Shown here: positions 1 through 64,000 of the stretch, piece after piece
Position numbering within the stretch: the stretch's first letter is position 1
How the letters are laid out: every line of letters starts with the position of its first letter
DNA from: Rhodovarius crocodyli
GTDB lineage: Bacteria; Pseudomonadota; Alphaproteobacteria; Acetobacterales; Acetobacteraceae
DNA: 64,000 nt
Assembly (NCBI GenBank): GCA_945901085.1
Contig: CAMDJV010000019.1
Span: forward strand, 1-64,000
Direction: 5' to 3'
Notes under the pieces: generated by a model
The model's input: the letters and a program-made list of their open reading frames with translations, nothing else
Told to the model about the DNA's origin: nothing
The model's database searches: none
Translations under genes and position numbers: made by a program

Positions 1-14
1 CAAGGAAACCCCAC

Positions 15-977
15 ATGTCCCCATCCCGCCGCGCCCTGCTGGCCGCGCCCGCCCTCATCGCCACCCCCGCTTTCGCCGCCTGGCCGGAGCGCCCGGTCAC
101 CATCATCGTCCCCTTCGGCCCCGGCTCCAGCCAGGATGTGCTGGCCCGCCTCATGGCGCCCCACCTCACCCGCGCCTGGGGCCAGCCGGTGGTGGTGAAC
201 AATATCGTGGGTGCCGCCGGCACCATCGGCGTGGACCGCGTCGCCAAAAGCCAACCCGATGGCCTGACGCTGACCCTCACCGGCGATGCCTCCATCGTCG
301 TGCGCGTCTCCATGAACCCCCGCCCGCCCTATGACCCGGTGGCCGATCTCGCCCCGATCTCCCAACTCGGCCGCACCCCCAATGTGCTGGTGGTGAGCAA
401 TGCCACGCCCTATACCACCCTCGCCCAGGTGGTGGCGGCGGCCAAGGCAGCCCCCGGCGCCCTCAGCTTCGCCCATATCGGCGCCGGCACCTCCCAGCAT
501 ATCGGCGGCGAATTGCTGAACATGCTCGCCGACATCGAGCTGAACGCCGTGGCCTATAATGATGGCGGTGCGCAATTGCAGGACGTCATCGCCGGCCGCG
601 CCACCATGACATTCGCGAGCGTGGTCACCGCGCTGCCCCGGCTGGGCGATGGCAGTTTCCGCGCACTCGGCGTCAGCAGCCCCGAGCGGGTACCAGCCCT
701 GCCCGACATCCCCACCATCGCCGAGCAGGGTTTCCCCGGTTTTGACGCCGTGGCCTGGCTCGGCCTCTTCGCCCGCGCCGGCACCCCGCCCGAACTGGTC
801 GCGCGCATCCAGCGCGACTGCGTCGCGGCAATGGGCCAGCCCGATATCGCTGCCAGACTGACCGACCTAGGCGTCCAGGTCGTCGGCAATACTCCGGCCC
901 AATTGGCCGCACTCATCCAGACGGAAATCCCGCGCATGGCCGGCGTGCTGCAACGCGCTGGATTGCGGGCGCAGTAA
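15..977 (+). CDS. Bug/TctC-family periplasmic substrate-binding protein
   Basis: A 320-residue exported binding protein of the Bug (TctC) family, which captures small carboxylates or similar solutes in the periplasm for tripartite tricarboxylate transporters. An AAGGAAA ribosome site precedes the ATG. The N-terminus is a short signal peptide (RR, then an Ala/Leu-rich core, cut probably after TPAFA). The mature start AWPERPVTIIVPFGPG is the classic first Bug strand and ligand loop; QPDG near residue 80 and the PDIPTIAEQGFPG motif near residue 230 are also typical. No TctA or TctB gene lies beside it, so it is an orphan receptor. The ligand cannot be told from sequence. Confidence 0.93.
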   Translation: MSPSRRALLAAPALIATPAFAAWPERPVTIIVPFGPGSSQDVLARLMAPHLTRAWGQPVVVNNIVGAAGTIGVDRVAKSQPDGLTLTLTGDASIVVRVSMNPRPPYDPVADLAPISQLGRTPNVLVVSNATPYTTLAQVVAAAKAAPGALSFAHIGAGTSQHIGGELLNMLADIELNAVAYNDGGAQLQDVIAGRATMTFASVVTALPRLGDGSFRALGVSSPERVPALPDIPTIAEQGFPGFDAVAWLGLFARAGTPPELVARIQRDCVAAMGQPDIAARLTDLGVQVVGNTPAQLAALIQTEIPRMAGVLQRAGLRAQ

Positions 978-1001
978 CAGCGCCCTCGACCATCACTCAG
1001 G

Positions 1002-1041
1002 GGCCTGGGTGTATGGCTTTGACAGTTGCGGCACCCAGGCC
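1002..1041. terminator. inverted repeat between convergent genes
   Basis: GGCCTGGGTG at 1002-1011 is repeated as its exact reverse complement at 1032-1041, giving a 10-bp stem with a 20-base loop. It lies between the convergent Bug and glutaredoxin genes, where a shared terminator would be expected. There is no T tract on either side, so intrinsic termination is only a possibility. Confidence 0.4.
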
Positions 1042-1067
1042 AGGGCCACCAGCGCGGCCCAACGCCC

Positions 1068-1325
1068 TCACCCCGCCAAAAGCGCGTCCAGCTTCCCCGC
1101 CCGCTCCAGCGCCATCATGTCATCGCAGCCGCCAATATGCTGCCCGCCAATGAAAATCTGCGGCACCGAGGTCCGCCCGCCCGAGCGCGCATGCGCCTCT
1201 TGCCGCGCAGCACTGCCATTGGGCGCGTGATGTTCCTTCACCGCCACCCCCTTCTTCGCCAGCAGCGCCATGGCGCGCTCGCAATAGGGGCAAAAATTCT
1301 GGGTATAGATTTCGACATTGGCCAT
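1068..1325 (-). CDS. grxC: glutaredoxin 3 (GrxC)
   Basis: An 85-residue dithiol glutaredoxin that uses glutathione to reduce disulfides in the cytoplasm. The protein begins MANVEIYTQNFCPYC; the CPYC active site is at about residues 12-15. The TSVPQIFIGG segment (cis-proline glutathione site) and GGCDD follow, as in the family. A longer in-frame start 12 codons upstream is less likely because GrxC proteins start directly with the first strand. It is the last gene of a leftward run (cysteine dioxygenase-like, rhodanese, comF, grxC), 32 bases after comF, fitting a thiol/sulfur theme although comF-grxC adjacency is common in Alphaproteobacteria. Confidence 0.93.
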   Translation of the reverse strand: MANVEIYTQNFCPYCERAMALLAKKGVAVKEHHAPNGSAARQEAHARSGGRTSVPQIFIGGQHIGGCDDMMALERAGKLDALLAG

Positions 1326-1357
1326 AAGCGCCGAATTGGCCGCGCCCATCCCCGCCG

Positions 1358-2116
1358 TCAAGCCCGGCCACGCCCCGGTGCCGCCACCCGCGCCGCCACC
1401 AGCACCTCCACCGAGGCCACCCCCGCCGCCAGCAGCGCCTCGGCACAGGCATCCGCTGTCGCCCCCGAGGTCAGCACATCATCGATCAGCAACACCCGCC
1501 GCCCCGCCAGCAGCCCCGCCCGGCTCTCCGCCACCGCAAAGGCCCCCGCCACCGCCGCACGCCGCGCCTCCGCCCCCAATTCGCCCAGCGGCACCGTGCG
1601 TCGGCCCCGGCGCAGCGCATCCGCCGCCCAAGGTTTTCCCGCCCGGCCCGCCAGCAGCCGCGCCAGCAAAGCCGCCTGATTATACCGCCGTCCCAGCAGC
1701 CGCCGCCAATGCAACGGCACCGGCACCAGAATATCCGCCCTCGCCAGCAGGCCCTCCCCCGCCCGCGCCATATGCCCCGCCAGCGGCCCGGCCAACTCCG
1801 TCCGATCGGCAAATTTGAACGGCAGCAGCAGCGCCTTCGCGCCATCATCATAGACCAGCGCCGCCCGCGCCGCGGCAAAGCGATGCGGCCGCGCCACACA
1901 AGCCTCGCAACGCCGCGCACCCGCATAGGGCAGGGCGGTCCCGCACCCCTCACACACCGGCTCAGCAATAAATTGCAGCCGGCCAAAACACGCCAGACAC
2001 TGCGTCCCCTGCGCCGAGACCCTCGCCTCGCAGGTCAGGCAATGCGGCGGCAGGGCGGCATCCAGCAGGACACCCCCCAGCCGCCGCAACCCATCAAACC
2101 TGCCCGAAATGCGCAT
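1358..2116 (-). CDS. comF: ComF family phosphoribosyltransferase-like protein
   Basis: About 252 residues. The N-terminal part carries a double zinc-ribbon pattern (CLTC, CLAC, CEGCG, CEAC); the C-terminal part is a type I phosphoribosyltransferase fold with the PRPP loop VLLIDDVLTSGAT. Family members assist handling of single-stranded DNA in natural transformation in some bacteria, but in Alphaproteobacteria the role is mostly untested. The start is placed at 2116 (MRISGRF), overlapping the end of the rhodanese gene by 23 bases; an ATG at 2122 is also possible. The open frame extends further upstream but only as antisense-like low-complexity sequence inside the rhodanese gene. Confidence 0.9.
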   Translation of the reverse strand: MRISGRFDGLRRLGGVLLDAALPPHCLTCEARVSAQGTQCLACFGRLQFIAEPVCEGCGTALPYAGARRCEACVARPHRFAAARAALVYDDGAKALLLPFKFADRTELAGPLAGHMARAGEGLLARADILVPVPLHWRRLLGRRYNQAALLARLLAGRAGKPWAADALRRGRRTVPLGELGAEARRAAVAGAFAVAESRAGLLAGRRVLLIDDVLTSGATADACAEALLAAGVASVEVLVAARVAAPGRGRA

Positions 2117-3644
2117 CGCCATCGCGGGCGACCTCATGCACCAGGTCAATCTCCCACGACAAATAGGCATGCATCGCCGCCTCCACCCCGGAATTCCGGT
2201 CATAAGGCCGCAGATAAAAATCAATGCACTCGCCATCGGCCGGAATGGTCCGATCCGCCACCATCCCCAGCCCCGCCGCCCGCCAGGCCGCCGTGCCACC
2301 CTCCAGCACCCGCACCGGTGCCGGGGTCAGCCCGCGCAATTCCGGCACCGCCAGATGCGCCAGCGCCGGGTTCGGCGCCGTCACCACCACCAGCGCCGCC
2401 TCGGGCAGCGGCGGCAGCCGCGTCCGCACGCCCCAGATCGCCCCGGCAATATGCCCGGCGCGGAAATCCACACTCCGCGCCAAATCCACCACCACCGCGC
2501 CCTCAGCCGCCGCCAACTCGGCCACCGTGATCATGGGCTGCTCCATCACCACCGCCCCCGCCGGCACGCCGCTCTCCAAGCCGACCCCTTCCGGCGCCAC
2601 CTCCAGCACATGCACCTCCCAGCCGCCCAGCAGCCGCAGCCAAGCCGCCGACATCCTCGCCCGCGCCGTATTGCCCATATCGGTCAGAACAATTCTGGCA
2701 TGGCGCACCGCCACCCATTGATCCGTCGCCTGAATCAATTGCCCACCCGGCGCATGGCGGAACCCGGGCAAATGCCCCGCAGCATATTCCTCCGGCGCCC
2801 GAACATCGAGAAAATACGTGGTCCGGCTGGTATCGGCCTGCATCGCCGCCAGCCCCGCCGCCGGCAGCAGCTTCACCCCCGCCGAGGCCGCAAACCCCGC
2901 CGCGCGCTCCGCCGCCAGATCAGCACTGGCCGGTATGCCCGGCGCATAGCTGCGGCTCTGCCCTCGCTCACAGGAAAACCCCGCCAATTCCCAGCCCATC
3001 GTGCCATTGCGCAGCGCCACAATCCGATTGGGCACCCCCGCCCGCCGCAGGCTCTCCGCCCCCATGATGCTGCGCGTCCGCCCGGCGCAATTGATCACGA
3101 TGGTCGTCGCCGGGTCCGGCGCGATATCGCCAATGCGATACACCAACTCCCCCCCCGGCACATTGATCGCCCCAGGGATGGTCATCCGGTGAAACTCATC
3201 CGCCGGCCGGCTATCCAACACCACCATATCGGTGCCGCTATCCATCAGCGCCTGCAACTCCGGCGGGTCCAGGCTCTCGGTGTGGTAATGATGCTCCGCC
3301 CATTCGCCAAACGCCTTGGAGGGCACATTCACCCCGGAGAAGACAACATACCCCGCCGCCCCCCAGGCCGGCGTGCCGCCCTCCAGCACATGCACATCCG
3401 CGCAGCCCATCCCCCGCAGCAGCGCCGCCAGCCGCGCCGCATGCTCGCCGCCGCCATCCACGCACACCACCCGCGTCGCCCGGTTGGGCAGCAGCAGCGG
3501 TGCCCGCAGCGGCGCCTGCGAGAGCGGGCAGGGCACCGCCCAAAACATATGGGAGGCGCCGAACTCCCCCTCCTCGCGGGCATCGAGAATGGCCAATTCG
3601 CGGCCATCGGCGATCCAGGATTTCAGCGTGGCGGGGGAGATCAT
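2094..3644 (-). CDS. four-domain rhodanese-like sulfurtransferase
   Basis: A 516-residue cytoplasmic protein made of four consecutive rhodanese repeats (about 1-105, 120-235, 255-365, 370-470) plus a short tail. Rhodaneses carry sulfane sulfur as a cysteine persulfide. Candidate active cysteines are visible in repeat 1 (RVVCVDGGG, Cys61) and repeat 2 (INCAGRTRS, Cys186, the better active-site loop). Repeats 3 and 4 have VLTDMG and VVTAPNP at the same position and so look catalytically dead. The gene begins 4 bases after the cysteine dioxygenase-like gene, which strongly suggests a shared transcript and linked work on the sulfur released from a thiol. No signal peptide. Confidence 0.9.
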   Translation of the reverse strand: MISPATLKSWIADGRELAILDAREEGEFGASHMFWAVPCPLSQAPLRAPLLLPNRATRVVCVDGGGEHAARLAALLRGMGCADVHVLEGGTPAWGAAGYVVFSGVNVPSKAFGEWAEHHYHTESLDPPELQALMDSGTDMVVLDSRPADEFHRMTIPGAINVPGGELVYRIGDIAPDPATTIVINCAGRTRSIMGAESLRRAGVPNRIVALRNGTMGWELAGFSCERGQSRSYAPGIPASADLAAERAAGFAASAGVKLLPAAGLAAMQADTSRTTYFLDVRAPEEYAAGHLPGFRHAPGGQLIQATDQWVAVRHARIVLTDMGNTARARMSAAWLRLLGGWEVHVLEVAPEGVGLESGVPAGAVVMEQPMITVAELAAAEGAVVVDLARSVDFRAGHIAGAIWGVRTRLPPLPEAALVVVTAPNPALAHLAVPELRGLTPAPVRVLEGGTAAWRAAGLGMVADRTIPADGECIDFYLRPYDRNSGVEAAMHAYLSWEIDLVHEVARDGDAHFGQV

Positions 3645-3648
3645 CGCC

Positions 3649-4257
3649 TCAGGCCTTCGCCGTCGCCGAGGGCTTCATGAAGTTCTTGTTGTAGGGAATG
3701 ATCACCCCATCCAACCCATAGGCCTTCCGCTCATCCAGCATATCGAGCGCGAGGCCATACATGTGCAAATGCCGGGTGGGCACGGGGCCGGTGGTGTGGA
3801 TGGAGTGAATGGCATCGGGCATCAGGCAAATGCCGCGCCCCGGCTCGATCATCACCTGATGATCCTCCACCACCTCGCAATGCTCGGGGTCAGAGCCATC
3901 ATCGAGGCGGCGATACACCCGGTTCAACTCCTGCCCATCCACCGCAACCACGACAGCCCAGGTCGTGTGGTCATGCGGCTTGGTTTCATTGCCCGGGTTG
4001 AGCGCATTGAGATACAGCGCAAAACGCCCATCCGCATCCTGCTGCAACGGGTAGCGGTTGAGGCCCTTCTCGCCATTGGCCGGCGGCGGAAACTCGGCCG
4101 AGGGGAAGAGATGCTCCTGCGCCGCCAGGCCCATCAGCACATCGCGAATCCGGGCGAGATTGTCAGGCGTGACACCCTCAGCCTCAATGGCGCGGATCTG
4201 CTCGATCGCGGTGGCGACATGGGCGGTGCGGGCGGCTTTGGTATCATGGATATTCAC
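3649..4257 (-). CDS. cysteine dioxygenase-family thiol dioxygenase
   Basis: A 202-residue cupin of the cysteine dioxygenase family, which inserts O2 into a thiol to make a sulfinate using non-haem iron. The HDH motif in KPHDHTTWAVV (His95, His97) and a later His (about 151, in DAIHSIHTTG) are the expected three-His iron site. Substrate could be cysteine or 3-mercaptopropionate; the sequence alone does not decide. Start is GTG at 4257 with a strong AGGAG seven bases upstream; no ATG fits the frame nearby. Directly followed by the four-domain rhodanese gene, supporting a role in organic sulfur breakdown. Confidence 0.87.
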   Translation of the reverse strand: MNIHDTKAARTAHVATAIEQIRAIEAEGVTPDNLARIRDVLMGLAAQEHLFPSAEFPPPANGEKGLNRYPLQQDADGRFALYLNALNPGNETKPHDHTTWAVVVAVDGQELNRVYRRLDDGSDPEHCEVVEDHQVMIEPGRGICLMPDAIHSIHTTGPVPTRHLHMYGLALDMLDERKAYGLDGVIIPYNKNFMKPSATAKA

Positions 4258-4347
4258 GGGCGCTCTCCTGGCTGTTATTGCCCGAGCTTAGGCCCAGCCG
4301 GGGCGGGATGGGAACCACCATCACCCGCCCGCCCATCGCAGCCCTAT

Positions 4348-4839
4348 TCAGCCATCCGCGCGGGGCAGCCAGGGAATACGCCCCACCTCAATGCCCTCAT
4401 CGCGCAGCGCCTCGGTCTCCGCCTCCGTCGCCTCGCCATAAATGCCGCGCATCTCCGACTCGCCATGATGGATGCGGCGCGCCTCCTCGGCGAAATCCTC
4501 GCCGACATAATCGCAATTCTTCTCGACCTCGGCACGCACCTTTTGCAGCATGGCCACCAGCTGCGCCGGGATAGGCCCGGCCGCCATCTTTGAACCCGCC
4601 TGCATCGGCACCGAAGCCTCAGGCACCGGCGGGGCCACGGCCGGCACAGCCTCCGCCCGCCCCTTCACCCCCGGCACCTTCGCCACCGAAGGCGTCATCA
4701 AAGCGCGACTCACCCGGGTATCACCACAGGCCGGGCATTCCACCATGCCAGCCTCGGCCTGGCGGTCAAAACCCGCACTGCTGGAAAACCAGCTCTCAAA
4801 TTCATGGCCCGCTTCGCAGCGGAGGCGATAATGGATCAT
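4348..4839 (-). CDS. DUF1178 family protein
   Basis: 163 residues. The start MIHYRLRCEAGHEFE and the pair CEAGH...CPACGD look like a small zinc-ribbon, followed by a Pro/Ala-rich linker and a conserved C-terminal helical part (VEKNCDYVGEDFAEEARRIH). This is the DUF1178 pattern found across Alphaproteobacteria; function unknown. The open frame continues upstream to 5043, but that part is read from an intergenic repeat and is not protein-like, so the ATG at 4839 is used. It stands apart from its neighbours, separated by a repeat-bearing intergenic region on its 5' side. Confidence 0.9.
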   Translation of the reverse strand: MIHYRLRCEAGHEFESWFSSSAGFDRQAEAGMVECPACGDTRVSRALMTPSVAKVPGVKGRAEAVPAVAPPVPEASVPMQAGSKMAAGPIPAQLVAMLQKVRAEVEKNCDYVGEDFAEEARRIHHGESEMRGIYGEATEAETEALRDEGIEVGRIPWLPRADG

Positions 4840-4960
4840 ACCCCGGCAGTCCTGAAGGCGTTTGTCATATGCAAGACATATAGCAAGGCAGCCCCCAATG
4901 ACGAGGCCCGGCCCGACGCAATTCGCCAGAACGGCGCGATAGCGGGGGGGGGGAGATAAG

Positions 4961-5019
4961 ATCGATGGGCTTTGCCCCTCGAGCACCCCAGCAGGAAACT
5001 TAGTTTCCTGCACCTTCGT
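4961..5019. repeat. intergenic repeat module A, copy 1
   Basis: A 59-base unit matching 63777-63835 at 54 of 59 positions. It consists of two hairpins: TCGATGGGC-TTT-GCCCCTCGA, then GCAGGAAACT-TA-GTTTCCTGC, joined by GCACCCCA. Several of the differences between copies fall in the loops or at a paired position, so the fold is kept. The first hairpin alone also occurs at 10947-10967. Confidence 0.85.
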
Positions 5020-5163
5020 TACATTATTGGTTTTAGACCACAATTAATTCCATTGGAATTATTTCTAAAATAAAATATTCTAAAAAACATTAAGATTTAT
5101 GCAGTAAGCCAGTGCGAACGGAACAGTCTCAAAAAAATATCAAAGGTCCAGGAAAATCATTTT

Positions 5164-5221
5164 CCTGGTGGGAGAGCGCGAGAGGGCAAAGCCCTTTCGC
5201 TCTTTTTCTCCGCCACCAGCG
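5164..5221. repeat. intergenic repeat module B, copy 1
   Basis: A hairpin GCGAGAGGGC-AAA-GCCCTTTCGC followed by TCTTTTTC, framed by CTGGTGG (5165-5171) and its reverse complement CCACCAG (5213-5219). The first 47 bases match 63863-63909 at 42 positions. The same frame plus core is seen at the end of lpxB (49281-49359). The T tract is on the plus strand although both flanking genes are on the minus strand, so it is not simply the terminator of either. Confidence 0.8.
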
Positions 5222-5262
5222 TTTCCCCACAGCATTTTCAAGCCTTGCCGCTTCGCAATAGC

Positions 5263-6024
5263 CTAAAACGCCACATCCCGGTTCACATCCTTATAGAGCA
5301 AATACTCCGCCCCCGCCCAACCCGTGCCATAGAATTGCTGCGGCACATAACTGCCCATCCAGACGAAATCCCCCGTCCAGATTTCATGCCATTCGCGCCC
5401 CAAAAGCTGCAGCCCCTGGCCCTGCAGCATGTAAAGCCCATGCTCCATGATATGGGTTTCCACGCAATGGAAATGCGTACCCGGGCCGAAGCCCATGATA
5501 TTCATCTCGAAATCCATCGACATATCGCCGGTGCCCAGCAGCCAGTAGCGCCAGCGCCCCAGCACATCCTCGCGCGGCGCGTCATCACGATGGCCGAACT
5601 TCGCCTTGGGCGGTGCAATACCCTCCACCGCCGTATAAGGCCGTTTCACCCACAGCGCCTGCGCCTCAACATCGCCGGCATTGCGAAACGCCAGCTTGCT
5701 GCCGGCCGGCAGATAGGCAAAGCCGCCGGGCACCAGCACCTGCTTTTTCTTGCCCGTGCCCAGTTCCAGCGTGCCGCTCAGCACATACAGAAAATGCTGC
5801 AAATTATTGTCGATAGGCGCCGTGGTGCCGCCCCCTGGCGCCACCAGCAGCATGGCCTGGCTGAACCGCGCCCCCATGGCCGGGCTGGTCATGAAGCGCA
5901 AAATGCACCCCTGCAGCCCCGGCAGGAGGCTGTCCATAATGCCCGCGGGCGGGAAGACCGCATAATGCGGCGTCAGCCATGCGCGATTATGGCCAATGAT
6001 TCCGGGAGGGATAGGGCTGCTCAT
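5263..6024 (-). CDS. allE: (S)-ureidoglycine aminohydrolase-like bicupin
   Basis: A 253-residue protein of two cupin domains (about 60-130 and 175-245), matching the AllE/UGHY family that hydrolyses ureidoglycine to ureidoglycolate and ammonia in purine (allantoin) breakdown. Family-like features include the start INGHNRAWLTPHYAVFPP-type segment and the second cupin's metal site GPGTHFHCVETHIMEHGLYML (His, Glu, His pattern). No other allantoin genes are beside it, so the role is inferred from family only. It is divergent from the tetR-exporter operon with 115 bases between the starts; AAGG lies just before its ATG. Confidence 0.8.
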   Translation of the reverse strand: MSSPIPPGIIGHNRAWLTPHYAVFPPAGIMDSLLPGLQGCILRFMTSPAMGARFSQAMLLVAPGGGTTAPIDNNLQHFLYVLSGTLELGTGKKKQVLVPGGFAYLPAGSKLAFRNAGDVEAQALWVKRPYTAVEGIAPPKAKFGHRDDAPREDVLGRWRYWLLGTGDMSMDFEMNIMGFGPGTHFHCVETHIMEHGLYMLQGQGLQLLGREWHEIWTGDFVWMGSYVPQQFYGTGWAGAEYLLYKDVNRDVAF

Positions 6025-6092
6025 GGCCCTTCTATGCCGCGCCGCGCGGCGGCTGGAAAGAGAGTGCTTTCGTTACGATAACAAAAAACTTC

Positions 6093-6133
6093 ACCGTCCA
6101 GACGGTTGCTGTACCGGCCGGACGGTTTATACA
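6093..6133 (+). promoter_or_regulatory. promoter and double operator of tetR-devBCA
   Basis: Two related palindromes are seen: ACCGTCCAGACGGT at 6093-6106 (perfect) and ACCGGCCGGACGGT at 6113-6126, centres 20 bases apart, i.e. on the same DNA face. A promoter-like pair TTGCTG (6106-6111) and TATACA (6128-6133) with a 16-base spacer overlaps them, so that the second palindrome sits exactly in the spacer. This is the geometry expected for autorepression by the TetR protein encoded immediately downstream. Binding is inferred. Confidence 0.7.
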
Positions 6134-6139
6134 GCGCCG

Positions 6140-6712
6140 ATGCTCGATCACCACCCCTCGGCTGCCCAGGATACCCGCAGCCGCGTGCTCGACGCCGCCG
6201 AGCATATCGTCCAGTCCCGCGGCGTGCCCGCCCTCACCCTCGATGCCGCCGCGCGCGAGGCCGGCGTCTCCAAGGGCGGCCTACTCTACCATTTCGCCAG
6301 CAAGGAGGCGCTGCTCCAGGCGCTGATGCTCCGCCTGCGCGACCATATCCGCCAGCAATTCAACATGGTGCGCCAAACCATCCCCCCGGGGCCTGGCCAG
6401 TCCGCCCGCGCCCTGCTGGCCTGGCAATTCGACAGCGGCTGCGCCACCGATGAACGCACCGACCGCGCCGCCGCCATCTTTCTCGCCGCCTTCCATCATG
6501 ACAGCGCGCTGCTCGACCCGGTGCGGAAAATTCTCGCCGATATCCGCGCCGATCTGCTGGCAGATGGCCTGCCCCCCGGCCATGGCCTGGCCATCATGGC
6601 CGCCTGTGACGGGCTGTTCATGGCCCATCTCTTCCGCCTCTATACCCTCGATGCTGCCCGGCTGGCCGAATTGCGCGCCAGCCTCGAAACCCTGCTGGAG
6701 ACCGCGCCATGA
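6140..6712 (+). CDS. TetR family transcriptional regulator
   Basis: 190 residues. The N-terminal helix-turn-helix (about 14-55; VLDAAEHIVQSRGVPALTLDAAAREAGVSKGGLLYHF in pieces) is a textbook TetR DNA-binding domain; the rest is a helical ligand/dimer domain. The ATG at 6140 is chosen because it starts just before the first TetR helix and lies after the promoter. Its end overlaps the adaptor gene by 4 bases (ATGA), so regulator and exporter are co-transcribed. It probably represses its own operon through the two palindromes upstream; inducer unknown. Confidence 0.93.
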   Translation: MLDHHPSAAQDTRSRVLDAAEHIVQSRGVPALTLDAAAREAGVSKGGLLYHFASKEALLQALMLRLRDHIRQQFNMVRQTIPPGPGQSARALLAWQFDSGCATDERTDRAAAIFLAAFHHDSALLDPVRKILADIRADLLADGLPPGHGLAIMAACDGLFMAHLFRLYTLDAARLAELRASLETLLETAP

Positions 6713-7752
6713 AGCGCCTTGTTCTGGTGCTGGCATTGCTCGGCCTCGCCGCCGCCGCCGGCTTCGTCCTCACCCGCCGCCCCCCACCGCCGCCCCCCAC
6801 CCTGGCCCCGGCCAATAGCATCGCGCCGATGGGCGTGGGCGCCCTGGCCAGGGTCGAGCCGCGCAGCCGCATCCGCAAGCTGAACCAACCCGGCGGCATG
6901 GCCGTCACCCGCCTCGCCCGCCTGCATGTCAATGAGGGTGATGACGTGCGCGAGGGCCAATTGCTCGCCGAATTCGCCGATACCCCCCTCAAAGACGCCG
7001 AGGTGCTGCGCGCCCGCGCCAATCTCGCCGAACAAAACGCCGTCCTGGCCCGGGTGCGCGCCGGTGGCCGCCGCTCGGAAATCGACGCCCAGCGCGCCCG
7101 CATCGCTAGCCTCACCGCCCAGGAGGAAATCTCCCGCCGCGACGCCAGCCGCACCGACCGCCTGGTCCCCAGCGGCGCCGGCGCCGAGGCCGTGGCCGAG
7201 CGCAACCGCTTCGCCACCACCCGCGCCAGCGCCGAGCGCAGCCTCGCCGAGGCCGACCTCATCACCCTCTCCACCCCCCGCCCCGAGGATGTCGCCCTCG
7301 CCGAGGCCCGCGTCGCCAGCGCCGAGGCTGCCCTCAACAAAGCCCTGGCCGATGCCGCCCTATCGCGCGTCACGGCCCCCATCGCCGGCACCATCCTGCG
7401 CATCTACGCCCGCCCGGGTGACCAGGTGAGCAGCGATGGCCTGCTCGATATCGCCGATCTCACCGCCATCGACGTCGTCGCCGATGTCTATGAAACCGAT
7501 ATCCCCCGCCTCACCCTCGGCATGGCGGCCGAGGTGATCGTGCCCGGCGAAACCCGCCGCTTCCCCGCCACCCTGCGCGAAATCGGCCTCACCGTCCGCC
7601 GCGCCGCCCAAGCCAATACCGACCCCGTGGCCGCCGTCGATGCCCGCAGCGTCGAGGTCCGCCTCACCCTGGGCGAGGAAGGCCGCGCCCTGCTCGCGCG
7701 GCGCGCCAATATGCAGGTGCAGGTCGCGCTGCGGCCCCCGGCGGCCCGATGA
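6709..7752 (+). CDS. HlyD/DevB-type periplasmic adaptor of an ABC exporter
   Basis: 347 residues: one N-terminal membrane anchor (about 3-21), a poly-proline stretch after RR, a first barrel-sandwich half (about 45-90), a long alpha-helical coiled-coil hairpin rich in Ala/Arg/Glu (about 95-215), and a second lipoyl half with RVTAPIAGTILRIYARPGDQV. This matches membrane-fusion adaptors of the DevB group that link a MacB/DevC-type ABC transporter to an outer-membrane channel. It overlaps both tetR and the permease gene by 4 bases. No outer-membrane TolC gene is nearby. Exported substrate unknown (glycolipid or drug are family precedents). Confidence 0.9.
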   Translation: MKRLVLVLALLGLAAAAGFVLTRRPPPPPPTLAPANSIAPMGVGALARVEPRSRIRKLNQPGGMAVTRLARLHVNEGDDVREGQLLAEFADTPLKDAEVLRARANLAEQNAVLARVRAGGRRSEIDAQRARIASLTAQEEISRRDASRTDRLVPSGAGAEAVAERNRFATTRASAERSLAEADLITLSTPRPEDVALAEARVASAEAALNKALADAALSRVTAPIAGTILRIYARPGDQVSSDGLLDIADLTAIDVVADVYETDIPRLTLGMAAEVIVPGETRRFPATLREIGLTVRRAAQANTDPVAAVDARSVEVRLTLGEEGRALLARRANMQVQVALRPPAAR

Positions 7753-8993
7753 ACCAACTCCTGCGCAAACCCGCTCTGCTGGCAGCCGATCAGGGCCTCG
7801 CCATCCCCCCCACCCGCCGCGGAGCCGGGCCCCTCGCCGCGCTGGGCCTGGCCATCCGCCTCGCCTGGCGCCAACTCAAGGCCGACCGCGCCCGCCTCGC
7901 CACCGCCATCGCCGGCGTCATGTTCGCCTGCGTCCTCGTCTTCATGCAGCTCGGCTTCAAAGGCGCACTCTTCGACAGCGCCACCAATATGCTCGCCGCC
8001 ATGCGCGCCGACCTCTTCCTCATGCACCCCATGACCCAGGCCAGCTTCCGCCCCGAGCGCCTGCCCCGCATCCGCGCCTGGCAGGCCCTGGCCGACCCCG
8101 ATGTCGCCCATGCCGTGCCGATCTATCTCGAGCAGGCAACCCTGCGAAACCCCGCCACCGGCACCCGCCGCTCCGCCCAGGTCATAGGCTTTGACGCCTC
8201 GGCCGGCGCCGTCGCCTTCACCGGCCTGCCGCCACTGATCGAGGCCCTGCAACGCCCCGATACCCTCGCCTTTGATGCCCGCTCCCGCCCCGAATTCGGC
8301 CCCGTCGGCCGCCTCTTCCGCGACCATGGCCCCTATCACCTCCAACTCGGCCGGCGCGATTTCGAACTCGTCGGCCTGGTCGAGATCGGCCCCAGCTTCG
8401 GCGCCGACGGCAATGTGGTGATGAGCGAAACCAATTTCCGCCGCGTCTTCGCCCGCCCCCCCGGCATGGCCGATCTGGTGGCACTCCGCCTGACCCCCGG
8501 CGCCGATGCCACCGCCGTCCAGGCCCGGCTGCGTGCCCTGCTGCCCGCCGATGTGGTGGTCCTCACCCATGCCGAACTGGTCCGTGGCGAGCGCGCCTAT
8601 TGGGAAAACGGCACCCCCATCGGCTTCATCTTCCTCTTCGGCTCCATCATGGGCCTCGTGGTCGGCATGGTCATTGTCTATCAGATTCTCTTCGCCGATA
8701 TCGCCGGCCATCTCAGCGAATACGCCACCCTCAAGGCCATGGGCTATTCCAACGCCTATCTCTCGCGCGTCGTGCTGGGGGCGGCTGTCATCCTGGCCGT
8801 CATCGGCTTCATCCCCGGCCTCGGCCTCGCCGTCTTCCTCTATGATTTCGTCGCCAAAGCCACCTTCCTGCCCCTGCACATGCCCCCCGACCGCGCGCTC
8901 TCGGTCTTCCTCATGATCTTCGCCATGTGCTTCACCGCCGGCCTGCTCGCCATGCGAAAACTGCGTGACGCCAACCCCGCGGATATGTTCTGA
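7749..8993 (+). CDS. DevC-like ABC transporter permease
   Basis: 414 residues with one N-terminal membrane segment (about 50-72), a large periplasmic domain (about 75-280) and three C-terminal membrane segments (around 288-310, 335-365, 375-400), i.e. the FtsX/MacB permease layout. The family's C-terminal signature MGYSNAYLSRVVLGAA is present. It lies between the adaptor (4-base overlap) and the ATPase (1 base apart), forming a devBCA-type export complex in the inner membrane. Confidence 0.92.
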   Translation: MNQLLRKPALLAADQGLAIPPTRRGAGPLAALGLAIRLAWRQLKADRARLATAIAGVMFACVLVFMQLGFKGALFDSATNMLAAMRADLFLMHPMTQASFRPERLPRIRAWQALADPDVAHAVPIYLEQATLRNPATGTRRSAQVIGFDASAGAVAFTGLPPLIEALQRPDTLAFDARSRPEFGPVGRLFRDHGPYHLQLGRRDFELVGLVEIGPSFGADGNVVMSETNFRRVFARPPGMADLVALRLTPGADATAVQARLRALLPADVVVLTHAELVRGERAYWENGTPIGFIFLFGSIMGLVVGMVIVYQILFADIAGHLSEYATLKAMGYSNAYLSRVVLGAAVILAVIGFIPGLGLAVFLYDFVAKATFLPLHMPPDRALSVFLMIFAMCFTAGLLAMRKLRDANPADMF

Positions 8994-8994
8994 C

Positions 8995-9693
8995 ATGGCG
9001 CAAACCTGCCCCGTCGAACTCCACAACGTCACCTTCGCCTATGGCGAGGGCGAACTCCGCCGCACCGTGCTGCGCGATGTGGCCCTGCGCATCGAAGCCG
9101 GCGAGATCGTCCTGCTCACCGGCCCCTCCGGCTCGGGCAAGACCACGCTCCTCACCCTCATCGGCGCGCTGCGCGCCATGCAGCAGGGCGAGGCCCGCAT
9201 CCTCGGCCAGGAACTCGCCGCCGCCCGCGAGGCCGAGCGCGTCGCCCTGCGCAGCCGCATCGGCTTCATCTTCCAAAGCCACAATCTGCTCGGCTTCCTC
9301 ACCGCGCGGCAAAATGTCGCCATGGCGCTCGAACTCCAGGGCGGCCTCAACGAGGCAGAACGCCTCGCCCGGGCCGCCGAAATGCTCAGCGCCGTCGGCC
9401 TCGCCGACCATATCGACAAGCTGCCGGCCAAACTCTCCGGCGGCCAGCGCCAGCGCGTCGCCGTCGCCCGCGCCCTGGTGGCCGAACCCGGCCTGATCCT
9501 GGCCGATGAACCCACCGCGGCACTCGACCGCGCCTCCGGCCAGGAGGTCGTGCACCTGCTGCGAGACCTCGCCCGCCGCCAGGGCACCCCCATCCTACTC
9601 GTCACCCATGACCCGCGCATCCTCGACATCGCCGACCGCATCGTGGCGATGGAAGATGGCCGTATCACGCAGACGCCATCCCCATCCGCTTGA
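8995..9693 (+). CDS. DevA-like ABC transporter ATP-binding protein
   Basis: 232 residues. Walker A GPSGSGKTT (about 42-50), Q-loop FIFQSHNLLGF, signature LSGGQRQRVAVARAL, Walker B LILADEPTAALD and switch His in LVTHD are all present, so it should be active. Family: LolD/MacB/DevA ATPases that power substrate transfer from the inner-membrane outer leaflet. Start placed at the ATG 1 base after the permease stop; the open frame upstream of it lies inside the permease gene. Last gene of the tetR-devBCA operon. Confidence 0.93.
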   Translation: MAQTCPVELHNVTFAYGEGELRRTVLRDVALRIEAGEIVLLTGPSGSGKTTLLTLIGALRAMQQGEARILGQELAAAREAERVALRSRIGFIFQSHNLLGFLTARQNVAMALELQGGLNEAERLARAAEMLSAVGLADHIDKLPAKLSGGQRQRVAVARALVAEPGLILADEPTAALDRASGQEVVHLLRDLARRQGTPILLVTHDPRILDIADRIVAMEDGRITQTPSPSA

Positions 9694-9749
9694 CCACCAC
9701 GGCCCGGGGCAGGGAGAGTGCAAGCCAGAATCAAAAAAGGATTTCCTTC

Positions 9750-10772
9750 ATGTTCAAATGGATGATCGGCGCCCTCGCCGGCATCACCCTGGGGGGAATA
9801 GCCCAGCCCGCCCAGGCCCAAGCCACGCTCGACGCCGTTCGCGCCCGCGGCGCGCTCAATTGCGGCGTCAATACCAATGCCCCCGGCTTCACCACCATCG
9901 ATTCCCGCGGCGACTACCAAGGCATGGTGGCCGATCTCTGCCGCGGCCTCGCCGCCGCCATTTTCTCCGATGCCACCAAAGTGCGCTGGGTGCCGCTCAC
10001 CTTCGCCACCCGCTTCACCGCCCTCACCGCCGGCGAGGTGGATGTGCTGATGCTCACCTCCACCCACACCGTGCTGCGCGACAGCACCCTCGGCCTGCGC
10101 TTCACCGCCAATTACTTCTATGACGGCCACGGCTTCATGGCCGCGCGCGCCACCAATGCCACCAATGTGGCCGCCCTCGCCGGCGCCTCAATCTGCCTGC
10201 TGCAAGGCACCACCAATGAAGGCATCACGGCCGAGTATTTCCGCTCGCGCAACCTCGCCTTCACCCCCGTGCTCTTCGCCGATCAGGACCAGGTGGTGCG
10301 CGCCCTCGCCGCCGGCCGCTGCGATGCCTATGGCATGGACGCCTCAGGCCTCGCCTCCGCCCAATCGGCCCTGCCCAACCCCGCCGATTGGGTCATCCTG
10401 CCCGAGCGCTTCTCCAAGGAACCCTACACGCCCGTGATCCGCCGCGGCGATGAAAACTGGTTCGACATCGTCCGCTGGTTCGTCGCCGCCCTCATCGAGG
10501 CCGAGGAAAGCGGCGTCACCCAAGCCAACGCCGCCAGCCTGCGCAACACCTCACAAGACGCCAATATCCGCCGCCTGCTCGGCGCCCTGCCCGAAGTCGG
10601 CCAAGCACTGCGCCTCGACCCGGCCTGGGCACTGAACGCCATCCGCGCCATCGGCAATTACGGCGAAATGTACAACCGCCATTTCGGCCCCGGCACGCCC
10701 GTGGCCATGCCACGCGGCCAGAACGAAATCTGGACCCGCGGCGGCCTCCACTACGCACCGCCCTTCCGCTGA
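9750..10772 (+). CDS. amino-acid-type ABC transporter substrate-binding protein (paralog 1)
   Basis: 340 residues, exported (signal peptide ending AQPAQAQA). The mature protein starts TLDAVRARGALNCGVNT, the pattern of the AapJ/BztA polar amino-acid binding family (SBP_bac_3), including the conserved Cys pairs near CGVNT, LCRGLA, ICLLQGTTNE and GRCDAYG. AAGGA precedes the ATG at 9750. No permease or ATPase genes adjoin. A colinear, gap-free paralog sits at 11966-12991 with well over half of residues identical by eye. It lies 56 bases after devA, so could be read through or have its own promoter. Confidence 0.92.
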   Translation: MFKWMIGALAGITLGGIAQPAQAQATLDAVRARGALNCGVNTNAPGFTTIDSRGDYQGMVADLCRGLAAAIFSDATKVRWVPLTFATRFTALTAGEVDVLMLTSTHTVLRDSTLGLRFTANYFYDGHGFMAARATNATNVAALAGASICLLQGTTNEGITAEYFRSRNLAFTPVLFADQDQVVRALAAGRCDAYGMDASGLASAQSALPNPADWVILPERFSKEPYTPVIRRGDENWFDIVRWFVAALIEAEESGVTQANAASLRNTSQDANIRRLLGALPEVGQALRLDPAWALNAIRAIGNYGEMYNRHFGPGTPVAMPRGQNEIWTRGGLHYAPPFR

Positions 10773-11065
10773 GCCACGCGCTCTCGCCAAGATCTCCGGC
10801 GATTGGAACGGCGCATCCCGCCGCTTCATTCGCCGGAGCAATCCCCGGCCGCGTCCGGGCCGGCCATCCGGACGAAACTTTCAACATGGATCGGGGTTCA
10901 CCATCCGGTAGCGGGTACTTAAAACGAACAGCGAGCTAAATTAAGATCGAGGGGCAAAGCCCCTCGAACTTTCCCCGCGCCATCCGTTTTCCGGCCCCTC
11001 TCAAAAATAATACAGCGCGAACGAATACCGACCGCCCCCAGAATCCATCCCAAGGCAATATTTCC
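10773..11065. other. intergenic region with hairpins
   Basis: No gene is supported. It contains an inverted repeat CTCCGGCGA (10794-10802) / TCGCCGGAG (10830-10838) just after the binding-protein stop, a plausible transcript end, then the GGGGC hairpin at 10947-10967. The last 60 bases lead into the promoter of the transposase-derived gene and include AAGGCAA (11052-11058), reverse complement of TTGCCTT (11066-11072). Confidence 0.6.
10947..10967. repeat. GGGGC hairpin, single copy of module A's first stem
   Basis: TCGAGGGGC-AAA-GCCCCTCGA, a perfect 9-bp stem with an AAA loop preceded by AAGA. It is the same hairpin that opens module A at 4963 and 63779, here without the second stem of the module. 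Confidence 0.8.
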
Positions 11066-11094
11066 TTGCCTTTTCCGGACAAAAATCCTATAAT
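11066..11094 (+). promoter_or_regulatory. near-consensus sigma-70-type promoter
   Basis: TTGCCT (11066-11071), 17-base spacer, then a perfect TATAAT (11089-11094). The -35 box is one arm of an inverted repeat AAGGCAA/TTGCCTT (11052-11072), which could be an operator. Transcription would start near 11101, just ahead of the GGAG ribosome site at 11108 and the ATG at 11121. Such a complete -10 box is rare in this GC-rich window. Confidence 0.65.
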
Positions 11095-11120
11095 TCGGCC
11101 CCCTTTCGGAGCCTCCCCCC

Positions 11121-11753
11121 ATGCAAACCCCCTGGAAAAACTTCCGCGCCACGCCCCCCGGCATCACGGCCCGCCTCACCAAACCCGTCCCCTGGCGCCC
11201 CATGACTGACGAGGAATGGGAGGCGGTTATGCATTTCATGGTTTTCGTCCATCCTGGCCCAGGGCGGCCGACCATTTTCGGTGCCCGCCGCGCCCTTGAT
11301 GGCTGTTTCCACGCCGCCTGCTTTAACGGCCCGTGGAAGGACCTCCCCGGCGCTTATGGCAAGCCAGACAGCATGAGCCGGCTTTTCCGCCGCTGGGCGC
11401 ATGCTGGGTTATGGTCGATGATGCTGAAATTCGTCGCCAAGGAGCGCCCGGGGCTGGAGGCCATCCAATACTGGGTCTGCCGCGCCTTCCGTCGCGCCTG
11501 GCGTATTCAGGGCTTGGCCGGGCTGCGCCTGGCCCGTCGCCTCGGCCTCGATACCGCGCTGCGCGCCCCCAGTTGGATGCTGCCCGACCCGGATTTGTCC
11601 GAATACTACCACAAGGTGCTTTTACCGCGGCATCAGGCCACGCTCTTTGACCAGCCGGTAGCCGTCATCCGAGGCCATATCGCCCTTTGGCGGCAGATTT
11701 ATAGGCTGATCATCGGCCGGCGCAGCATTGCCCGCTGGATGGCCCCGCCATGA
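11121..11753 (+). CDS. transposase-derived protein (IS5-like N-terminal domain)
   Basis: 210 residues. Residues about 28-110 resemble the helix-turn-helix N-terminal domain of IS5-type transposases (DUF4096): MTDEEWEAV, then GRP, RRALDGCFHAACFNGPWKDLP, YGKPDSMSRLFRRWAHAGLW. The rest (about 110-210) has no DDE catalytic residues that I can recognise and is Arg/Leu-rich. There are no terminal inverted repeats or target duplications visible next to it, so this is a remnant or a domesticated DNA-binding protein rather than a mobile element. It has a strong promoter and GGAG ribosome site, and lies between two paralogous binding-protein genes. Confidence 0.7.
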   Translation: MQTPWKNFRATPPGITARLTKPVPWRPMTDEEWEAVMHFMVFVHPGPGRPTIFGARRALDGCFHAACFNGPWKDLPGAYGKPDSMSRLFRRWAHAGLWSMMLKFVAKERPGLEAIQYWVCRAFRRAWRIQGLAGLRLARRLGLDTALRAPSWMLPDPDLSEYYHKVLLPRHQATLFDQPVAVIRGHIALWRQIYRLIIGRRSIARWMAPP

Positions 11754-11965
11754 GCCCCTCGGCCCAGCCCATGCCCCGCATCCGCAATCACCCGGCGCCC
11801 GCGGCGTGCCGCAAGGGCCGAACCATAGCCCTCCGCCCGGCGCGCGGTGCGCCCAATACGCCCTCTCGGGCAGGCCGCTCCATGCGCGCCTCATGCCCCG
11901 TGCTTGACACCAGCCCCTGCCAGCCTCGACCATCCCTCCCAGGCATTTCCCTGGGAGATATGATG

Positions 11966-12991
11966 ATGTTGAAAAAAGGTCTTTGGGCCGCGGCCATGGC
12001 CGTCTCGGCGTTGCTGGGCGCGGCTCCGGCTTCGGCGGGCCCGGTGATGGACGCCATCCGCGCCCGCGGCGTGCTCAATTGCGGCATCAATACCGGTGTG
12101 GCCGGCTTCGCCCTGCCCGATAGCCGTGGCGAGTGGCAGGGCCTCGATGTGGATCTCTGCCGCGGCCTTGCGGTGGCGGTGTTGAATGACGCAAGCAAAG
12201 TGCGCTTTATCCCGCTCTCCTCCTCCACCCGCTTCACCGCACTTGGCGCGGGTGAGGTGGATGTGCTCTTCCGCACCTCCACCCAGACCATGCTGCGCGA
12301 CACCACGCTCGGCCTGCGCCACGTCACCACCTATTTCTATGACGGCCACGGCTTCATGGTGCGCAACGCCCTGGGCGTGAGCCGGGTGCGGGAGATGAAC
12401 GGCGCCACCATCTGCCTCATCCAGGGCACCACCAATGAGCAGGTGACGGCGGATTACTTCCGCTCGGTCAATGTCCCCTTCCGCCCGGTGGTCTTCGAGC
12501 GCACCGACCAGGCCGCCGCCGCCCTGCAGGCCGGGCGTTGCGACAGTTTCGGCACCGATGCCTCGCAGCTCGCCGCCGTGCGCTCCACCATGCAAAACCC
12601 CCGCGAATGGACGGTGCTGCCCGAGCGCTTCAGCAAGGAGCCCTACGCCGCCTATATCCGCCGTGGCGATGATGACTGGTTCGATGTCGTGCGCTGGTTC
12701 ACCACCTCCATCATCGAGGCTGAGGAGCAGGGCATCACCCGGGCCAATGCCGAGGAACAGCGCCGCACCAGCACCAACCCCAATACCCGCCGCCTGCTGG
12801 GTGTGACGCCTGAGCTTGGCCAGTCGCTGCGCCTCGATCCGGCCTGGGCCTATAACGTGATCCGCGCCATCGGCAATTATGGCGAGCTGTATGAGCGCAC
12901 CATGGGTGAGAATACCCCGGTCGCCCTGCCGCGCGGCCCGAACAACCTCTGGACCAATGGCGGGCTGATGTACGCCCTGCCCATGCGATGA
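11966..12991 (+). CDS. amino-acid-type ABC transporter substrate-binding protein (paralog 2)
   Basis: About 341 residues, exported (signal MLKKGLWAAAMAVSALLG...PASAG). Same family as the protein at 9750: CGINT, DLCRGLA, TICLIQGTTNEQ, GRCDSFG, VLPERFSKEPY, and the shared C-terminus AIRAIGNYGE. Three consecutive ATGs (11960, 11963, 11966) follow GGGAG at 11953; the third has the best spacing. The open frame runs back to 11750 but that part lacks a signal peptide and codes for unlike sequence. The pair probably arose by duplication; each may bind a different amino acid for a permease elsewhere. Confidence 0.92.
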   Translation: MLKKGLWAAAMAVSALLGAAPASAGPVMDAIRARGVLNCGINTGVAGFALPDSRGEWQGLDVDLCRGLAVAVLNDASKVRFIPLSSSTRFTALGAGEVDVLFRTSTQTMLRDTTLGLRHVTTYFYDGHGFMVRNALGVSRVREMNGATICLIQGTTNEQVTADYFRSVNVPFRPVVFERTDQAAAALQAGRCDSFGTDASQLAAVRSTMQNPREWTVLPERFSKEPYAAYIRRGDDDWFDVVRWFTTSIIEAEEQGITRANAEEQRRTSTNPNTRRLLGVTPELGQSLRLDPAWAYNVIRAIGNYGELYERTMGENTPVALPRGPNNLWTNGGLMYALPMR

Positions 12992-13122
12992 GCGCCCGCC
13001 GCGCCAGGACACAAGGCGCGGCAGCAAAACACCATATCGGGCAGAGGCGCACGAAAAGCGCCTGGGGGCTGCCCGATATGGCTTCTTCCACCCCCTCCCA
13101 ACCTCAGCCTGTGGTCAGGCGC

Positions 13123-13605
13123 TCAGCCCGGCGAGAGGCAGGGCAGGGCGCGCAGCCAATCGAGATGGGCTGCGGGCAGCAGATCCGCCCCGGCCAGAAG
13201 ATGGGCGCGGTAGTCTTCGGTCGGCCGCAGCCCCTCGGCGAGATGCCGGCAGGCGATATAGGTCATGGCCGGCACCGGCCCGGAGGCTGCGGCGACCATC
13301 ACCGCCTCGCGCTGATAATGCCCACTCGCCACGCCCTCATAATGGTCGAGCACGCCAAGCCCTTCGGGCGGCATGGCATTGAGGGTGCCAGGGGTGCTGG
13401 CGCCGGCTTGGCGGGTGATATTGGCATAGCCTCCGCCGGGGGTGCTGCTGGCAATGACATTAAAGCACAGCGCCCAATCCGCCAGCTGGCCTCCGATGCG
13501 CGGGCCATGCCCCACCCCGGCCCCGCCCAGGCGCTGCTCGAACAGCCGTGCCGGGTTCATGTTGGAGCCATAGGCGAAATACCAAACCCATCCTTCGGGA
13601 AGCAT
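13123..13605 (-). CDS. gamma-glutamylcyclotransferase family protein
   Basis: 160 residues with the hallmark YFAYGSNMN near the N-terminus and the acidic catalytic region (LGVLDHYEGVASGHYQR), typical of the GGCT/AIG2 fold that cyclises gamma-glutamyl groups to 5-oxoproline. The ATG at 13605 has GAAAGG six bases upstream; an ATG 11 codons further upstream lacks one. Single gene; possible role in glutathione or gamma-glutamyl amine turnover. Confidence 0.87.
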   Translation of the reverse strand: MLPEGWVWYFAYGSNMNPARLFEQRLGGAGVGHGPRIGGQLADWALCFNVIASSTPGGGYANITRQAGASTPGTLNAMPPEGLGVLDHYEGVASGHYQREAVMVAAASGPVPAMTYIACRHLAEGLRPTEDYRAHLLAGADLLPAAHLDWLRALPCLSPG

Positions 13606-13652
13606 GCGGTGCCTTTCAGGGGGCAGGGTGGGCGGCATCAGGCGGGAGAGGA

Positions 13653-13739
13653 TGGTGCGGGTGGTCGGAATCGAACCGACACTCTGTCACCAGAACCGGA
13701 TTTTGAATCCGGCGCGTCTACCAGTTCCACCACACCCGC
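13653..13739 (-). tRNA. tRNA-Leu (anticodon CAA)
   Basis: On the minus strand the acceptor GCGGGTG pairs with CACCCGC, followed by discriminator A and an encoded CCA. The anticodon stem-loop is CCGGA-TTCAAAA-TCCGG (anticodon CAA, reads UUG). A long variable arm (about GGTTCTGGTGACAGAGT) makes it a class II tRNA, and the T arm GTCGG-TTCGATT-CCGAC is standard. Confidence 0.97.
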
Positions 13740-13782
13740 AACGCAAGTCTCTTGTGCCCAATTGTGGCGGCGCCTGCAAGCG

Positions 13783-14250
13783 TCAGGCGCGGCGCTTCAT
13801 GGTGAGGCGGCGCGGTGCCGCCCCGGTCTTCACCTCGGCAAAGCGGGCCAGCACATCCTCGGGCCAGGCGGAGACGCGGCGGCTGGCGACATCGACGCAG
13901 AGATAGAGCACCTCATGCGCCGAGGAGGTCCAGCCCTGGCCATGATGGAACATCCTATGCTCCACCATCAGCCGCTTGCCGTCATAATCCAGCACCCGGC
14001 TTTCGGCGCCGATGGTATCGCCCTCCAGCATCTCGCGCTGGTAGTCGAGCCAGGCTTCGACGGCGAAGGTGGTCCGCCCGCCCGCCCGCAGCGGGGTTCC
14101 CAGGCCCAGCGCCGACCACAGCCGGTCGGTCTGGAAATCGAAGGCCACCAGATAATAGCCCATATTGAGGTGCTGGTTGCTGTCGGTCCAATCCTTGGAG
14201 ACCGTGGCCAGCACCTCATCCCAGCGAAACCAGCCATCCTCGAAGCGCAT
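13783..14250 (-). CDS. acyl-CoA thioesterase (hotdog fold)
   Basis: 155 residues of the 4-hydroxybenzoyl-CoA thioesterase-like hotdog family. The DSNQHLNMGYYLVAFD stretch near residues 23-38 is the family's active-site loop and central helix; the final strands LMVEHRMFH and AHEVLYLCVD follow. Cytoplasmic. It begins 3 bases after the stop of the RraA-like gene, so the two are probably one operon. Natural substrate unknown; thioesterases like this often accompany carnitine or aromatic-acid pathways. Confidence 0.85.
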   Translation of the reverse strand: MRFEDGWFRWDEVLATVSKDWTDSNQHLNMGYYLVAFDFQTDRLWSALGLGTPLRAGGRTTFAVEAWLDYQREMLEGDTIGAESRVLDYDGKRLMVEHRMFHHGQGWTSSAHEVLYLCVDVASRRVSAWPEDVLARFAEVKTGAAPRRLTMKRRA

Positions 14251-14253
14251 GGA

Positions 14254-14958
14254 TCAGTGGATATCCTCAGAGGCGGCGAGGGCGGCTTTGAGCTTCTTGA
14301 TGTTGAAACCCTTGGCCCGCGCCATGTCCAGAATCACCGCTTCCTTGCGGGTCAGCAGGTCGATCGCTGCCGGCAGCTTGGTCACCGCCTCATGGGGGAT
14401 GACCACGGCGCCGTGGCGGTCGGCATGGATGACGTCATCGCTGACGCAGGCCATGCCATAGACCGAGACCGGCCGGGCCCAATCCACCACATGGACATAG
14501 GCGTGGCTGGGATTGATGACGCCGAGCAGCTGGAATTCCGGAGCGAGGGCATCAAGGTCACGGAAGCTGCCATTGGTGACGCAGCCCTCGGCGCCCAGGC
14601 CCTTATGCACGGCCGAATTCACCTCGCCCCAGAAGGCGCCGGTGCCGGGCACATCATCAAGGTCCTGCAGCACCACAATTGTGGGCATGGCGGCCTTGGC
14701 GACATATTCATACCAGCCGATGCGTGCCGCGCGGTCATCATCCTTGGAGCGGCCCGAGGGGAAGGCGGCGCGGATGGTGCCCACCCGGGCGAGGCCGCAG
14801 ATCGGTTTCATATTGGGGTAGGCGCATTGCACCGGGCGCACCGTGAAGCCATGGGTGCGCCGGGCGGGCACCACGAGTTCGAGCGCATTGCAGATGGTGG
14901 GGGTGTCCCAAGCCTTGAGGGCTTCGAGATCGGCCTGGGTGAAGGGGTATTGGCTCAT
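14254..14958 (-). CDS. RraA/HMG-aldolase-like family protein
   Basis: 234 residues of the RraA-like family, which includes 4-hydroxy-4-methyl-2-oxoglutarate aldolases (pyruvate aldolases of aromatic meta-cleavage) and dimethylmenaquinone methyltransferase-like misnomers. Visible features are DTPTICNALE near the N-terminus, the GEVNSAVHKGLGAEGCVTNGSFRDLD core (Gly-rich loop, Arg-Asp pair binding Mg and pyruvate) and HADRHGAVVIP. GGAGG precedes the ATG. Upstream partner of a thioesterase gene. Exact substrate not determinable. Confidence 0.85.
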   Translation of the reverse strand: MSQYPFTQADLEALKAWDTPTICNALELVVPARRTHGFTVRPVQCAYPNMKPICGLARVGTIRAAFPSGRSKDDDRAARIGWYEYVAKAAMPTIVVLQDLDDVPGTGAFWGEVNSAVHKGLGAEGCVTNGSFRDLDALAPEFQLLGVINPSHAYVHVVDWARPVSVYGMACVSDDVIHADRHGAVVIPHEAVTKLPAAIDLLTRKEAVILDMARAKGFNIKKLKAALAASEDIH

Positions 14959-15090
14959 GATGGTTCCTCCGTGATGGGCATAGTCTTGGGGCGAAATGCC
15001 GCTGGGTCAAACCTGGGCGATTTCGTGACATTTGCGTGGGGCGATGGGCCTTGGCTTGCCGGGGCTGGGTGCAGAGGTTACCGCAAAATC

Positions 15091-16473
15091 ATGCGTCTTC
15101 TCCCCCTCATCCTCCTCGCTGCCTGGCTGCCGGTTTTGCCTGCCGCGGCGCAGACCGGCCGCTTCGGTTCGGCAGCATCGGCCAATCTCGGCCCGCCCGA
15201 GGCGGCGCTCTTCCCCTCCCTCGCGGCCTTGCAGGACCGGCTGGAGGAGCAGGGCTGGATGGTGCGCGGCCAGGGCACCTTTGTATTGCAGGGCAATGCG
15301 GCGTTTCGCTCGCCCTATCGTGGTGAGAGTTCGCTCGCGCCGGTCGCCAATGCGCGCAACACCCAGTCGGTGGACCTCGTGCTGGGTCGTACCCTGTGGG
15401 AGGGGGCGGAGGTGGTGATCAACCCCTCCATCACCCGCGGCTTTGGCCTCTCCGATGCCCGTGGCATGGCGGCATTTCCGAATAATGAGGCCTTCCGCCT
15501 GGGCAGCACCGCGCCTTATGCCTATGTGCCGCGGGTGATTTTTCGCCAGACGCTGGCGCTGTCGGCCGATAGCATCGCCTCCGATGATGACCCGCTGCGC
15601 TTCAGCCGGCCGCTGCCGCGTGAGCGGGTGACGATCACCATCGGCAAGTTCAGCGCCTTTGATATCTTCGATGATAATCGCTACGCGCATGACCCGCGGA
15701 CCCAGTTCCTCAACTGGTCGCTGGTCTCCGGCTCGGCGACGGATTTTGCCGCCGATGCGCGCGGTTATACCAATGGCGTGGCGCTGGAATGGGAGAATGG
15801 CGTCTATGCCGTGCGCGGTGCGGCGTTTCAGGTGGCGCGCGAGGCCAATGGGTTGTTTCTTGACCCCTCGATCACCCGGGCCTTTCAGATGGTGGGCTCG
15901 CTGGAGCGGTTTTGGGCCATTGGCGAGCGGCAAGGCGCAGTGCGGTTGATTGGGCTGCTCACCCGCGCGCGGCAGAATAGCTGGAGTGATCTGTTCCAGA
16001 ACGGCTTCGACACTTTCGATAAGAACCCCAATACCTATCGCCGCAAGGCCTCGATGGGGATCAGTTTTGACCAGGAGATCACCCAGGATTTTGGGGTGTT
16101 TGGCCGGTTTTCCTGGGGAGATCATCGCAGCCAGAGCTGGATGTTCACCGAGCATGACATGGCGATCTCCGCCGGTGCGGCGCTGCGTGGCCAGCGCTGG
16201 GGCCGGCCGAGTGACACGATTGGGCTGGGCAGCAATATCGGCTTCGCCAGCGATGGCAGGCGGCGTTATCTGGAGGCCGGTGGCATTGGGTTTATTGTGG
16301 GCGATGGCCAGTTGAATTATCGCCCTGAATGGATCACTGAATTATATTATGACGCGCGGGTCGCACCCGGTTTGCACATGGCGCTGAATTATCAGCTGGC
16401 GGTCAATCCTGGCTATAATAGTGACCGTGGACCAGTTCACCTGTTTGCGTTACGAGTGCGTTCAAGCTTTTGA
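15091..16473 (+). CDS. OprB-type carbohydrate porin
   Basis: 460 residues with a signal peptide (MRLLPLILLAAWLPVLPAAA-) and a beta-barrel composition ending in Phe (RVRSSF), the outer-membrane insertion signature. Motifs ITIGKFSAFDIFDDNRYAHDPR, QFLNWSLV and GYTNGVALEW are typical of OprB porins that admit sugars. The open frame extends over 2 kb upstream across tRNA-Leu and three antisense genes, which is not coding; the ATG at 15091 is fixed by the signal peptide. Followed 7 bases later by a membrane-protein gene. Confidence 0.9.
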   Translation: MRLLPLILLAAWLPVLPAAAQTGRFGSAASANLGPPEAALFPSLAALQDRLEEQGWMVRGQGTFVLQGNAAFRSPYRGESSLAPVANARNTQSVDLVLGRTLWEGAEVVINPSITRGFGLSDARGMAAFPNNEAFRLGSTAPYAYVPRVIFRQTLALSADSIASDDDPLRFSRPLPRERVTITIGKFSAFDIFDDNRYAHDPRTQFLNWSLVSGSATDFAADARGYTNGVALEWENGVYAVRGAAFQVAREANGLFLDPSITRAFQMVGSLERFWAIGERQGAVRLIGLLTRARQNSWSDLFQNGFDTFDKNPNTYRRKASMGISFDQEITQDFGVFGRFSWGDHRSQSWMFTEHDMAISAGAALRGQRWGRPSDTIGLGSNIGFASDGRRRYLEAGGIGFIVGDGQLNYRPEWITELYYDARVAPGLHMALNYQLAVNPGYNSDRGPVHLFALRVRSSF

Positions 16474-16480
16474 GGCTGCT

Positions 16481-17263
16481 ATGCTGTCGCTATGGAATGA
16501 GACGCCGTTTTGGGTAGCACTCGCCCTTTTTACGCTGATGCCGGCGATATGCGCGCTGCTGGTAGGGCGAATTATCACCTCACTGTTTACCCAGGCCGAG
16601 CTTGATCGCAACGCTACCTTGGGGGCTGCCAAATTCAATGTTTTGGTCAGCATATATTCTGTTGTGTTGGCTCTTACCCTCGTCGGTTCTTGGGATGCTT
16701 ACAACGCCATCCGCGATTCGATGAGGAAGGAGGTCTCCTCGCTCTATACCCTCAACCTTGTCATCGATTTCTACCGGGGCGAGGCAAATGCCCCGTTGCG
16801 CAACGAGATGCGCAGCAGCATGGCTATGTATATTGCTGCCATGGTCGATGGCGAGTGGCCCTATCTGCGCACGGGGGTGCTGGAGCGTTCGGCCGAGCCA
16901 GAATTCCGCCGAATGGTTCGTGCCTTCCTCGACGTGGAACCCACGGCGCAGTACCAGGATTCGATGTCGGGCAATGTTTCGATATTTCTTGACACGCTGA
17001 GCGAGGCGCGAATCTCCAGGCTTTGGGCGCATTCGCGTGCAATGCTCGTCATGGGTTGGACGCTGCTATTCGCTGTCACTGTCGCGGTGCTCTCGTTTCA
17101 GTGGTTCTTCGGCGGCGGGATGGGGCAGTTGCAATATCTTCTGGGTTTTGGAGTTTCGCTGATCAGTGGGATGGTGATGTTCTTGTCAGCCCGCTTGGCC
17201 TATCCATTCTCGGGTGCCGAGCCCTTCCTCAACTACCTCCCCTATCTACGGATCCTGGATTGA
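16481..17263 (+). CDS. DUF4239-like membrane protein
   Basis: About 260 residues with four predicted membrane segments (around 10-34, 52-72, 195-215, 225-245) and a hydrophilic middle containing RKEVSSLYTLNLVIDF and many acidic/basic residues. The layout resembles the bestrophin-like DUF4239 family; function unknown. The ATG at 16481 sits 7 bases after the porin stop. Base composition is much lower in G+C than its neighbours (29 of 60 bases in 16621-16680), a sign of acquisition or relaxed codon use. Confidence 0.7.
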   Translation: MLSLWNETPFWVALALFTLMPAICALLVGRIITSLFTQAELDRNATLGAAKFNVLVSIYSVVLALTLVGSWDAYNAIRDSMRKEVSSLYTLNLVIDFYRGEANAPLRNEMRSSMAMYIAAMVDGEWPYLRTGVLERSAEPEFRRMVRAFLDVEPTAQYQDSMSGNVSIFLDTLSEARISRLWAHSRAMLVMGWTLLFAVTVAVLSFQWFFGGGMGQLQYLLGFGVSLISGMVMFLSARLAYPFSGAEPFLNYLPYLRILD

Positions 17264-17273
17264 ACCAGGCTGG

Positions 17274-17936
17274 GTGCGGCCTGGCCTGGCCGCGTTGGCG
17301 CTGCTGGAGCCGCGTTTCGCGGCGATAGAATCGCGCGCGGGACCGCTGCCCTGGCGCAGCCGCGCCTATGGTTTTCCAGGGATTCTGCGCGCCATTTGCG
17401 GCCAGCAGATCAGCAATCAGGCGGCGGAGGCGATTTGGCGGCGCCTGGCGGCGATTGATGGCGCGCTGACGCCGCAGGGGCTGCTCGCACTCGATGATGC
17501 CATGCTGTGCGGGGTGGCGGGCCTCTCCCGCCCCAAGGCTGCGCATGCGCGCGCCCTGGCGCAGGCCTGCCTGGATGGCCGGCTGGATTTCGCCGGGCTG
17601 GCGGCGGAGGAGGATGATGCGGCGGCGGCGGCGCATATTGCCGCGGTGAAAGGGCTGGGGCCGTGGACGGCGGATATTTATTTGCTCTTTGCCGAGGGGC
17701 GGCAGGATGTGTTTCCGCGCGGCGATGTGGCGCTGGCGGCGGGGGCGGCGCATTTGCTGGAATTGCCCGAGCGCCCGGCGCCACGCGCCCTGGTGGAGAT
17801 GGCCCGCGCCTGGTCGCCCTGGCGGTCCCTGGCGGCGCGGTTGCTGTGGCACCATTGGCGATGGGTCACCGGGCGAGCGGCTGGTGAGACAATATCTTCA
17901 TTTGTCATCTTGTTGTCGGTGTGGATCATGGATTAA
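17274..17936 (+). CDS. DNA-3-methyladenine glycosylase (AlkA-like)
   Basis: About 220 residues of the helix-hairpin-helix GPD superfamily: GFPGILRAICGQQISNQAA, the hairpin VKGLGPWTADIYLLFA, and catalytic Asp in DVFPRGDVAL. Such enzymes remove alkylated bases as the first step of base-excision repair. A GTG at 17274 is chosen because family similarity begins there and it avoids overlap; an ATG at 17214 would overlap the upstream gene by 50 bases. The C-terminus (after ATG-RAAGE) drifts into unusual sequence, perhaps a lost original stop. Confidence 0.85.
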   Translation: MRPGLAALALLEPRFAAIESRAGPLPWRSRAYGFPGILRAICGQQISNQAAEAIWRRLAAIDGALTPQGLLALDDAMLCGVAGLSRPKAAHARALAQACLDGRLDFAGLAAEEDDAAAAAHIAAVKGLGPWTADIYLLFAEGRQDVFPRGDVALAAGAAHLLELPERPAPRALVEMARAWSPWRSLAARLLWHHWRWVTGRAAGETISSFVILLSVWIMD

Positions 17937-17980
17937 TCGCGGGCCATAATTCTCTCACCGTCTATTCGGAGAAACTCAAA

Positions 17981-18670
17981 ATGAGCATCCTGTCCCGTCG
18001 TGGCTTCTTTTGCGCCTGTGGCGCCATTGGCGTGCATAGCGTGGCCCAAGCGCAGGCTCCGGCCTCGCCATCCGGCCTGACGCCTGATCAGGCGATTCAG
18101 CGCCTGATGGAGGGCAATGCCCGCTTCCGCGCCGACAGGCCTGCCCAGCCTGATACGAATGCCGCCCGCCGCGCGTCGCTGCTCGGTGGCCAGCAGCCTT
18201 TCGTGGCCGTGCTGGGCTGCTCTGACAGCCGCGCGCCGATTGAAACGGTGTTCAATGAAGGTGTGGGCAATGTGTTCCCCGCCCGGGTTGCCGGCAATTC
18301 CGCTTTACCTGGCATGGTGGGCACGTTGGAATATGCCGTGGCGGTGCTGAAGGTGCCGCTGATCATGGTGATGGGCCATGAGAATTGCGGCGCGGTCTCG
18401 GCGGCGAAGGCGGTGGTTGAGAATGGCACGGCGCTGCCCGGCGAACTCGGCCCGATGGTTGCACCGATTGTGCCCGCGGTGGTGCAGTCGATGAAGGCGG
18501 GCGGCAATGACGTGGTGAACAACGCCGTGCGTTTGCATGCCCAGTTGACCGCGCGTTGGCTGCGTAGCGATTGCCGGATCATTGCGAATGCCGTCGGCCG
18601 CGGTGAGGTGAAGGTTATCGCGTCCTATTACGACATCGATCAAGGCTCGGTGACGATCCTGCCGGATTGA
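17981..18670 (+). CDS. exported beta-class carbonic anhydrase
   Basis: 229 residues. Zinc ligands of a beta carbonic anhydrase are all visible: Cys80 and Asp82 in GCSDSR, His133 and Cys136 in GHENCGA. The N-terminus MSILSRRGFFCACGAIG...AQAQA looks like a twin-arginine-type signal peptide, so the enzyme should act in the periplasm, interconverting CO2 and bicarbonate there. CGGAG lies upstream of the ATG at 17981; the longer frame to 17921 has no signal. A tandem 14-base repeat begins at its last codons. Confidence 0.93.
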   Translation: MSILSRRGFFCACGAIGVHSVAQAQAPASPSGLTPDQAIQRLMEGNARFRADRPAQPDTNAARRASLLGGQQPFVAVLGCSDSRAPIETVFNEGVGNVFPARVAGNSALPGMVGTLEYAVAVLKVPLIMVMGHENCGAVSAAKAVVENGTALPGELGPMVAPIVPAVVQSMKAGGNDVVNNAVRLHAQLTARWLRSDCRIIANAVGRGEVKVIASYYDIDQGSVTILPD

Positions 18671-18707
18671 TCCTGCCGGATTAACCATGGCGGATTGACC
18701 ATGGCGG
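18655..18707 (+). repeat. tandem 14-base repeat across a stop codon
   Basis: Four consecutive 14-base units: GATCCTGCCGGATT twice, then the variant AACCATGGCGGATT and a partial GACCATGGCGG. The first unit contains the last codons of the carbonic anhydrase gene and the second begins with its TGA stop, so the array looks like replication slippage at the gene end. It fills most of the gap before the aminotransferase gene. Confidence 0.85.
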
Positions 18708-18729
18708 TGAGGCTGCGCAGCCTGGGGCT

Positions 18730-19905
18730 ATGCCCATGCTCGCAGCCTCCATCCTTGCCACCTCGGCGCCGCCCATCCCCACCGTGCGGGGTTGGGCGGG
18801 GCGGTATAATGGCCCAGCACCGCTGCTGGACCTGACCCAGGCAGTGCCTGGTTACCCGGCACACCCGGAGCTTTTGGCGCGGCTGGGGGAGATTTCCGCC
18901 AGCACGGCCAGCACCTCTTATGGCCCGATTGATGGTGATGTGGCCCTGCGCGAGGCTTTGGCGGCTGATGCCTCGGCGTTTTACGGAGCGGTGATTTCGC
19001 CGGGTGAGGTTGCCATCACCGCCGGGGCGAATTTGGGTTTTGCGATGGTGATGGCGACGCTGGCGGGGCCGGGGGCGCGGGTGGGTTTGCCCACGCCTTG
19101 GTATTTCAACCATGCCATGACGCTGTCGATGCAGGGCAGCACGGCCGTGCCCATACCTTGCCATGCCAGCAATGGCTTTGTGCCCGACCCGGCGGAGCTG
19201 GAGGCGCTGTTGCCGGGGCTCGCCGCCCTGGTTCTTGTCTCACCGAATAATCCGACGGGGGCGGCCTATCCGGCGGAGACCATCCACGCCCTGGCGGAGG
19301 GCTGCCGGCGGCATGGGGTTTGGCTGGTGCTCGATGAGACTTATCGTGATTTTCTGCCCCAAGCGCTGCCGCATGCGCTCTTCAGCGCGCCGGATTGGGC
19401 CGAGAATTTCGTCCATCTCTATAGTTTTTCGAAGGCCTATTGCTTGCCCGGACATCGGCTGGGGGCGGTGATTGGCGGGGGCGCATTTCGGAGCGAATTG
19501 CTCAAGGCGCTGGATAGTTATCAGATTTGCCCGGCGCGCCCGGCCCAGGCGGCGCTGGCCTGGGGGGTGGCGGCGCTGGCGGAATGGCGGGCGGGCAATC
19601 GGGCCATCATGGCGGCCCGCGCCGATGCCGCCCGCGCGGCGGTGGGGCAATTGGCTGATTGGCGGCTGGAATCACTGGGCACTTATTTTGCTTATTTGCG
19701 CATTCCTGACGCGGCGGAGAATGCGCAGGCACTGGCTGAGTCGCTGGCGGTGGAGAGCGGGCTGCTATGCCTGCCGGGGCCTTTCTTTGGCCCGGGCCAG
19801 GCGCGGCATTTGCGCCTGGCTTTCGCCAATGCCGAGCCGGCGCGGATTGCGGAGATTCCCGGCCGGCTTCAGGCCATCCGCCTAGCCACGTCTTCCAGCG
19901 TATAG
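18730..19905 (+). CDS. class I/II pyridoxal-phosphate aminotransferase
   Basis: 391 residues of the fold-type I aminotransferase family: VSPNNPTGAAYP (substrate Asn), LDETYRDF, and the cofactor Lys in YSFSKAYCLPGHRLG. A conserved Arg (HLRLAFAN) near the end binds the substrate carboxylate. The specific amino donor is unclear; similarity to aspartate/kynurenine-type transaminases is general. The 3' end runs 37 bases into the opposite-strand remnant at 19869. Confidence 0.88.
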   Translation: MPMLAASILATSAPPIPTVRGWAGRYNGPAPLLDLTQAVPGYPAHPELLARLGEISASTASTSYGPIDGDVALREALAADASAFYGAVISPGEVAITAGANLGFAMVMATLAGPGARVGLPTPWYFNHAMTLSMQGSTAVPIPCHASNGFVPDPAELEALLPGLAALVLVSPNNPTGAAYPAETIHALAEGCRRHGVWLVLDETYRDFLPQALPHALFSAPDWAENFVHLYSFSKAYCLPGHRLGAVIGGGAFRSELLKALDSYQICPARPAQAALAWGVAALAEWRAGNRAIMAARADAARAAVGQLADWRLESLGTYFAYLRIPDAAENAQALAESLAVESGLLCLPGPFFGPGQARHLRLAFANAEPARIAEIPGRLQAIRLATSSSV

Positions 19906-20558
19906 CCGGCGACTTTCTTATAGCCGCCGGTGATGGCGAGCAGTTCTTCCTGGCTGATCACATCCTCGATGCGCTTGAAGGGCTTGTCGGAGGTGCGCAG
20001 GAACACCGCGCGCAGGATGGCGTCGGGCGGGTTGGCGCGGTTTTGCAGCACAATGGCGGCGGTGGCGGGCAGGCGCTCGGCCTCATAGGCGGCGAGCCCG
20101 GCCTCGATGGTGCTGGTGGCGGTGCGGTGTTTGGCCCGGGCTACGGCATCGAGGATGGATTGGCCGGCGCCATTGGAGCCGCGCGGCACCATGGGGTGTG
20201 CGGCGTCACCCAGCAGCGTGGCGCGGCCATGGCTCCAGCGCGGCAGCGGGTCCTGATCGACCATGGGGAATTCGAGGATCACTTCGGCATTGCGCAGCAA
20301 GGCTGGGATGTCGAGCCAGTCGAAATGCCAATCGGCGAAGGCGGGGAGGAAATCCTCCAGCTTGCCGCGGCGGTTGCAGTCGCGCTCGAGATGCTCGGGC
20401 GTGTCGATCTCGGCCAGCCAGTTGATGAGTTGGTGGCCCTCTTCGTCGATGTCGTTGCGGATGGGGTAGATGACCATCTTGCCATGGCTGAGCCAGCCGG
20501 CGCGGATCATGGGCGCGCTGGAGAGGAAGGGTTTGTGGCGGGTGACGCCGCGCGTCAA
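19869..20558 (-). pseudogene. truncated FAD-dependent monooxygenase (C-terminal half)
   Basis: 229 codons matching only the C-terminal half of PhzS/salicylate-hydroxylase-like flavin monooxygenases: RGVTRHKPF, MVDQDPLPRWSHGRATLLGDAAHPMVPRGSNGAGQSI (the second FAD motif GD...P) and a conserved tail. The N-terminal Rossmann FAD-binding GxGxxG and about 150 residues are missing; similarity begins at about 20552, directly at the stop of tctA, and the only available start is a TTG. The stretch after GAGQSILDA is also degraded (VARAKHRTATSTIE where a helix is normally found). Best read as a deletion remnant, unlikely to be functional. Confidence 0.8.
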
Positions 20559-22033
20559 ACCCGCCGGGGCCGCAGGAGCGGCCAGAGCAGGGCGGCGGCG
20601 GTCATCGCCCAGAGTATCAGGCAGATGGGCGAGCCGAGCAGCGCCCAGGCATCGCCATCGCTCAGCGACATGGCGCGGCGCAGATTATCCTCCAGCATCC
20701 GCCCCAGCACGAAGCCGAGCACGATGGGCACGAGGGGGATGGCCATTTTGCGGAAGAGCCAGCCCATCACGCCGAAGCCTATGGCCAGCAGCAGGTCGAA
20801 GGCGGAGTTGGAGGCGGCATAGACGCCGGCGAAACTCAGCGCCAGCACGCCGGGATAGAGCACCCAGGCGGGCACGGTGAGCAGGCGGGCGAAAACCCCC
20901 ACCAGGGGCAGGTTCAGCAGCAGCAGCATGGCATTGCCGATATACATCGAGGCGATGAGGCCCCAGGCGACATCGGGGCGCTGTTCGAAGAGCAAAGGCC
21001 CGGGGGTGATATTGTACATCAGCAGCGCGCCAAGCAGCACGGCGGTGGTGCCGGAGCCCGGGATGCCGAGGGAGAGCATGGGCACGAGATTGCCGATCTG
21101 CGCGGCGTTGTCGGCCGTCTCGGGGGCGGCGACGCCGCGCAGATCGCCTTGGCCGAATTTTCCCTGGGCGCCGTTCAGGCGTTTTTCGGCGGTGTAGGAG
21201 AGGGCGGAGGCGACGGAGGCGCCAGCGCCGGGCAGCACGCCGATGACAAAGCCAATGCCGGTGGCGCGCAGCATGGCGGGGGTGCAGAAGATCACCTCAC
21301 GCAGCGAGAGTTTTTTGCCGCCGCCGAGTTTGGCGGCCTCGCTGCGCAGCCGGGTTTCGATGAGGAGGAGGATTTCGCCGATGGCGAAGAGGCCGATGGC
21401 GAGGACGGTGAAATCGATGCCGCCGAGCAATTCCAGGGAGCCCAGGGTAAACCGCTCCACCCCGGTGCCGCTATCCACGCCTACCATGGCCAGCAGCAGC
21501 CCCAGGCAGCCGGCGGCCCAGGCTTTGACCGCCGGGCCGTCGCTGACTGCACCGAGCAGGGAGAGGGCGAAGGCGATGAGGGCGACGTAATCGGCCGGGG
21601 AGAAGGCCACGGCGAGTTTGGCCAGTGGGACGGAGAGGAAGGTCATGGCGATGACCGAGAGGGTGGCGCCGACGAAGCTGCCAATGCCGGAGATGGCGAG
21701 CGCTGCGCTGCCGCGGCCCTGTTTGGCCAGGGGGTGGCCATCCAGGGTGGTGAGGACTGCCGAGGGTTCGCCGGGCATGTTCAGCAGAATGGCGGTGATC
21801 CGCCCGCCATAGCCCGAGCCGTAATAGACCGCGGCCAGCAGGATGAGGGCGCTTTCCGGTGGCAGGCGCAGGGCGAGGCAGAAGGGCAGGAGCAGGGCGA
21901 TGGCGTTGAGCGGGCCGATGCCGGGCAGCACGCCAATGGCGGTGCCGAGAATGCAGCCGATGAAGGCCAGCAGCAGATTGCCTGGCTGCAGGGCCACGCC
22001 GAAGCCGCCGCCGAGCGCTGCGAAGACATCCAT
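20555..22033 (-). CDS. tctA: tripartite tricarboxylate transporter permease TctA
   Basis: 492 residues, about 10-12 membrane segments, with TctA family motifs GILPGIGPLNAIALLLP-like loop near residue 40, YYGSGYGGRITAILLNMPGEP and GIPGSGTTAVLLGALLMYNITPGP. It is the large permease of a TctCBA system moving a carboxylate with a cation gradient. The ATG at 22033 overlaps the tctB stop (TGATG); a GTG one codon upstream is possible. Its stop abuts the monooxygenase remnant. Confidence 0.95.
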   Translation of the reverse strand: MDVFAALGGGFGVALQPGNLLLAFIGCILGTAIGVLPGIGPLNAIALLLPFCLALRLPPESALILLAAVYYGSGYGGRITAILLNMPGEPSAVLTTLDGHPLAKQGRGSAALAISGIGSFVGATLSVIAMTFLSVPLAKLAVAFSPADYVALIAFALSLLGAVSDGPAVKAWAAGCLGLLLAMVGVDSGTGVERFTLGSLELLGGIDFTVLAIGLFAIGEILLLIETRLRSEAAKLGGGKKLSLREVIFCTPAMLRATGIGFVIGVLPGAGASVASALSYTAEKRLNGAQGKFGQGDLRGVAAPETADNAAQIGNLVPMLSLGIPGSGTTAVLLGALLMYNITPGPLLFEQRPDVAWGLIASMYIGNAMLLLLNLPLVGVFARLLTVPAWVLYPGVLALSFAGVYAASNSAFDLLLAIGFGVMGWLFRKMAIPLVPIVLGFVLGRMLEDNLRRAMSLSDGDAWALLGSPICLILWAMTAAALLWPLLRPRRV

Positions 22034-22464
22034 CACAGCGGCAGAATCCCCTTGGGCAGCGGCAGGTCGAGCAACTTGTCGAAGAGCAGCCAGAGGGTGA
22101 TGGCGGTGGTGATGCCGACCAGGAGCGCGGCCGGGGGGCGGGCGCCAAAGAGTAGCGCCACGGTGGTGGCCATCAGCGCGGTGGCCAGCATGAAGCCCAG
22201 CGGCAGCATCAGCAAGGCGTAGCCCAGCATGGCCAGCACCAATAGCGGCGGTGCGATGCGCCTTTCGGGTGGCGAAAAACCATCGGTGGGGCGCAGCAGC
22301 ATCCCCAGGCCGCAGAGCGCCAGCAGCATGGCGATGGCGGTGGGGAAGGGGCTGGGGCCCAGCGGGTCGGCGGCGAAGGGGACTTCCAACTGCATGGCCG
22401 CGTATGCGCTGACCGCACCGAGGGCGATCAGCGCCGCGCCCAGAATGCGGTCGGCGGCGATCAT
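22033..22464 (-). CDS. tctB: tripartite tricarboxylate transporter small permease TctB
   Basis: 143 residues, four hydrophobic segments (about 5-25, 43-57, 72-105, 112-130), the usual TctB length and layout, with DPLGPSPFP early on, a family hallmark. Start ATG overlaps the tctC stop by 4 bases (ATGA). The reading frame continues upstream in antisense to tctC, which is not coding. Confidence 0.92.
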   Translation of the reverse strand: MIAADRILGAALIALGAVSAYAAMQLEVPFAADPLGPSPFPTAIAMLLALCGLGMLLRPTDGFSPPERRIAPPLLVLAMLGYALLMLPLGFMLATALMATTVALLFGARPPAALLVGITTAITLWLLFDKLLDLPLPKGILPL

Positions 22465-23444
22465 TGTGTGGGTTGGATCAGGCCGACATCGCGGGCAAGC
22501 ACGCGGTATTCCTCGGTGCGGCGCTTGGCGAGGGCGGCGAATTCGGCGCCCACCATGTTGAATTCGAACATGCCCTGGGCGGCGCGCGCCTCCGGCCAGG
22601 CGGGATGGGCGTGGAGGCGGCGGAGCACATCGACCCAGTATTCGTAGGCGGCGTCCGGCATGCGGGGCGGGCCGTAGAAGCCGCGGATGATCGGCCATTC
22701 CACATCCACGCCCTGTTCCTTCGCGGTGGGCACCACAGAGAGGAAACCGGGCAGGCGCTGGGGGGCGAGCACGGCGAGCAGGCGGATTTCGCCTGCCTCC
22801 AATTGGCCGCGGATTTCCGAGGCGTCGCCGGGGAAGAGTTGGGTATGGCCACCCAGCAGCGCCGCCATAGCGGCCCCGCCGCCTTCGAAGGGGACATAGC
22901 GCATCCGCCGCGGATCCTGCCCGGCGGCACGGGCGATGAGGGCCACCTTGGTCCAATCCTGGCTGCCCACGGCGCCGGAGGAGCCCACGGGGATGTTGGA
23001 GATGCCCTCGCGCATGCCGGCCACGAGGTCGGCCAGGGTTTGGAAGCGGCTGTCGCGCTTGACAGCGATGACGCCGTAATCGGCGCCGACCGCGCCGATC
23101 CAGCGCACATCATTTTCGGCGAAGCGGCCGAAGCGGCGCTGGGCCATGTTCAGCCATGAGCCGGTGGAGAAGGCGATGAGCACATTGGGGTCCGTCGGGC
23201 GCTGGGCATTGATGTGGTTGATGGCCACCGCGCCGATGCCGCCGGGCATGTTCTGGGTGCGGATGGGGCTGGGCACGAGGTTGAGTTCGGAGAGCATCCG
23301 GGTGGTGAGGCGGCAGGTGACATCAAAGCCGCCGCCGGGGGCCGCGGGGGCGATGCATTCGGCATTTTGCGGCGTGAAGCCCTGGGCCTGGGCGGCCCAG
23401 GGAAGGGCGGCGGCGGCGGCGGTGATGAGCATGCGGCGTTGCAT
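22461..23444 (-). CDS. tctC: tripartite tricarboxylate transporter receptor TctC
   Basis: 327 residues: signal peptide MQRRMLITAAAAALPWAAQA, then a TctC/Bug binding protein with APAAPGGGFDVTCR, NMPGGIGAVAINHI and PVGSSGAVGSQDW ligand-loop segments. GGGAG precedes the ATG at 23444. First gene of a tctCBA operon whose 176-base upstream gap (23445-23620) probably holds the promoter. More like tricarboxylate receptors proper than the orphan Bug proteins in this window. Confidence 0.93.
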   Translation of the reverse strand: MQRRMLITAAAAALPWAAQAQGFTPQNAECIAPAAPGGGFDVTCRLTTRMLSELNLVPSPIRTQNMPGGIGAVAINHINAQRPTDPNVLIAFSTGSWLNMAQRRFGRFAENDVRWIGAVGADYGVIAVKRDSRFQTLADLVAGMREGISNIPVGSSGAVGSQDWTKVALIARAAGQDPRRMRYVPFEGGGAAMAALLGGHTQLFPGDASEIRGQLEAGEIRLLAVLAPQRLPGFLSVVPTAKEQGVDVEWPIIRGFYGPPRMPDAAYEYWVDVLRRLHAHPAWPEARAAQGMFEFNMVGAEFAALAKRRTEEYRVLARDVGLIQPTQ

Positions 23445-23620
23445 GGGTGTATTCTCCCTGGGGGCGGTTATCGCGGTGAGCCTAAAGCATGATGCGTTGT
23501 AGCGGAATCGCGGAAGATGCTGAATCATTCTCTCAGCAATGGCTGGAACATGCGCAGTGAACGCTGCCTGGTCTAGCCCGGTGCAGCGATCATGCGGTGG
23601 AGGCAAGGCTGGGCGGGTGG

Positions 23621-24925
23621 TTATGCCGCCATGCGCTCGATGCGGTCTTTCAGGCGATACCAATTGCCGATCACCGGCATGAACCACCAAGGGTCGCCGC
23701 TATAGAAGGGGCGGGTGGGGAAGGGCAGGTCGTCGAGGGCGAATTTTTCATTGGCCGCGCCGGCGATTTTCAGCGCCACATTATGGCCGAGCCAGGTGGC
23801 CATGGCCACGCCCGAGCCCTGGCAGCCGCCGGCATAATGCACCCCATCCTGCACGCCGATATGGGGAAGGTGATCAAAGGTGAAGGCGACATTGCCGGTC
23901 CAGGCATGGGTGATCTTCACCTCGCGCAATTCGGGGAAGACCTCGCACATGGTGGCGTGCAGGCGTGGTGCGGCCTGTTCGGCGCTCTCGGCCGCAAAGC
24001 TGGCGCGGCCGCCCCAGAGCACGCGGCGGCCATCGGGCGAGGGGCGGAAATAATTCAGCACCAGCTTGGTGTCGCTGAGCATGCGCTGTTTGGGGAAGAG
24101 GCGTTCGATCTGTTCTGGGGGGAGTTCTTCGGTGGCGATGATGTAGCTGGCGAGTGGCACCATCCGCCGGGCGAACCAGGGGTTGGGGCCCTTATGCGAA
24201 TAGCCATTGGTGGCGGTGAGCACATGTTTGGCCGTGACCACGCCGTGATCGGTGGTGACGCGGAATTGGGCAGCCTGCTTCTCGATGCGGCTGACCCGGG
24301 TGGCATCAACCAGGCGCGCGCCCGCGCGTTCGGCGGCGGCGGCCAGGCCGCGGGCGTATTTGCCGGGATGGAGGCTGCCGGTCGCCTCAGCATGCATGCC
24401 GCCATGATAATGGTCGCTGCCGATGAATTCGCGCTGGTTTTCGCGCGGGATCATGGTGGTGGGCAGGGCGGACATTTCGGCGATGCGGGCGGCGCTTTTC
24501 TCCAGCACCTTGTAATGCCCCGGCGTCCATGCGCCGACGAAGCGGCCCACGCGCTTGTAATCGGCCTCGATCCCCTCGCGGATCATGGTCTCCTCGATGA
24601 AGGGGAAACTGCCGCCGCAGGCCTTCATGATCTCCATGGCGCGGGCGGGGCCATAGGTTTTCTCCAGCGGGCCGCGGGCGACTTTCAGCCCGCCCGAGAC
24701 CATGCCGCCATTGCGGCTGGAGGCGCCCCAGCCGATGCGCTCGGCATCGATCACGGTGACATCATGGCCGAGCCGGGCGAGGGTGAGGGCGGCCGAGAGC
24801 CCGGCATAGCCGCCGCCCACCACCAGCACCTCGGCCTCGGCGGGCAGGGTGTTGTCGCGCTGCACGGGTGCTGCGGCCTCCCACCACCAGGGGCGGGCTT
24901 TGAAATCGGCGGCGAGAATGGACAT
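23621..24925 (-). CDS. FAD-dependent amine oxidase (gamma-glutamylputrescine oxidase-like)
   Basis: 434 residues of the DAO/GlpO fold. The dinucleotide motif VLVVGGGYAGLSAALTLARLGHDVTVID sits near residue 33, followed by GWGASSRNGGM (FAD contact) and the C-terminal second FAD motif YAGGCQGSGVAMATWLG. Such enzymes oxidise secondary or primary amines to aldehyde or ketone with H2O2 release; PuuB and related opine/amine oxidases are the closest types. Divergent from the PotD-like gene at 25015 with 89 bases between, so it probably belongs to the same catabolic locus. Confidence 0.87.
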   Translation of the reverse strand: MSILAADFKARPWWWEAAAPVQRDNTLPAEAEVLVVGGGYAGLSAALTLARLGHDVTVIDAERIGWGASSRNGGMVSGGLKVARGPLEKTYGPARAMEIMKACGGSFPFIEETMIREGIEADYKRVGRFVGAWTPGHYKVLEKSAARIAEMSALPTTMIPRENQREFIGSDHYHGGMHAEATGSLHPGKYARGLAAAAERAGARLVDATRVSRIEKQAAQFRVTTDHGVVTAKHVLTATNGYSHKGPNPWFARRMVPLASYIIATEELPPEQIERLFPKQRMLSDTKLVLNYFRPSPDGRRVLWGGRASFAAESAEQAAPRLHATMCEVFPELREVKITHAWTGNVAFTFDHLPHIGVQDGVHYAGGCQGSGVAMATWLGHNVALKIAGAANEKFALDDLPFPTRPFYSGDPWWFMPVIGNWYRLKDRIERMAA

Positions 24926-25014
24926 GCGGGGCTTCCCAATCGGCGTGGCTCGGTGTCAGCTTCCACCGCCCGGCGCGGTTCTTGCAAGGCCGGTTTGTCA
25001 TCTGGAGAGATTTC

Positions 25015-26115
25015 ATGGCGCAAAGCTTCCAACAGGATTGCGTGGAGTTGCTCGGCCGGCGGCTGGCCCAGGGGGAGATCAGCCGGCGGGCTTGGCTGGC
25101 CGGGCTGGCGGCGCTGGGGGCGCCGGCTGGGTTGGCGCAGGCGCAAGCGGGGCGGCCGCTGGTGATGGTGAATTGGGGCGGCCTGGCCAATGACGGGTTT
25201 GGCCGGTTTTATGGCGCGCCGTTTACCGCTGCCAATCCGGGGCTTGCGGTGACGCAGGACAGCACCGGCCCCTCGGCCGGGCGCATTCGCTCCATGGTGG
25301 AGAGCGGGCGGGTGACCTGGGATTTGTGTGATAGCTCGGCCAGTTCCGCCTATCTGCTGGGGGGGATGAACCTGCTGACCAAGATGGATTACGGCATTAT
25401 CGACCGCACCAAGGTGATAGGGCCGGGTTTTGCGCTGGAATATGGCGCCGCACCTTATTCGTTCAGTTCGGTGCTGGCTTATGACAGCAGCAAATTCCCC
25501 ACCGCGCCCACCTCCTGGGCGGATTTTTGGGATTTGCGGCGCTTCCCTGGGCAGCGTCTGCTGCGGCGCGATGCGCTGGGCACGCTGGATGCGGCGATGA
25601 TGTCGCTGGGGCGCGCGCCGGACCAAGTTTATCCGATTGATACCCGCGCGGCGCTGCGCCGGGTGGCGGAGATTCGCCGCAACACGGTGTTTTGGTCCTC
25701 GGGCAGTGAGAGCGAGCAGTTTTTGCGCACCGGCGAGGCGGTGATGGGCCAGATCTGGCACACCCGCGCCACCGTGCTGAACCGCGAGAGCAATGGGCGG
25801 ATCAAGTTCATCTGGAATCAGGGGCTGTTGCAGGCGGGTATTTTCGTCATTCCGCGCGGCAATCCGGGGGGGGCGAATGCGCAGCGGCTGCTGGGCGCCA
25901 TGCTGGCCAATGCTGAGGCGCAGGTTGGCTTGCTCGGCCTTTTGGGCAATGGGCCTACCAACCCCGCCGCTGCCGCCCAGGTGCCAGCCGAGCTCAAGGC
26001 CAATAACCCGACCGACCCGGCGAATGAGCGCCAGCAGGTGGTGCTCAATGGCCAATGGTGGGGGGCGAATTACCAGCAGGCCAATCAGGATTATCTGGAC
26101 ACCATCACCGGGTGA
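25015..26115 (+). CDS. PotD-like ABC transporter substrate-binding protein
   Basis: 366 residues. GGAGAGA precedes the ATG. The N-terminus carries an RR-type signal (ISRRAWLAGLAALGAPAGLAQAQA), suggesting twin-arginine export. The mature protein starts PLVMVNWGGLANDGF and has WDLCDSSASSAYLL and EAVMGQIWHTRATVL, matching periplasmic binders of spermidine/putrescine-type transporters. First gene of a tightly overlapping rightward operon with dehydrogenase, aldolase, ATPase and two permeases. Ligand unknown. Confidence 0.9.
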   Translation: MAQSFQQDCVELLGRRLAQGEISRRAWLAGLAALGAPAGLAQAQAGRPLVMVNWGGLANDGFGRFYGAPFTAANPGLAVTQDSTGPSAGRIRSMVESGRVTWDLCDSSASSAYLLGGMNLLTKMDYGIIDRTKVIGPGFALEYGAAPYSFSSVLAYDSSKFPTAPTSWADFWDLRRFPGQRLLRRDALGTLDAAMMSLGRAPDQVYPIDTRAALRRVAEIRRNTVFWSSGSESEQFLRTGEAVMGQIWHTRATVLNRESNGRIKFIWNQGLLQAGIFVIPRGNPGGANAQRLLGAMLANAEAQVGLLGLLGNGPTNPAAAAQVPAELKANNPTDPANERQQVVLNGQWWGANYQQANQDYLDTITG

Positions 26116-27047
26116 GCCGGCTGGTGGTGAAATCCGGCGGCGCCGCCGGGTTCGAGGAATGGCGGGCCTGTTTTGCCGAGGTCGCGCCTGGCTTGGATGT
26201 GCGCTTCTGGGATGAGATGGGCGACCCGGGCGAGGTGGATTTCGCCCTGGTATGGGACCCTGAGCCGGGGCGGCTGGCGGCCATGCCCGGGCTGCGCTGC
26301 ATTTTTGGCGCGGGTGCGGGGGTGGATCTGATCGTGCGCGACCCGGATTTTCCCCGCCATGTGCCGCTGGTGCGGATGATTCCGGCGGGTGCGGCGCAGC
26401 GCATGGGTGAATATATTTGCTGGGCGGCGCTGCATGTGCTGCGCCAGGGGCGGCGGATGGCGCTGGCCCAGGCGCGGGGGGCTTGGGATTATTTTGATTG
26501 TGCCAGCGCGGGTGAGACGCGGGTTGGCGTGATGGGCCTGGGCGTGATGGGCAGCCGGGCGGCTGTTATGCTGCAGGTGTTGGGCTTTGCGGTGCATGGC
26601 TGGTCACGCAGTGCCAAGTGCCTGCCTGGCGTGAGGGATTATGTGGGCGAGGGGGCGTTGGATGATTTTCTGGCGGCGAGTGACCTGCTGGTCTGTCTGT
26701 TGCCGGATACGCCTGACACGCGCGCCATTCTGGCGCGGCCGCTCTTCGAAAAACTGCCGCGCGGTGCCATGCTGATCAATGCCGGGCGGGGGGCGCAGCA
26801 GAATTTGGATGATGTGCTGGCGGCGCTGGAGGAGGGGCTGCTGGGCGGCGCGGTGCTGGATGTGTTTGAGCCGGAGCCGCTGGCCGAGGGCCACCCGGCT
26901 TGGGCTGCGGAGAGGCTCACCATCACACCGCATGTGGCGAGCCTGCCGCCGCGGCGCGAGCGGGCCGAATGGGTGGCTGCCTGCATCGCCGGCATCGAGG
27001 CCGGGCGGTGGCCTGAGAAAATCTACAACCCCGATCTGGGCTACTGA
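26112..27047 (+). CDS. ghrA: glyoxylate/hydroxypyruvate reductase A-like dehydrogenase
   Basis: 311 residues of the D-2-hydroxyacid dehydrogenase family: nucleotide loop GVMGLGVMGSRAA, catalytic Arg in INAGRGAQQ, Glu in EPEPLAEGHP and His in ITPHVASLP. GhrA-like enzymes reduce glyoxylate or hydroxypyruvate with NADPH. Start is GTG overlapping the binding-protein stop (GTGA). Its place inside a transporter operon suggests the imported compound yields a 2-keto acid or that a side product is detoxified. Confidence 0.88.
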   Translation: MSRLVVKSGGAAGFEEWRACFAEVAPGLDVRFWDEMGDPGEVDFALVWDPEPGRLAAMPGLRCIFGAGAGVDLIVRDPDFPRHVPLVRMIPAGAAQRMGEYICWAALHVLRQGRRMALAQARGAWDYFDCASAGETRVGVMGLGVMGSRAAVMLQVLGFAVHGWSRSAKCLPGVRDYVGEGALDDFLAASDLLVCLLPDTPDTRAILARPLFEKLPRGAMLINAGRGAQQNLDDVLAALEEGLLGGAVLDVFEPEPLAEGHPAWAAERLTITPHVASLPPRRERAEWVAACIAGIEAGRWPEKIYNPDLGY

Positions 27048-27048
27048 C

Positions 27049-27807
27049 ATGCTGCCAAAACCACCCCCTGAAGACCATGTGCCCAGCGCGCGCGAATTGC
27101 GTGAGGATCTGGCCGCCGCCTATCGGCTGGTGGCGCATTTCGGCATGACTGACCTGGTGTTCACCCATCTCTCGGTGCGGATACCGGGCGAGGGGCATCG
27201 GTTTTTGGTCAATCCCTATGGCATGCTGTTTGAGGAGATCACCGCCTCTTCGCTGGTGGAGGTGGATGCTGAGGGTGAGCCCTTGCAGGCGACTTCCTGG
27301 CCGGTGAACCCGGCGGGTTTCGTGATCCATTCCGCGCTGCATCGGGCAGCGCCGCATGCGCAATGCGTGATGCACACCCATACCCTGGCGGGCATGACGG
27401 TGGCGGCGCAGACCGGGGGGATTTTGCCGCTGAACCAGATCAGCACCGAGTTTCACGGCCGGGTGGCGTATCATGATTACGAGGGCATCGCTGCCGATGA
27501 CAACCTCTCCGAACGGGATCGGCTGGTTGCGAATATGGGTGATAAGCCCTGCATGGTGCTGCGCAATCACGGGTTGCTGACCGCCGGGCGCAGCGTGGCT
27601 GAGGCGTTTTACTGGCTGTATTATCTGGAGATGGCCTGCCGCATTCAGGTCTCGGCGCAATCCACCGGCGCGCCCCTCTCGCTGCCGCCGGCCCGGGTGG
27701 TGGAGCGCACGGCGGAGCAATTCAAGGTGAGCCATGACAAGGGCTGGCTGCCCTGGCAGGCGCTCAAGCGCAAGCTGGACCGCGAACAGCCGGGCTATCG
27801 GGATTGA
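27049..27807 (+). CDS. class II aldolase/adducin family protein
   Basis: 252 residues with the class II aldolase zinc site: His residues in VMHTHTLAGM and a later His in RNHGLLTAGRSVAEAF, and the phosphate/substrate loop HLSVRIPG. The family includes fuculose-type aldolases and decarboxylases acting on sugar acids or 3-carbon units. One base separates its ATG from the preceding stop, and its own stop overlaps the next gene's TTG start, so it is embedded in the transporter operon. Substrate unknown. Confidence 0.88.
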   Translation: MLPKPPPEDHVPSARELREDLAAAYRLVAHFGMTDLVFTHLSVRIPGEGHRFLVNPYGMLFEEITASSLVEVDAEGEPLQATSWPVNPAGFVIHSALHRAAPHAQCVMHTHTLAGMTVAAQTGGILPLNQISTEFHGRVAYHDYEGIAADDNLSERDRLVANMGDKPCMVLRNHGLLTAGRSVAEAFYWLYYLEMACRIQVSAQSTGAPLSLPPARVVERTAEQFKVSHDKGWLPWQALKRKLDREQPGYRD

Positions 27808-28889
27808 GCGCCGCACTCGAACTGCGCGGCCTGGCCAAGCGCTATGGCAGCTTTGTGGCGGTTGAGGGGGCTGACCTTGCGGTGGAGCGCGGCAGTTTCC
27901 TCACGCTGCTCGGGCCATCGGGTTCGGGCAAGACCACCATTCTGATGATGATTGCCGGGTTTACCGAACCCAGCGCCGGGCAATTGCTGCTGGATGGCCA
28001 GGACATCACGGCCCTGCCGCCGGAGAAGCGCGCTTTTGGCATGGTGTTTCAGGGCTATGCGCTGTTTCCGCATATGAGTGTGGCGGAGAATATCGCCTTC
28101 CCGCTGCGGGTGCGCGGGCAGGGGCGGGCGGAGCGCGACGAGAAGCTGCGCGCGGCGCTGGATTTGGTGCAGTTGACCGGGTTTGCTGATCGATTGCCGA
28201 AGCAATTATCGGGCGGGCAGCAGCAGCGTGTGGCCCTGGCCCGCGCCTTGGTGTTTGACCCGGCATTGCTGCTGCTCGATGAGCCGCTCTCGGCCTTGGA
28301 CAAGAAACTGCGGGCGGAGTTGCAGGAGGAGTTGCGCGCGCTGCATCGCCGGGTGGGGCGCACTTTCATCAATGTCACCCATGACCAGGAGGAGGCGCTG
28401 TCGCTCTCCGATGAGGTGGCGATTCTCAACCATGGAAGGATCATCCAGAAGGGCGCGCCGGCGGCGCTGTATGAGCGCCCGCGCAGCCGGTTCGTCGCGG
28501 ATTTTCTGGGCAAATCCAATTTCTTCCAGGGCGTGGTGCGCGAATTGGGTGGCGGCTGGCTGGGGGTACAGGTGGCCGGCTTGCGGCTGCGGCAGGTGGT
28601 GGATGGCCCCCGGCCGGGACTGGGGGCTGCGGTCTTGCTCTCGCTGCGGCCGGAGAAGATTGCGGCTCTGGGGGCTGAGGAGAGTGCGGATAATATCGTT
28701 GAGGGGGTGATCTCCGCCTGGTCTTATCTGGGGGCTGGATTCTCGCTGGCGGTGGAGACGGCGCTGGGGGTGTTGCGGGTGCATCTTCCGGCCTGGCGGG
28801 CGCCTTTTGTGCCCGAGATTGGCGCGGCCTTGCGGCTGGGTTGGGCCGCCGATGCCCCGACCCTTGTGGATGATGATGATGCGGCGTGA
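27804..28889 (+). CDS. PotA-like ABC transporter ATP-binding protein
   Basis: 361 residues: Walker A GPSGSGKTT, signature LSGGQQQRVALARAL, Walker B LLLLDEPLSALD, switch INVTHDQEEALSLSD, then a C-terminal TOBE-type regulatory domain (about 240-355). Start is TTG overlapping the aldolase stop (TTGA); the protein begins SAALELRGLAKRYGSF, a normal start for the family. Powers import by the two permeases that follow. Confidence 0.93.
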   Translation: MSAALELRGLAKRYGSFVAVEGADLAVERGSFLTLLGPSGSGKTTILMMIAGFTEPSAGQLLLDGQDITALPPEKRAFGMVFQGYALFPHMSVAENIAFPLRVRGQGRAERDEKLRAALDLVQLTGFADRLPKQLSGGQQQRVALARALVFDPALLLLDEPLSALDKKLRAELQEELRALHRRVGRTFINVTHDQEEALSLSDEVAILNHGRIIQKGAPAALYERPRSRFVADFLGKSNFFQGVVRELGGGWLGVQVAGLRLRQVVDGPRPGLGAAVLLSLRPEKIAALGAEESADNIVEGVISAWSYLGAGFSLAVETALGVLRVHLPAWRAPFVPEIGAALRLGWAADAPTLVDDDDAA

Positions 28890-29709
28890 GGCGGGGTGGT
28901 ATGCGCTGCTGCTGCCGGCGTTTCTGCTGCTGAGCGTGTTCTACGTCACGCCGATTTTGCAGGTGCTGGCGATTTCCTTTTTGGAGCCCTCGCCGGGGTT
29001 TTCGAATTACGAACGGATTGGCACCAATCTTTCGGTGCAGCGGGTCATCATCACCACGCTGCGGATTTGCAGCATCACCACGGTGCTGGCGCTGCTGCTG
29101 GGCTATGCGCTCAGCTACACCATCACCCTGGCGAGCGAGCGCGCGCGGCGCTGGTGGCTGCTGTGCGTGCTGGTGCCGCTGTGGATTTCGGTGCTGGTGC
29201 GCGCCTTTGCCTGGGTGACGCTGCTGCGGCGGCAGGGGTTGATCAATCAGACGCTGCAGGGGGCGGGGGTGATCAGCGAGCCGCTGGAATTGGTGTGGAA
29301 TGAATTCGGCATCATCGTGGGCATGGTGCATTACATGGTGCCCTATGCGGTGCTGCCCATGCTGGCCTCGATGCGCGAGATTGAGCCGCGGCTGCTGGCG
29401 GCGGCGCGGGGCATGGGGGCCTCGCGCGGGCAGGTGTTTGCCCGGGTGTTTTTGCCACTCTCGATGCCCGGCGTGGTGGCGGCGGGGGTGTTGGTGTTCA
29501 TTTTTTCGCTGGGCTTTTACATCACCCCGGCCATTTTGGGTGGCGGCAAGACGCTGATGGTGGCGGAGTGGATTTCGCTGCAGATCCTTGACCTCATCCG
29601 CTGGGGGTTGGGCACGATGATGGCCACGCTGCTGGTGGTGACCATCCTGGTCACGCTCGCGGTATTCTCCCGCGTGGTGAATATGCGCCGCCTTTTTGGG
29701 GGGGCGTGA
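28870..29709 (+). CDS. PotB-like ABC transporter permease
   Basis: 279 residues, six membrane segments, with the cytoplasmic EAA-type loop LLAAARGMGASRGQVFARVFLPLSMPG that contacts the ATPase. Four in-frame ATGs (28870-28879) lie in the last codons of the ATPase gene; the first is used, giving a 20-base overlap. Inner-membrane partner of the next gene. Confidence 0.92.
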   Translation: MMMMRREAGWYALLLPAFLLLSVFYVTPILQVLAISFLEPSPGFSNYERIGTNLSVQRVIITTLRICSITTVLALLLGYALSYTITLASERARRWWLLCVLVPLWISVLVRAFAWVTLLRRQGLINQTLQGAGVISEPLELVWNEFGIIVGMVHYMVPYAVLPMLASMREIEPRLLAAARGMGASRGQVFARVFLPLSMPGVVAAGVLVFIFSLGFYITPAILGGGKTLMVAEWISLQILDLIRWGLGTMMATLLVVTILVTLAVFSRVVNMRRLFGGA

Positions 29710-30500
29710 GCATGGAGGGGGGGTATTCGCCGGGGCGGTTTGGGCGCGCTTTGGGGTGGGCCACGGCGTTGTATCTGGTGCTGCCGCTGTTCATTATTCT
29801 GCCGGTCTCGATGACCGATCAGCGCTTTCTCTCGCTGCCGCATGAGGGGTTGTCGCTGCGGCATTACGCGGCGCTGTTTGCCTCGGGTGAATGGTTCGCC
29901 TCGATTGCGCAGAGTTTTTGGATTGCCTGTGCCTCGACCATTTTGGCGGTCAGTGCCGGCACGCTGTTTGCCATTGCCGCCTGGCGGATCAATCGCCGCG
30001 CCACGGAATTGCTGCGCGCGCTGATGCTGCTGCCGCTGATCGTGCCCAGCATTGTTTATGCCATTGGGCTGTATCGGTATTTCGGCTGGTGGGATTTGCT
30101 GGACCGTTTTGCCGGTGTGGTAATTGCCCATGGGGTGACCGGCATTCCCTATGTGGTCATCACCGTTTCCACCGCGCTGGCCAGTTTTGATGTGCGGCTG
30201 GAGCAGGCGGCGCGGGGCATGGGGGCCTCGCTGCGGCAGGTGCTGGCCTGGGTGATTTTGCCGCGGATCATGCCCGGTATTGTCTCGGGGGCGATTTTTG
30301 CCTTCATCCATTCCTGGGATGAATTGGTGATTGTGCTGTTCATTGCCTCGCGCGATGTTTTCACCCTGCCGCGACGGATTTGGGATGGGATCAATGAGAA
30401 CCAGGACCCGATCATGGCGGCGGTGGCAATGCTGCTGATTGTCTTCACCACGCTGCTGCTGGTGGTCGATCTTGCGGTACGACGGCGGCGTGATGGATGA
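29706..30500 (+). CDS. PotC-like ABC transporter permease
   Basis: 264 residues, six membrane segments, EAA loop AARGMGASLRQVLAWVILPRIMPG. GTG start at 29706 overlaps the previous stop (GTGA); an ATG two codons on is an alternative. Completes a PotABCD-type importer with the genes at 25015, 27804 and 28870. Confidence 0.92.
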   Translation: MSMEGGYSPGRFGRALGWATALYLVLPLFIILPVSMTDQRFLSLPHEGLSLRHYAALFASGEWFASIAQSFWIACASTILAVSAGTLFAIAAWRINRRATELLRALMLLPLIVPSIVYAIGLYRYFGWWDLLDRFAGVVIAHGVTGIPYVVITVSTALASFDVRLEQAARGMGASLRQVLAWVILPRIMPGIVSGAIFAFIHSWDELVIVLFIASRDVFTLPRRIWDGINENQDPIMAAVAMLLIVFTTLLLVVDLAVRRRRDG

Positions 30501-30544
30501 TGGGCGCGGGCCATACCGAGGCCTTGATGTGAGGGTGCGCTGAT

Positions 30545-31978
30545 ATGACCGTGACCGTGATCCGCGACGCTGAACTCGTCGTTGCCTGGGATGCTTCCGA
30601 ACAGCGCCACGCCTATATGCCCGGCGGCGATGTCGCCTTCCGCGACGGGGTGCTGAGCTTTGTTGGCCGTGGTTATGATGGCGAGGCGGATGTGGAGTTG
30701 TCCGGCCGTGGGCAGCTCATCATGCCGGGCTTGGTGAATATTCATTCGCACCCGACCTCGGAGCCGATGAATAAGGGGCTGATCGATGAGATCGGCTCGC
30801 CGGGGCTGTATAATTCATCGCTCTATGAATATATGCCGATTTTTCGCTCGGATTCGCAGGCAATTCCGGATTGCGTGCGGGTGGCGCTTTCGGAATTGCT
30901 GCTGAGCGGGGTGACGACGCTGGCGGATCTGTCCATCGCCCATCCTGGCTGGCTTGATTTGCTGGCCGAGGCGGGGATGCGGGTGTGCATCGCGCCGATG
31001 TTTCGATCCGCCCGCTGGTTCACCAAGAATGGCCATGTGGTGGAATATGAGTGGGATGAAAAGGCTGGCGAGAAGGCAATGGAGGAGGCGTTTACGCTGA
31101 TCCAGCGCGCCGAGCAGCATCCCTCGGGGCGGCTTTTCGGCATGGCCTGCCCGGCGCAGATTGATACTTGCGCGCCTGGCTTGCTGCGGGATTCTCGCGC
31201 CGAGGCGAGGGGGCGGGGGCTGTCCTGGCAGATCCATGCCGCGCAATCGGTGGTGGAGTTCCATGAGATCACCCGCCGGCATGGCTTTACCCCCATCCAA
31301 TGGCTGCACGAGATGGGGCTGCTGGATGAGCGGGCGGTGATCGGCCATGGGATTTTCCTCGATGACCATCCCTCCACGCCCTGGCACACCAAGAATGATC
31401 TGGCGATTTTGCGCGATACCGGCACCACGGTGGCGCATTGCCCGACCGTTTTTGCCCGGCGCGGCATCACCATGAAGGATTTCGGCCGCTATAAGCGCGG
31501 CGGCGTCAACCTGGGCGTGGGGACGGATACTTACCCGCATAACATGCTCGATGAGATGCGCCTGGTGGCCTATCTGGCGCGGACCCAGGCCAATGATCCG
31601 CGCACGATGAGTACGACCGATGTCTTCGATGCCGCCACGATTGGCGGCGCGCGGGCCTTGGGGCGCGACGATATCGGCCGGCTGGCGCCGGGCTGCCGTG
31701 CCGATTTTGTGGTGGTGGATGCCACCCATCCGCGGATGCAGCCCAATCATGACCCGGTGCGCTCGCTGATTTATGCCGCGGGCGATCGGGCGGTGAAGGA
31801 TGTCTATATTGATGGCGAGAAGGTCGTGGCCGATGGCCAGGTGATGACGATGGATTTCAAGGCGGCGGCGGCGAATTTGGCGGAGGCGCAGAAGCGGATT
31901 GTCGGGCGGGCGACCGAGCAGGATTGGGCGCATCGGCCGGTTGATAAGATTGCGCCGCCTACTTTTAAGTGGGTTTAA
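30545..31978 (+). CDS. amidohydrolase family protein (TrzN/guanine-deaminase type)
   Basis: 477 residues of the metal-dependent amidohydrolase superfamily: GLVNIHSHPT (first metal His pair), QIHAAQS, AVIGHGIFLDD and the catalytic Asp in GVGTDTYPHN. The layout suits the subgroup of aminohydrolases acting on N-heterocycles or amidines with one Zn. AGGG lies nine bases before the ATG. Placed 44 bases after the permease, it probably acts on the imported compound, releasing ammonia or an amine. Specificity is not predictable. Confidence 0.88.
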   Translation: MTVTVIRDAELVVAWDASEQRHAYMPGGDVAFRDGVLSFVGRGYDGEADVELSGRGQLIMPGLVNIHSHPTSEPMNKGLIDEIGSPGLYNSSLYEYMPIFRSDSQAIPDCVRVALSELLLSGVTTLADLSIAHPGWLDLLAEAGMRVCIAPMFRSARWFTKNGHVVEYEWDEKAGEKAMEEAFTLIQRAEQHPSGRLFGMACPAQIDTCAPGLLRDSRAEARGRGLSWQIHAAQSVVEFHEITRRHGFTPIQWLHEMGLLDERAVIGHGIFLDDHPSTPWHTKNDLAILRDTGTTVAHCPTVFARRGITMKDFGRYKRGGVNLGVGTDTYPHNMLDEMRLVAYLARTQANDPRTMSTTDVFDAATIGGARALGRDDIGRLAPGCRADFVVVDATHPRMQPNHDPVRSLIYAAGDRAVKDVYIDGEKVVADGQVMTMDFKAAAANLAEAQKRIVGRATEQDWAHRPVDKIAPPTFKWV

Positions 31979-31981
31979 CCA

Positions 31982-32097
31982 GGGGAATGAATTCCCCCGG
32001 ACCCCCTTCTTTTATTTTTGGTTTATTGGCGCTGGCTGCCGGGGTTATTCCCAATAGATAAAAATAAAAGAAGGGGGTTTGGGGGAATTCATTCCCC
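31982..32097. repeat. long inverted repeat (38-base arms)
   Basis: The arm at 31982-32019 (starting GGGGAATGAATTCCCCC, then ACCCCCTTCTTTTATTTTT) returns as its reverse complement at 32060-32097 with 36 of 38 positions paired. Each arm's outer part is itself palindromic (GGGGAAT-GA-ATTCCCC). The 40-base centre also pairs (ATTGG...CCAAT). It begins 4 bases after the amidohydrolase stop, so may end transcription, but it is far larger than a usual terminator and resembles a dispersed palindromic repeat. Confidence 0.9.
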
Positions 32098-32142
32098 CAA
32101 CGCTTGCCTGTAATAATTTTCCCTCGCCCAAAGGAAACACCC

Positions 32143-33300
32143 ATGGCTCTGAACATCGTCTCCCCCCGCTCCATCCTGGTGGGTGCGGGCACCGTCGCCC
32201 GCCTGGCCGAGGTGCTGGCGGCGCATGGCCTCTCTCGCCCGCTGGTGGTGACGGACCCTTGGATGGTGAGTTCCGGCACGGTGGAGAAGGCGCTGGCGCC
32301 GCTGCGCGCGGCGGGGATTGCGGTGGCGGTGTTTTCCGACACGGTGCCGGACCCGACCGATACCGTGGTCGAGGCTGGCGTCGCGGTTTTCGCCGCCGGG
32401 GATTACGACAGCATTGTGGGTTTTGGCGGCGGCAGCCCGATGGACACGGCCAAGGCCATTGCCATTCTGGCCGCCGTGGGCGGGCATATCCGCAGCCAAA
32501 AGGCGCCGCATGCGGCGGACCGTGCGGCGGCGCCGGTGATCTGCATCCCCACCACCGCGGGCACGGGCAGTGAGGCCACGCGCTTCACCGTTATCACCGA
32601 TACCGCCAATGATGAGAAAATGCTCATCGCCGGGCTGGGCGCGCTGCCGCTGGCGGCGATTGTCGATTACGAATTGACGCTCACCGTGCCGCCGCGCACC
32701 ACGGCCGATACGGCGATTGACAGTTTTTCGCATGCGCTGGAGGCCTATGTCTCCAAGCGCGCGACTGCGGTGTCTGACATGTATGGCGAGCGGGCGATGC
32801 GGCTGATCGGGCCCAATCTGCGCACCGTCTATAAGGAGCCCGGCAATCTGGCGGCGCGGGAGGCCATGATGCTGGGCGCAACCTTGGCGGGGCTGGCTTT
32901 CAGCAATGCCTCGGTGGCGCTGGTGCATGGCATGAGCCGGCCGATTGGCGCGCATTTCCATGTGCCGCATGGGCTCTCCAACGCCATGCTGCTGCCCGCC
33001 GTCACCCGCTATGGGCTTTCAGCCGCGCTGCCGCGCTATGCTCAGGCGGCGCGCTGCATGGGTGTGGCGCGGGAGAGTGATGCCGACCAGGTGGCCGGCG
33101 CCAAGCTGCTGGAGGAGTTGGAGGCGCTCAATGCCGAGTTGCATGTGCCCCGGCCCGGCGCCTGGGGCATTGATGCCGATCGGTGGAACGCGCTGCTGCC
33201 CACCATGGCGGCGCAGGCGCTGGCCAGCGGCAGCCCGGGCAATAACCCGGCCGTGCCCTCGGCAGATGAAATTATTGCGCTCTATCAGGAGGTGTACTGA
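32143..33300 (+). CDS. iron-containing alcohol dehydrogenase
   Basis: 385 residues of the group III Fe-dependent alcohol dehydrogenases, with the NAD region GFGGGSPMDTAKAIA, TTAGTGSEATRF, and metal ligands in DSFSHALEAYVSK and HGMSRPIGAHFHVPHG. They interconvert alcohols and aldehydes, here perhaps an aldehyde made in the locus. AAAGGAAA precedes the ATG at 32143; an upstream ATG at 32104 lacks this and overlaps the palindrome edge. Separated from the amidohydrolase by the long inverted repeat. Confidence 0.9.
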   Translation: MALNIVSPRSILVGAGTVARLAEVLAAHGLSRPLVVTDPWMVSSGTVEKALAPLRAAGIAVAVFSDTVPDPTDTVVEAGVAVFAAGDYDSIVGFGGGSPMDTAKAIAILAAVGGHIRSQKAPHAADRAAAPVICIPTTAGTGSEATRFTVITDTANDEKMLIAGLGALPLAAIVDYELTLTVPPRTTADTAIDSFSHALEAYVSKRATAVSDMYGERAMRLIGPNLRTVYKEPGNLAAREAMMLGATLAGLAFSNASVALVHGMSRPIGAHFHVPHGLSNAMLLPAVTRYGLSAALPRYAQAARCMGVARESDADQVAGAKLLEELEALNAELHVPRPGAWGIDADRWNALLPTMAAQALASGSPGNNPAVPSADEIIALYQEVY

Positions 33301-33349
33301 GGGGGGGCAAACAGAAAAAGGGCGGCAACCAAAAGGCTGCCCCCCTTTG

Positions 33350-33380
33350 AAAACAACAAACCGGGCCATAAACGGCCCGG
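33350..33380 (-). terminator. rho-independent terminator of rpsU
   Basis: On the minus strand CCGGGCC-GTTTAT-GGCCCGG forms a perfect 7-bp stem followed by TTTGTTGTTTT. It starts 7 bases after the rpsU stop. Another imperfect stem (GGGCGGC...GCTGCCC, 33320-33342) just upstream may serve the converging dehydrogenase gene. Confidence 0.85.
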
Positions 33381-33387
33381 GTTTGGA

Positions 33388-33591
33388 TTAGAAACCCTCG
33401 CGCTCCAGGCGCTTGCGCTCCACCTTGCGGGCGCGGCGAACGGCCTCTGCCGCCTCACGCGCGCGGCGTTCGCTCGGCTTTTCGAAATGCCTGCGGAGCT
33501 TCATCTCGCGGAACACGCCCTCGCGCTGCAGCTTCTTCTTGAGCGCCTTGAGCGCCTGATCAACATTGTTGTCCCGAACGACGACTTGCAC
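33388..33591 (-). CDS. rpsU: 30S ribosomal protein bS21
   Basis: 67 residues. The protein reads [21 protein letters not shown]... to KRLEREGF, a full-length bS21 typical of Alphaproteobacteria; it joins the 30S platform near the anti-Shine-Dalgarno end of 16S rRNA. The usual first residue falls on a GTG at 33591 with GGAG ten bases upstream; a longer frame would add 14 residues never seen in bS21. Divergent from def with a 154-base promoter region between. Confidence 0.96.
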
Positions 33592-33745
33592 GCAGCGATC
33601 ACTCCGATGGATCAAAAGGAATAGGAAAGACAAGAAGCGCCGCTGGCCGGAAACCGACCGCGTCGCCTGCTGGAAGCTGTGTAGACAGTTTTATGGCAGC
33701 GGGTAAAGCCCTTTCGCGCGGAATTGACCGCACTACATGGGTTTC

Positions 33746-34240
33746 ATGGCCATTCTGAAGATCGCCCGCCTGGGCCACCCCGTTTTGCTGCGCATCGCCG
33801 AGGCGGTGGCAGACCCCACAACAGCCGAGATGCGCCGACTCGTCGCCGATATGGTGGAGACGATGGAGGATGCCAATGGGCTGGGATTGGCGGCGCCGCA
33901 GGTTTATCGCTCGCTGCGGCTCTTCGTCTGGCGGGTGGATGATGGGGTGGCGGCGATCTTCAACCCGCAGATCACCCGGCTGGAGGGGCCGGCCGAGCCT
34001 TATTTCGAGGGTTGCCTGTCCATCCCCGGCCTGCGTGGCGAGGTGACACGGCCCAGCCGCATCGCCTTTCGCGGCCTGGACATGGCGGGGCAGGTGATTG
34101 AGGGCACCGCGCAGGGCCTGGCCGCGCGGGTGATGCAACATGAGCAGGACCATCTTGATGGTGTGCTATATCCGATGCGCATGACCGACCTCTCCCGCCT
34201 CGGCTTCACCGAGGAATTGGCCAGGAACCAAGACCCATGA
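33746..34240 (+). CDS. def: peptide deformylase
   Basis: 164 residues. All three motifs are present: GLGLAAPQ (45-52), EGCLSIPG with metal Cys90, and QHEQDHLDG with His132, Glu133 and His136. Removes the formyl group from nascent proteins. Start MAILKIARLGHPVL is standard; an ATG three codons upstream is possible. The stop overlaps the COQ9 gene start (ATGA). As the family often has a paralog next to fmt, this may be a second deformylase. Confidence 0.95.
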   Translation: MAILKIARLGHPVLLRIAEAVADPTTAEMRRLVADMVETMEDANGLGLAAPQVYRSLRLFVWRVDDGVAAIFNPQITRLEGPAEPYFEGCLSIPGLRGEVTRPSRIAFRGLDMAGQVIEGTAQGLAARVMQHEQDHLDGVLYPMRMTDLSRLGFTEELARNQDP

Positions 34241-34800
34241 CCGACCCGCATGATGCCATCATCGACCGCCTGCTGCCGCTGATCCCGCATCTGGGATGGA
34301 CGAGCCGTGCCCTGGCCGAGGCGGCGGGGGATGCAGCGCTGGCCGAGAGCGCTTTTCCGCGTGGGGTGCGCGATGCGATCGCCGCCTGGTCGGCGCTGGC
34401 GGATCGGCGCATGGCCGAGGCCGCGGCGGCAGAGGGGCTGGAGGCGCTGAAGGTGCCGGCGAGAATCCGCCGCGTCATCGCCATTCGCCTGGAACAGGCG
34501 CTGCCGCATAAGGCGGCGCTGCGTGATGCACTGGCCCTGCTGGCCCTGCCTTGGCATGCGCCGCTCTCGGCCCGGCTGGCGGGGGCGACGGTGAGTGCGA
34601 TGTGGTATGCGGCGGGGGATAAGAGCGCTGATTTCTCATGGTATACCCGCCGCGCCACCCTGGCTGCGATTTATGGCGCGACCTTGGCCTTTTGGTTGCG
34701 TGACCCCTCGCCGGATTTGGCCATGACGTTGGAATTCCTCGACAGGCGGCTGGCTGATCATGCGCGGCTGCACCGGATTATTCCCCGCCGGGGGGGCTGA
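34237..34800 (+). CDS. COQ9 family protein
   Basis: 187 residues. The C-terminal signature ATVSAMWYAAGDKSADFSW and YTRRATLAAIYGATLAFWL is highly characteristic of COQ9, a TetR-like-fold lipid-binding protein that helps the DMQ hydroxylase COQ7 in ubiquinone synthesis. Restricted largely to Alphaproteobacteria and mitochondria, so it also supports the taxonomic placement. Overlaps def by 4 bases. Confidence 0.92.
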   Translation: MTDPHDAIIDRLLPLIPHLGWTSRALAEAAGDAALAESAFPRGVRDAIAAWSALADRRMAEAAAAEGLEALKVPARIRRVIAIRLEQALPHKAALRDALALLALPWHAPLSARLAGATVSAMWYAAGDKSADFSWYTRRATLAAIYGATLAFWLRDPSPDLAMTLEFLDRRLADHARLHRIIPRRGG

Positions 34801-34932
34801 ATGTTACGGTGCCATCCTGGCACTTGATTGCAGAGACTTGAAAAGGCTTGATTTTGTTGGGGCTTCGCGCGGCACGATTCTGGCTGTAGAAAACCTGTCC
34901 GAGACACCCACAGATTTGGAGATCAGGCGCCC

Positions 34933-35526
34933 ATGTCGCCCTTCCGCACGATGATGACCGGCCTTCTGGCCGCCAGCCTGGCAACCCCCGCTTTTGCCCA
35001 ATGCATGCAGCCCACCGAGAAGCCGGGCTTTGATATTCGCGCGCTGCAAAGCCAGTTGATGGTGCTGGCGCTGACCTGCAGCCAGACCGATGAATATAAC
35101 CGCTTCGTGACGCAGAACCGCGCGGTGCTGACCGGCGCCTATAACGACGTGCAGCGGCATTTCCGCCGCGTGGCCGGCAATGCCTGGCAGCGGCAGATCG
35201 ACGCCTACATCACCAATACCGCCAATGGCCATAGCCAGACCGGCATTAGCCAGGGCTCGCTATTCTGCTCCAACCAGGCGCAGCTCTTTCCGCAGGCGCT
35301 GGCTGTGACCAGCCGTGAGCAACTCGCGCAGCTTTCGCAGCAGCGGCAGATCACCCAGGTCTATGAGCCGCCGGCCTGCGCCGCCCCGCCTGCGCGCAAC
35401 GCCAACCGCGCCGCGGCGGCCCCCAACCCCGCCAATGGCACCCCGCGCAGCGCCCCCGCCGCGGGCACCACGCGCAGCAACGGCCAGCCGGCCTCGGCGG
35501 GGAATACCGCGACACCGCGCAGCTGA
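34933..35526 (+). CDS. exported protein of unknown function
   Basis: 197 residues: signal peptide (MSPFRTMMTGLLAASLATPAFA), a conserved-looking middle (about 23-150) with Cys24, Cys49, Cys113 and Cys147-like positions and the stretch FDIRALQSQLMVLALTC, and an Ala/Pro/Asn/Thr-rich disordered tail (about 150-197). I do not recognise a catalytic motif. GGAG precedes the ATG by about ten bases. Stands alone after a 132-base gap; likely periplasmic. Confidence 0.8.
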   Translation: MSPFRTMMTGLLAASLATPAFAQCMQPTEKPGFDIRALQSQLMVLALTCSQTDEYNRFVTQNRAVLTGAYNDVQRHFRRVAGNAWQRQIDAYITNTANGHSQTGISQGSLFCSNQAQLFPQALAVTSREQLAQLSQQRQITQVYEPPACAAPPARNANRAAAAPNPANGTPRSAPAAGTTRSNGQPASAGNTATPRS

Positions 35527-35634
35527 GGCTGCCGCCGCGCGCTGTTTGCGAATGGCGCGCGGGGGCGCGTTATTTGCCAGCAGCGCCGGCTCGGCGCTGG
35601 TTGCCGCCGGGCCATCCTCTTGCCAAGCTAGGGC

Positions 35635-36945
35635 ATGACACAACCCGCGATTCCTGAGCGCCTGCGCGCTGCCATTGCCGCCAATTTCGCCGCGCAGACC
35701 AGTTTTCTGGCCGATATCGTCCGGTTTCCCAGCCTGCGGGGCAATGAAGCGCCTTTGCAGGATTTCCTCGCCCGGCAGATGGCGGCGCGGGGATGGCGGG
35801 TGGATCGCTTTTCGCTGGCCGATGTGCCGCTGCAGGGCCACCCCAAGGCGAGCCCCATGGTGGATGTGGACCCTGCGGGCTCCATCCAGGTGGTTGGCAC
35901 GCTGCGCGCGCGCGATGGTGCGGCGGGCGAGGGCATGATCCATGGCCGGGGCCGCAGCCTCATCATGCAGGGCCATATTGATGTGGTGCCGGAAGGGCCC
36001 ACCGCGATGTGGAGCCACCCGCCCTATGCCGCGCATATTCAGGATGGCTGGCTTTATGGCCGCGGGGCGCATGACATGAAATCGGGCGTCTCGGCCATGT
36101 TCTTCGCCATGGATGCGCTTAAGGCTGCGGGGTTGCGGCCCTGCGCTGATATCCATGTGCAGACGGTGACCGAAGAGGAGAGCACCGGCAATGGTGCGCT
36201 GGCGACGCTGCTGCGCGGCTATCGCGCCGATGCGGCGCTGATCCCTGAGCCTACCGGTGGCACCATCACCCGCGCCCATACCGGCACGCTGTGGTTTAGG
36301 CTGCGGGTGGCGGGGGTGCCGGTGCATGTTGCGGTGGCGCAGACCGGCAGCAATGCGATCATGAGCGCCTATCAGCTCATCCAGGCGCTTTATGCCCATA
36401 CGGCCGAGGCCAATAAGGCCGCTGCCCAGCACCCCTGGTATAAGGGCATCGAGGCGCCGATCAAATTCAACCCAGGGATCATCCGTGGTGGTGACTGGGC
36501 GAGTTCCACCCCCGCCTGGTGCGAGGTGGATTGCCGCATCGGCCTGCTGCCGGGGCAGGATGTGGCGGTGGTGCAAAAGGCGGTGGAGGCTGCAGTGGCC
36601 GCTGCCGCGCGGGCGGATCATTTCATGGCCAATAACCCGCCCGAACTGACCTGGCATGGCTTCCTCGCCGATGGCTATGTGCTGGAGCCGGGCAGCGAGG
36701 CTGAGGCGGTGCTCGCGGCTGCCCATAGCAGCGCCTTTGGCGGCGAGATGCCGGCGCGCATCACCACGGCGGTGAATGATACCCGGTTTTATGGTCTGTA
36801 TTTTGGCATTCCCGGCCTGTGCTACGGGCCGAAGGGCGAGGGCGCGCATGCCTTTGATGAGCGCACCCATCTGGAGCATCTGCAGACGACGACGCTTGCG
36901 ATGGCCAGTTTCATCGCCGATTGGTGTGGGGTGGAGGAGGCGTGA
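35635..36945 (+). CDS. M20 family deacylase/peptidase (ArgE/DapE type)
   Basis: 436 residues with the M20 metal site: MQGHIDVVPEG (His, Asp), GRGAHDMKSG (bridging Asp), TVTEEESTGNGAL (catalytic and metal Glu), LIPEPTGG, and the late His in GEGAHAFDERTHLEH. Family members remove acyl or amino-acid groups from small amides. The inserted dimerisation domain spans about 215-345. Its stop overlaps the following Bug gene start (TGATG), so a three-gene operon with a binding protein and an M28 peptidase is likely. Confidence 0.9.
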   Translation: MTQPAIPERLRAAIAANFAAQTSFLADIVRFPSLRGNEAPLQDFLARQMAARGWRVDRFSLADVPLQGHPKASPMVDVDPAGSIQVVGTLRARDGAAGEGMIHGRGRSLIMQGHIDVVPEGPTAMWSHPPYAAHIQDGWLYGRGAHDMKSGVSAMFFAMDALKAAGLRPCADIHVQTVTEEESTGNGALATLLRGYRADAALIPEPTGGTITRAHTGTLWFRLRVAGVPVHVAVAQTGSNAIMSAYQLIQALYAHTAEANKAAAQHPWYKGIEAPIKFNPGIIRGGDWASSTPAWCEVDCRIGLLPGQDVAVVQKAVEAAVAAAARADHFMANNPPELTWHGFLADGYVLEPGSEAEAVLAAAHSSAFGGEMPARITTAVNDTRFYGLYFGIPGLCYGPKGEGAHAFDERTHLEHLQTTTLAMASFIADWCGVEEA

Positions 36946-37919
36946 TGCAGCGCCGCTCCTTGGGCACTTTGGTGGGGGCCGCTTTGGCCGCGCCCGCCTT
37001 GGCCGCGCCCGCTTTGGCGCAGGAGGCCTGGCCCGCGCGGCCGTTGCGCATTGTGGTGCCCTTTGCCCCTGGCGGTTCCTCGGACACTTTGGGGCGGCTG
37101 ATCCAGCCTGGGCTGCAGGCCGCGCTCGGCCAGCCGGTGATTGTGGAGAACCGTGCTGGCGCAGGCTCCATGCTGGGGGCGGAATTCGTCGCCCGCGCGG
37201 CGCCGGATGGCTATACCGTGTTGCTGGCGGACCTGCCCTTCGCCATTTTTCCGGCGTTGCAGGAGCGGCTCTCCTTTGATCCTTTGGCTGATTTTGCGGC
37301 GATTTCGCTGATCGGTGTGGCGCCTTTGATGATGTTCGCGGCGAAGGAGCTTTCCGCCCGCAATGCCGCCGAATTCGCCGCTCTCGCCCGCGCCCAGCCG
37401 GAGGTGCTGAATTATGGCTCGGGTGGGGTGGGTGCCTCCAGCCATCTTTCGGGCGAGTTGTTCCAGCGCGCCACCGGCACGCGGCTGACGCATATTCCCT
37501 ATCGTGGCGGTGGGCCGGCCATGCAGGATCTGGCGGCGGGCAATGTCAATTCGGTCTTTGTCACGCTGGCCTCGGCCTTCCCGCAGATGCAGGCCGGGCA
37601 GGTGCGCGCGATGGGGGTGATGGGCAGTGAGCGGCTGGCGGTGCTGCCCGATGTCGCCACCATGCGCGAGCAGGGGATTGATCTGATCAACGAACATTGG
37701 TGGGGGTTGCTCGGGCCCGCACGCATGCCGCCCGCCGCCATTGCCCGGCTGGCCGAGGCGTTGCGTGGCGTGATGGCCGCGCCTGAGATCATGCCGCGGA
37801 TGGATGCCCTGGCCGTGCTGCCGCGCGCCACTGGCCCGGCACCGCTGGCGGCGCTGATTCGCGCGGACCTTGCACGGATTTCGGACCTGGTGCGCAGCCA
37901 GAATATTCGCCCGCAATGA
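36945..37919 (+). CDS. Bug/TctC-family periplasmic substrate-binding protein
   Basis: 324 residues: signal peptide MQRRSLGTLVGAALAAPALA-, then the Bug start WPARPLRIVVPFAPGGSSDTLGR, NRAGAGSMLG, AAPDGYTVL and HIPYRGGGPAMQDL. Orphan receptor with no TctA/B nearby. Tightly coupled (1-base and 4-base overlaps) to two peptidase genes, which suggests that its ligand is an acylated amino acid or small peptide-like amide. Confidence 0.93.
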   Translation: MQRRSLGTLVGAALAAPALAAPALAQEAWPARPLRIVVPFAPGGSSDTLGRLIQPGLQAALGQPVIVENRAGAGSMLGAEFVARAAPDGYTVLLADLPFAIFPALQERLSFDPLADFAAISLIGVAPLMMFAAKELSARNAAEFAALARAQPEVLNYGSGGVGASSHLSGELFQRATGTRLTHIPYRGGGPAMQDLAAGNVNSVFVTLASAFPQMQAGQVRAMGVMGSERLAVLPDVATMREQGIDLINEHWWGLLGPARMPPAAIARLAEALRGVMAAPEIMPRMDALAVLPRATGPAPLAALIRADLARISDLVRSQNIRPQ

Positions 37920-39124
37920 GCCTGGAGCAGATTCTCGACGGCATCACCGCCGACCCGCTGCTGTGGAGCGATTTCAACGCGCTCTGCGATGCCGGGGGGC
38001 GGCAGGCGGGCAGTGACAGCGCTGCGAGCGCCTTCACCTTCGCCGCGATTCGGATGGCGGCGATCGGCACGGTCTGCAATGAGCCATCCTCCTATGCGGG
38101 TTGGGCCTGCCATGAGGCGCGGGTGGTGCATGAGCCGAGCGGCCGGCTGATCCATGCCGTGCCGCTGCTGGGGACCATGGGTTGTGAGGATTTGGTGCTG
38201 GAGACGCGCGATATGGGGCGTGGCGCGCCGGGGCAGTTTGGCCCGGCGGGGGGCATGGCGGGGCTGGCTGCCATGGTGCGGCATGAATATCCCTTCGCCA
38301 CCCATACCGTGCATCGGCGGGTGAAGCTGGCGGCGGCCGCTCAGGCCGGAGCGGGGGCGGTTTTTGTGGTGCAGCCTGAGCCGGGGCTGGGGCCTGTGTC
38401 TGGGTCTTCGGGGCGCAATGGCGGGGCGGGGATTCCGGGGCTGGGCATTGGTGTTGAGGATGCGGCGCTGCTGGCCTCTGGCGGGCGGGTGCGGATCACC
38501 ATCGCGGCTGAGGACCACCTGGCTGAGACGCCGAATCTGGTGATGGAGATGCCCGGCCGAACCTCTGGGATGGTGGTGCTGAGCGCGCATCTGGACGGGC
38601 ATGCGCTGGGCGAGAGTGCGCTGGACAATGCGACCGGGGTGGCGGCGGCGCTGTGCCTGGCCCGGGCCATGGCGCCGCATGTGGCGCAATGTGAGAGTGG
38701 GTTGATGCTGTGCCTGTTCGGCGCCGAGGAATGGGCGCTGGCGGGCAGCCGCGCCTGGCTGGCCGCGCAGCCGGCCGAGCGGCTGGCGCGGATGCGGATG
38801 AACCTCAATCTCGATTCTGTGGCGGGGCATGGCCAGCTTACCGCGCTGACCAGCGGCTTTGCCGAATTGCCGGAATTTTTGCGCGGCGCCTGGCCTTCGC
38901 TCGCGGTGCATGAGCCACTGATGCCCAATAGCGACCATGCGAATTTTGCCGCAATTGGCGTGCCGGCGGCGCGGATTATTGCCGGCTTTAATGCGCCTCA
39001 GAGCAATTTGCGGTTTTTGCTGACGGCGGCGGATCGGCGGCAGTTGACCTCGGATGGCGAGTTTCGCGCCGCCACATTGGCGGCAGCGCGCATGCTCTGG
39101 GCGGCGCTTACGCTTTCGCGGTGA
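37916..39124 (+). CDS. M28 family zinc aminopeptidase-like protein
   Basis: 402 residues. Metal ligands: His and Asp in SAHLDGHALGESALDNATG, Glu pair in FGAEEWALAGS, Asp in NLNLDSVAG and His in PNSDHANFAA. A PA-like insert occupies about 85-190. No signal peptide, so cytoplasmic. ATGA overlap with the preceding Bug gene. The 3' end overlaps the convergent grxD gene by 17 bases. Confidence 0.88.
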   Translation: MSLEQILDGITADPLLWSDFNALCDAGGRQAGSDSAASAFTFAAIRMAAIGTVCNEPSSYAGWACHEARVVHEPSGRLIHAVPLLGTMGCEDLVLETRDMGRGAPGQFGPAGGMAGLAAMVRHEYPFATHTVHRRVKLAAAAQAGAGAVFVVQPEPGLGPVSGSSGRNGGAGIPGLGIGVEDAALLASGGRVRITIAAEDHLAETPNLVMEMPGRTSGMVVLSAHLDGHALGESALDNATGVAAALCLARAMAPHVAQCESGLMLCLFGAEEWALAGSRAWLAAQPAERLARMRMNLNLDSVAGHGQLTALTSGFAELPEFLRGAWPSLAVHEPLMPNSDHANFAAIGVPAARIIAGFNAPQSNLRFLLTAADRRQLTSDGEFRAATLAAARMLWAALTLSR

Positions 39125-39443
39125 CGCCGGCCTCTTCCATCAGGCTCTGCAATTCGCCGGCCTGGAACATCTCGGTCACGATATCGCAGCCGCCGACGAA
39201 TTCGCCCTTCACATAGACCTGCGGGATGGTGGGCCAATTGGTGTAGGATTTGATGCCTTCGCGGATTTCGGCGTCCTCAAGCACGTTCACGCTTTTGAAC
39301 GGGACGTTGAGGTGGGAGAGGATTTGCACCACGCGGGCGGAGAAGCCGCATTGGGGGAAGACCGCCGTGCCCTTCATGAAGACGGTGACGGGGCTGGCAT
39401 CGATCTCGGCTTTGATGCGGTCGAAGACGGGGTTCTCGGACAT
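39108..39443 (-). CDS. grxD: monothiol glutaredoxin GrxD
   Basis: 111 residues with the CGFS active site (FPQCGFSARVVQIL), WPTIPQVYVKGEFVGGCDI glutathione site. Monothiol glutaredoxins carry Fe-S clusters with BolA partners. The order purL-bolA-grxD is conserved in Alphaproteobacteria and present here with short gaps. Start at MSENPVFDRI; upstream frame is antisense to bolA. Confidence 0.95.
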   Translation of the reverse strand: MSENPVFDRIKAEIDASPVTVFMKGTAVFPQCGFSARVVQILSHLNVPFKSVNVLEDAEIREGIKSYTNWPTIPQVYVKGEFVGGCDIVTEMFQAGELQSLMEEAGVTAKA

Positions 39444-39468
39444 GGTTGTTTCCTTGCTGGGAGGATGA

Positions 39469-39702
39469 TTATTCAGGAATGGCGGTGGTGAGCGCAAGCG
39501 CATGCAGCGCACCGCCCATGCGGCCCTGCAGGGCGGCATAGACCATCTGGTGCTGCCGCACCCGGGGCAGGCCCTTGAAGGCGGCGGAGGTGACATGGGC
39601 GGCGTAATGGTCGCCATCGCCAGCGAGGTCCTTGATGATGACCTCGGCATCGGGCAGGGCGGATTTGATGAAGCCTGCGATTTCGTCGGCTTGCATGGGC
39701 AT
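39469..39702 (-). CDS. BolA family protein
   Basis: 77 residues: GDGDHYAAHVTSAAFKGLPRVRQHQMVYAAL contains the conserved helix-turn and the His (RVRQHQ) that coordinates the shared cluster with a monothiol glutaredoxin, encoded next. Begins 4 bases after the purL stop. Role: Fe-S trafficking partner. Confidence 0.94.
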   Translation of the reverse strand: MPMQADEIAGFIKSALPDAEVIIKDLAGDGDHYAAHVTSAAFKGLPRVRQHQMVYAALQGRMGGALHALALTTAIPE

Positions 39703-39706
39703 GGGC

Positions 39707-42007
39707 TCAGTATCCTTGCATCAGCGCGGGCAGGGTTGCTTCATGCGCGCGGCTTAGTTCTTCGATGGATATGGCGCCGAGGCTGGCCAATTCCAGGTTG
39801 GCGCCGCCGCTTTGGCCGAGCAGCAGGGCGGGCACGCCGGCGGCTTGGGCGGCGGCGAGCAGGGCCGGTGCATGGGTGGTGGCGAGGATGTAGCGGGCCT
39901 GATCCTCACCGAACCAGAAGCCGTGATCGCCGCTGGCGGTGATGCGGGCACCGATGCCGCTGGCCATGGCCATTTCGGCCAGGGCTACCAGGAGGCCGCC
40001 ATCGCTGAGGTCATGGCAGGCCAGCACCGTGCCGGCCAGAATCTGGGCACGGACGAAATCGCCGTTTTTGCGCTCTTCGGACAAATTGACCGGGGGCGGC
40101 GGGCCGGCCTCCTGGCCGGCGATTTCGCGCAGCCAGAGGGATTGGCCGAGATGGCCTTGGGTGTGGCCGATGAGGACCAGGGAAGCACCCTCGGGCATGG
40201 CGAGGCCCACGGCGTCGGCCAGTTTTTCAATGACGCCGACGCCGCCAATGGCGGGGGTGGGCAGGATGGGGCGGCCTTCGGTCTCGTTGTAGAGCGAGAC
40301 ATTGCCGCTGACGACCGGGAAATCCAGCGCGGTGCAGGCGGCGGCCATGCCGCGGCAGGCGGCGGCGAATTGGCCCATGATGCGGGGCTTTTCCGGATTG
40401 CCGAAATTCATGTTGTCGGTGATCGCCAAGGGCTGCGCGCCGGTGGCGGTGATGTTGCGCCAGGCCTCGGCGACGGCCTGTTTGGCCCCCTCTTCCGGGT
40501 CGGCCAGAACGTAGCGGGGGGTGCAATCGGTGGTGATGGCCAGTGCGCGGGCGGTGCCTTCGACGCGGACCACGGCGGCATCGGCCTGGCCGGGGCGTTT
40601 GGCGGTTTGGCCGCCGACCTGGGCGTCATACTGGTCCCAAATCCAGCGGCGGGAGCAGAGGTCGGGCGCGGCCACCAGGGTTTTCAGCGCGGCGAGGATG
40701 CCCACCGGGTCGGCCACCGGGGGGAGGGGGGGCTGTTTGGGGGTGTCTTCGGTGGGGCGGTTGTAGAGCGGGGCTTGCGATTCGAGGGGGGCGAGGGGGA
40801 TCAGCGCCTCGGTCATGCCCTTATGGCGGATTTCGATCATGCCGGTATCGGTGAGGTGGCCGATCACGGCGAAATCGAGTTCCCATTTGTGGAAAATGGC
40901 TTCGGCGATGTGCTCCTGGCCGGGTTTGAGCACCATGAGCATGCGCTCCTGGCTTTCCGAGAGCATCATCTCATAGGCGGTCATGCCCTCCTCGCGCTGG
41001 GGGACGTGGTCCATCTCCAGCACCACGCCCATGCCGCCCTTGCCCGCCATCTCGACGCCGGAGGAGGTGAGGCCGGCGGCACCCATATCCTGGATGGCGA
41101 CGATGGCGTCGGTGGCCATGAGTTCCAGGCAGGCTTCGATGAGGAGTTTTTCGGCGAAGGGGTCGCCGATTTGGACGGTGGGGCGCTTTTCTTCCGAGTC
41201 CTTGTCGAATTCGGCGGAGGACATGGTGGCGCCGTGGATGCCGTCGCGTCCGGTTTTGGAGCCGACATAGACGACGGGGTTGCCGATGCCGGTGGCGGCG
41301 GCGGTGAAAATGCGGTCGGCCTTGAGGATGCCCACCGTCATGGCATTGACCAGGGGGTTGCCATTATAGGCGGGGTGGAAGTTCACCTCGCCGCCCACGG
41401 TGGGCACGCCCACGCAATTGCCATAGCCGCCAATGCCGCGGACCACGCCATCGAGGATGCGCCGGGTGCGGGGCAGGGTGGGGTCGCCAAAGCGGAGCGC
41501 GTTGAGGTTGGCGATGGGGCGCGCCCCCATGGTGAAGACATCGCGCAGAATGCCGCCCACGCCGGTGGCGGCACCCGAATAGGGCTCGATGAAACTGGGG
41601 TGGTTGTGGCTTTCCATCTTGAAGACGGCGGCCAGGCCCTCACCGATATCGATTACGCCGGCATTTTCGCCGGGGCCTACCAGCACCCAAGGCGCCTTGG
41701 TGGGCAGGGTTTTCAGCCAGATTCGGGAGGATTTGTAGGAGCAATGCTCGCTCCACATGACCGAGAAGATGCCCAATTCGCACAGCGTGGGGTCGCGGCC
41801 GAGAATGACCAGGGCGGCGGCATATTCATCCGGCTTGAGGCCGAATTTCTGCGCCAGATCGGCGGCGGCTTCGGGGGCGAGGGGAGGGACGGAGGGCATG
41901 GCGCGCTTGTCGGGCGGCGGGGCTGGGTTGTCCAGAGTGGTTTTGGCTGGGGTGGTTGTGGTGTTTGCGGACAAATTGCCGGCGGGGGTTTGGGTGGCGC
42001 TGGACAT
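39707..42007 (-). CDS. purL: phosphoribosylformylglycinamidine synthase subunit PurL
   Basis: About 766 residues, the large subunit of the fourth step of purine synthesis (FGAR to FGAM with ATP and ammonia from PurQ). The N-terminal [26 protein letters not shown] and [19 protein letters not shown] are hallmark motifs. The start is uncertain: the ATG at 42007 adds about 36 low-complexity residues before the conserved part, and an ATG at 41899 (730 residues) gives the more usual length; neither has a clear ribosome site. Confidence 0.95.
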
Positions 42008-42089
42008 GGGGTGGTGATAGGAAAAATTGCCGAAAAAGGCAAGAGAAATGGCGGCAGGCCTTCCGGTCTGCCGCCACATCAGGCCGGGG

Positions 42090-43487
42090 TTACGCGCCGG
42101 CCAGTTTGGCCACCGTGGCCGCCAGCGCCTGGTCCAGCACCTCGATCAGCGTGTCGCATTCGCTGCGGGTGATGACCAAGGGGGGCGAGAGAACGATGGT
42201 GTTGGAGTGCCTGGCACCGCCGCCGGAGCGGCCGACGATGACGCCATGGGCGCGGCAGAAATCGACCACGCCGCCTACCAGTGCGCCATCCAATTGGGTG
42301 CGGCTTTCACGGTCGGTCACCAATTCGATGCCCAGCAGCAGGCCTTTGCCGCGGATATCGCCGGTGATGTGGTGGCGGAACAGCGCGGCTTTGAGGCCTT
42401 CCATGAGGTAGGCGCCCATGCTGGCTGCCCGCTCGGGCAGTTTTTCTTCCAGCATGATCTCGATATTGCGCACCGCCACGGCGGCGGCGACGGGGTGGCC
42501 GCCATAGGTATTGACCTGCATCACCTGGCGGGATTCGGCGACTTCGCCGAGAAAGCTCTCGAAGACGTGGTTTTTCACCACCGTGGCGGCGATGGGAAGA
42601 TAGGCGGAGACGATGCCCTTGGCGACGGCCATGATATCGGGGCTCACGCCATAATGCTGGTGGCCGAACATTTTGCCGGTGCGGCCGAAGCCGTTGATCA
42701 CCTCATCGACATGCAGCAGCAGGTCATATTTGCGGCAGATGGCCTCGACCATGGGCAGGTATTCATCGGGGGGCACGGCGACGCCGACGCCGGACATGAT
42801 GGGCTCGACGATCACCTCGGCCACGGTTTGCGGGCCTTCGCCGAGGATGGTGGTCTCGATGGCTTTGGCGCAGGCGACGCCGCAGCTGGGATATTCGAGG
42901 CCGAGCGGGCAGCGGTAGCAGGTGGGTGCGGGGACATGGACGAATTCGCCGGCATAGGGCTCGAACTTCACCTTGCGGTCACCCATGCCGCCGGCGGCCA
43001 GGGTGGCCAGGGTGGTGCCGTGATAGGCGTAGTAGCGGCTGATGGTCTTGAAGCGGAAATCGCCTGGGAATTCATGCTTGGCGTATTGCCGGGCGATCTT
43101 GAAGCCGGCCTCATTCGCCTCGGAGCCGGAATTGACGAAATAGGTGTGGTAGTCGCCGCCCATGAGGGTGTTGATCTGCTCGCCGAGTTGGGCGGCGGGC
43201 AGGTTCATGGCGGTGTGCGGGTAATAGGCGATGGCCTGCATTTGCTCGGCGGCGATCTGCGCCAATTCGGTGCGGCCATAGCCGATATTGACGCACCAGA
43301 GCCCGGCCATGGCGTCGAGATAGGTGGTGCCATCGGCATCGACGATGGTGGAGCCTTGCGCGCCCGTCACCACCATTTGCTTTTGTTCCAGCGCCTTGTG
43401 CTGCAGGAGCGGGTGGAGGACGTTGTTGAGGTCCTGTTCGACGACCTTGCGGCGGGCTTCGGGGTCGGGCTGGTTGGTGAGGGACAT
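42090..43487 (-). CDS. class III aminotransferase, taurine-pyruvate type
   Basis: 465 residues of the class III omega-aminotransferases. Key parts: [54 protein letters not shown] and the cofactor Lys in [13 protein letters not shown]. The segment [17 protein letters not shown] with its cysteines is characteristic of taurine-pyruvate aminotransferases, which make sulfoacetaldehyde and alanine, but related putrescine or beta-alanine transaminases cannot be ruled out. Divergent from the NIPSNAP gene; no sulfoacetaldehyde acetyltransferase gene is seen in the window. Confidence 0.85.
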
Positions 43488-43621
43488 TGGCGCTTCCTTC
43501 GCTGCGGGCGAGAAATGCTACGCCTGATGACGCGCGGCTGTCACGCGCCTCTGTCACGGGCGGATTGACCAATGGGGCATGCCATGCGGCACTGGCCGCC
43601 TCACAAGGGGAGTGGACTCCA

Positions 43622-44302
43622 ATGTATGTCGAGCAACGCATGTACACCGCCCATCCGGGCAAGCTGCCGGCCTGGATCAATCTTTACGCCAGCCAGGGCA
43701 GTGCGGCCTCCAACCGGCATATGGGGCCGCTGATCGGGCATTTTACCGTCGAAGTCGGGCCGCTGAACCGGGTGGTGTTTCTGCGCGGCTTTGCCGATAT
43801 CGATGACCGCGACCGCGGCATGGTGGCGCGCGCGGCGGACCCGGAATGGAACGCCTTCCTCGCCGAGGGCGCCAAGCTGGGCGCGCTGGCGGCGCAGGAG
43901 AACAAGATGCTGAAGACGGTGCCGTTCAGCCCGATTCAGGCGCCGGGCACGCCGTTTGTGCGCTCGTTTCCGGGTGAGGGGCTGATCATCGATCACCGCA
44001 CTTATGATTTCCATCCCGGCAAGATGAATGCCTGGCTGGAGATGTATGAGAAGATGGGCCTGCCGGTGCAGAATAAGCATCTGGGGCAGTTCCTGTTCAT
44101 GGGCTTTGGCGAATGCGGGCCGATCAACCAGGTGGTGTTCATGTGGGCCTATGCGTCGCTGGGTGATCGTGACCGCCGGCGTGCGGCCATGGCGGCTGAT
44201 CCGGCCTGGGCGGAGTTTGGCCGGGCGACGGCGCAGGTTGCGCCGCTGAAGACGCAGACGACGATGATCCTCAAGCCGACGGCGATTTCGCCGATCAAGT
44301 GA
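43622..44302 (+). CDS. NIPSNAP family protein, tandem domains
   Basis: 226 residues formed by two similar ferredoxin-like NIPSNAP halves (about 1-105 and 112-215); each half has an (E/D)xRxYxxHPGK start (VEQRMYTAHPGK and DHRTYDFHPGK) and a GPxNxVVFxxxxA(D/S) strand. Function of bacterial NIPSNAPs is poorly known; some accompany pathways for degradation of ketones or nitriles. AAGGGGAG lies upstream of the ATG. Divergent from the aminotransferase. Confidence 0.87.
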   Translation: MYVEQRMYTAHPGKLPAWINLYASQGSAASNRHMGPLIGHFTVEVGPLNRVVFLRGFADIDDRDRGMVARAADPEWNAFLAEGAKLGALAAQENKMLKTVPFSPIQAPGTPFVRSFPGEGLIIDHRTYDFHPGKMNAWLEMYEKMGLPVQNKHLGQFLFMGFGECGPINQVVFMWAYASLGDRDRRRAAMAADPAWAEFGRATAQVAPLKTQTTMILKPTAISPIK

Positions 44303-44312
44303 GGGGTGGCAG

Positions 44313-44338
44313 GGCCGGGGGGGTATGTCCCCCCGGCC
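44313..44338. terminator. strong hairpin between convergent genes
   Basis: GGCCGGGGGG-GTATGT-CCCCCCGGCC, a perfect 10-bp all-GC stem, lies 10 bases after the NIPSNAP stop and 7 before the esterase stop. No T tract on either strand, so it is a probable bidirectional transcript end or RNA-stabilising stem. Confidence 0.65.
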
Positions 44339-44344
44339 TGGGCC

Positions 44345-45313
44345 CTATGAGCCTTGGCGGAACACCCGCCGCAGCCAATCCCCGGCCAGGGCCACGGAGC
44401 GATCCGCCGCCGCCACCGCGCCGCAACTGCGCAGGAAGCCATGGGTGACGCCGGGGAAGAGTTCGCGTTCGACTGAGACGCCGGCGGCGGTGAGTTTGTC
44501 GGCCATGGCCTCGCTGTCGGAGGCCAGGACATCGAGGCCGGCCCAATGCAGCAGGCAGGGCGGCAGGCCGGCCAGTTCGGCGCGGAGTGGTGAGGCGAGC
44601 GGGTTCATGCGTGCCGCCGCGTCGGGGCAATAGGCGCGCCAGTAGAAATCCATCTTGGCCTGGGTGAGGCCATAGCCATCGGCGAATTCGCGGTAGCTGG
44701 GGGTGTCCAGCCGGTGGTCATAGACGCCGTAGTTCAGCAGCAGGCCGGCCAGGGGCGGGGAGGCTGGGGTGTCGCGCAGCAACAGGCCCAGGCCCGCGGC
44801 CAGGTTGGCGCCGGCACTGTCGCCACCGACGGCGATGCGGGTGCCATCGAGGCCGTGGGTGGAGCCATGTGCTGCGACCCAGCGGGTGACATCGGCGCAT
44901 TCATGCAGGGCATGGGGGAACATCACCTCGGGGGAGAGGGAGTAATCCACCAGCAGCACGGCGCAGCCTGCGGCGGCGGCGTATTCCCGCGCCATGCGGT
45001 CATGGCTGTCGATGCTGCCCCAGACCCAGCCGCCGCCATGGATATAGACCAGGCAGGGCAAAGAGCCGGGCTTGGGGCGGTGCAGGCGGCAGAGCAGGCG
45101 GCGGCCGCGGATGGGCAGCCAGAGCTCGCGGGTTTCATCCATCACCGGGCCGCCATCCTGCAGGGGGGCGCTTTGCAGGTCATTGATGCGGCGCGGCTCG
45201 TCGAAGGGTTTTTCGCGCGGGTCGGCGGGCAGGGTGAAGCTGGGCAGGCCGAGGGCGCGTTTGGCCAGGGCTTCGGTATAGGCTGCCATATCGGCATCCA
45301 TGCGCGGGTCCAT
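44345..45313 (-). CDS. alpha/beta hydrolase (hormone-sensitive lipase type)
   Basis: 322 residues. The oxyanion motif YIHGGGWVWGS and nucleophile elbow GGDSAGANLA identify the HSL/GDXG esterase family; Asp (GLDVLASDSE) and His (GVTHGFLR) complete the triad. Short-chain ester or carboxylesterase activity is expected; substrate unknown. The ATG at 45313 with AGGA eight bases upstream is preferred over a TTG at 45337. No signal peptide. Confidence 0.9.
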   Translation of the reverse strand: MDPRMDADMAAYTEALAKRALGLPSFTLPADPREKPFDEPRRINDLQSAPLQDGGPVMDETRELWLPIRGRRLLCRLHRPKPGSLPCLVYIHGGGWVWGSIDSHDRMAREYAAAAGCAVLLVDYSLSPEVMFPHALHECADVTRWVAAHGSTHGLDGTRIAVGGDSAGANLAAGLGLLLRDTPASPPLAGLLLNYGVYDHRLDTPSYREFADGYGLTQAKMDFYWRAYCPDAAARMNPLASPLRAELAGLPPCLLHWAGLDVLASDSEAMADKLTAAGVSVERELFPGVTHGFLRSCGAVAAADRSVALAGDWLRRVFRQGS

Positions 45314-45484
45314 CGGTGGGGTCCTGTTTCTGCTCAAGGGGAGAGTTTCCGCCGGATTTGCCGATTTGCAAACTGGGTGAGGCTTGGCGGCTCAGCCCGG
45401 CGCCAGGCTAGGTAGCGTTGACGGCGCGTGGTCCAGCCATTGTGCAGAGTATGAACCGCGATGCCGCGGCAACGCATCAGGCTG

Positions 45485-46486
45485 CTAGCCCCGCCGGCGG
45501 GCCGTGCCGTAGAGCATGGCGCCATTGCTGCCGTGAAACACCACGCGGCTGGCTATATCGCTGCCCTGGGCGTGCTGCATGAGGGCCTGCATATCCTCCT
45601 CGCCACGCAGCACCGGCTGCCAATCCATGAAGGCATCGAGATAGCCATCGCAGCGTATGCCGCGGGCCATGGCGGCGACCAGGATTTGGCCGCCGGGCCG
45701 GAGGGCGCTGGCCAGGGCGGCGATCATGCGCCCGGCGGCGGGGTCTTCCATGCCGTCGAGCAATCCGGGCACCAGGATGAGGTCGAACCGTCCAAAGCGC
45801 AGGGGGCGGGCGATCATGCGCCCCGGCGCCTCGCATAGGGTCTCGATGGGGGTGATGGAGGCATTTTGGCTCCGCACCACCTCAAGACAGGCATCGCGCG
45901 GGTCGATGGCCAGGATGCGCCCAGCCTCGCCGGCGCGCATGGACAATTCGAGCGCGCGGAAATGGCCGCAGCCGAGCATCAGGATGGCGGCTTTGGGGGT
46001 CTTGCTGATGGTGTCGTCAATGGCGTGGGCCATGATCCGGCGGCGCTCGCGCAGCGCGACTGCGGTTTCCAGCTCATGGGTGAAGAGGCGCACCTTGAGG
46101 CCGAGCGGGGTGGCCTGGGCGACGCGGTGGCGGGTGCTGGGATGGGCCAGGGCGAGGTCGAGCAATTCGGCCTCGGGGGCATCGGCGGTGGGGCGGTGGA
46201 ACATGGCCTGGGTCAGCGGGTCTTGCAGCAATTGCTGCGCGATGGGGTGGGCGCGCGCAATCTCCCGCCAATCCGGTGAGGCGGCGAAGGCGCGGTAGCG
46301 GTGGGTGAGGTCGAGCAGGGGCGGCAGGGCGCTGAGCGCGAGGCCGCTTTCCTGCCAATTGGCGGCGATGGTGTCGAGGCCAAGGCTGAGCTGGGCGTTG
46401 GTGAGGGGGCGTGCGGCAAAGCGATTGGTCTGCAGCAGAGAGGGCGTGAACAGGGGGGCCTCCAGGATCGGCGTTGGAGTCATCAT
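45485..46486 (-). CDS. SAM-dependent methyltransferase (class I), unknown substrate
   Basis: About 333 residues. The N-terminal half (1-165) is helical and without known motifs. The second half has a Rossmann methyltransferase core: AAILMLGCGHFRALELSM (SAM loop), ILAIDPRD (acidic residue binding ribose) and FDLILVPGLLDGM, ALRPGGQILVAA. The extra N-terminal region recalls methyltransferases that make 3-hydroxy fatty acid methyl ester signals (PhcB type), but this is a weak analogy. ATG ATG at 46486/46483; no clear ribosome site. Confidence 0.75.
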   Translation of the reverse strand: MMTPTPILEAPLFTPSLLQTNRFAARPLTNAQLSLGLDTIAANWQESGLALSALPPLLDLTHRYRAFAASPDWREIARAHPIAQQLLQDPLTQAMFHRPTADAPEAELLDLALAHPSTRHRVAQATPLGLKVRLFTHELETAVALRERRRIMAHAIDDTISKTPKAAILMLGCGHFRALELSMRAGEAGRILAIDPRDACLEVVRSQNASITPIETLCEAPGRMIARPLRFGRFDLILVPGLLDGMEDPAAGRMIAALASALRPGGQILVAAMARGIRCDGYLDAFMDWQPVLRGEEDMQALMQHAQGSDIASRVVFHGSNGAMLYGTARRRG

Positions 46487-46608
46487 AGCGTGATAATGAC
46501 GACGATTGCGAGCGTAAAAAGTAGCAAAACTCGTCAAAACTACGCAAATATATTACGCGGCGCGGCGCGGCGCGGCCTCAGGGCTTCCGTGGCGTCGAAG
46601 GCCGGCTT

Positions 46609-47214
46609 ATGCATCTCAACATGGCCGAACCGCTTATCACGATCATGACAGGGGCTGCCTTGGCGCCGTTTTTGCCCGATGTGGCGCGGCTGCGGGTCAA
46701 GGTCTTTGCCACCTGGCCCTATCTTTATGAGGCGCCTGAGGGGGCCGAGGCGCGGTACCTGCAAGCCTATGCGCAAAGCCCTGGGGCTGCGGTGGTGCTG
46801 GCCCGCGATGGCGCGGCGGTGGTGGGGGCCGCCACCTGTCAGCCCATGGCCGAGGCCTCGCAGGCGGTGCGGGAGGGCTTCTCCCGCAGTGGGGAGGACC
46901 CGGCGCAATGGTGCTATTTTGGCGAAAGCGTGCTGCTGGAGGCTTATCGCGGCCGGGGCCTGGGCGTGGCCTTCTTCGCCGCGCGGGAGGCGCATGCGCG
47001 CGCGCTTGGCCTGCAGGGGGCGGCGTTTTGTGCGGTGGTGCGCAACCATAATGATCCGCGCCGGCCCGCTGACCATGTGGCGCTGGATGGTTTTTGGCGG
47101 CGGCGGGGTTATGCGCCCCGGCCCGAATTATCCTGCATCATGCATTGGGCCGAGCCTGGCGATGCGGGTCGGCAGACGCCGCATGCGCTGAGTTTCTGGA
47201 CCCGGCGGCTGTGA
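46609..47214 (+). CDS. GNAT family N-acetyltransferase
   Basis: 201 residues with the acetyl-CoA loop YRGRGLGVAFF (motif A, R/QxxGxG/A) and flanking strands CYFGESVLLE and CAVVRNHNDP. Acyl acceptor unknown. ATG at 46609, with an alternative at 46621. Its stop overlaps the nitrilase GTG start (GTGA), so it is the first gene of the GNAT-nitrilase-lpxB operon. An unusual GCGGC repeat (46556-46576) lies just upstream. Confidence 0.85.
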   Translation: MHLNMAEPLITIMTGAALAPFLPDVARLRVKVFATWPYLYEAPEGAEARYLQAYAQSPGAAVVLARDGAAVVGAATCQPMAEASQAVREGFSRSGEDPAQWCYFGESVLLEAYRGRGLGVAFFAAREAHARALGLQGAAFCAVVRNHNDPRRPADHVALDGFWRRRGYAPRPELSCIMHWAEPGDAGRQTPHALSFWTRRL

Positions 47215-48083
47215 GGCTGGGGGCGCTGGCCTGGGAGGTGGGGCGGCCGCTGAGCCTGGCCGATTTCGCCGCCCGGCTCGATGCGCGCATCGCCGAAGCG
47301 GCGCCGCGGGCTGATCTGCTGCTGCTGCCCGAATATGCCTGCATGGAATTGGCCCCCGCTTTGGCGCGCGAGGCCGGTTGTGCGGGCGAATTGGCCGCCA
47401 TGGTGGAGGCGGGTGAGGCGGTGCTGGCGGTGATGCGCGCCGCCGCCCAGCGCCATAGCATCTGGCTGCAGCCGGGCAGCCTGCCGATGCGCGCCGGCGG
47501 CGGGCGGGAGGTGGTGAACCGCGCGCCGCTCATTCGCCCCGATGGCGCTATGGCCTTTCAGGATAAATGGCACATGACCCGTTTTGAGGCCGAGCAATGG
47601 GGGGTGGGCCGCGGCCATGCGCCGGCGGTCTTCGAGACGCCTTGGGGGCTGATCGGTGTTTCGATCTGCTATGATGCGGAATTCCCTGACCATGTCCGCG
47701 CCCAGGTGGCGGCCGGGGCCTGGCTGATTTTGGTGCCGAGTTGCACCGATACGGCGCATGGGTTTTTCCGCGTGGCGATCTCGGCCCGGGCGCGGGCGGT
47801 GGAGAATCAGTGTTTTGTCGCCATGGCGGGCACCACCGGGGCGGCGCCATGGTCGGCCACGCTGGATGAGAATTGCGGTGCTGCGGCGGTCTATGGCCCG
47901 GCTGATCGCGGTTTTGCTGCCGATGGGGTGGTGGTGCAGGGGGAGATGGACGCGCGGGCCTGGGTTTTCGCCAGCTTGGACGAGGGCGCGATTCATACGG
48001 TGCGTGCTGGGGGGCAGGTGCGCAACCATCGGGATTGGTCGGGCGCGGCCATGCCCCGGGCCGTGGCGGCGGGCTTCGCATGA
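47211..48083 (+). CDS. carbon-nitrogen hydrolase (nitrilase superfamily)
   Basis: 290 residues with the Glu-Lys-Cys triad: Glu41 in LLLPEYACM, Lys in FQDKWHMTRFE, and Cys in GVSICYDAEFP. Members hydrolyse C-N bonds in amides, nitriles or N-carbamoyl compounds. GTG start overlaps the acetyltransferase stop, and its stop overlaps lpxB (4 bases each). The operon suggests shared regulation with an acetyltransferase of an amine substrate. Confidence 0.9.
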   Translation: MRLGALAWEVGRPLSLADFAARLDARIAEAAPRADLLLLPEYACMELAPALAREAGCAGELAAMVEAGEAVLAVMRAAAQRHSIWLQPGSLPMRAGGGREVVNRAPLIRPDGAMAFQDKWHMTRFEAEQWGVGRGHAPAVFETPWGLIGVSICYDAEFPDHVRAQVAAGAWLILVPSCTDTAHGFFRVAISARARAVENQCFVAMAGTTGAAPWSATLDENCGAAAVYGPADRGFAADGVVVQGEMDARAWVFASLDEGAIHTVRAGGQVRNHRDWSGAAMPRAVAAGFA

Positions 48084-49288
48084 CCTTGGTCTATCTCATT
48101 GCCGGTGAGGCCTCGGGGGATGTTCTGGGGGCGCGGCTGATGGCCGCCTTGCGCGCCCGCTGCCCGGGGCTGCGCTTTGCCGGGGTGGGTGGGGCGCGGA
48201 TGGCGGAGCTGGGGTTTGAAAGCCTGTTTCCCATGCGCGAATTGGCGCTGATGGGACTTTTGGAGGTGCTGCCGAATATTCGGCGCCTGGCGCGGCGGAT
48301 GGATGAGACGGTGGCGGATATCGCCGCGCGAAAGCCCGATGTGATCGTGACCATCGACAGCCCGGGTTTTTGCCTGCGCGTGGCGGGGCGTGTGCGGCCT
48401 TTGGGGATACCACTGGTGCATTACGTGGCGCCGCAGCATTGGGGCTGGCGGCCGGGGCGGGTGAAGAAGCTGGCGGCGCGGGTGGATCGGGTGCTGGCGC
48501 TGCTGCCCTTCGAGCCGCCCTGGTTTGAGGCGCATGGCATTGGGGTGGATTTCGTCGGCCATCCGGTGCTGGAATCGGGGGTGGATCTGGGCGATGCCGC
48601 CGCCTTCCGGGCGCGGCATGGCGTGGCGGCGGATGAGCGGCTGGTGATGGTGATGCCGGGGTCGCGGCGGACCGAGGTGTCCAGGCTGCTGCCGATTTTT
48701 GGCGCAGCGCTGCGGCTTTTGCCGCCAGGGCTGCGCGCTGTGGTGCCGCTGGCGGGGCCGGTGGAGGAGGTGGTGCGCGCGGGTGTCGCCGATTGGCCGC
48801 TCGCGCCCATTCTGTTGCAGGGGGTGGCCGAGAAGGCCGATGCCTTTGCCGCCTGCGAGGCAGGGCTGATCAAGAGCGGCACCTCGACCTTGGAGGCGGC
48901 GGTGGCGGGGCTGCCGCATCTGGTGGCCTATAAGGTCAATCCGGTGACGGCGGCGATTGTGCGGCGGTTGATGCAGGTGCGCTTCATCTCCATCACCAAT
49001 CTGCTGGCCGAGCGTGAGGTGGTGCCGGAATTCGTCCAGGATGCCTGTACACCGGAGATTTTGGCGCAAGGGCTGCGCGCATTGCTCGATGGCGGGGAGA
49101 TGCCCACCCAGCGGGCCTGGAACAAGGTGCGGGCGGGCGGGGCCGATTATGCCGGCAATGCCGCAAGCCAGCGCGCCGGCTTTGCCGAGGTGTTGGCCCG
49201 GTTGCAACCCCAGGGGTTGCGGCCGAGCGAGGCGGCGGCGGAGGCGGTGCTGCGGGTGATGCTTCAGCAGGTTGCTGAAGAACGCTGA
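48080..49288 (+). CDS. lpxB: lipid-A-disaccharide synthase
   Basis: 402 residues. IAGEASGDVLGA at the N-terminus, HYVAPQHWGWRPGR, VDFVGHP and the donor site KSGTSTLEAAVAGLPHLVAYK mark LpxB, which joins UDP-2,3-diacylglucosamine to lipid X at the inner membrane in lipid A synthesis. Usual length. Unlike the common lpxD-fabZ-lpxA-lpxI-lpxB cluster, here it follows acetyltransferase and nitrilase genes. Its stop codon lies in the left arm of a long terminator hairpin. Confidence 0.95.
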   Translation: MTLVYLIAGEASGDVLGARLMAALRARCPGLRFAGVGGARMAELGFESLFPMRELALMGLLEVLPNIRRLARRMDETVADIAARKPDVIVTIDSPGFCLRVAGRVRPLGIPLVHYVAPQHWGWRPGRVKKLAARVDRVLALLPFEPPWFEAHGIGVDFVGHPVLESGVDLGDAAAFRARHGVAADERLVMVMPGSRRTEVSRLLPIFGAALRLLPPGLRAVVPLAGPVEEVVRAGVADWPLAPILLQGVAEKADAFAACEAGLIKSGTSTLEAAVAGLPHLVAYKVNPVTAAIVRRLMQVRFISITNLLAEREVVPEFVQDACTPEILAQGLRALLDGGEMPTQRAWNKVRAGGADYAGNAASQRAGFAEVLARLQPQGLRPSEAAAEAVLRVMLQQVAEER

Positions 49289-49359
49289 TGGTGGGCGAGA
49301 AGAGCGAAAGGGCTTTGCCCGGGCAAAGCTCTTTCGCTCTTTTTTTCACCATCAGCGTT
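49281..49359 (+). terminator. nested hairpin terminator of lpxB (repeat module B family)
   Basis: Outer 13-bp stem AACGCTGATGGTG (49281-49293) / CACCATCAGCGTT (49347-49359) encloses an inner stem GAGCGAAAGGGCTTTGCCC / GGGCAAAGCTCTTTCGCTC with one mismatch and essentially no loop, followed by TTTTTTT. The left arm includes the lpxB stop. The core and frame match module B at 5164, so a dispersed repeat seems to have become the lpxB terminator. Confidence 0.85.
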
Positions 49360-49379
49360 TTTCAGCCCCGACCACAATG

Positions 49380-50600
49380 TCACCCGCCGCTGAGCGCCTG
49401 GGCGATGGCCACCAGCTTCATATCGGCGCCGCGCCAGCCAATGATGGAGAGCCCCACCGGCTTTCCACCAGCGCTGCCCAGCGGCAGGTTCACTTGCGGC
49501 AGCCCGGCCATGCCGGCGAAGGAGGTCAGCACGCCGATCCGCCCCGATAGCGCATCCGTTTCGCGCAGTGGCAGGCCAAGCGGTGGCGCGGTGAAGGGGG
49601 TGGTGGGCATGCACAGAATGGCCCCACCCTCCAGCAACATCCTCGCCCGGGCGATGATGCGATGGCGGGTGATCCGCGCGATCTCCAGCTGTTCTGGGGT
49701 GATGGTGGAGCCAAAGGCCAAATTGCGCGCCACATTGAAGGCGAAGGCCGGGTTCTCGCGGTCGATCCAGTCGCGGATACCGGCCCAGGCCTCGCTGCGC
49801 TGGATGATGTTGCGCTGGTCGTTCCACAGGGTGATTTCGCCGGGCTCGCCCAGGTTCAGGCGCTGGGCGGGGCCGAGCAGGCCTTCCAGCCGCGCCACCA
49901 CCGGCTCCATCGCCTCTGCCACTTCGGCATCGGCGATGGCGAAGGCATCCTCGGCCAGCAGCAGGGCAGGGGCCTGGGGCGCGGTGGGGGCTTCGCCAAA
50001 AATCACCTCCGAGAGGCGGGCGAAGGTTTGGGCATCGCGCGCGAACCAGCCGGCGGTGTCAAAGCTCGGCGCCTGCTTGCAGACGCCGATAAAGGGCAGC
50101 CGGCCATGGGTGGGGCGGATGCCGTAAATCCCGCAAAGGCTGGCCGGCACCCGCACCGAACCGCCGGTATCGGTGCCCAGCGCCATATCAGCCAGGCCCG
50201 CCGCCACCACCGAGGCCGAGCCGCTGGAGGAGCCGCCGGGCAGGCAGCCCGGTGCTGCGGGGTTGGGCGGGGTGCCGAAGAACTGGTTAAAGCCCAATAT
50301 GCCAAAGGAGATTTCGCAGGTGATGGTCTTGCCCACCAGCGCCGCGCCGGCATCGAGCAGCCGCTGCACCATCCAGCCATGCGCGGTGGGGATGGGGTGG
50401 CTGCGCGCCCAATCCGGGTTGGAGGCGCCGGTGGGCGCGCCCGCCACATCGAAGAGATCCTTGGCGGCAAAGCTGAGACCGGCAAGCGGGCCCTGGCCCG
50501 ACCCAGGCAGGGTCAGGCGGGGCCCGGGCAGGAAACCATCATGGAGCGGGTGCAAGGCGTCTGTCCCTTTCAGCTGATTTAGATCGGATCGCGGTGTCAC
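49380..50600 (-). CDS. amidase (amidase signature family)
   Basis: About 406 residues with the Ser-cisSer-Lys triad: Lys in FAAKDLFDVAG, cis-Ser in PGGSSSGSASVVAAG and the nucleophile Ser in GTDTGGSVRVPASLCG. Cleaves a small amide; AtzF-like or indoleacetamide-type are the nearest groups. Start: GTG at 50600 overlapping the MFS stop (GTGA) is used; a TTG at 50555 with AAAGGG upstream is a serious alternative because conserved sequence begins there (LHPLHDGF). Second gene of an MFS-amidase operon. Confidence 0.88.
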   Translation of the reverse strand: MTPRSDLNQLKGTDALHPLHDGFLPGPRLTLPGSGQGPLAGLSFAAKDLFDVAGAPTGASNPDWARSHPIPTAHGWMVQRLLDAGAALVGKTITCEISFGILGFNQFFGTPPNPAAPGCLPGGSSSGSASVVAAGLADMALGTDTGGSVRVPASLCGIYGIRPTHGRLPFIGVCKQAPSFDTAGWFARDAQTFARLSEVIFGEAPTAPQAPALLLAEDAFAIADAEVAEAMEPVVARLEGLLGPAQRLNLGEPGEITLWNDQRNIIQRSEAWAGIRDWIDRENPAFAFNVARNLAFGSTITPEQLEIARITRHRIIARARMLLEGGAILCMPTTPFTAPPLGLPLRETDALSGRIGVLTSFAGMAGLPQVNLPLGSAGGKPVGLSIIGWRGADMKLVAIAQALSGG

Positions 50601-51835
50601 GGCGGGGCTGGCATGAAGCGCCGCGCCCGTGCCAGCAGCGCCCCCACCAAGGCGAGTTGCGCCAGGCTGAAGGCGATGCCCGCCCACCAGGCGGCCGCGT
50701 AGAAGCCCACGCCGTCATAGATCGCCCCGGCCAGCCATGCGCCGAATGCCATGCCCGCCAGCGAGCACATCAGCAGCGCGGGCACGCGCCAGGTGACCTC
50801 TATGGCCGGGAACAACTCGCGCACCGCCAGCACATAGGCAGGCACGATGCCGGCAAAGCCCAGCCCATAGGCTGCCGCGGCAAAGAACAGCCCCGCCTCA
50901 TCGAGGGTGGCGAGAAAGCCCAGCATGCCCAGCGTCTGGGCTATGCCACCGAGCGTGATCGTCCATAGCCCACCCAGGCGGTCCGACAGCCAGCCCCAGA
51001 ATTGGCGCGACAGAAAGGCCGCCAGCAGCAGCACCGACAGCATTGCTGCGCCGCGCGATGTCGCGATCCCCAGATCACCACAGAAGGCGACCAGATGCGC
51101 CGCGGGCATCGCCATCGGCACGCAGCATAGGAAGCTTGCCGCGGCCAGCAGGGCCAGCGCCTTATTGGGCGCCATGCCCAGAACCTGCGCCCCCGCTATG
51201 GAGCGTATGCCGCCCATCCCGGCCTGAGCCACTGGCGGTGGGCGCAGCACCAGCACGGCCAGGGCCACGATGATGGCGGCCGCCAATATGCCATAGACCA
51301 ACATGGTCGCCCGCCAGCCAAAGCTGTTGATCGTCCGCTCGAACACGGTCGGCCAGATAAAGCCCGCGACATATTGGCCGGACGAGACCAAGGCCAGCGC
51401 CGAGCCGCGGCGGCGGTCGAACCAGAGCGAGACATAGGCGAGCATGGGCGGGAAAAGCGCGCCATTGCCGAATAGGCCCACCCCCAGCCCAATGCCCACC
51501 AGCAGCGACCAGGGCTCGGCCAGCGAGGCAATAGCCAGCCCGGTGAAGATGGCGATGCCGCCCAGCATGGCCACGGCCCGCTGCCCGAAACGCCCGGCGA
51601 GCAGGCCGCACAGCACCCCACCCACCCCTGTGCCCAGATAGCCGAGGGCCGTGGCCAGCGAGGGCAGGGAACGGCCAGAGTCCAGCGTCTGTGCGATGGG
51701 AACAAGGCCGATCACCACCGTCATCGAGGCACCCGAGGCCAGGCAGAGCATGGTGAGCGTGGCGCAGGCAATGTACCAGGATTGACGGGTTTCGATGCTG
51801 TGCATCGTCCCGGCCCGCGTCGCTCCATGTGCCAT
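50597..51835 (-). CDS. MFS transporter
   Basis: 412 residues, twelve hydrophobic segments in two halves with the Major Facilitator loop GRFGQRAVAMLGG between segments 2 and 3 and a basic loop FDRRRGSALAL. The layout is like OxlT/monocarboxylate-type carriers. ATG at 51835 has GGAG nine bases upstream (alternative ATG 51805). Probably imports the amidase substrate or exports its acid product. Confidence 0.9.
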   Translation of the reverse strand: MAHGATRAGTMHSIETRQSWYIACATLTMLCLASGASMTVVIGLVPIAQTLDSGRSLPSLATALGYLGTGVGGVLCGLLAGRFGQRAVAMLGGIAIFTGLAIASLAEPWSLLVGIGLGVGLFGNGALFPPMLAYVSLWFDRRRGSALALVSSGQYVAGFIWPTVFERTINSFGWRATMLVYGILAAAIIVALAVLVLRPPPVAQAGMGGIRSIAGAQVLGMAPNKALALLAAASFLCCVPMAMPAAHLVAFCGDLGIATSRGAAMLSVLLLAAFLSRQFWGWLSDRLGGLWTITLGGIAQTLGMLGFLATLDEAGLFFAAAAYGLGFAGIVPAYVLAVRELFPAIEVTWRVPALLMCSLAGMAFGAWLAGAIYDGVGFYAAAWWAGIAFSLAQLALVGALLARARRFMPAPP

Positions 51836-52016
51836 TGGCGTTGTTCTCCGCGAACAACTTCCGCCCTGCGCGCCGCGAGGGCAACCCCGCCCGGCCATGG
51901 GGGATAGCCTTGGCCTGTGGCAAAACCCATGATCTCTCCAGCAGCAAGGCGAAGCCTGATGGCGGCATCCAGCCGCTGTGAGACCGCCATCCCCTTCAAG
52001 ACCAAGGACCGACAGC

Positions 52017-53624
52017 ATGGCCCATCCGAAATTCAGAGCCCATCGCCCCCTCATTATGGGCCGGCGCGGCGCGGTGGCGAGCAATCATCCGGTTGCGACG
52101 GAAGCGGGCATGGCGGTGCTGCGCGCGGGCGGCAATGCGGCGGATGCCACGGTGGCCGTCTCGCTCACCCTGGGCGTGGTGGAGCCGCATATGTCGGGCC
52201 TGGGCGGGGATAGCTTTTACCATGCCTGGCACGCGGCCAGCGGGCAGGGCAGCACCTATAATGGCACCGCCCCAGCGCCCCGCCTCGCCACGGTTGAGCG
52301 CTATAAGGCGGCCGGGGGCATTCCCAATCACGGGCCGCTTTCGGTGCAGACGCCCGGGATGGTGGCGGGGCTGGCGGCGCTGCATGCCGCCCATGGCTCA
52401 ATGCCATGGGCACGGCTGGTCGAGCCCGCCATCGAGGCCGCGCAGCACGGCTTCGCCGCCACCCATGCCCTGCGGCATTTCTGCGAGGAAAATCGCCATC
52501 GGCTGGAGCCCAATGCGCTGAGCCGGGCGATATTTCTGCCCGATGGCGCTGCCCCGCCGCTGGGTGCGCTGGTGTTGCAACCCGCCCTGGCGCTGACGCT
52601 GCGCCGCCTGGCCGAGGCGGGGGCGGAGGATTTTTATCGCGGCGCCCTGGCGCGCGCGCTGAGCGCTGCGATGCAGGCCGCAGGCGCGCTGCCCGATGCA
52701 CAGGATTTGGCCGGGGTCCAGGCGCGCATCGCCCCGCCCATCTGCGTCCCCTATCGCGACTTCGAATTGCGGCAGACGCCGCCAAACTCCATGGGCTTTG
52801 CGATGCTGCAAATGCTGCGCATCCTGGAGCAATTCGATATCAGCACGATGGAATGGGGCAGTGCCGCGCTGATCCATTTGATGGTGGAGGCCAAGAAGCG
52901 CGCCTTTCTGGACCGCGAGGCGCATGCCGGCAGCGAGCACCCGCCGCTGGAGATGCTGCTCTCGGCGCAGCGCGCGGCGGAGCATGCGGCGATGATAGGG
53001 CCACGCGCCGCGCATCTGCCGGTGCGGGGCCTGGCCGAGGCCGATACCACCTATTTCTGCGTGGTGGATGCGGCGGGCAATGCCGTCTCTGCCATTCAGT
53101 CGATCAACTCCTCCTTTGGTTCGGGGGTGATGGCGGGCGAGAGTGGCATTCTGCTGAATAACCGCATGTCCTATTGGCATTTGGAGGAAGGGCACGCGAA
53201 TACGCTGCGCCCCGGCCGGAGGGTGCGCCACACGATGAATGCGCCCATGCTGATGCGCCATGGTCGGCCATGGCTGGTCTTCGGCACGCCGGGTGCGGAC
53301 AATCAGGTGCAGGTCAATTTCCAGGTGCTGGTCGCCATGGCGGATTTCGGGATGGACCCGCAACAGGCGCTGGAGGCGCCGCGTTGGAGCTCCTCCCAGC
53401 CCGGGCAGGAATCCAACTGGCCGCATGGTGGGGGAGATGTGCTGACGCTGGAGCGCGGTATCGGCGAGGCTGTGGCGGCGGAATTGCGCGGCCTGGGCCA
53501 TGGCGTGAAGATTGTGGGCGACCTCGAAGGCCCATGCAGTGTCGAGGCCATTCGCATCCTCGATAATGGCGTGCGCATGGCTGCCTCCGACCCGCGCCGC
53601 GATGGCTGGGCCGGCGCCTGGTGA
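52017..53624 (+). CDS. gamma-glutamyltransferase family protein (cytoplasmic)
   Basis: 535 residues of the Ntn-hydrolase gamma-glutamyltranspeptidase family: early motifs RRGAVASNHPVATEAG and LRAGGNAADATVAVSL; autocatalytic Thr (about 344) in EADTTYFCVVDAAGNAV; the small subunit then has SFGSGVMAGESGILLNNRMS. No signal peptide, unlike periplasmic Ggt, so probably a cytosolic gamma-glutamyl or acylase-type enzyme acting on amides. AAGGA precedes the ATG. Divergent from the MFS-amidase pair with about 180 bases between. Confidence 0.9.
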   Translation: MAHPKFRAHRPLIMGRRGAVASNHPVATEAGMAVLRAGGNAADATVAVSLTLGVVEPHMSGLGGDSFYHAWHAASGQGSTYNGTAPAPRLATVERYKAAGGIPNHGPLSVQTPGMVAGLAALHAAHGSMPWARLVEPAIEAAQHGFAATHALRHFCEENRHRLEPNALSRAIFLPDGAAPPLGALVLQPALALTLRRLAEAGAEDFYRGALARALSAAMQAAGALPDAQDLAGVQARIAPPICVPYRDFELRQTPPNSMGFAMLQMLRILEQFDISTMEWGSAALIHLMVEAKKRAFLDREAHAGSEHPPLEMLLSAQRAAEHAAMIGPRAAHLPVRGLAEADTTYFCVVDAAGNAVSAIQSINSSFGSGVMAGESGILLNNRMSYWHLEEGHANTLRPGRRVRHTMNAPMLMRHGRPWLVFGTPGADNQVQVNFQVLVAMADFGMDPQQALEAPRWSSSQPGQESNWPHGGGDVLTLERGIGEAVAAELRGLGHGVKIVGDLEGPCSVEAIRILDNGVRMAASDPRRDGWAGAW

Positions 53625-53653
53625 TCAACCCATAGGCCCAAAGGGGATGAGCC

Positions 53654-53728
53654 GGCTGCGGAAAAGCTCTGATGTGGGGGCAAAGCCCCTTGATCATATC
53701 TCGCCGCGCTATTCCTCTTTTCGCAGCC
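53654..53728. repeat. nested inverted repeat between convergent genes
   Basis: Outer arms GGCTGCGGAAAAG (53654-53666) and CTTTTCGCAGCC (53717-53728) pair with one bulge; inside is GGGGC-AAA-GCCCC (53677-53689), the hairpin core seen throughout the window. It sits between the ends of the gamma-glutamyltransferase and Bug genes and may act as a two-way terminator. Same plan as the lpxB terminator. Confidence 0.75.
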
Positions 53729-53731
53729 TGT

Positions 53732-54712
53732 TCAATCCGGCCGGATGGCGGTTTCGCGGGCGATGCGCATCCAGCGCGCCTGGTCTTCGGCGAGCCAGCG
53801 GGGAAGATCGGCGGAGGGCACGATCAGCGGTTCCACCGCATTGGCGCGCAGGCGTTGCAGCATCGTGGCATCCATCGAGGCCTCGAAGGCGGCTTGCAGT
53901 CGGGCGAGGATGGGCTGGGGCACGCGCGATTGGGTGAAGACGCCATTCCACACGCTCAGATGATATCCCCGCACGCCTGCCTCGTCCAAGGTTGGCACTT
54001 CTGCGAGCGCGGCGAGGCGGCTGTTCATGGTGACGGCCAAGGCGCGGATCGAGCCGGCGCGGATATGCGAGGTGGAGCTGATCGAGGCATCGAATAACAG
54101 GTCGATATCGCCCGCCAGCATGGCGGCGATGGCGGGTGAGGAGCCGCGATAGGGCACATGGACGAATTGCAGCCCCGTCATATGCTGCAGCAGCGCCAAG
54201 GAGAGATGGGCGGAGGAGCCATTGCCGACTGAGCCGCAGGTGATCTGCCCCGGCCTTTGCCGCGCCAGCGCCAGCACCTCGGCCACCGTGGTGACGTTGA
54301 GGCGGCGGGGATTGACCGTCAGCACATTGGGCTGGTCGGCCACCAGGCCCACACCGGCGAAGTCGCGCACCGCATCGAGGCGGGAATCGGGATAGATCAC
54401 CGGATTGACGCCATGCGTGGCCATGGTGCCGATGAAGAGCGTGTAGCCATCCGGCTCCGCCTGGGCTGCGGCCAGCGCGCCGATATTGCCGCCGGCGCCG
54501 GGCCGGTTCTCCACCACAATCGGCTTGCCCAGGTGCTGGCCCATGGCCTCGGCGGAGAGCCGGCCGATGATGTCGGTGCTACCGCCGGGCGGGTAGGGCA
54601 CGATCATCCGCAGCGGCTTATTGGGGTAGGCTGGCTGCGCGTGCAGTGCCGGTGCGGCGAGAAGCGCCGTGAGGCTGAAGGTCGCCGTTCGCCGGCTGAT
54701 CAGTCTTTTCAT
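53732..54712 (-). CDS. Bug/TctC-family periplasmic substrate-binding protein
   Basis: 326 residues: signal peptide MKRLISRRTATFSLTALLAAPALHA, mature YPNKPLRMIVPYPPGGSTDIIGRL, NRPGAGGNIGALAAAQAEPDGYTL and VPYRGSSPAIAAML, all Bug landmarks. Downstream member of a leftward group with a dehydratase, another Bug protein and a CoA ligase; separated from the dehydratase by 182 bases, so perhaps transcribed separately. Confidence 0.93.
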   Translation of the reverse strand: MKRLISRRTATFSLTALLAAPALHAQPAYPNKPLRMIVPYPPGGSTDIIGRLSAEAMGQHLGKPIVVENRPGAGGNIGALAAAQAEPDGYTLFIGTMATHGVNPVIYPDSRLDAVRDFAGVGLVADQPNVLTVNPRRLNVTTVAEVLALARQRPGQITCGSVGNGSSAHLSLALLQHMTGLQFVHVPYRGSSPAIAAMLAGDIDLLFDASISSTSHIRAGSIRALAVTMNSRLAALAEVPTLDEAGVRGYHLSVWNGVFTQSRVPQPILARLQAAFEASMDATMLQRLRANAVEPLIVPSADLPRWLAEDQARWMRIARETAIRPD

Positions 54713-54894
54713 TGTGTAGCGCTCCCTGGGTCGTTCGACGATCCTGGGTGAAGGCTCCTACAGGCGGGCGTTGCCTGCAAGGGCGTGGAACACCCCGCAC
54801 GCCCAAAACCGGATTGGCGCGGTTTGCGGCGGCCCGGCAGGTCATGCCCATCCCAGGGCCAACCGCGCCCTTCATCGCCGATATTCGGCCGGCT

Positions 54895-55752
54895 CTACCC
54901 GAAGACAGCCTCCACCTGGCCGCATAGCGCGCCCTGGGCATTCTGCACCCAGGCCGCGGCCTTGCCCTGCTGTGCCGGGTGGCCGGCCAGGGTGATGGTC
55001 TCGCCAACATGGATGGGCCGGGTGAGCCGCGCGGTGAATTCGCGCAGCGTGCCCGGGGTATGGGCCACCAGCGCATCGAGCAGCAATTGCATGGTCAGCC
55101 CGCCATTTTGCACCGTGGCGGGGTAGCCCTCCTCGCTGCGGGCATAATCGGCGTCATAATGGATACGGTGCGCGTTCCAGGTCACCGCCGAGTAGCGGAA
55201 GAGCAGGGTGGAAGCGAGGTGCTTCTCCACCCGCCAGGCCGGGTCGGTGGGGGCCATGACCGGGGCGTTCACGGCACTTTTCTCGCCCGGCTTCACCGCC
55301 TCGCGATAGACGGCATCAAATTCCTCCACCGCCAGCAATTCTGCGCCGCGGCGCAGGGTGTGGCGCATGGTCAGCACGGTGATGAAGCCGGTGCGGGCCT
55401 GCTTGGGCAGGATGGCCGCCACCTCGACGGTTTTCTCCACCATGTCACCAATGCGCAGCGGCGCATGGATGGTGACGCGCCGCCCCGCCCCCATCCGGCG
55501 CGGCAGGCCGATGGGCGGCAGAAAGACGCCGGGATTGGGGTGGCCATCGGGGCCGAGGTCGGATTGGCGGCCGGTCTCGGCGCAATACATGGAAAACCAA
55601 TGGCCAGGCAGCGCATCGCCCATCCGGAAACTGCCGGGGTCAAGGTCGAGCATGCTGGCGATGCGCCGGGTGGCGCCCAGGCCCACATCCTCCTCGGTGA
55701 CGCGGCGGCGGCCCACCCAGGATTGCAATTCGGGGGAAAGGGTCTCGCTCAT
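54895..55752 (-). CDS. FAS1-like/MaoC-type dehydratase
   Basis: 285 residues, two hotdog domains. The first (about 10-150) resembles the FAS1-like dehydratase domain; the second has HRIHYDADYARSEEGYPATVQNGG, the HTD2/mesaconyl-CoA (or itaconyl-CoA) hydratase active-site region. It would hydrate or dehydrate a short acyl-CoA. ATG at 55752 overlaps the preceding Bug stop by 1 base. Together with the CoA ligase at 56754 it suggests activation and hydration of an imported dicarboxylate-like acid. Confidence 0.85.
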   Translation of the reverse strand: MSETLSPELQSWVGRRRVTEEDVGLGATRRIASMLDLDPGSFRMGDALPGHWFSMYCAETGRQSDLGPDGHPNPGVFLPPIGLPRRMGAGRRVTIHAPLRIGDMVEKTVEVAAILPKQARTGFITVLTMRHTLRRGAELLAVEEFDAVYREAVKPGEKSAVNAPVMAPTDPAWRVEKHLASTLLFRYSAVTWNAHRIHYDADYARSEEGYPATVQNGGLTMQLLLDALVAHTPGTLREFTARLTRPIHVGETITLAGHPAQQGKAAAWVQNAQGALCGQVEAVFG

Positions 55753-56723
55753 CACTCGGCCACCAGGTTCAGGCGACGGATCAATCCGCCCCAGCGTTGA
55801 CCATCCGCGGCAGCGCGGATGCGGAATTCCTCGGGCGTATTGGGCGGCGCTGCATCGGCGCCCACCCGGGCGAAGGCGGCGCGCACGCGCTCATCGCCCA
55901 GCGCGTCATTCATCGCGGCATTGAGGCGGGAGATGGCCTCGGGCGGGGTGCGGGCTGGGGCGGCGAGGCCAAAATAGGCATTGGCCTCAAAGCCGGGGAT
56001 GGTCTCGGCCACCGCCGGCACGCCGGGCCATTCGGGGCGGCGGGTGGGGGTGGTGAGTGCCACCGGCCGCACGGTGGGGGCGCCGCGCACCGCCTCGCCC
56101 TCGGGCAGGCCCAGCGCGCGGGCATGGATGCGGCCAGAGAGCAGGTCCGTCATCGCCTGGGTGCTTTGGCGATAGGGCACATGCAGCATATCGAGGCCGA
56201 GGCGGGCGCCAATATCCTCCATCACCAGATGGGTGATGGCGCCCACGCTGGCCGAGGCATAGGTGAAGCGGCCCGGATTCGCCTTGATCCAGGCCACCAC
56301 CTGGGAAAAATCCGCGCCGGGAATGGAGTTGTGCACCAGCAGCATATTCGCCGTGGTGCAGAAACAGCCAACCGGGATGAAATCCCGCTCCGCCTCATAG
56401 GTGATGCCGCGATAAAGCAGCGCATTCAGCCCTGAATTGGTGCCGATACCGGCGATGAGGATGGTGTAGCCATCGGGGGCGGCGCGCATCACCGCCTCGG
56501 CCGCGGTCGAGCCATTGCCGCCGGGGCGGTTATCGGCCAGCACCGGCTGGCCCAGGCGGGATTGCAGCGCATCGGCCATGACGCGGCTGACGATATCGGT
56601 CTGCCCACCGCCGCCGAAGGGCACGATGAGGCGCACCGGGCGCTCGGGCCAGGCGGCCTGGGCCAGCATGGGGGTGGCAAGCGCGCTGCCGAGCAGCAGG
56701 CGCCGGGGGATTATATGGGTCAT
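55752..56723 (-). CDS. Bug/TctC-family periplasmic substrate-binding protein
   Basis: 323 residues: signal MTHIIPRRLLLGSALATPMLAQA, mature WPERPVRLIVPFGGGGQTDIVSR, NRPGGNGSTAAEAVM, AAPDGYTIL, HVPYRQSTQAMTDLL. Lies between the CoA-ligase gene (30 bases after it) and the dehydratase gene (1-base overlap), so its ligand is probably the acid that these enzymes process. Confidence 0.93.
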   Translation of the reverse strand: MTHIIPRRLLLGSALATPMLAQAAWPERPVRLIVPFGGGGQTDIVSRVMADALQSRLGQPVLADNRPGGNGSTAAEAVMRAAPDGYTILIAGIGTNSGLNALLYRGITYEAERDFIPVGCFCTTANMLLVHNSIPGADFSQVVAWIKANPGRFTYASASVGAITHLVMEDIGARLGLDMLHVPYRQSTQAMTDLLSGRIHARALGLPEGEAVRGAPTVRPVALTTPTRRPEWPGVPAVAETIPGFEANAYFGLAAPARTPPEAISRLNAAMNDALGDERVRAAFARVGADAAPPNTPEEFRIRAAADGQRWGGLIRRLNLVAE

Positions 56724-56753
56724 GAACGTCTCCGACGCATAGGTTAGCCCGCT

Positions 56754-57866
56754 TCACCTGGCATCGTCGATAACCCGACCATCGGTGGGCAACGAGCCCT
56801 GGGGCACGAAGCGGGCGGTGCCGCGCAGGCCGGTGGCGGCGCGCAGCGCCTCGACCAGGGCGGGGCCATCGCCCTGGCCCTCGGCCAGCAATTCCATCAC
56901 ATCCTGTTCATCCTGGCGGGTGATGCGCAGCCGCAGCCGGCCCAGGGCGGGGAAGGCGCGGCCTATGGCGGCGATCTGCTCGGGGCGGATGAACATGCCG
57001 CGCATCTTGGCGGTCTGATCCGCCCGGCCGAGCCAGCCGCGAATCGCCCGCCCGCCGGGCAGCAGGGCCGACATATCGCCGGGCGAGAAACGAATGACGG
57101 GGTGGGAAGGGTCGGGGATGGTGACCAGCACCTCGCCGATCTCGCCCTCGGGCAGGTTATCGCCGGTGCCGGGGCGCACGATCTCCACGATGATGCCCTC
57201 AGCGAGGCGCATGCCGGCCTCGCCGGGCACGGTATGGGCGATGAGGCCGAGCTCGGCGGTGCCATAGGCCTCCACCGCGCTGATGCCCCGCCCGGCCACC
57301 CATTCGCGCAAGGAAGGCGGAAAGGCCGCACCGGTGACCACGGCGCGGGTGATGCAACTGCCATCGATGCCCGCGGCATCGGCGGCCTCCAGCAAAATCT
57401 TGAGGAAATCCGGCGTGCCGGTATAGGCGGCGGGGCGATAGGCGCGGATCGCCTCCAGGGTCTGCGCGGTATTGCCAGGCCCGGCGGGGATGACCGCGCA
57501 ACCCAGGGCGCGGGCCGCGCTGTCGAAAATGAAGCCGCCCGGGGTGAGGTGATAGCCGAAGGTGTTCAGCACCACATCACCCGCCGCGATGCCGGCGGCG
57601 GCCAGGGCAGGGGCGAAGCGCCAGGGGTCCGGCCCATCACCCACCCCCTCGAAGATGGGCCCGGGCGAGACGAAGAGCCGGGCGCGGCCGGCGCTGGGTG
57701 CGAGGCCGGCAAAGGGCGGCGAAGTGGCCTGCAAGGCGGGCAAATCGGCCTTGCGCAGCACCGGCAGGCTGGCCAGCGGCGCATCGGCCCTCACACCGGC
57801 GAGATGCGCGGCCCAGCCGGGCAGGGCCAAGGCCGCGCGAAGGGTGTTTTCCAGGGGCGTTTCCAT
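56754..57866 (-). CDS. AMP-forming CoA ligase (phenylacetate-CoA ligase-like)
   Basis: 370 residues, related to PaaK adenylate-forming ligases: NTFGYHLTPGGFIFDSAAR, IPAGPGNTAQTLE, VEAYGTAELGLIAHT (acyl-adenylate site), and the C-terminal lid GRADQTAKMRGMFIRPEQI. It is 50 or more residues shorter than PaaK at the N-terminus. It would convert an acid to its CoA ester with ATP. ATG at 57866 fits the family start; the frame extends further upstream only as antisense to the RNA methyltransferase. Confidence 0.85.
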   Translation of the reverse strand: METPLENTLRAALALPGWAAHLAGVRADAPLASLPVLRKADLPALQATSPPFAGLAPSAGRARLFVSPGPIFEGVGDGPDPWRFAPALAAAGIAAGDVVLNTFGYHLTPGGFIFDSAARALGCAVIPAGPGNTAQTLEAIRAYRPAAYTGTPDFLKILLEAADAAGIDGSCITRAVVTGAAFPPSLREWVAGRGISAVEAYGTAELGLIAHTVPGEAGMRLAEGIIVEIVRPGTGDNLPEGEIGEVLVTIPDPSHPVIRFSPGDMSALLPGGRAIRGWLGRADQTAKMRGMFIRPEQIAAIGRAFPALGRLRLRITRQDEQDVMELLAEGQGDGPALVEALRAATGLRGTARFVPQGSLPTDGRVIDDAR

Positions 57867-57931
57867 GGAAGCAAGACTGCCCCAGCGCGCGGGTGCTTGC
57901 CAGCACCGCCTGCCATGCGCTTGATGCGCGC

Positions 57932-58756
57932 ATGCGCCGTCCCCCTCGCCCACCATCGCCGCAAGGCCGTGGCTTTTCCCGCAACACCGAACGCCCTCCG
58001 GCCGGTGAGGCACGCCGCGGCCCGCCGGCAGAAGCCACGCCGGGGGGCATGCTCTGGCTGCATGGGCTGCACAGCGTGGCGGCCGCCCTGGCCAATCCCG
58101 CCCGCCGGCTGCGCCGCCTGCTGCTGACCTCGGATGCGCATAAGGAGATTTCCGCCCGGTTGCCGCCGCCCTGGCGCATTCAGCCTGAATTGGCCGAGCG
58201 GGCGCATTTTGCTGCCTTCCTGCCGGAGGATTCGGTGCATCAGGGTGCGGCCCTGCTGGTCGAGGCGCTGGAGCCATTGGATATTCACGACGCCATCGAT
58301 GCCGGCCCTGGCCCCATTCTAGTGCTGGACCAGGTGACGGACCCGCGCAATGTCGGCGCCATCCTGCGCTCGGCGGCGGCCTTTGGCGCCTCGGCCGTGG
58401 TGATGCAGGACCGCCATGCCCCGCCCGAGACCGGCGCCCTGGCCCGGGCGGCGTCGGGCGCGCTGGAGTTGGTGCCGATGATCCGCGTGGTCAATCTGGC
58501 CCGCGCACTCGACGAGTTGAAAAAGCATGATTGCTGGGTGGTGGGGCTGGATGGCACCGCCCCCACCACCCTCGCCCAGGCCGGTTTGGCCGGCCGCCGC
58601 GTGGCTCTGGTGCTGGGCGCCGAGGGCGAGGGCATGCGCCGCCTCACGCGCGAGGGCTGTGATGAACTGGCCCGGCTGCCGATCAGCGATCGGATGGAAA
58701 GCCTCAATGTCTCGGCCGCCGCGGCGGTGGCACTGTATGAACTCGGGAGGATGTGA
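57932..58756 (+). CDS. rlmB: TrmH-family RNA 2'-O-methyltransferase (RlmB-like)
   Basis: 274 residues with a short basic N-terminus and the SpoU/TrmH SPOUT domain: TDPRNVGAILRSAAAFG, LVLGAEGEGMRRLTREGCD and ISDRMESLNVSAAAAVALYEL, the trefoil-knot SAM site. RlmB methylates G2251 of 23S rRNA; the exact nucleotide is not proven by sequence. An L30e-like substrate-binding domain spans about 40-110. Divergent from the CoA ligase and overlapping the next gene start. Confidence 0.88.
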   Translation: MRRPPRPPSPQGRGFSRNTERPPAGEARRGPPAEATPGGMLWLHGLHSVAAALANPARRLRRLLLTSDAHKEISARLPPPWRIQPELAERAHFAAFLPEDSVHQGAALLVEALEPLDIHDAIDAGPGPILVLDQVTDPRNVGAILRSAAAFGASAVVMQDRHAPPETGALARAASGALELVPMIRVVNLARALDELKKHDCWVVGLDGTAPTTLAQAGLAGRRVALVLGAEGEGMRRLTREGCDELARLPISDRMESLNVSAAAAVALYELGRM

Positions 58757-59517
58757 TGAACGCAGCGAAGATGATTTTGGAAGCACGCCAGGCGCGGCGG
58801 GTGCTGGCACCGCTCGGCGCTGCTGCGCCGGCCGATGCGCCAGCCGCCTATGCGGTGCAGCGCGAATTGGCCGATATGCTGGGGGCGGTGCCGCCGGGCG
58901 GCTTCAAGATCGGCGCCACCACGCGGCAGATGCAGGAATATCTCGGCCTTTCCGGCCCCGCCGCCGGTTTCGTGCCGAAGACCTCGCTCAATGCCTCGGG
59001 CCTGTCGGTGCCGTTTGCGGATTTTATTGGCGTGGGCGTGGAATGCGAGGTGGCGGTGCGCCTGGGTGCTGACCTACCGCCCGGCCCTTGCACCGCCGAA
59101 CGCGCTGCCGAGGCGGTGGCGGAGGTGATGTGCGCCATTGAGATCGTGGAGAAGCGCTATGGCGATCTGGTGGAGCTTGGCACGCCGACCTTGATTGCCG
59201 ACCAGGTCTTTCATGCCTCCGGCGTTCTGGGGGCTGGGGTGAAGGATTGGCGCGGTATTGATCTGGGCGCGGTGCGGGGCGAGCTGTTTGTCGATGGCCA
59301 ATCGCGCGGCGGCGGCTTTGGCCGCGACCTGTTGGGCCACCCGATGAATGCGCTGGCCTGGCTTGCCGGCTCTGGCGCGGCCGAAGTGTTTGGTGGGTTG
59401 AAGGCGGGCCAGGTGGTGTGGCTCGGCTCGGTCACGCCGCCGATCTGGCTTGATGGGCCGTGCAGCGTGCGCGTCGTCTATAGTGATTTGGGCGAGGTGA
59501 GTTTGACGTTTCGTTAA
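58756..59517 (+). CDS. 2-keto-4-pentenoate hydratase family protein
   Basis: 253 residues of the fumarylacetoacetase/hydratase fold: FKIGATTRQMQEYLGLSGP, VECEVAVRLGADLP with the metal Glu pair (E-C-E), and CAIEIVEKRY. Acts in meta-cleavage type pathways adding water to a 2-oxo-pentenoate. GGGAGG five bases before the ATG at 58756 fixes the start, overlapping the methyltransferase stop by one base. The RraA-like aldolase at 14254 could supply a later pyruvate-releasing step but is far away. Confidence 0.87.
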   Translation: MNAAKMILEARQARRVLAPLGAAAPADAPAAYAVQRELADMLGAVPPGGFKIGATTRQMQEYLGLSGPAAGFVPKTSLNASGLSVPFADFIGVGVECEVAVRLGADLPPGPCTAERAAEAVAEVMCAIEIVEKRYGDLVELGTPTLIADQVFHASGVLGAGVKDWRGIDLGAVRGELFVDGQSRGGGFGRDLLGHPMNALAWLAGSGAAEVFGGLKAGQVVWLGSVTPPIWLDGPCSVRVVYSDLGEVSLTFR

Positions 59518-59597
59518 GCTCTTGCGTTCATGATTGCGGCCGGGCGTGGGTTGCGCCAATTACAATCGCCAGGAGGGCGCATGGAGCAAAATTTGCC

Positions 59598-59921
59598 ATG
59601 CAGTCCATCAAAACCTCCCCTGGGCGGAGCAAGAAGGCCCCGGGCCATGCCAAGGGCCGTGCCAAGAGCCATGCCCCGACGGGCGCCGGGCGGGCCGAAC
59701 CGCCGGTCTGGCACCGGCTGAGCGATGAGATGCAACTGGTTCTGGCGCGTGAGGCCATGATACGCGCTGCCGCCACGCTGGCCGATCAGGCGGAAATGAT
59801 CGGCCTGGAGATGGAGGCCGGCACCTTGCATGATCGTGGCGGCCCTGAGGCATTGCGGCTCTTCGCCGCCATTATCCGCGCGACGAATACCGATCTCATG
59901 GGCCCCGTCGGCCACGCCTGA
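59598..59921 (+). CDS. small basic protein of unknown function
   Basis: 107 residues: a Lys/Arg/Gly/Pro-rich disordered N-terminus (1-38, with imperfect KGRAKSHAP-type repeats) and a helical C-terminal part (LVLAREAMIRAAATLADQAEMIGLEME). No family recognised. Codon bias resembles its neighbours. Isolated between the hydratase and the convergent histidine-kinase gene. Confidence 0.55.
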   Translation: MQSIKTSPGRSKKAPGHAKGRAKSHAPTGAGRAEPPVWHRLSDEMQLVLAREAMIRAAATLADQAEMIGLEMEAGTLHDRGGPEALRLFAAIIRATNTDLMGPVGHA

Positions 59922-59953
59922 GCGCGGCACGACTCAGCGCGGCCCGGCCGACC

Positions 59954-62014
59954 TCACCGTATGCGTGAGGCCGGCTGGACAGGAAAGCTGGTCAGCGTGC
60001 GGTCCACCAGCATCGGCAGCATCGCCAGGCTGGCCAGCCGCCCCTGGGCATCGGCTTTGCGGCAGGCCATTTCCAGCTTGGCGGCCGCATCACGCAGCGC
60101 CAGGGCGCCGAAGGTGCCAGCCGCCGCCTTGAGGGTATGCGCCTCATCCTCGATGAGTTGCACATCATTGCCGACGATAATGCGGGCGAGGCGCGCCCGG
60201 GTCTCCTCTGCAAAGACCTGGATCAACCGCGGCAGGCGGCCGGGGCCGACGGCGGCACGCAGCTCTTCCAGCGTCTCACGGTCCAGCAGCGGTGCCACAA
60301 CCCCCGGTTCGGGAATGGGGATGGCGGCGCGTGGGCGGCGCGGGCGGGCATTGAGCACATCCTCCACCGCGGCCAGCATTTGCAGCCTGTCCAACGGCTT
60401 GGCCAGATAGCCATCCATGCCAGCGGTGATGCAGGTTTCGGCATCACCTGGCATGGCGGAGGCCGTCATGGCGATGATCGGCACCCTTCCATGCATGCCC
60501 GGCAATTGCCGGATGGCGGCGGTGGCGGCGAGGCCATCCAGCACCGGCAGGCGCACATCCATCAGCACCAGATCAAATTCCGAGGATTCGGCGGCGGCCA
60601 CGGCTTCGGCCCCATCGCGCGCCAGTTCCACCGTATAGCCGGCCTTGCGAAGGATGGCGGCGGCGACCAACTGGTTCACCTTGCCATCCTCGGCCAGCAG
60701 AATACGGCCATTGGCGAGCGGCACCGGCGGCAGAATGGCATCGGGCGCGGGCAGCAGGCGCGATGGCGGGGCGCCGGAAGCGGGCACCGGAAGCAGCGGC
60801 AGGTCAAAGAAGAAGGTGCTGCCCTTGCCTGGGGTGCTATCCACCGCGATCTGCCCACCCATCAGCGAGACCAGACGCTTGCAGATGGCAAGCCCGAGGC
60901 CGGTGCCGCCCTGGCTGCGCAGCGGCGGCCCCTCAGCCTGGGCGAATCGGGTGAAGAGGCGGGCGCGCAGCTTGGGCGGGATGCCCACCCCGGTATCGGT
61001 TACCGCCACACCCAGCCGGCCATCGGGCAGCGCCGCCATGCGGATTTCGACCGATCCGCGGGAGGTGAACTTGACCGCATTATCCACCAGATTGAGCAGA
61101 ACCTGCTGCAGCCGGACCGGGTCGCCCACCGCGCGGGCGGGCAGATGGTGGTCCAGGCTTGCCGAGACGCTCAGCCCCTTCTCGGCCGCGGCGGGGGCGA
61201 CGAGGTCGAGCACCTCCTTCACCGGATCGGCCAGGGTGAAGGGTTCGGCACCGATTTTCAGCTTGCCGGCCTCGATGCGGCTGAGATCGAGCAATTCATT
61301 GACGGTGCCGAGCAGGGTCTGGCCGCAGCGGCGCGAGGTTTCGGCATAGGCGCGTTGCTCGGCATCTAGGCTGGTATCGAGCAGCAGGGAGAGGGTGCCC
61401 ATCACACCATGCAAAGGCGTGCGAATCTCATGGCTCATGAAGGCCAGGAAATCGCTCTTTTCCTGATTGGCACGTTCGGCGGCGTGGCGCGCCTTCACCG
61501 CCTCACGCTCGGCGCGCACGCGCGCGGTCACGTCATGCTGGATGCCCACAAAGGCCACGAGGTGGCCATCGGCGTCAAACACCGGGGAGGTGCGTAGCTC
61601 ATTGATGAACCGCTTGCGGTCACGCCGGTAATTGACCAGTTCGACCGTGATGGCGCGCTTCTCCGCCACTGCGCGGCGCAGCAGATGGGTCGATGCGCTA
61701 TCCGTCCCTGGCCCCTGCAGGAAGCGGCAATTGCGGCCCAGAACCTCTTCCGCCGGATAGCCGGTGATCTTGAGGAAGGCAGGGTTGCAGAAGACGATCG
61801 GGCAATCGGGCAGGTTGGGATCGGTGATGACGATTCCGGTGGGGGCGGAGGCGATGGCGAGCGCTAGCGCGCCGTCAAACCCGGCCGCGGAGACCGATTT
61901 GAGCGCGCCGCGCAGAAAGGCGTTGCCGCCAGCATCGCGGATCAGATCGATCGGCGCGGCCGACACGGCCAGCGCCTTAATCGTCATAGGCAAGAAGGGC
62001 GTCGAATGGGACAT
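59954..62014 (-). CDS. LOV-domain blue-light hybrid histidine kinase
   Basis: About 686 residues. Residues 50-165 form a LOV/PAS domain with [10 protein letters not shown] (Cys96, the flavin photo-adduct residue) and a conserved Gln near 159 (FVGIQHDVT). Then a dimerisation helix with SHEIRTP (His195), an ATPase domain ([21 protein letters not shown]), a receiver domain with Asp486 (VLMDVRLP) and Lys539, and a C-terminal Hpt domain with His626 ([14 protein letters not shown]). So a complete light-sensing phosphorelay in one protein. ATG at 62014 has AGGAG eight bases upstream and overlaps apt by 38 bases. No cognate output regulator is adjacent. No membrane segments. Confidence 0.92.
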
Positions 62015-62492
62015 GAATGCGGCTCCTGCCGCCAAGGAAGGTGAGTTCTATGAGAGCGGCGCTGCCCACCACATCGGCGCCGGCCTGCTGCAGCAAGGAG
62101 ATTCCCGCTGCCATTGTTCCACCTGTTGCCAGGAGGTCGTCGAGCAGGATCACGCGCTGACCGGGTTGGACCGCGTCGGCCTGCATTTCGATCCGGTCCT
62201 CGCCATATTCGAGGGCGTAGGAGAGACCAAGCACCGCGCCGGGCAATTTGCGCGGCTTTCGCAGCATGATGAAGCCAATGCCCAGATGGAGAGCGAGGGG
62301 GGCTGCGAGCAGAAACCCCCGCGACTCGATGCCGGCCAGGACATCAGGCTTGCGCGCCGCCACCATGTCACCCATCCGGTTCATCGCTTCCTGCCAGGCA
62401 GGGCCATGCGCCAGCAAGGTCGAGATATCGTAGAACAGGATGCCAGGCTTCGGGAAATCCGCGATTCCCCTGATATGGGCCTTGAGGTCCAT
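61977..62492 (-). CDS. apt: adenine phosphoribosyltransferase
   Basis: 171 residues. [24 protein letters not shown] is the family's N-terminal signature; [14 protein letters not shown] and the PRPP loop [14 protein letters not shown] follow. Salvages adenine to AMP. Start MDLKAHIRG at 62492 gives the usual length. Its last 38 bases overlap the start of the LOV kinase, so the two are translationally coupled. Confidence 0.95.
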
Positions 62493-62834
62493 CTCGGGGC
62501 GGGCGCTGCGGCTTTCGGGAAGGTCATTCACGGCTGCGGGTTCACTCTCATCTCGTCTCCAGCTTTGGGTGCCGGACATGCTTATGGTGTTGACTGACTC
62601 GGGCCGGTTTGTGCCGTGGCACCCCACCGGCGGGTGGGACAGACCGGTAACCGGGCCCTGCTGCGGACTGCGTCATGCGCGTGCCGGCTGGCCTGGTGGA
62701 TGGTGCGGCCCGAAGGCCAGACCGATCCTTGCCTGTGGAAGGGAGCCTAGGATCATTACGCTATCGATGCAAGCTAAACCGACAGGCTTTGCCCAGCCCT
62801 TGCGCCGCATCAACAAATCGCCAATTACCAGCCC
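62493..62834. other. divergent intergenic region, apt / DUF2842
   Basis: 342 bases between the apt start (leftward) and the DUF2842 start (rightward). I see no gene or strong hairpin. It must contain both promoters; TTGCCT at 62730 with an ATCATT-like box 17 bases on is a weak candidate for the rightward gene. Confidence 0.5.
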
Positions 62835-63023
62835 ATGTCACGATCTTTCGCCGCAATGCTGATTGGCCTGCTCGGGTTCACAGCCTATGTCATTTTTGTG
62901 ATGATTGTGGCCGATTGGGTTCTCACCCTGCACTGGGCCGTGCAATTCCTATACTTCGCCATCGCGGGTATTGTCTGGGTTTTCCCAGCAAAGAGGCTTA
63001 TTTACTGGAGCGCCGGACAATAA
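62835..63023 (+). CDS. DUF2842 family small membrane protein
   Basis: 62 residues with two membrane segments (about 6-29 and 36-52): LLGFTAYVIFVMIVADWV and AVQFLYFAIAGIVWVFPAK. The pattern HWAVQFLYFAIAGIVWVFP followed by a basic end is typical of DUF2842 proteins of Alphaproteobacteria; function unknown. Encoded just before tRNA-Pro. Confidence 0.82.
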   Translation: MSRSFAAMLIGLLGFTAYVIFVMIVADWVLTLHWAVQFLYFAIAGIVWVFPAKRLIYWSAGQ

Positions 63024-63037
63024 AAGGGGGGGCTGCC

Positions 63038-63114
63038 TGGTCGGAGTGAGAGGATTCGAACCTCCGGCCCCCGCGTCCCGAACACGGTGCTCTACCAGGC
63101 TGAGCTACACTCCG
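63038..63114 (-). tRNA. tRNA-Pro (anticodon CGG)
   Basis: Minus strand: acceptor CGGAGTG pairs with CACTCCG, discriminator A and an encoded CCA. The D arm is GCTC-AGCCTGGTA-GAGC; anticodon stem-loop CCGTG-TTCGGGA-CGCGG gives CGG (reads CCG); T arm CGGAG-GTTCGAA-TCCTC type. 77 bases. Confidence 0.97.
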
Positions 63115-63292
63115 AGGCAGGAGCGCTTCTTACGCCGCCACCTCGGTGGCGGCAAGCCGGGCTGGGGGTGATATTGCAGTTCGCGGCGTAAACACCGCCG
63201 ATTGCGCTTTGCGCGCGGCTTCACAGCGGGCAGATTGCACCATCAGCCAGGCTGGGCACGGGGCCCTTCGCGGAATCGGAGATCATGTCGTG

Positions 63293-63760
63293 ATGAAAAA
63301 ATCGACCATGCTGGGTTCTGGGCTCGGTTTAGGGCTCGCCCTCATCGCCTTCGCCACGGCCACCACGGCAGGTTTTGCCCAAGGCAGCGACCCGGCGCAG
63401 ATCATCCGCGAGCGGCGTGAGGGGCTCAAGGCCATGGGCGCACAGATGGAGGCGATGGCCGCCATCGCCCAGGCCCGCGGCGACACCCAGCCCGCCATCG
63501 CGCGAATCGAGACCCTGCAGAACTTCTTCGCCAATTTTGTTGAACGTTTCCCGGCCAATACCCAGGCGGGTGAAACCCGGGCCCTGCCGGCCGTCTTCAC
63601 CGATAGCGCCGGCTTCGCCACGGCGCTCACCAACCTCAATACCCAATTGAGCACCCTGCGCGCCGTGGCCGCGAGCGGCGATGCGGCCGGCTTTGCCCCC
63701 GCACTTCAGGCTACAGGCGCCACCTGCGGGGCCTGCCACAGGGCCTATCGCAGCCGCTGA
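63293..63760 (+). CDS. cytochrome c' (class II c-type cytochrome)
   Basis: 155 residues: signal peptide (MKKSTMLGSGLGLGLALIAFATATTAGFA) and a four-helix mature protein with a single CGACH haem site five residues from the C-terminus (ATCGACHRAYRSR), the mark of cytochrome c'. Such periplasmic haem proteins bind NO and may buffer nitrosative stress. GGAGA lies about ten bases before the ATG. Followed by composite repeat copy 2, whose hairpins probably end its transcript. Confidence 0.9.
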   Translation: MKKSTMLGSGLGLGLALIAFATATTAGFAQGSDPAQIIRERREGLKAMGAQMEAMAAIAQARGDTQPAIARIETLQNFFANFVERFPANTQAGETRALPAVFTDSAGFATALTNLNTQLSTLRAVAASGDAAGFAPALQATGATCGACHRAYRSR

Positions 63761-63776
63761 AAGACGGGAAGGAAAG

Positions 63777-63835
63777 ATCGAGGGGCCTTGCCCCTCGAGC
63801 ACCCCAGCAGGAAGCTCAGTTTCCTGCACGTTCGT
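63777..63835. repeat. intergenic repeat module A, copy 2
   Basis: Matches 4961-5019 at 54 of 59 positions, same orientation: TCGAGGGGC-CTT-GCCCCTCGA then GCAGGAAGCT-CA-GTTTCCTGC. Begins 16 bases after the cytochrome c' stop. Confidence 0.85.
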
Positions 63836-63862
63836 AGAATTATCGTGGACATATATGTCGAC

Positions 63863-63909
63863 CCTGGTGGGAGAGCGGGAGAGAGCAATGCCCTTTCGCT
63901 GTTTTTGTC
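63863..63909. repeat. intergenic repeat module B, copy 2
   Basis: Matches 5164-5210 at 42 of 47 positions, same orientation and same order after module A, though only 27 bases separate the modules here against 144 at copy 1. The GCGGGAGAGAGCAATGCCCTTTCGC stem plus GTTTTTG is a fair terminator for cytochrome c'. The right-hand frame CCACCAG of copy 1 is not evident here. Confidence 0.75.
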
Positions 63910-63914
63910 TGATC

Positions 63915-63928
63915 AAACGGTACCGTTT
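63915..63928. promoter_or_regulatory. 14-base perfect palindrome
   Basis: AAACGGTACCGTTT is a perfect palindrome of operator size, 6 bases after module B. A further small stem GGTTTTT-CC-A-AAAAACC follows at 63951-63967. They may regulate a gene beyond the window edge; nothing else is seen in the last 90 bases. Confidence 0.35.
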
Positions 63929-64000
63929 CAACGGATGACGCTCGTTCTGAGGTTTTTCCAAAAAACCGCGTCTGGCGAGCAAATTGGTATAATGGTGAGC

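Follow-up and report, generated by a model that had tools for sequence, protein, structure and literature searches.

Two copies of a composite intergenic repeat lie at the two ends of the window, by which we mean the whole 64,000-nucleotide stretch of DNA analyzed here; it belongs to contig C19 of a 3.85 Mb draft genome (91 contigs, 96.8% complete). A cytochrome c' gene lies at 63146-63760, and the second copy begins directly 3' of its TGA. A previous sequence-only reading had described each copy as a module A followed by a module B, and our recount gave exactly its figures: module A (4961-5019 and 63777-63835) is identical at 54 of 59 positions and the best 47-mer of module B (5164 and 63863) at 42 of 47, with the modules in the same order and spacers of 144 and 27 bases between them. 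For comparison, no non-homologous 59-mer in the window matched module A at more than 31 of 59 positions, and 30 shuffled modules reached at most 32. The AT-richness of the longer spacer and the lack of a transposase inside the element, both part of the same reading, were confirmed, and the element has no coding content.

Each module is the inverted counterpart of the other, both being versions of a single two-hairpin unit (H1-linker-H2), with B matching the minus strand of A at ~80%, and the element as a whole is a nested palindrome, H1-linker-H2-spacer-H2'-linker'-H1', in the order A then B (Table 1). The unit starts with AAGATCG and ends with ACCTTCG, while the core, counted from AAG to the T tract, spans ~135-320 bases in the listed copies. 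Module B also holds a second hairpin in copy 1, where copy 2 has the palindrome GTGGACATATATGTCGAC instead. Folded as DNA, copy 1 was far more stable than its shuffles (z -8.0), and model R1 recovered its unit B on the minus strand at G000:C19:5141-5202 with 74.5 bits. The terminal inverted repeats (TIRs) of the window copies are at or near random similarity: identity to the consensus was 0.56 for the strongly degraded left zone of copy 1 and 0.61 and 0.63 for copy 2, compared to a 95th percentile of 0.64 for random flanks. The membership of these two copies in the TIR-bearing form of the family described below accordingly rests on the family core.

Table 1. Parts of the two repeat copies in the window.
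Feature	Position	Strand	Composition or basis
Copy 1, left TIR zone (TAGCAGGCTGCTGAAAAACGAATAGCGAGGGAAAAC expected)	4922..4957	+	placed from its position in the alignment of the family
Copy 1, unit A	4958..5018	+	AAG, H1 (4962-4982), linker (4983-4990), H2 (4991-5011), tail ACCTTCG; 81 family copies at <=3 mismatches and covariation
Copy 1, AT-rich spacer, tip of the nested palindrome	5019..5147	.	AT 0.73 (73%) in a window of 66% GC
Copy 1, unit B (inverted unit)	5148..5202	-	H2' (5148-5168), linker' (5169-5173), H1' (5174-5202)
Copy 1, terminator-like T tract behind H1'	5203..5207	+	family mean 4.95 T in 10 outward of H1'
Copy 1, right TIR, degraded	5208..5242	-	identity 0.71 to the consensus, exceeds random flank
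Copy 2, unit A	63774..63834	+	H1 (63778-63798), linker, H2 (63807-63827), tail
Copy 2, "ins" cassette, palindrome GTGGACATATATGTCGAC replacing the left arm of H2'	63845..63862	.	left part of unit B deleted
Copy 2, rest of unit B	63863..63906	-	linker', H1' (63873-63901), T tract

Other repeats occur in and around the copies. A palindromic piece (GCAGTAAGCCAGTGCGAACGGAACAG; about AGAGCCTGTGCAGTGAGCCGAGGCGAACGGAACAGGCTCT) lies at 5101-5130, within the spacer of copy 1, and pieces of about AGAGCCTGTGCAGTGAGCCGAGGCGAACGGAACAGGCTCT are also found inside or beside elements L013, L039, L065, L075 and L095. Right behind copy 1, at 5232-5258, is the short repeat ATTTTCAAGCCTTGCGGCTTCGCAA, which recurs beside L073, L100, L101, L103 and L111, and another dispersed palindrome, about CATCCGTTCAAACGGAATCGTTTGAACGGATAAAGATGCTC, is present in the flanks of L020, L039, L065 and L070. 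Just past the end of the window, G000:C19 ~64040-64650 is 98% identical to contig C83 and in part 94% identical to contig C47; this stretch is another repeat near the contig end.

Copies across the genome and their position relative to genes

Searching the whole genome with a 23-base core pattern for module A recovered 81 copies at <=3 mismatches, compared to none for the reversed control. Fifty-two of these had no mismatch, 21 had one, 7 had two and 1 had three; since most copies carry 0-1 mismatches, it is not likely that many moderately decayed cores escaped detection, with the caveat of ascertainment that the copies were collected by the core pattern itself. A search with the copy 1 sequence returned over 100 pieces. 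About 80 copies were examined with their flanks, the genome being covered by searches and by the stretches surrounding the matches. The similarity of the two window copies is thus shown to be no chance pair but part of a large structured repeat family. The sequence-only reading would have been refuted had the genome held only these two copies and relatives none, or had both been ordinary terminators belonging to no sequence family; the frequency of the unit in relatives and the recovery of 81 copies against 0 in the controls speak against both.

The family comprises single-hairpin forms (~95 bases with ends), forms with one central hairpin, standard forms and long-spacer forms, the last having AT-rich spacers of 90-160 bases; spacer AT ranges from 61 to 89%. 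Module B has been lost in a few copies, and two copies (L014 and L031) carry A-like units at both ends.

With genes called by codon usage, none of the 79 copies with two neighbouring genes was inside a gene: 43 lay between convergent genes, 34 between tandem genes and 2 between divergent genes. The background gaps, which come from one window with 45 gaps, were 7 convergent, 29 tandem and 9 divergent (Fisher p=2e-5 (convergent) and 0.002). By inspection of the list, the stop codon of a neighbouring gene falls within the transposon-end zone in ~40% of cases. The own copies also have the shape of an intrinsic terminator, in which transcription would pass a G+C-rich hairpin and then a run of T. 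Outward of H1', the family averages 4.95 T in 10 positions, and ~5 of 10 are T on both sides, compared to 2.1 of 10 in relatives. Judged by these features, the copies may act as bidirectional terminators, and selection for terminator function could act on the hairpins as well. They share with bidirectional rho-independent terminators the G+C-rich hairpins and, in this genome, the outward T tracts between converging genes, but differ from them in being a dispersed sequence family with TIRs whose units in relatives lack the T tract.

Terminal inverted repeats and the link to IS5-family elements

Many copies are flanked outside the core by TAGCAGGCTGCTGAAAAACG and its inverse. Of 82 own copies, 37 have a TIR no more than 70 bp from the core, compared to 0 of 81 control flanks and 0 of 46 units from relatives; the left TIR is poor in more than half of the own copies. 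TIRs of the form TAGCAGGCTGCTGAAAA... stand at both ends of IS5-family transposase genes in five genomes (G036, G032, G050, G026 and G031). In G036, the exact 18-base end forms an inverted pair 1.5 kb apart that encloses an IS5-family transposase gene of ~370 codons, the product of which (P0001) matches Pfam DUF772 and DDE_Tnp_1 as well as NF033581 at 276 bits (cut-off 140), and the related transposases in the other four genomes have the same ends, with CTAG or CTAA at the junction. The same ends also bound miniature inverted-repeat transposable elements (MITEs) of 164-187 bases, with interiors unrelated in sequence, in G007, G008, G009, G012 and G013. The junction pattern c-TAG...CTA-g was seen in the MITEs and insertion sequences of relatives and in some own copies, most own ends having decayed, and the own genome also has short TIR elements with a single hairpin.

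Because IS5 elements of relatives have matching ends, we read the element as an IS5-type MITE with a core of hairpins. Sequence identity shows the ends to be IS5-type, and it suggests that the element was transposed in trans in the past by an IS5-type DDE transposase. The proposal that the repeat is MITE-like and mobilized by an element elsewhere is supported by the many copies, by TIRs identical to those of IS5 elements and by an orthologous site lacking the element in three relatives: orthologues of the cytochrome c' gene next to copy 2 have no element past the stop codon in G004, G002 and G007, although these empty sites belong to other species of the genus, so that loss of the element there is possible too. 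Like known IS5-family MITEs, the element is short and gene-less, is dispersed in many intergenic copies with a probable CTAG/YTAR target, and has the same TIRs as full-length IS5-family elements of relatives. Unlike them, it has as its interior a nested palindrome made of an independent, family-wide two-hairpin unit, and its core is much better preserved than its ends.

No IS5 transposase matching P0001 was found in the 91-contig draft genome, from which DDE_Tnp_1_2 (PF13586) is also absent; an autonomous partner in the same genome is not essential to a MITE, and it may have disappeared or fall into a gap between contigs. Two DUF772 matches in this genome were rejected as the mobilizer; they are fragments of another group and lack this TIR. 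The MITE of G012 (L119, L120 and L121), which has IS5-type ends, has an interior unlike that of other MITEs with the same ends, consisting of two very A/T-rich hairpins, GTTCTTTTTTTCAAAAAAGAAC and CTTCTTTTTTATAAAAAAGAAG.

The probable target site bears on the position of the copies. CTAG occurs 11 times in the window compared to ~199 expected from base composition, an ~18-fold under-representation. Since this motif is so rare and contains the stop codon TAG, gene 3' ends, and those of converging genes in particular, would be natural landing places. However, 6 of the 11 window sites fall within genes and a single one touches a stop codon. Targeting therefore accounts for only part of the 3'-end bias, to which the purging of harmful insertions must contribute.

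The two-hairpin unit in other Acetobacteraceae

The covariance-model search that had been proposed for the genome and its relatives yielded matches to the unit at E<=1e-4 in 67 of 120 genomes of the family, often more than 40 per genome. Among 240 genomes drawn across the class, only 6 matched, the own genome included, and exact 24-base module matches in named genomes were confined to Acetobacteraceae (Roseococcus, Rubritepida and other members). In relatives, the units are single or in inverted pairs, mostly 2-20 bases past a stop codon. Because the unit is found without IS5 ends across the family, it is wider in distribution than the composite element and presumably older.

A description of the unit was sought in the open-licence literature (Azospirillum, Roseomonas, Rhodospirillales, alphaproteobacterial double hairpins, and IS5 MITEs with CTAG) and none was found, an absence that carries little weight. 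Rfam gave no real match at the gathering score, the window yielding only two tRNAs; plant miRNA-like matches far below the cut-off were set aside as chance. The element had no match in a plasmid collection. We tentatively suggest that the two-hairpin unit (H1, C-rich linker, H2) could be a distinct, undescribed class of Acetobacteraceae palindromic repeat, single or in inverted pairs, that is spread and homogenized at the DNA level (strict Watson-Crick covariation, exchange of cassettes among copies) without a RAYT (REP-associated tyrosine transposase) and hitch-hikes here in an IS5-type MITE.

Ten genes next to units in relatives were considered as mobilizers and rejected as ordinary (SecB, HisG, porphobilinogen deaminase and transporters). 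At L113 (1994-4216, Roseococcus), and also at L116, inverted unit pairs flank genes for a DUF3891 protein and a transporter permease in a peptide-transporter cluster.

Upkeep of the hairpins and competing explanations

The sequence-only reading had suggested that the hairpin structure is subject to selection or mobility, and covariation of the stems is indeed strong. Across 79 aligned units from relatives, 97.7% of stem pairs were standard, with 241 two-sided changes and 6 G-U pairs in 1103 cells, counts of paired cells that are inflated because this alignment was fitted to the model; pairing was far lower in shuffled and slid controls, and the unfitted alignment A1 still gave 62 two-sided changes compared to 20 in shuffles. 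RNA helices under selection normally change via G-U intermediates, and C-G to G-C flips have no route via G-U. Strict pair flips without G-U thus suggest that one arm of a palindrome served as the template for the other at the DNA level (arm-to-arm copying).

Among the own copies, identity was 0.95 in the core compared to 0.68 and 0.75 in the TIRs (random, 51%). Conservation rises sharply at the first core base, linkers and loops are no less conserved than stems, and core and TIR divergence showed no correlation copy by copy. Between A, B and the spacer, cassette variants show linkage equilibrium (Fisher p 0.5-1.0), while there is linkage between two positions of the same hairpin (p=0.005), a pattern that agrees better with short exchanges among copies than with a few masters being copied. 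Homogenization of the palindromes at the DNA level is likely, and we infer that gene conversion takes place between copies.

We consider it probable that an IS5-type MITE carrying an inverted pair of two-hairpin units has spread to ~80 sites. The outer layer would be a gene-less miniature transposon of the IS5 family, with TIRs of ~20 bases and a CTAG/YTAR target, mobilized in trans by an IS5-type DDE transposase not found in the present genome. The inner layer would be the inverted pair of H1-linker-H2 units, which elsewhere in the Acetobacteraceae occur behind stop codons without these ends; in this lineage, the pair would have become the cargo of the miniature transposon and so reached its ~80 sites. 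After insertion, the transposon ends would decay, while inter-copy exchange and arm-to-arm palindrome copying, and perhaps also selection as outward (bidirectional) terminators, would keep the hairpins uniform.

The hairpin core (AAGATCG...CGCTCTT) might instead be mobile itself through a mobilizer other than a RAYT, with the IS5-like ends as no more than a preferred landing place or hitch-hiker. The wide occurrence of the unit without IS5 ends, the conservation jump at the first core base, the uncorrelated core and TIR divergence, and the single units and inverted pairs, as in REP and BIME repeats, all favor such a course. We nonetheless regard it as doubtful, since no mobilizer came to light, whether as a Y1_Tnp in the genome or among the ten neighbour genes in relatives, and since TIRs beside the core are here far more frequent than in control flanks and also bound short elements with a single hairpin. 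That the copies are selected RNA elements (bidirectional terminators or 3'-end protection), a functional rather than a mobile family, appears unlikely. Such a role would agree with copies that never fall within a gene, lie at a 3' end almost without exception and are enriched between converging genes, with the outward T tracts (~5/10) in this genome and with a core kept while its flanks decay, but G-U pairs are almost absent despite the 241 two-sided stem changes, relatives lack the T tract (2.1/10), linkers and loops are conserved as much as stems, and CTAG targeting alone could favor gene ends.

The REP/BIME-like character proposed in the sequence-only reading held for the layout, namely intergenic palindromic units, single or in inverted pairs, at gene 3' ends, but not for the mobilizer. 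The RAYT search it had called for found no match to Y1_Tnp (PF01797) in the own 96.8% complete genome, with controls positive; no GTAG or CGTC tag was recognized by eye at the hairpin foot, and the ends match DDE-type IS5 elements rather than pointing to an IS200/IS605-like tyrosine transposase. Unlike REP/BIME repeats, this family also has two hairpins per unit and a conserved C-rich linker. Tagged REPs have been described, as have CGTC REPs without a dedicated transposase (PMC3733652). A REP/BIME family with its own RAYT is therefore very improbable. That unrelated, ordinary terminators should be alike by chance is hardly credible: a hairpin and T tract are present at both sites, but so are 54 of 59 identities, compared to 32 of 59 as the best by chance, and a family of 81 copies with 0 in controls.

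If the IS5-type MITE reading is right, one genome would hold three layers, namely a MITE steered to stop codons by its target, a cargo of hairpins at which transcripts arriving from either side may end, and a family-wide unit whose stems covary with hardly any G-U pairs. It would also offer a testable case for separating DNA-level upkeep of palindromes (template switching, gene conversion) from RNA-level selection, the two having long been confused for REP-like repeats.

By far the most variable base of the core is the central base of the H2 palindrome (core index 43; 5001 in copy 1), with 45% departures from the commonest base. The idea that this variation arises when the centre of the palindrome flips was dropped because no A was seen among the typed copies; T, C and G are all found at this position in unit A of the own genome.

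Follow-up and report, generated by a model that had tools for sequence, protein, structure and literature searches.

A dispersed palindromic repeat of Roseomonas-group genomes whose arms carry a stem-mirroring tail, a candidate two-way gene-end signal

The inverted repeat at positions 31982 to 32097 of the window, the 64,000-nt stretch of the Rhodovarius crocodyli assembly analysed here (contig CAMDJV010000019.1), belongs to a family of dispersed, mosaic, palindromic repeats that lie between genes in the Roseomonas group (Acetobacteraceae), and it is one of the two-armed copies. As a gene-end hairpin the element is ordinary; it is unusual in the tail behind each hairpin, which mirrors a strand of its own stem. 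From comparisons of the copies we consider it fairly probable that the element works as a two-way 3'-end hairpin or terminator that protects mRNA; its tail may act as a third strand on its own stem.

The arms of the window copy are 38 nt long (31982-32019 and 32060-32097), lie 40 nt apart and are complementary at 36 of 38 positions (95%). The RNA fold of 31960-32120 has a free energy of -87.1 kcal/mol (z = -9.45); 200 dinucleotide shuffles average -47.3 (sd 4.2), and not one of them folds equally well. The near-perfect inverted repeat of the original prediction is thereby confirmed, and the element is capable of forming the long double-stranded RNA or cruciform that it envisaged. An ORF ending at 31978 (TAA stop codon, 31976-31978, plus strand) precedes the element and a same-strand ORF with an ATG at 32143 follows it; the names amidohydrolase and alcohol dehydrogenase, taken over from the original prediction, are putative. 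The left arm (plus strand) has the same sense as the upstream gene. Its hairpin, GGGGAA-TGAA-TTCCCC at 31982-31997, begins 3 nt downstream of the stop codon; position 31981 has an A where the family has the first G of G5. Next come a mirror tail, CCCCCTT at 32002-32008, which complements the family stem GGGGGAA in parallel order and is a candidate third strand, and a T-rich tract, TTCTTTTATTTTT, at 32007-32019. The right arm (minus strand, 32060-32098) has the same parts: a hairpin GGGGGAA-TGAA-TTCCCCC at 32081-32098 (GGGGGAA-TTCA-TTCCCCC on the plus strand), a mirror tail CCCCCTT at 32071-32077 and a T-rich tract at 32060-32072. Each arm thus has the inner palindrome that had been described. 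The 40-base centre (32020-32059), said to be able to pair too, is self-complementary only in part, and its sequence differs even in the orthologous copy of the relative G004.

Rfam returns six matches on the window element, to eukaryotic microRNA precursors and two bacterial families. All are below their gathering scores and are therefore read as generic hairpin matches, and membership of a known RNA family was rejected.

Further copies of the arms are present in the same genome, so the element is not the single copy that would have spoken for a plain terminator. This genome (3.85 Mb, 91 contigs) has five two-armed copies, on contigs C19 (the window), C10, C12, C34 and C68, and further arms on C10, C16 and C23. 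One of the copies is situated between putative dnaK and dnaJ genes (these names, and that of an ABC ATPase below, were assigned by eye). Matches at E 0.001 were obtained in six of 40 genomes searched, the genome itself and five of 39 relatives. The arm-plus-tail pattern occurs in 11 of 249 family genomes (own included), representing six of 102 genera, and the reversed pattern has no matches there. With both strands counted, arm cores number 8 in the genome itself, 14 in G019 and one in G018; across 17 chosen genomes they range from 1 to 728, the richest four having 728, 310, 286 and 285, and a reversed control pattern of the core has no matches in these 17. A pattern search of genome contigs matched at least 120 stretches. 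Among the matches listed, the titles are Roseomonas, Pseudoroseomonas and Acetobacteraceae bacterium, with one Plastoroseomonas and one Rhodospirillales MAG as exceptions. Pieces of the arm, each covering 16-27% of the query, are found in five Roseomonas/Pseudoroseomonas plasmid records.

The arm unit reads AAGGC-Y-GGGGGAA-NGAA-TTCCCCC-linker-CCCCC-[A/T]-T-C followed by a T-rich stretch. The linker is mostly 3 nt long, most commonly GGA, AGA or GAA. In 205 arms the majority bases of the 5' flank are A-A-G-G-C-C/T, and a loose AAGG-type pattern matches the flank in 183 of them; the mean T fraction in the 10 nt past the tail is 0.74 (191 arms). A few arms (L004:1484-1503, L085 near 3390 and L121 near 6821) have a short perfect palindrome, of the GTTCGACATATATGTCGAAC or ACGTATACGT type, in place of the linker that normally joins stem and tail, which looks like the insertion of a tiny palindrome.

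An arm may stand alone or form an inverted pair with another, the tails then pointing inwards; 119 have a detectable partner and 57 do not. The 56 pairs in the 120 loci listed include 12 of 100-138 bp and 36 of 203-246 bp. In the genus of the window a copy usually combines two arm subtypes. The copies at dnaK-dnaJ and on C12, C34 and C68 have an 8-bp stem (AAA/TTT) in the arm beside the upstream stop codon and a 7-bp stem in the other, whereas the window copy and the orthologous copy in G004 have a left arm of the 7-bp type. The 8-bp stems, with three A-pairs, were sampled at a small number of loci, all in this one genus. Pseudoroseomonas deserti and Roseomonas sp. 18066 have a long form with a conserved interior. 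One P. deserti locus has at least 41 and at least 40 matches in the two genomes, most with 76-87% identity over about 250 bp, scoring being limited to 40 candidates per genome. The long form appears to spread as a unit, since its interior is conserved among copies. The interiors of elements of about 225 bp (L057, L063, L066, L138) contain extra hairpins, for example GCGCCGGAGGTC..GACCTCCGGCG and CAGCGCGACC..GGTCGCGCTG followed by T5. Such an interior could encode a small RNA; Rfam at the gathering threshold gives no match in four loci with the longer elements.

Placement relative to genes was determined with gene calls from our own codon-usage finder, not from annotation. The 120 Roseomonas-group loci listed contain 146 arms; 15 at locus edges and one inside a gene were set aside, leaving 130. 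A same-strand gene lies upstream of 93 of these (71 in convergent gaps, 22 in co-directional ones), and the gap to its stop codon is 20 nt or less in 84 of the 93; the other 37 have no same-strand upstream gene. Among gaps of at least 45 nt, arms are present in 55 of the 96 between convergent genes, in 61 of the 245 between co-directional genes and in 6 of the 95 between divergent genes. The single arms in co-directional gaps are sense in 15 cases and antisense in 21, and 25 such gaps have arms in both senses. All seven two-armed copies compared (five in the genome itself, two in G004) have one arm 2-14 nt past the upstream stop codon and in that gene's sense. A plus-strand scan detected no arm core inside called genes. 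Forty-two of the 47 arms that are flanked on both sides by genes on the strand opposite to the arm have the AAGG flank, which in the opposite gene's transcript is a short CCTT tract right behind the hairpin. This suggests that even a single arm is a two-way rather than a one-way signal.

Comparisons of orthologous sites indicate that copies come and go over the time scale of a genus. The dnaK-dnaJ copy is common to the genome itself and G004, whose DnaJ proteins are 94% identical, and the arm is absent from this gap in all other genomes compared there; in G005, G006 and G008 the gap has, by inspection, a GC-rich hairpin instead. Between the two dnaK-dnaJ copies 45 pairs are unchanged, 4 are changed on one side, 2 are changed on both sides and none is broken. 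Pairing is thus preserved in the alignment of the one site that allows a clean comparison. In the G004 ortholog of the window copy the arms are kept and the spacer is replaced; the alignment has 41 pairs unchanged, 5 broken and 6 gapped, and the G004 spacer has pairing of its own. The upstream-gene ortholog in G018, a member of another genus, is followed past its apparent end by a single arm. No such element follows the ortholog in G001, G002, G003, G005, G006, G007, G008, G011 or G013.

Three further observations concern the surroundings of these sites. In G012, of another genus, the same gene end carries a different long inverted repeat, of the AGTCC-T7-A7-GGACCAAAAAAACTTTT type (L180). The element's right-hand neighbour (window 32099-32143 compared with L172) is the putative alcohol dehydrogenase gene here and by eye an ABC-transporter ATPase-like gene in G004 and several congeners, which suggests a rearrangement at the element's right edge. 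Beyond the left-flank match of L258 and L259, several copies of the short motif GTGACCAAGGTCCAA, some in each orientation, are present in the genomes of P. cervicalis (G043) and Roseomonas sp. GC11 (G050).

The tail, which lies between the hairpin and the T tract, complements the 5' strand of the stem in parallel order and is thereby a mirror of the 3' strand. A total of 235 arms were collected with the tail left unconstrained, and 21 without a readable C-run were removed, leaving 214; most came from Roseomonas loci that had been found with a pattern including the 7-bp stem and the tail, and which are therefore enriched for the canonical arm. The C-run of the tail equals the G-run of the stem in 199 of the 214 (42 G4, 155 G5, 2 G6), and the A/T-run of the tail equals the number of stem A-pairs in 209 (201 with two, 8 with three). 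The left arm of the window, with a G4 stem and a C5 tail, is an exception to the G/C rule. Other stem/tail pairs that obey the mirror rule are GGGGGAGAA/CCCCCTCTT, GGGAGAGAA/CCCTCTCAT, GGAGGGAGAA/CCACCCTCAT and GAGAGGGGC/CTCTCCCCA. The comparisons of unequal pairs and of stem order given below likewise left the tail free and drew most of their arms from these loci. Homologous copies are not independent, and for this reason Fisher values are not interpreted as probabilities.

Each tail follows the stem of its own arm. Of 59 inverted pairs, 36 have unequal G-runs. In 28 of these 36 the two tails each fit the stem of their own arm, and in none do they fit that of the partner; 5 have an unreadable tail and 3 deviate. 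Both mirror rules are obeyed by 54 of the 57 arms without a detectable partner. Maintenance of the tail by pairing with the opposite arm is ruled out by the unequal pairs and the single arms, and neither a long cruciform nor arm-arm pairing explains the tail.

The order in which the tail reads the stem was assessed on distinct stems. Against shuffled tails, 115 stems score z = 5.4 for the parallel and 3.3 for the antiparallel complement, and direct identity and reversal are not in excess; perfect matches (7/7) number 8 parallel and 1 antiparallel. For the 27 stems with a T tract the scores are 3.5 and 3.6, and the perfect sevens 6 and 0. Parallel order is better in 62 of 181 informative stems and antiparallel in 32, with 87 ties; among the 50 stems matching at 6 or more of 7 positions the figures are 33 and 5. 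When tails were anchored on G alone, 40 of 167 stems could be anchored; the reversed control allowed 33 of 167. In parallel order stem A then faces T 31, A 14, C 14 and G 3 times, and in reversed order T 5, A 13, C 10 and G 13 times; stem C has no clear partner in this test, and the partner of stem A is the only one that differs. In 201 arms the first stem A is opposite A 101 times and opposite T 100 times, and the second is always opposite T, a combination that fits neither pure triplex motif. A facing A is a non-standard triplet in the pyrimidine motif. A third strand is, to our knowledge, the only interaction that reads a parallel complement, and the tail-stem match is read here as the signature of a putative intrastrand triplex.

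Exact mirror tails were counted in three sets of sequences. The Roseomonas loci contain 188, compared with 84 antiparallel, 9 identity and 8 reversal controls, and 464 kb of the genome itself contain 24, compared with 6, 5 and 1. In 400 kb of G019, a scan in which at least 3 of the 20 stretches were chosen to include known arms, 11 mirror tails stand against 9 antiparallel controls, with no excess beyond the 4 family arms. Extension of the mirror rule beyond the arm family is uncertain. Two more hairpin families with mirror tails were seen in the window, and both recur in the genome: CGAGGGGC-CTT-GCCCCTCG-A-GCACCCC at 5200-5128 (minus strand) and CCAGGAAAATGATTTTCCTGG-ACCTTT-GATATTTTTTT at 63779-63830 (plus strand).

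The working model derived from these features is as follows. The arm first met by RNA polymerase would fold in the nascent RNA and stop or attenuate transcription of the upstream gene, and the opposite arm would have the same effect on transcription arriving from the other side. On read-through, the whole 116 nt could form one long hairpin that would protect the upstream mRNA end and lessen read-through. The mirror tail may dock as a third strand in the groove of its own stem, and this docking would bring the T tract next to the folded structure to give a stop signal. The window element is not a textbook terminator. The T tract of an intrinsic terminator lies 0-2 nt behind the GC hairpin and here it starts about 11 nt past the stem, so that without docking the element would be a poor terminator; a standard terminator scan reports no site at 31982-32097. 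The arms do share with intrinsic terminators the place after stop codons and the avoidance of divergent gaps. Several features sit less easily with simple termination. Single arms in co-directional gaps are antisense as often as sense, and 37 of the 130 arms have no upstream gene on their strand. dnaK and dnaJ are usually co-transcribed, and a full stop between them would be odd. The arm sequence is also more conserved than termination in general would require, and copying or a bound protein is suggested by this. The regulatory RNA element of the original prediction is retained here as a probable regulatory element. A broader proposal, that the arms define a class of terminators in which a third strand (RNA, or DNA behind the polymerase) docked on its own hairpin draws up the T tract, gives a two-way stop and is missed by standard finders, is tentative, and we regard it as rather doubtful.

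The repeat could instead be a non-autonomous mobile element, MITE- or REPIN-like, for which the ends of genes are tolerated insertion sites and which has no role in transcription. We hold this to be unlikely, although several features speak for it: the uneven copy number, the longer versions with a repeated interior at the P. deserti locus, the pieces on plasmids, and presence at the upstream-gene ortholog in the genome itself and G004 with absence in G001-G003 and G005-G008. A neutral insertion should also be tolerated in divergent gaps, where arms are scarce, and the pairing at dnaK-dnaJ has been kept; the many single arms would not be expected of a two-ended MITE. The MITE suggested in the original prediction is borne out as to dispersed copies with terminal inverted repeats, and is not supported in the strict sense. 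No target-site duplication is recognised in the flanks of two sites in the genus and one Pseudoroseomonas site, and no autonomous parent is seen, with Y1/RAYT (PF01797) as the one transposase family searched. That profile is positive in 5 of 14 control genomes. It matches neither the genome itself (97% complete, 91 contigs) nor 12 of 13 arm-bearing genomes; the thirteenth has one weak partial match at the cut-off, in a 55-codon frame. Identity with a REPIN/RAYT system was ruled out on this absence.

Two other explanations were considered. The second C-run might be an alternative Watson-Crick partner of the stem G-run, with the hairpin shifting towards the T tract. Such a shift would likewise equalise the G- and C-runs, and the antiparallel complement does exceed shuffles over the 115 stems and equals the parallel one in the 27 stems with a T tract. 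It leaves unexplained the agreement of A-run and A/T-run in 209 of 214 arms and the irregular stems GGGGGAGAA/CCCCCTCTT, GGGAGAGAA/CCCTCTCAT and GAGAGGGGC/CTCTCCCCA, and parallel order leads in the perfect sevens of both sets and in the stem-by-stem comparisons; we judge it improbable. Even less credit is given to a recognition sequence, either a DNA uptake signal or a protein-binding site, that was co-opted into terminators. Strong conservation, up to hundreds of copies and inverted pairs at gene ends agree with it, and the accessible part of one report describes such a precedent in the uptake sequences of Neisseria and Pasteurellaceae (PMC1852404). Arms are nearly missing from coding sequence, with no cores in called genes and one of 146 arms, the pattern is not found in most of the family, and stem and tail co-vary, which argues that structure matters.

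The bacterial intrastrand triplex motifs catalogued so far have no settled function. The arm family ties such a motif to gene ends, a T-rich tract and three-strand co-variation in more than 200 related copies, which makes a role of triple helices in bacterial RNA 3'-end formation directly testable. If the proposed class of terminators is real, terminator predictions for Roseomonas-like genomes would overlook a class of gene-end signals, and in some Roseomonas genomes the arm would be among the commonest of these.

The open-access literature yielded no paper on the arm repeat or on a triplex-containing terminator, and one could exist elsewhere. Several known systems resemble the arms in part. 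Like intrinsic (Rho-independent) terminators, including those built from uptake sequences, they place a GC hairpin past stop codons, have a T-rich tract and prefer convergent gaps; unlike these, their T tract stands about 11 nt off the stem behind a stem-mirroring tail, and their sequence is conserved across the whole family. The RIME of rhizobia is a palindromic intergenic mosaic of other alphaproteobacteria, about 100-250 bp long. By description alone, the arm family is similar in being palindromic, intergenic and mosaic. With REP, BIME and REPIN elements the arms share a short palindromic unit, single or as an inverted pair with a spacer, in many intergenic copies. They differ from REP and REPIN in that the arm consensus has no GTAG/GGAG- or CGTC-type foot, and from REPINs with a RAYT in the profile searches described above. 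CGTC repeats are listed as missing in Acetobacteraceae in the accessible text of PMC3733652.

The closest likeness is to the potential intrastrand triplex (PIT) motifs of bacteria catalogued by Holder et al. 2015 (PMC4666352), for which comparison is made with the accessible part of that paper. As in PIT, BoxC and TM_ECO, the arm has three consecutive strands, mirror symmetry of the second and third, a 3-nt linker, a G/C-rich composition and a dispersed distribution. Purine, pyrimidine and third strands with triplet complementarity and short linkers are present in 199 (G/C) and 209 (A/T) of 214 arms. By the classes of that paper the arm's reading strand is class III (purine-pyrimidine-third strand) and its opposite strand class I, and class III motifs are said there to be able to form in RNA (PMC4666352). 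The BoxC/TM_ECO consensus, CCCTCNCCC N3-6 GGGNGAGGG N3 GGGNGAGGG, is not shared by the arms when compared by eye. In the accessible text, E. coli PIT motifs show no link to gene orientation, an earlier study cited there found no promoter or terminator activity for PIT/BoxC, and the authors found no in vivo support for a stable triplex of BoxC (PMC4666352). Unlike PIT/BoxC as described there, the arm combines its three strands with a T-rich tract, a place behind stop codons and co-variation across homologous copies.
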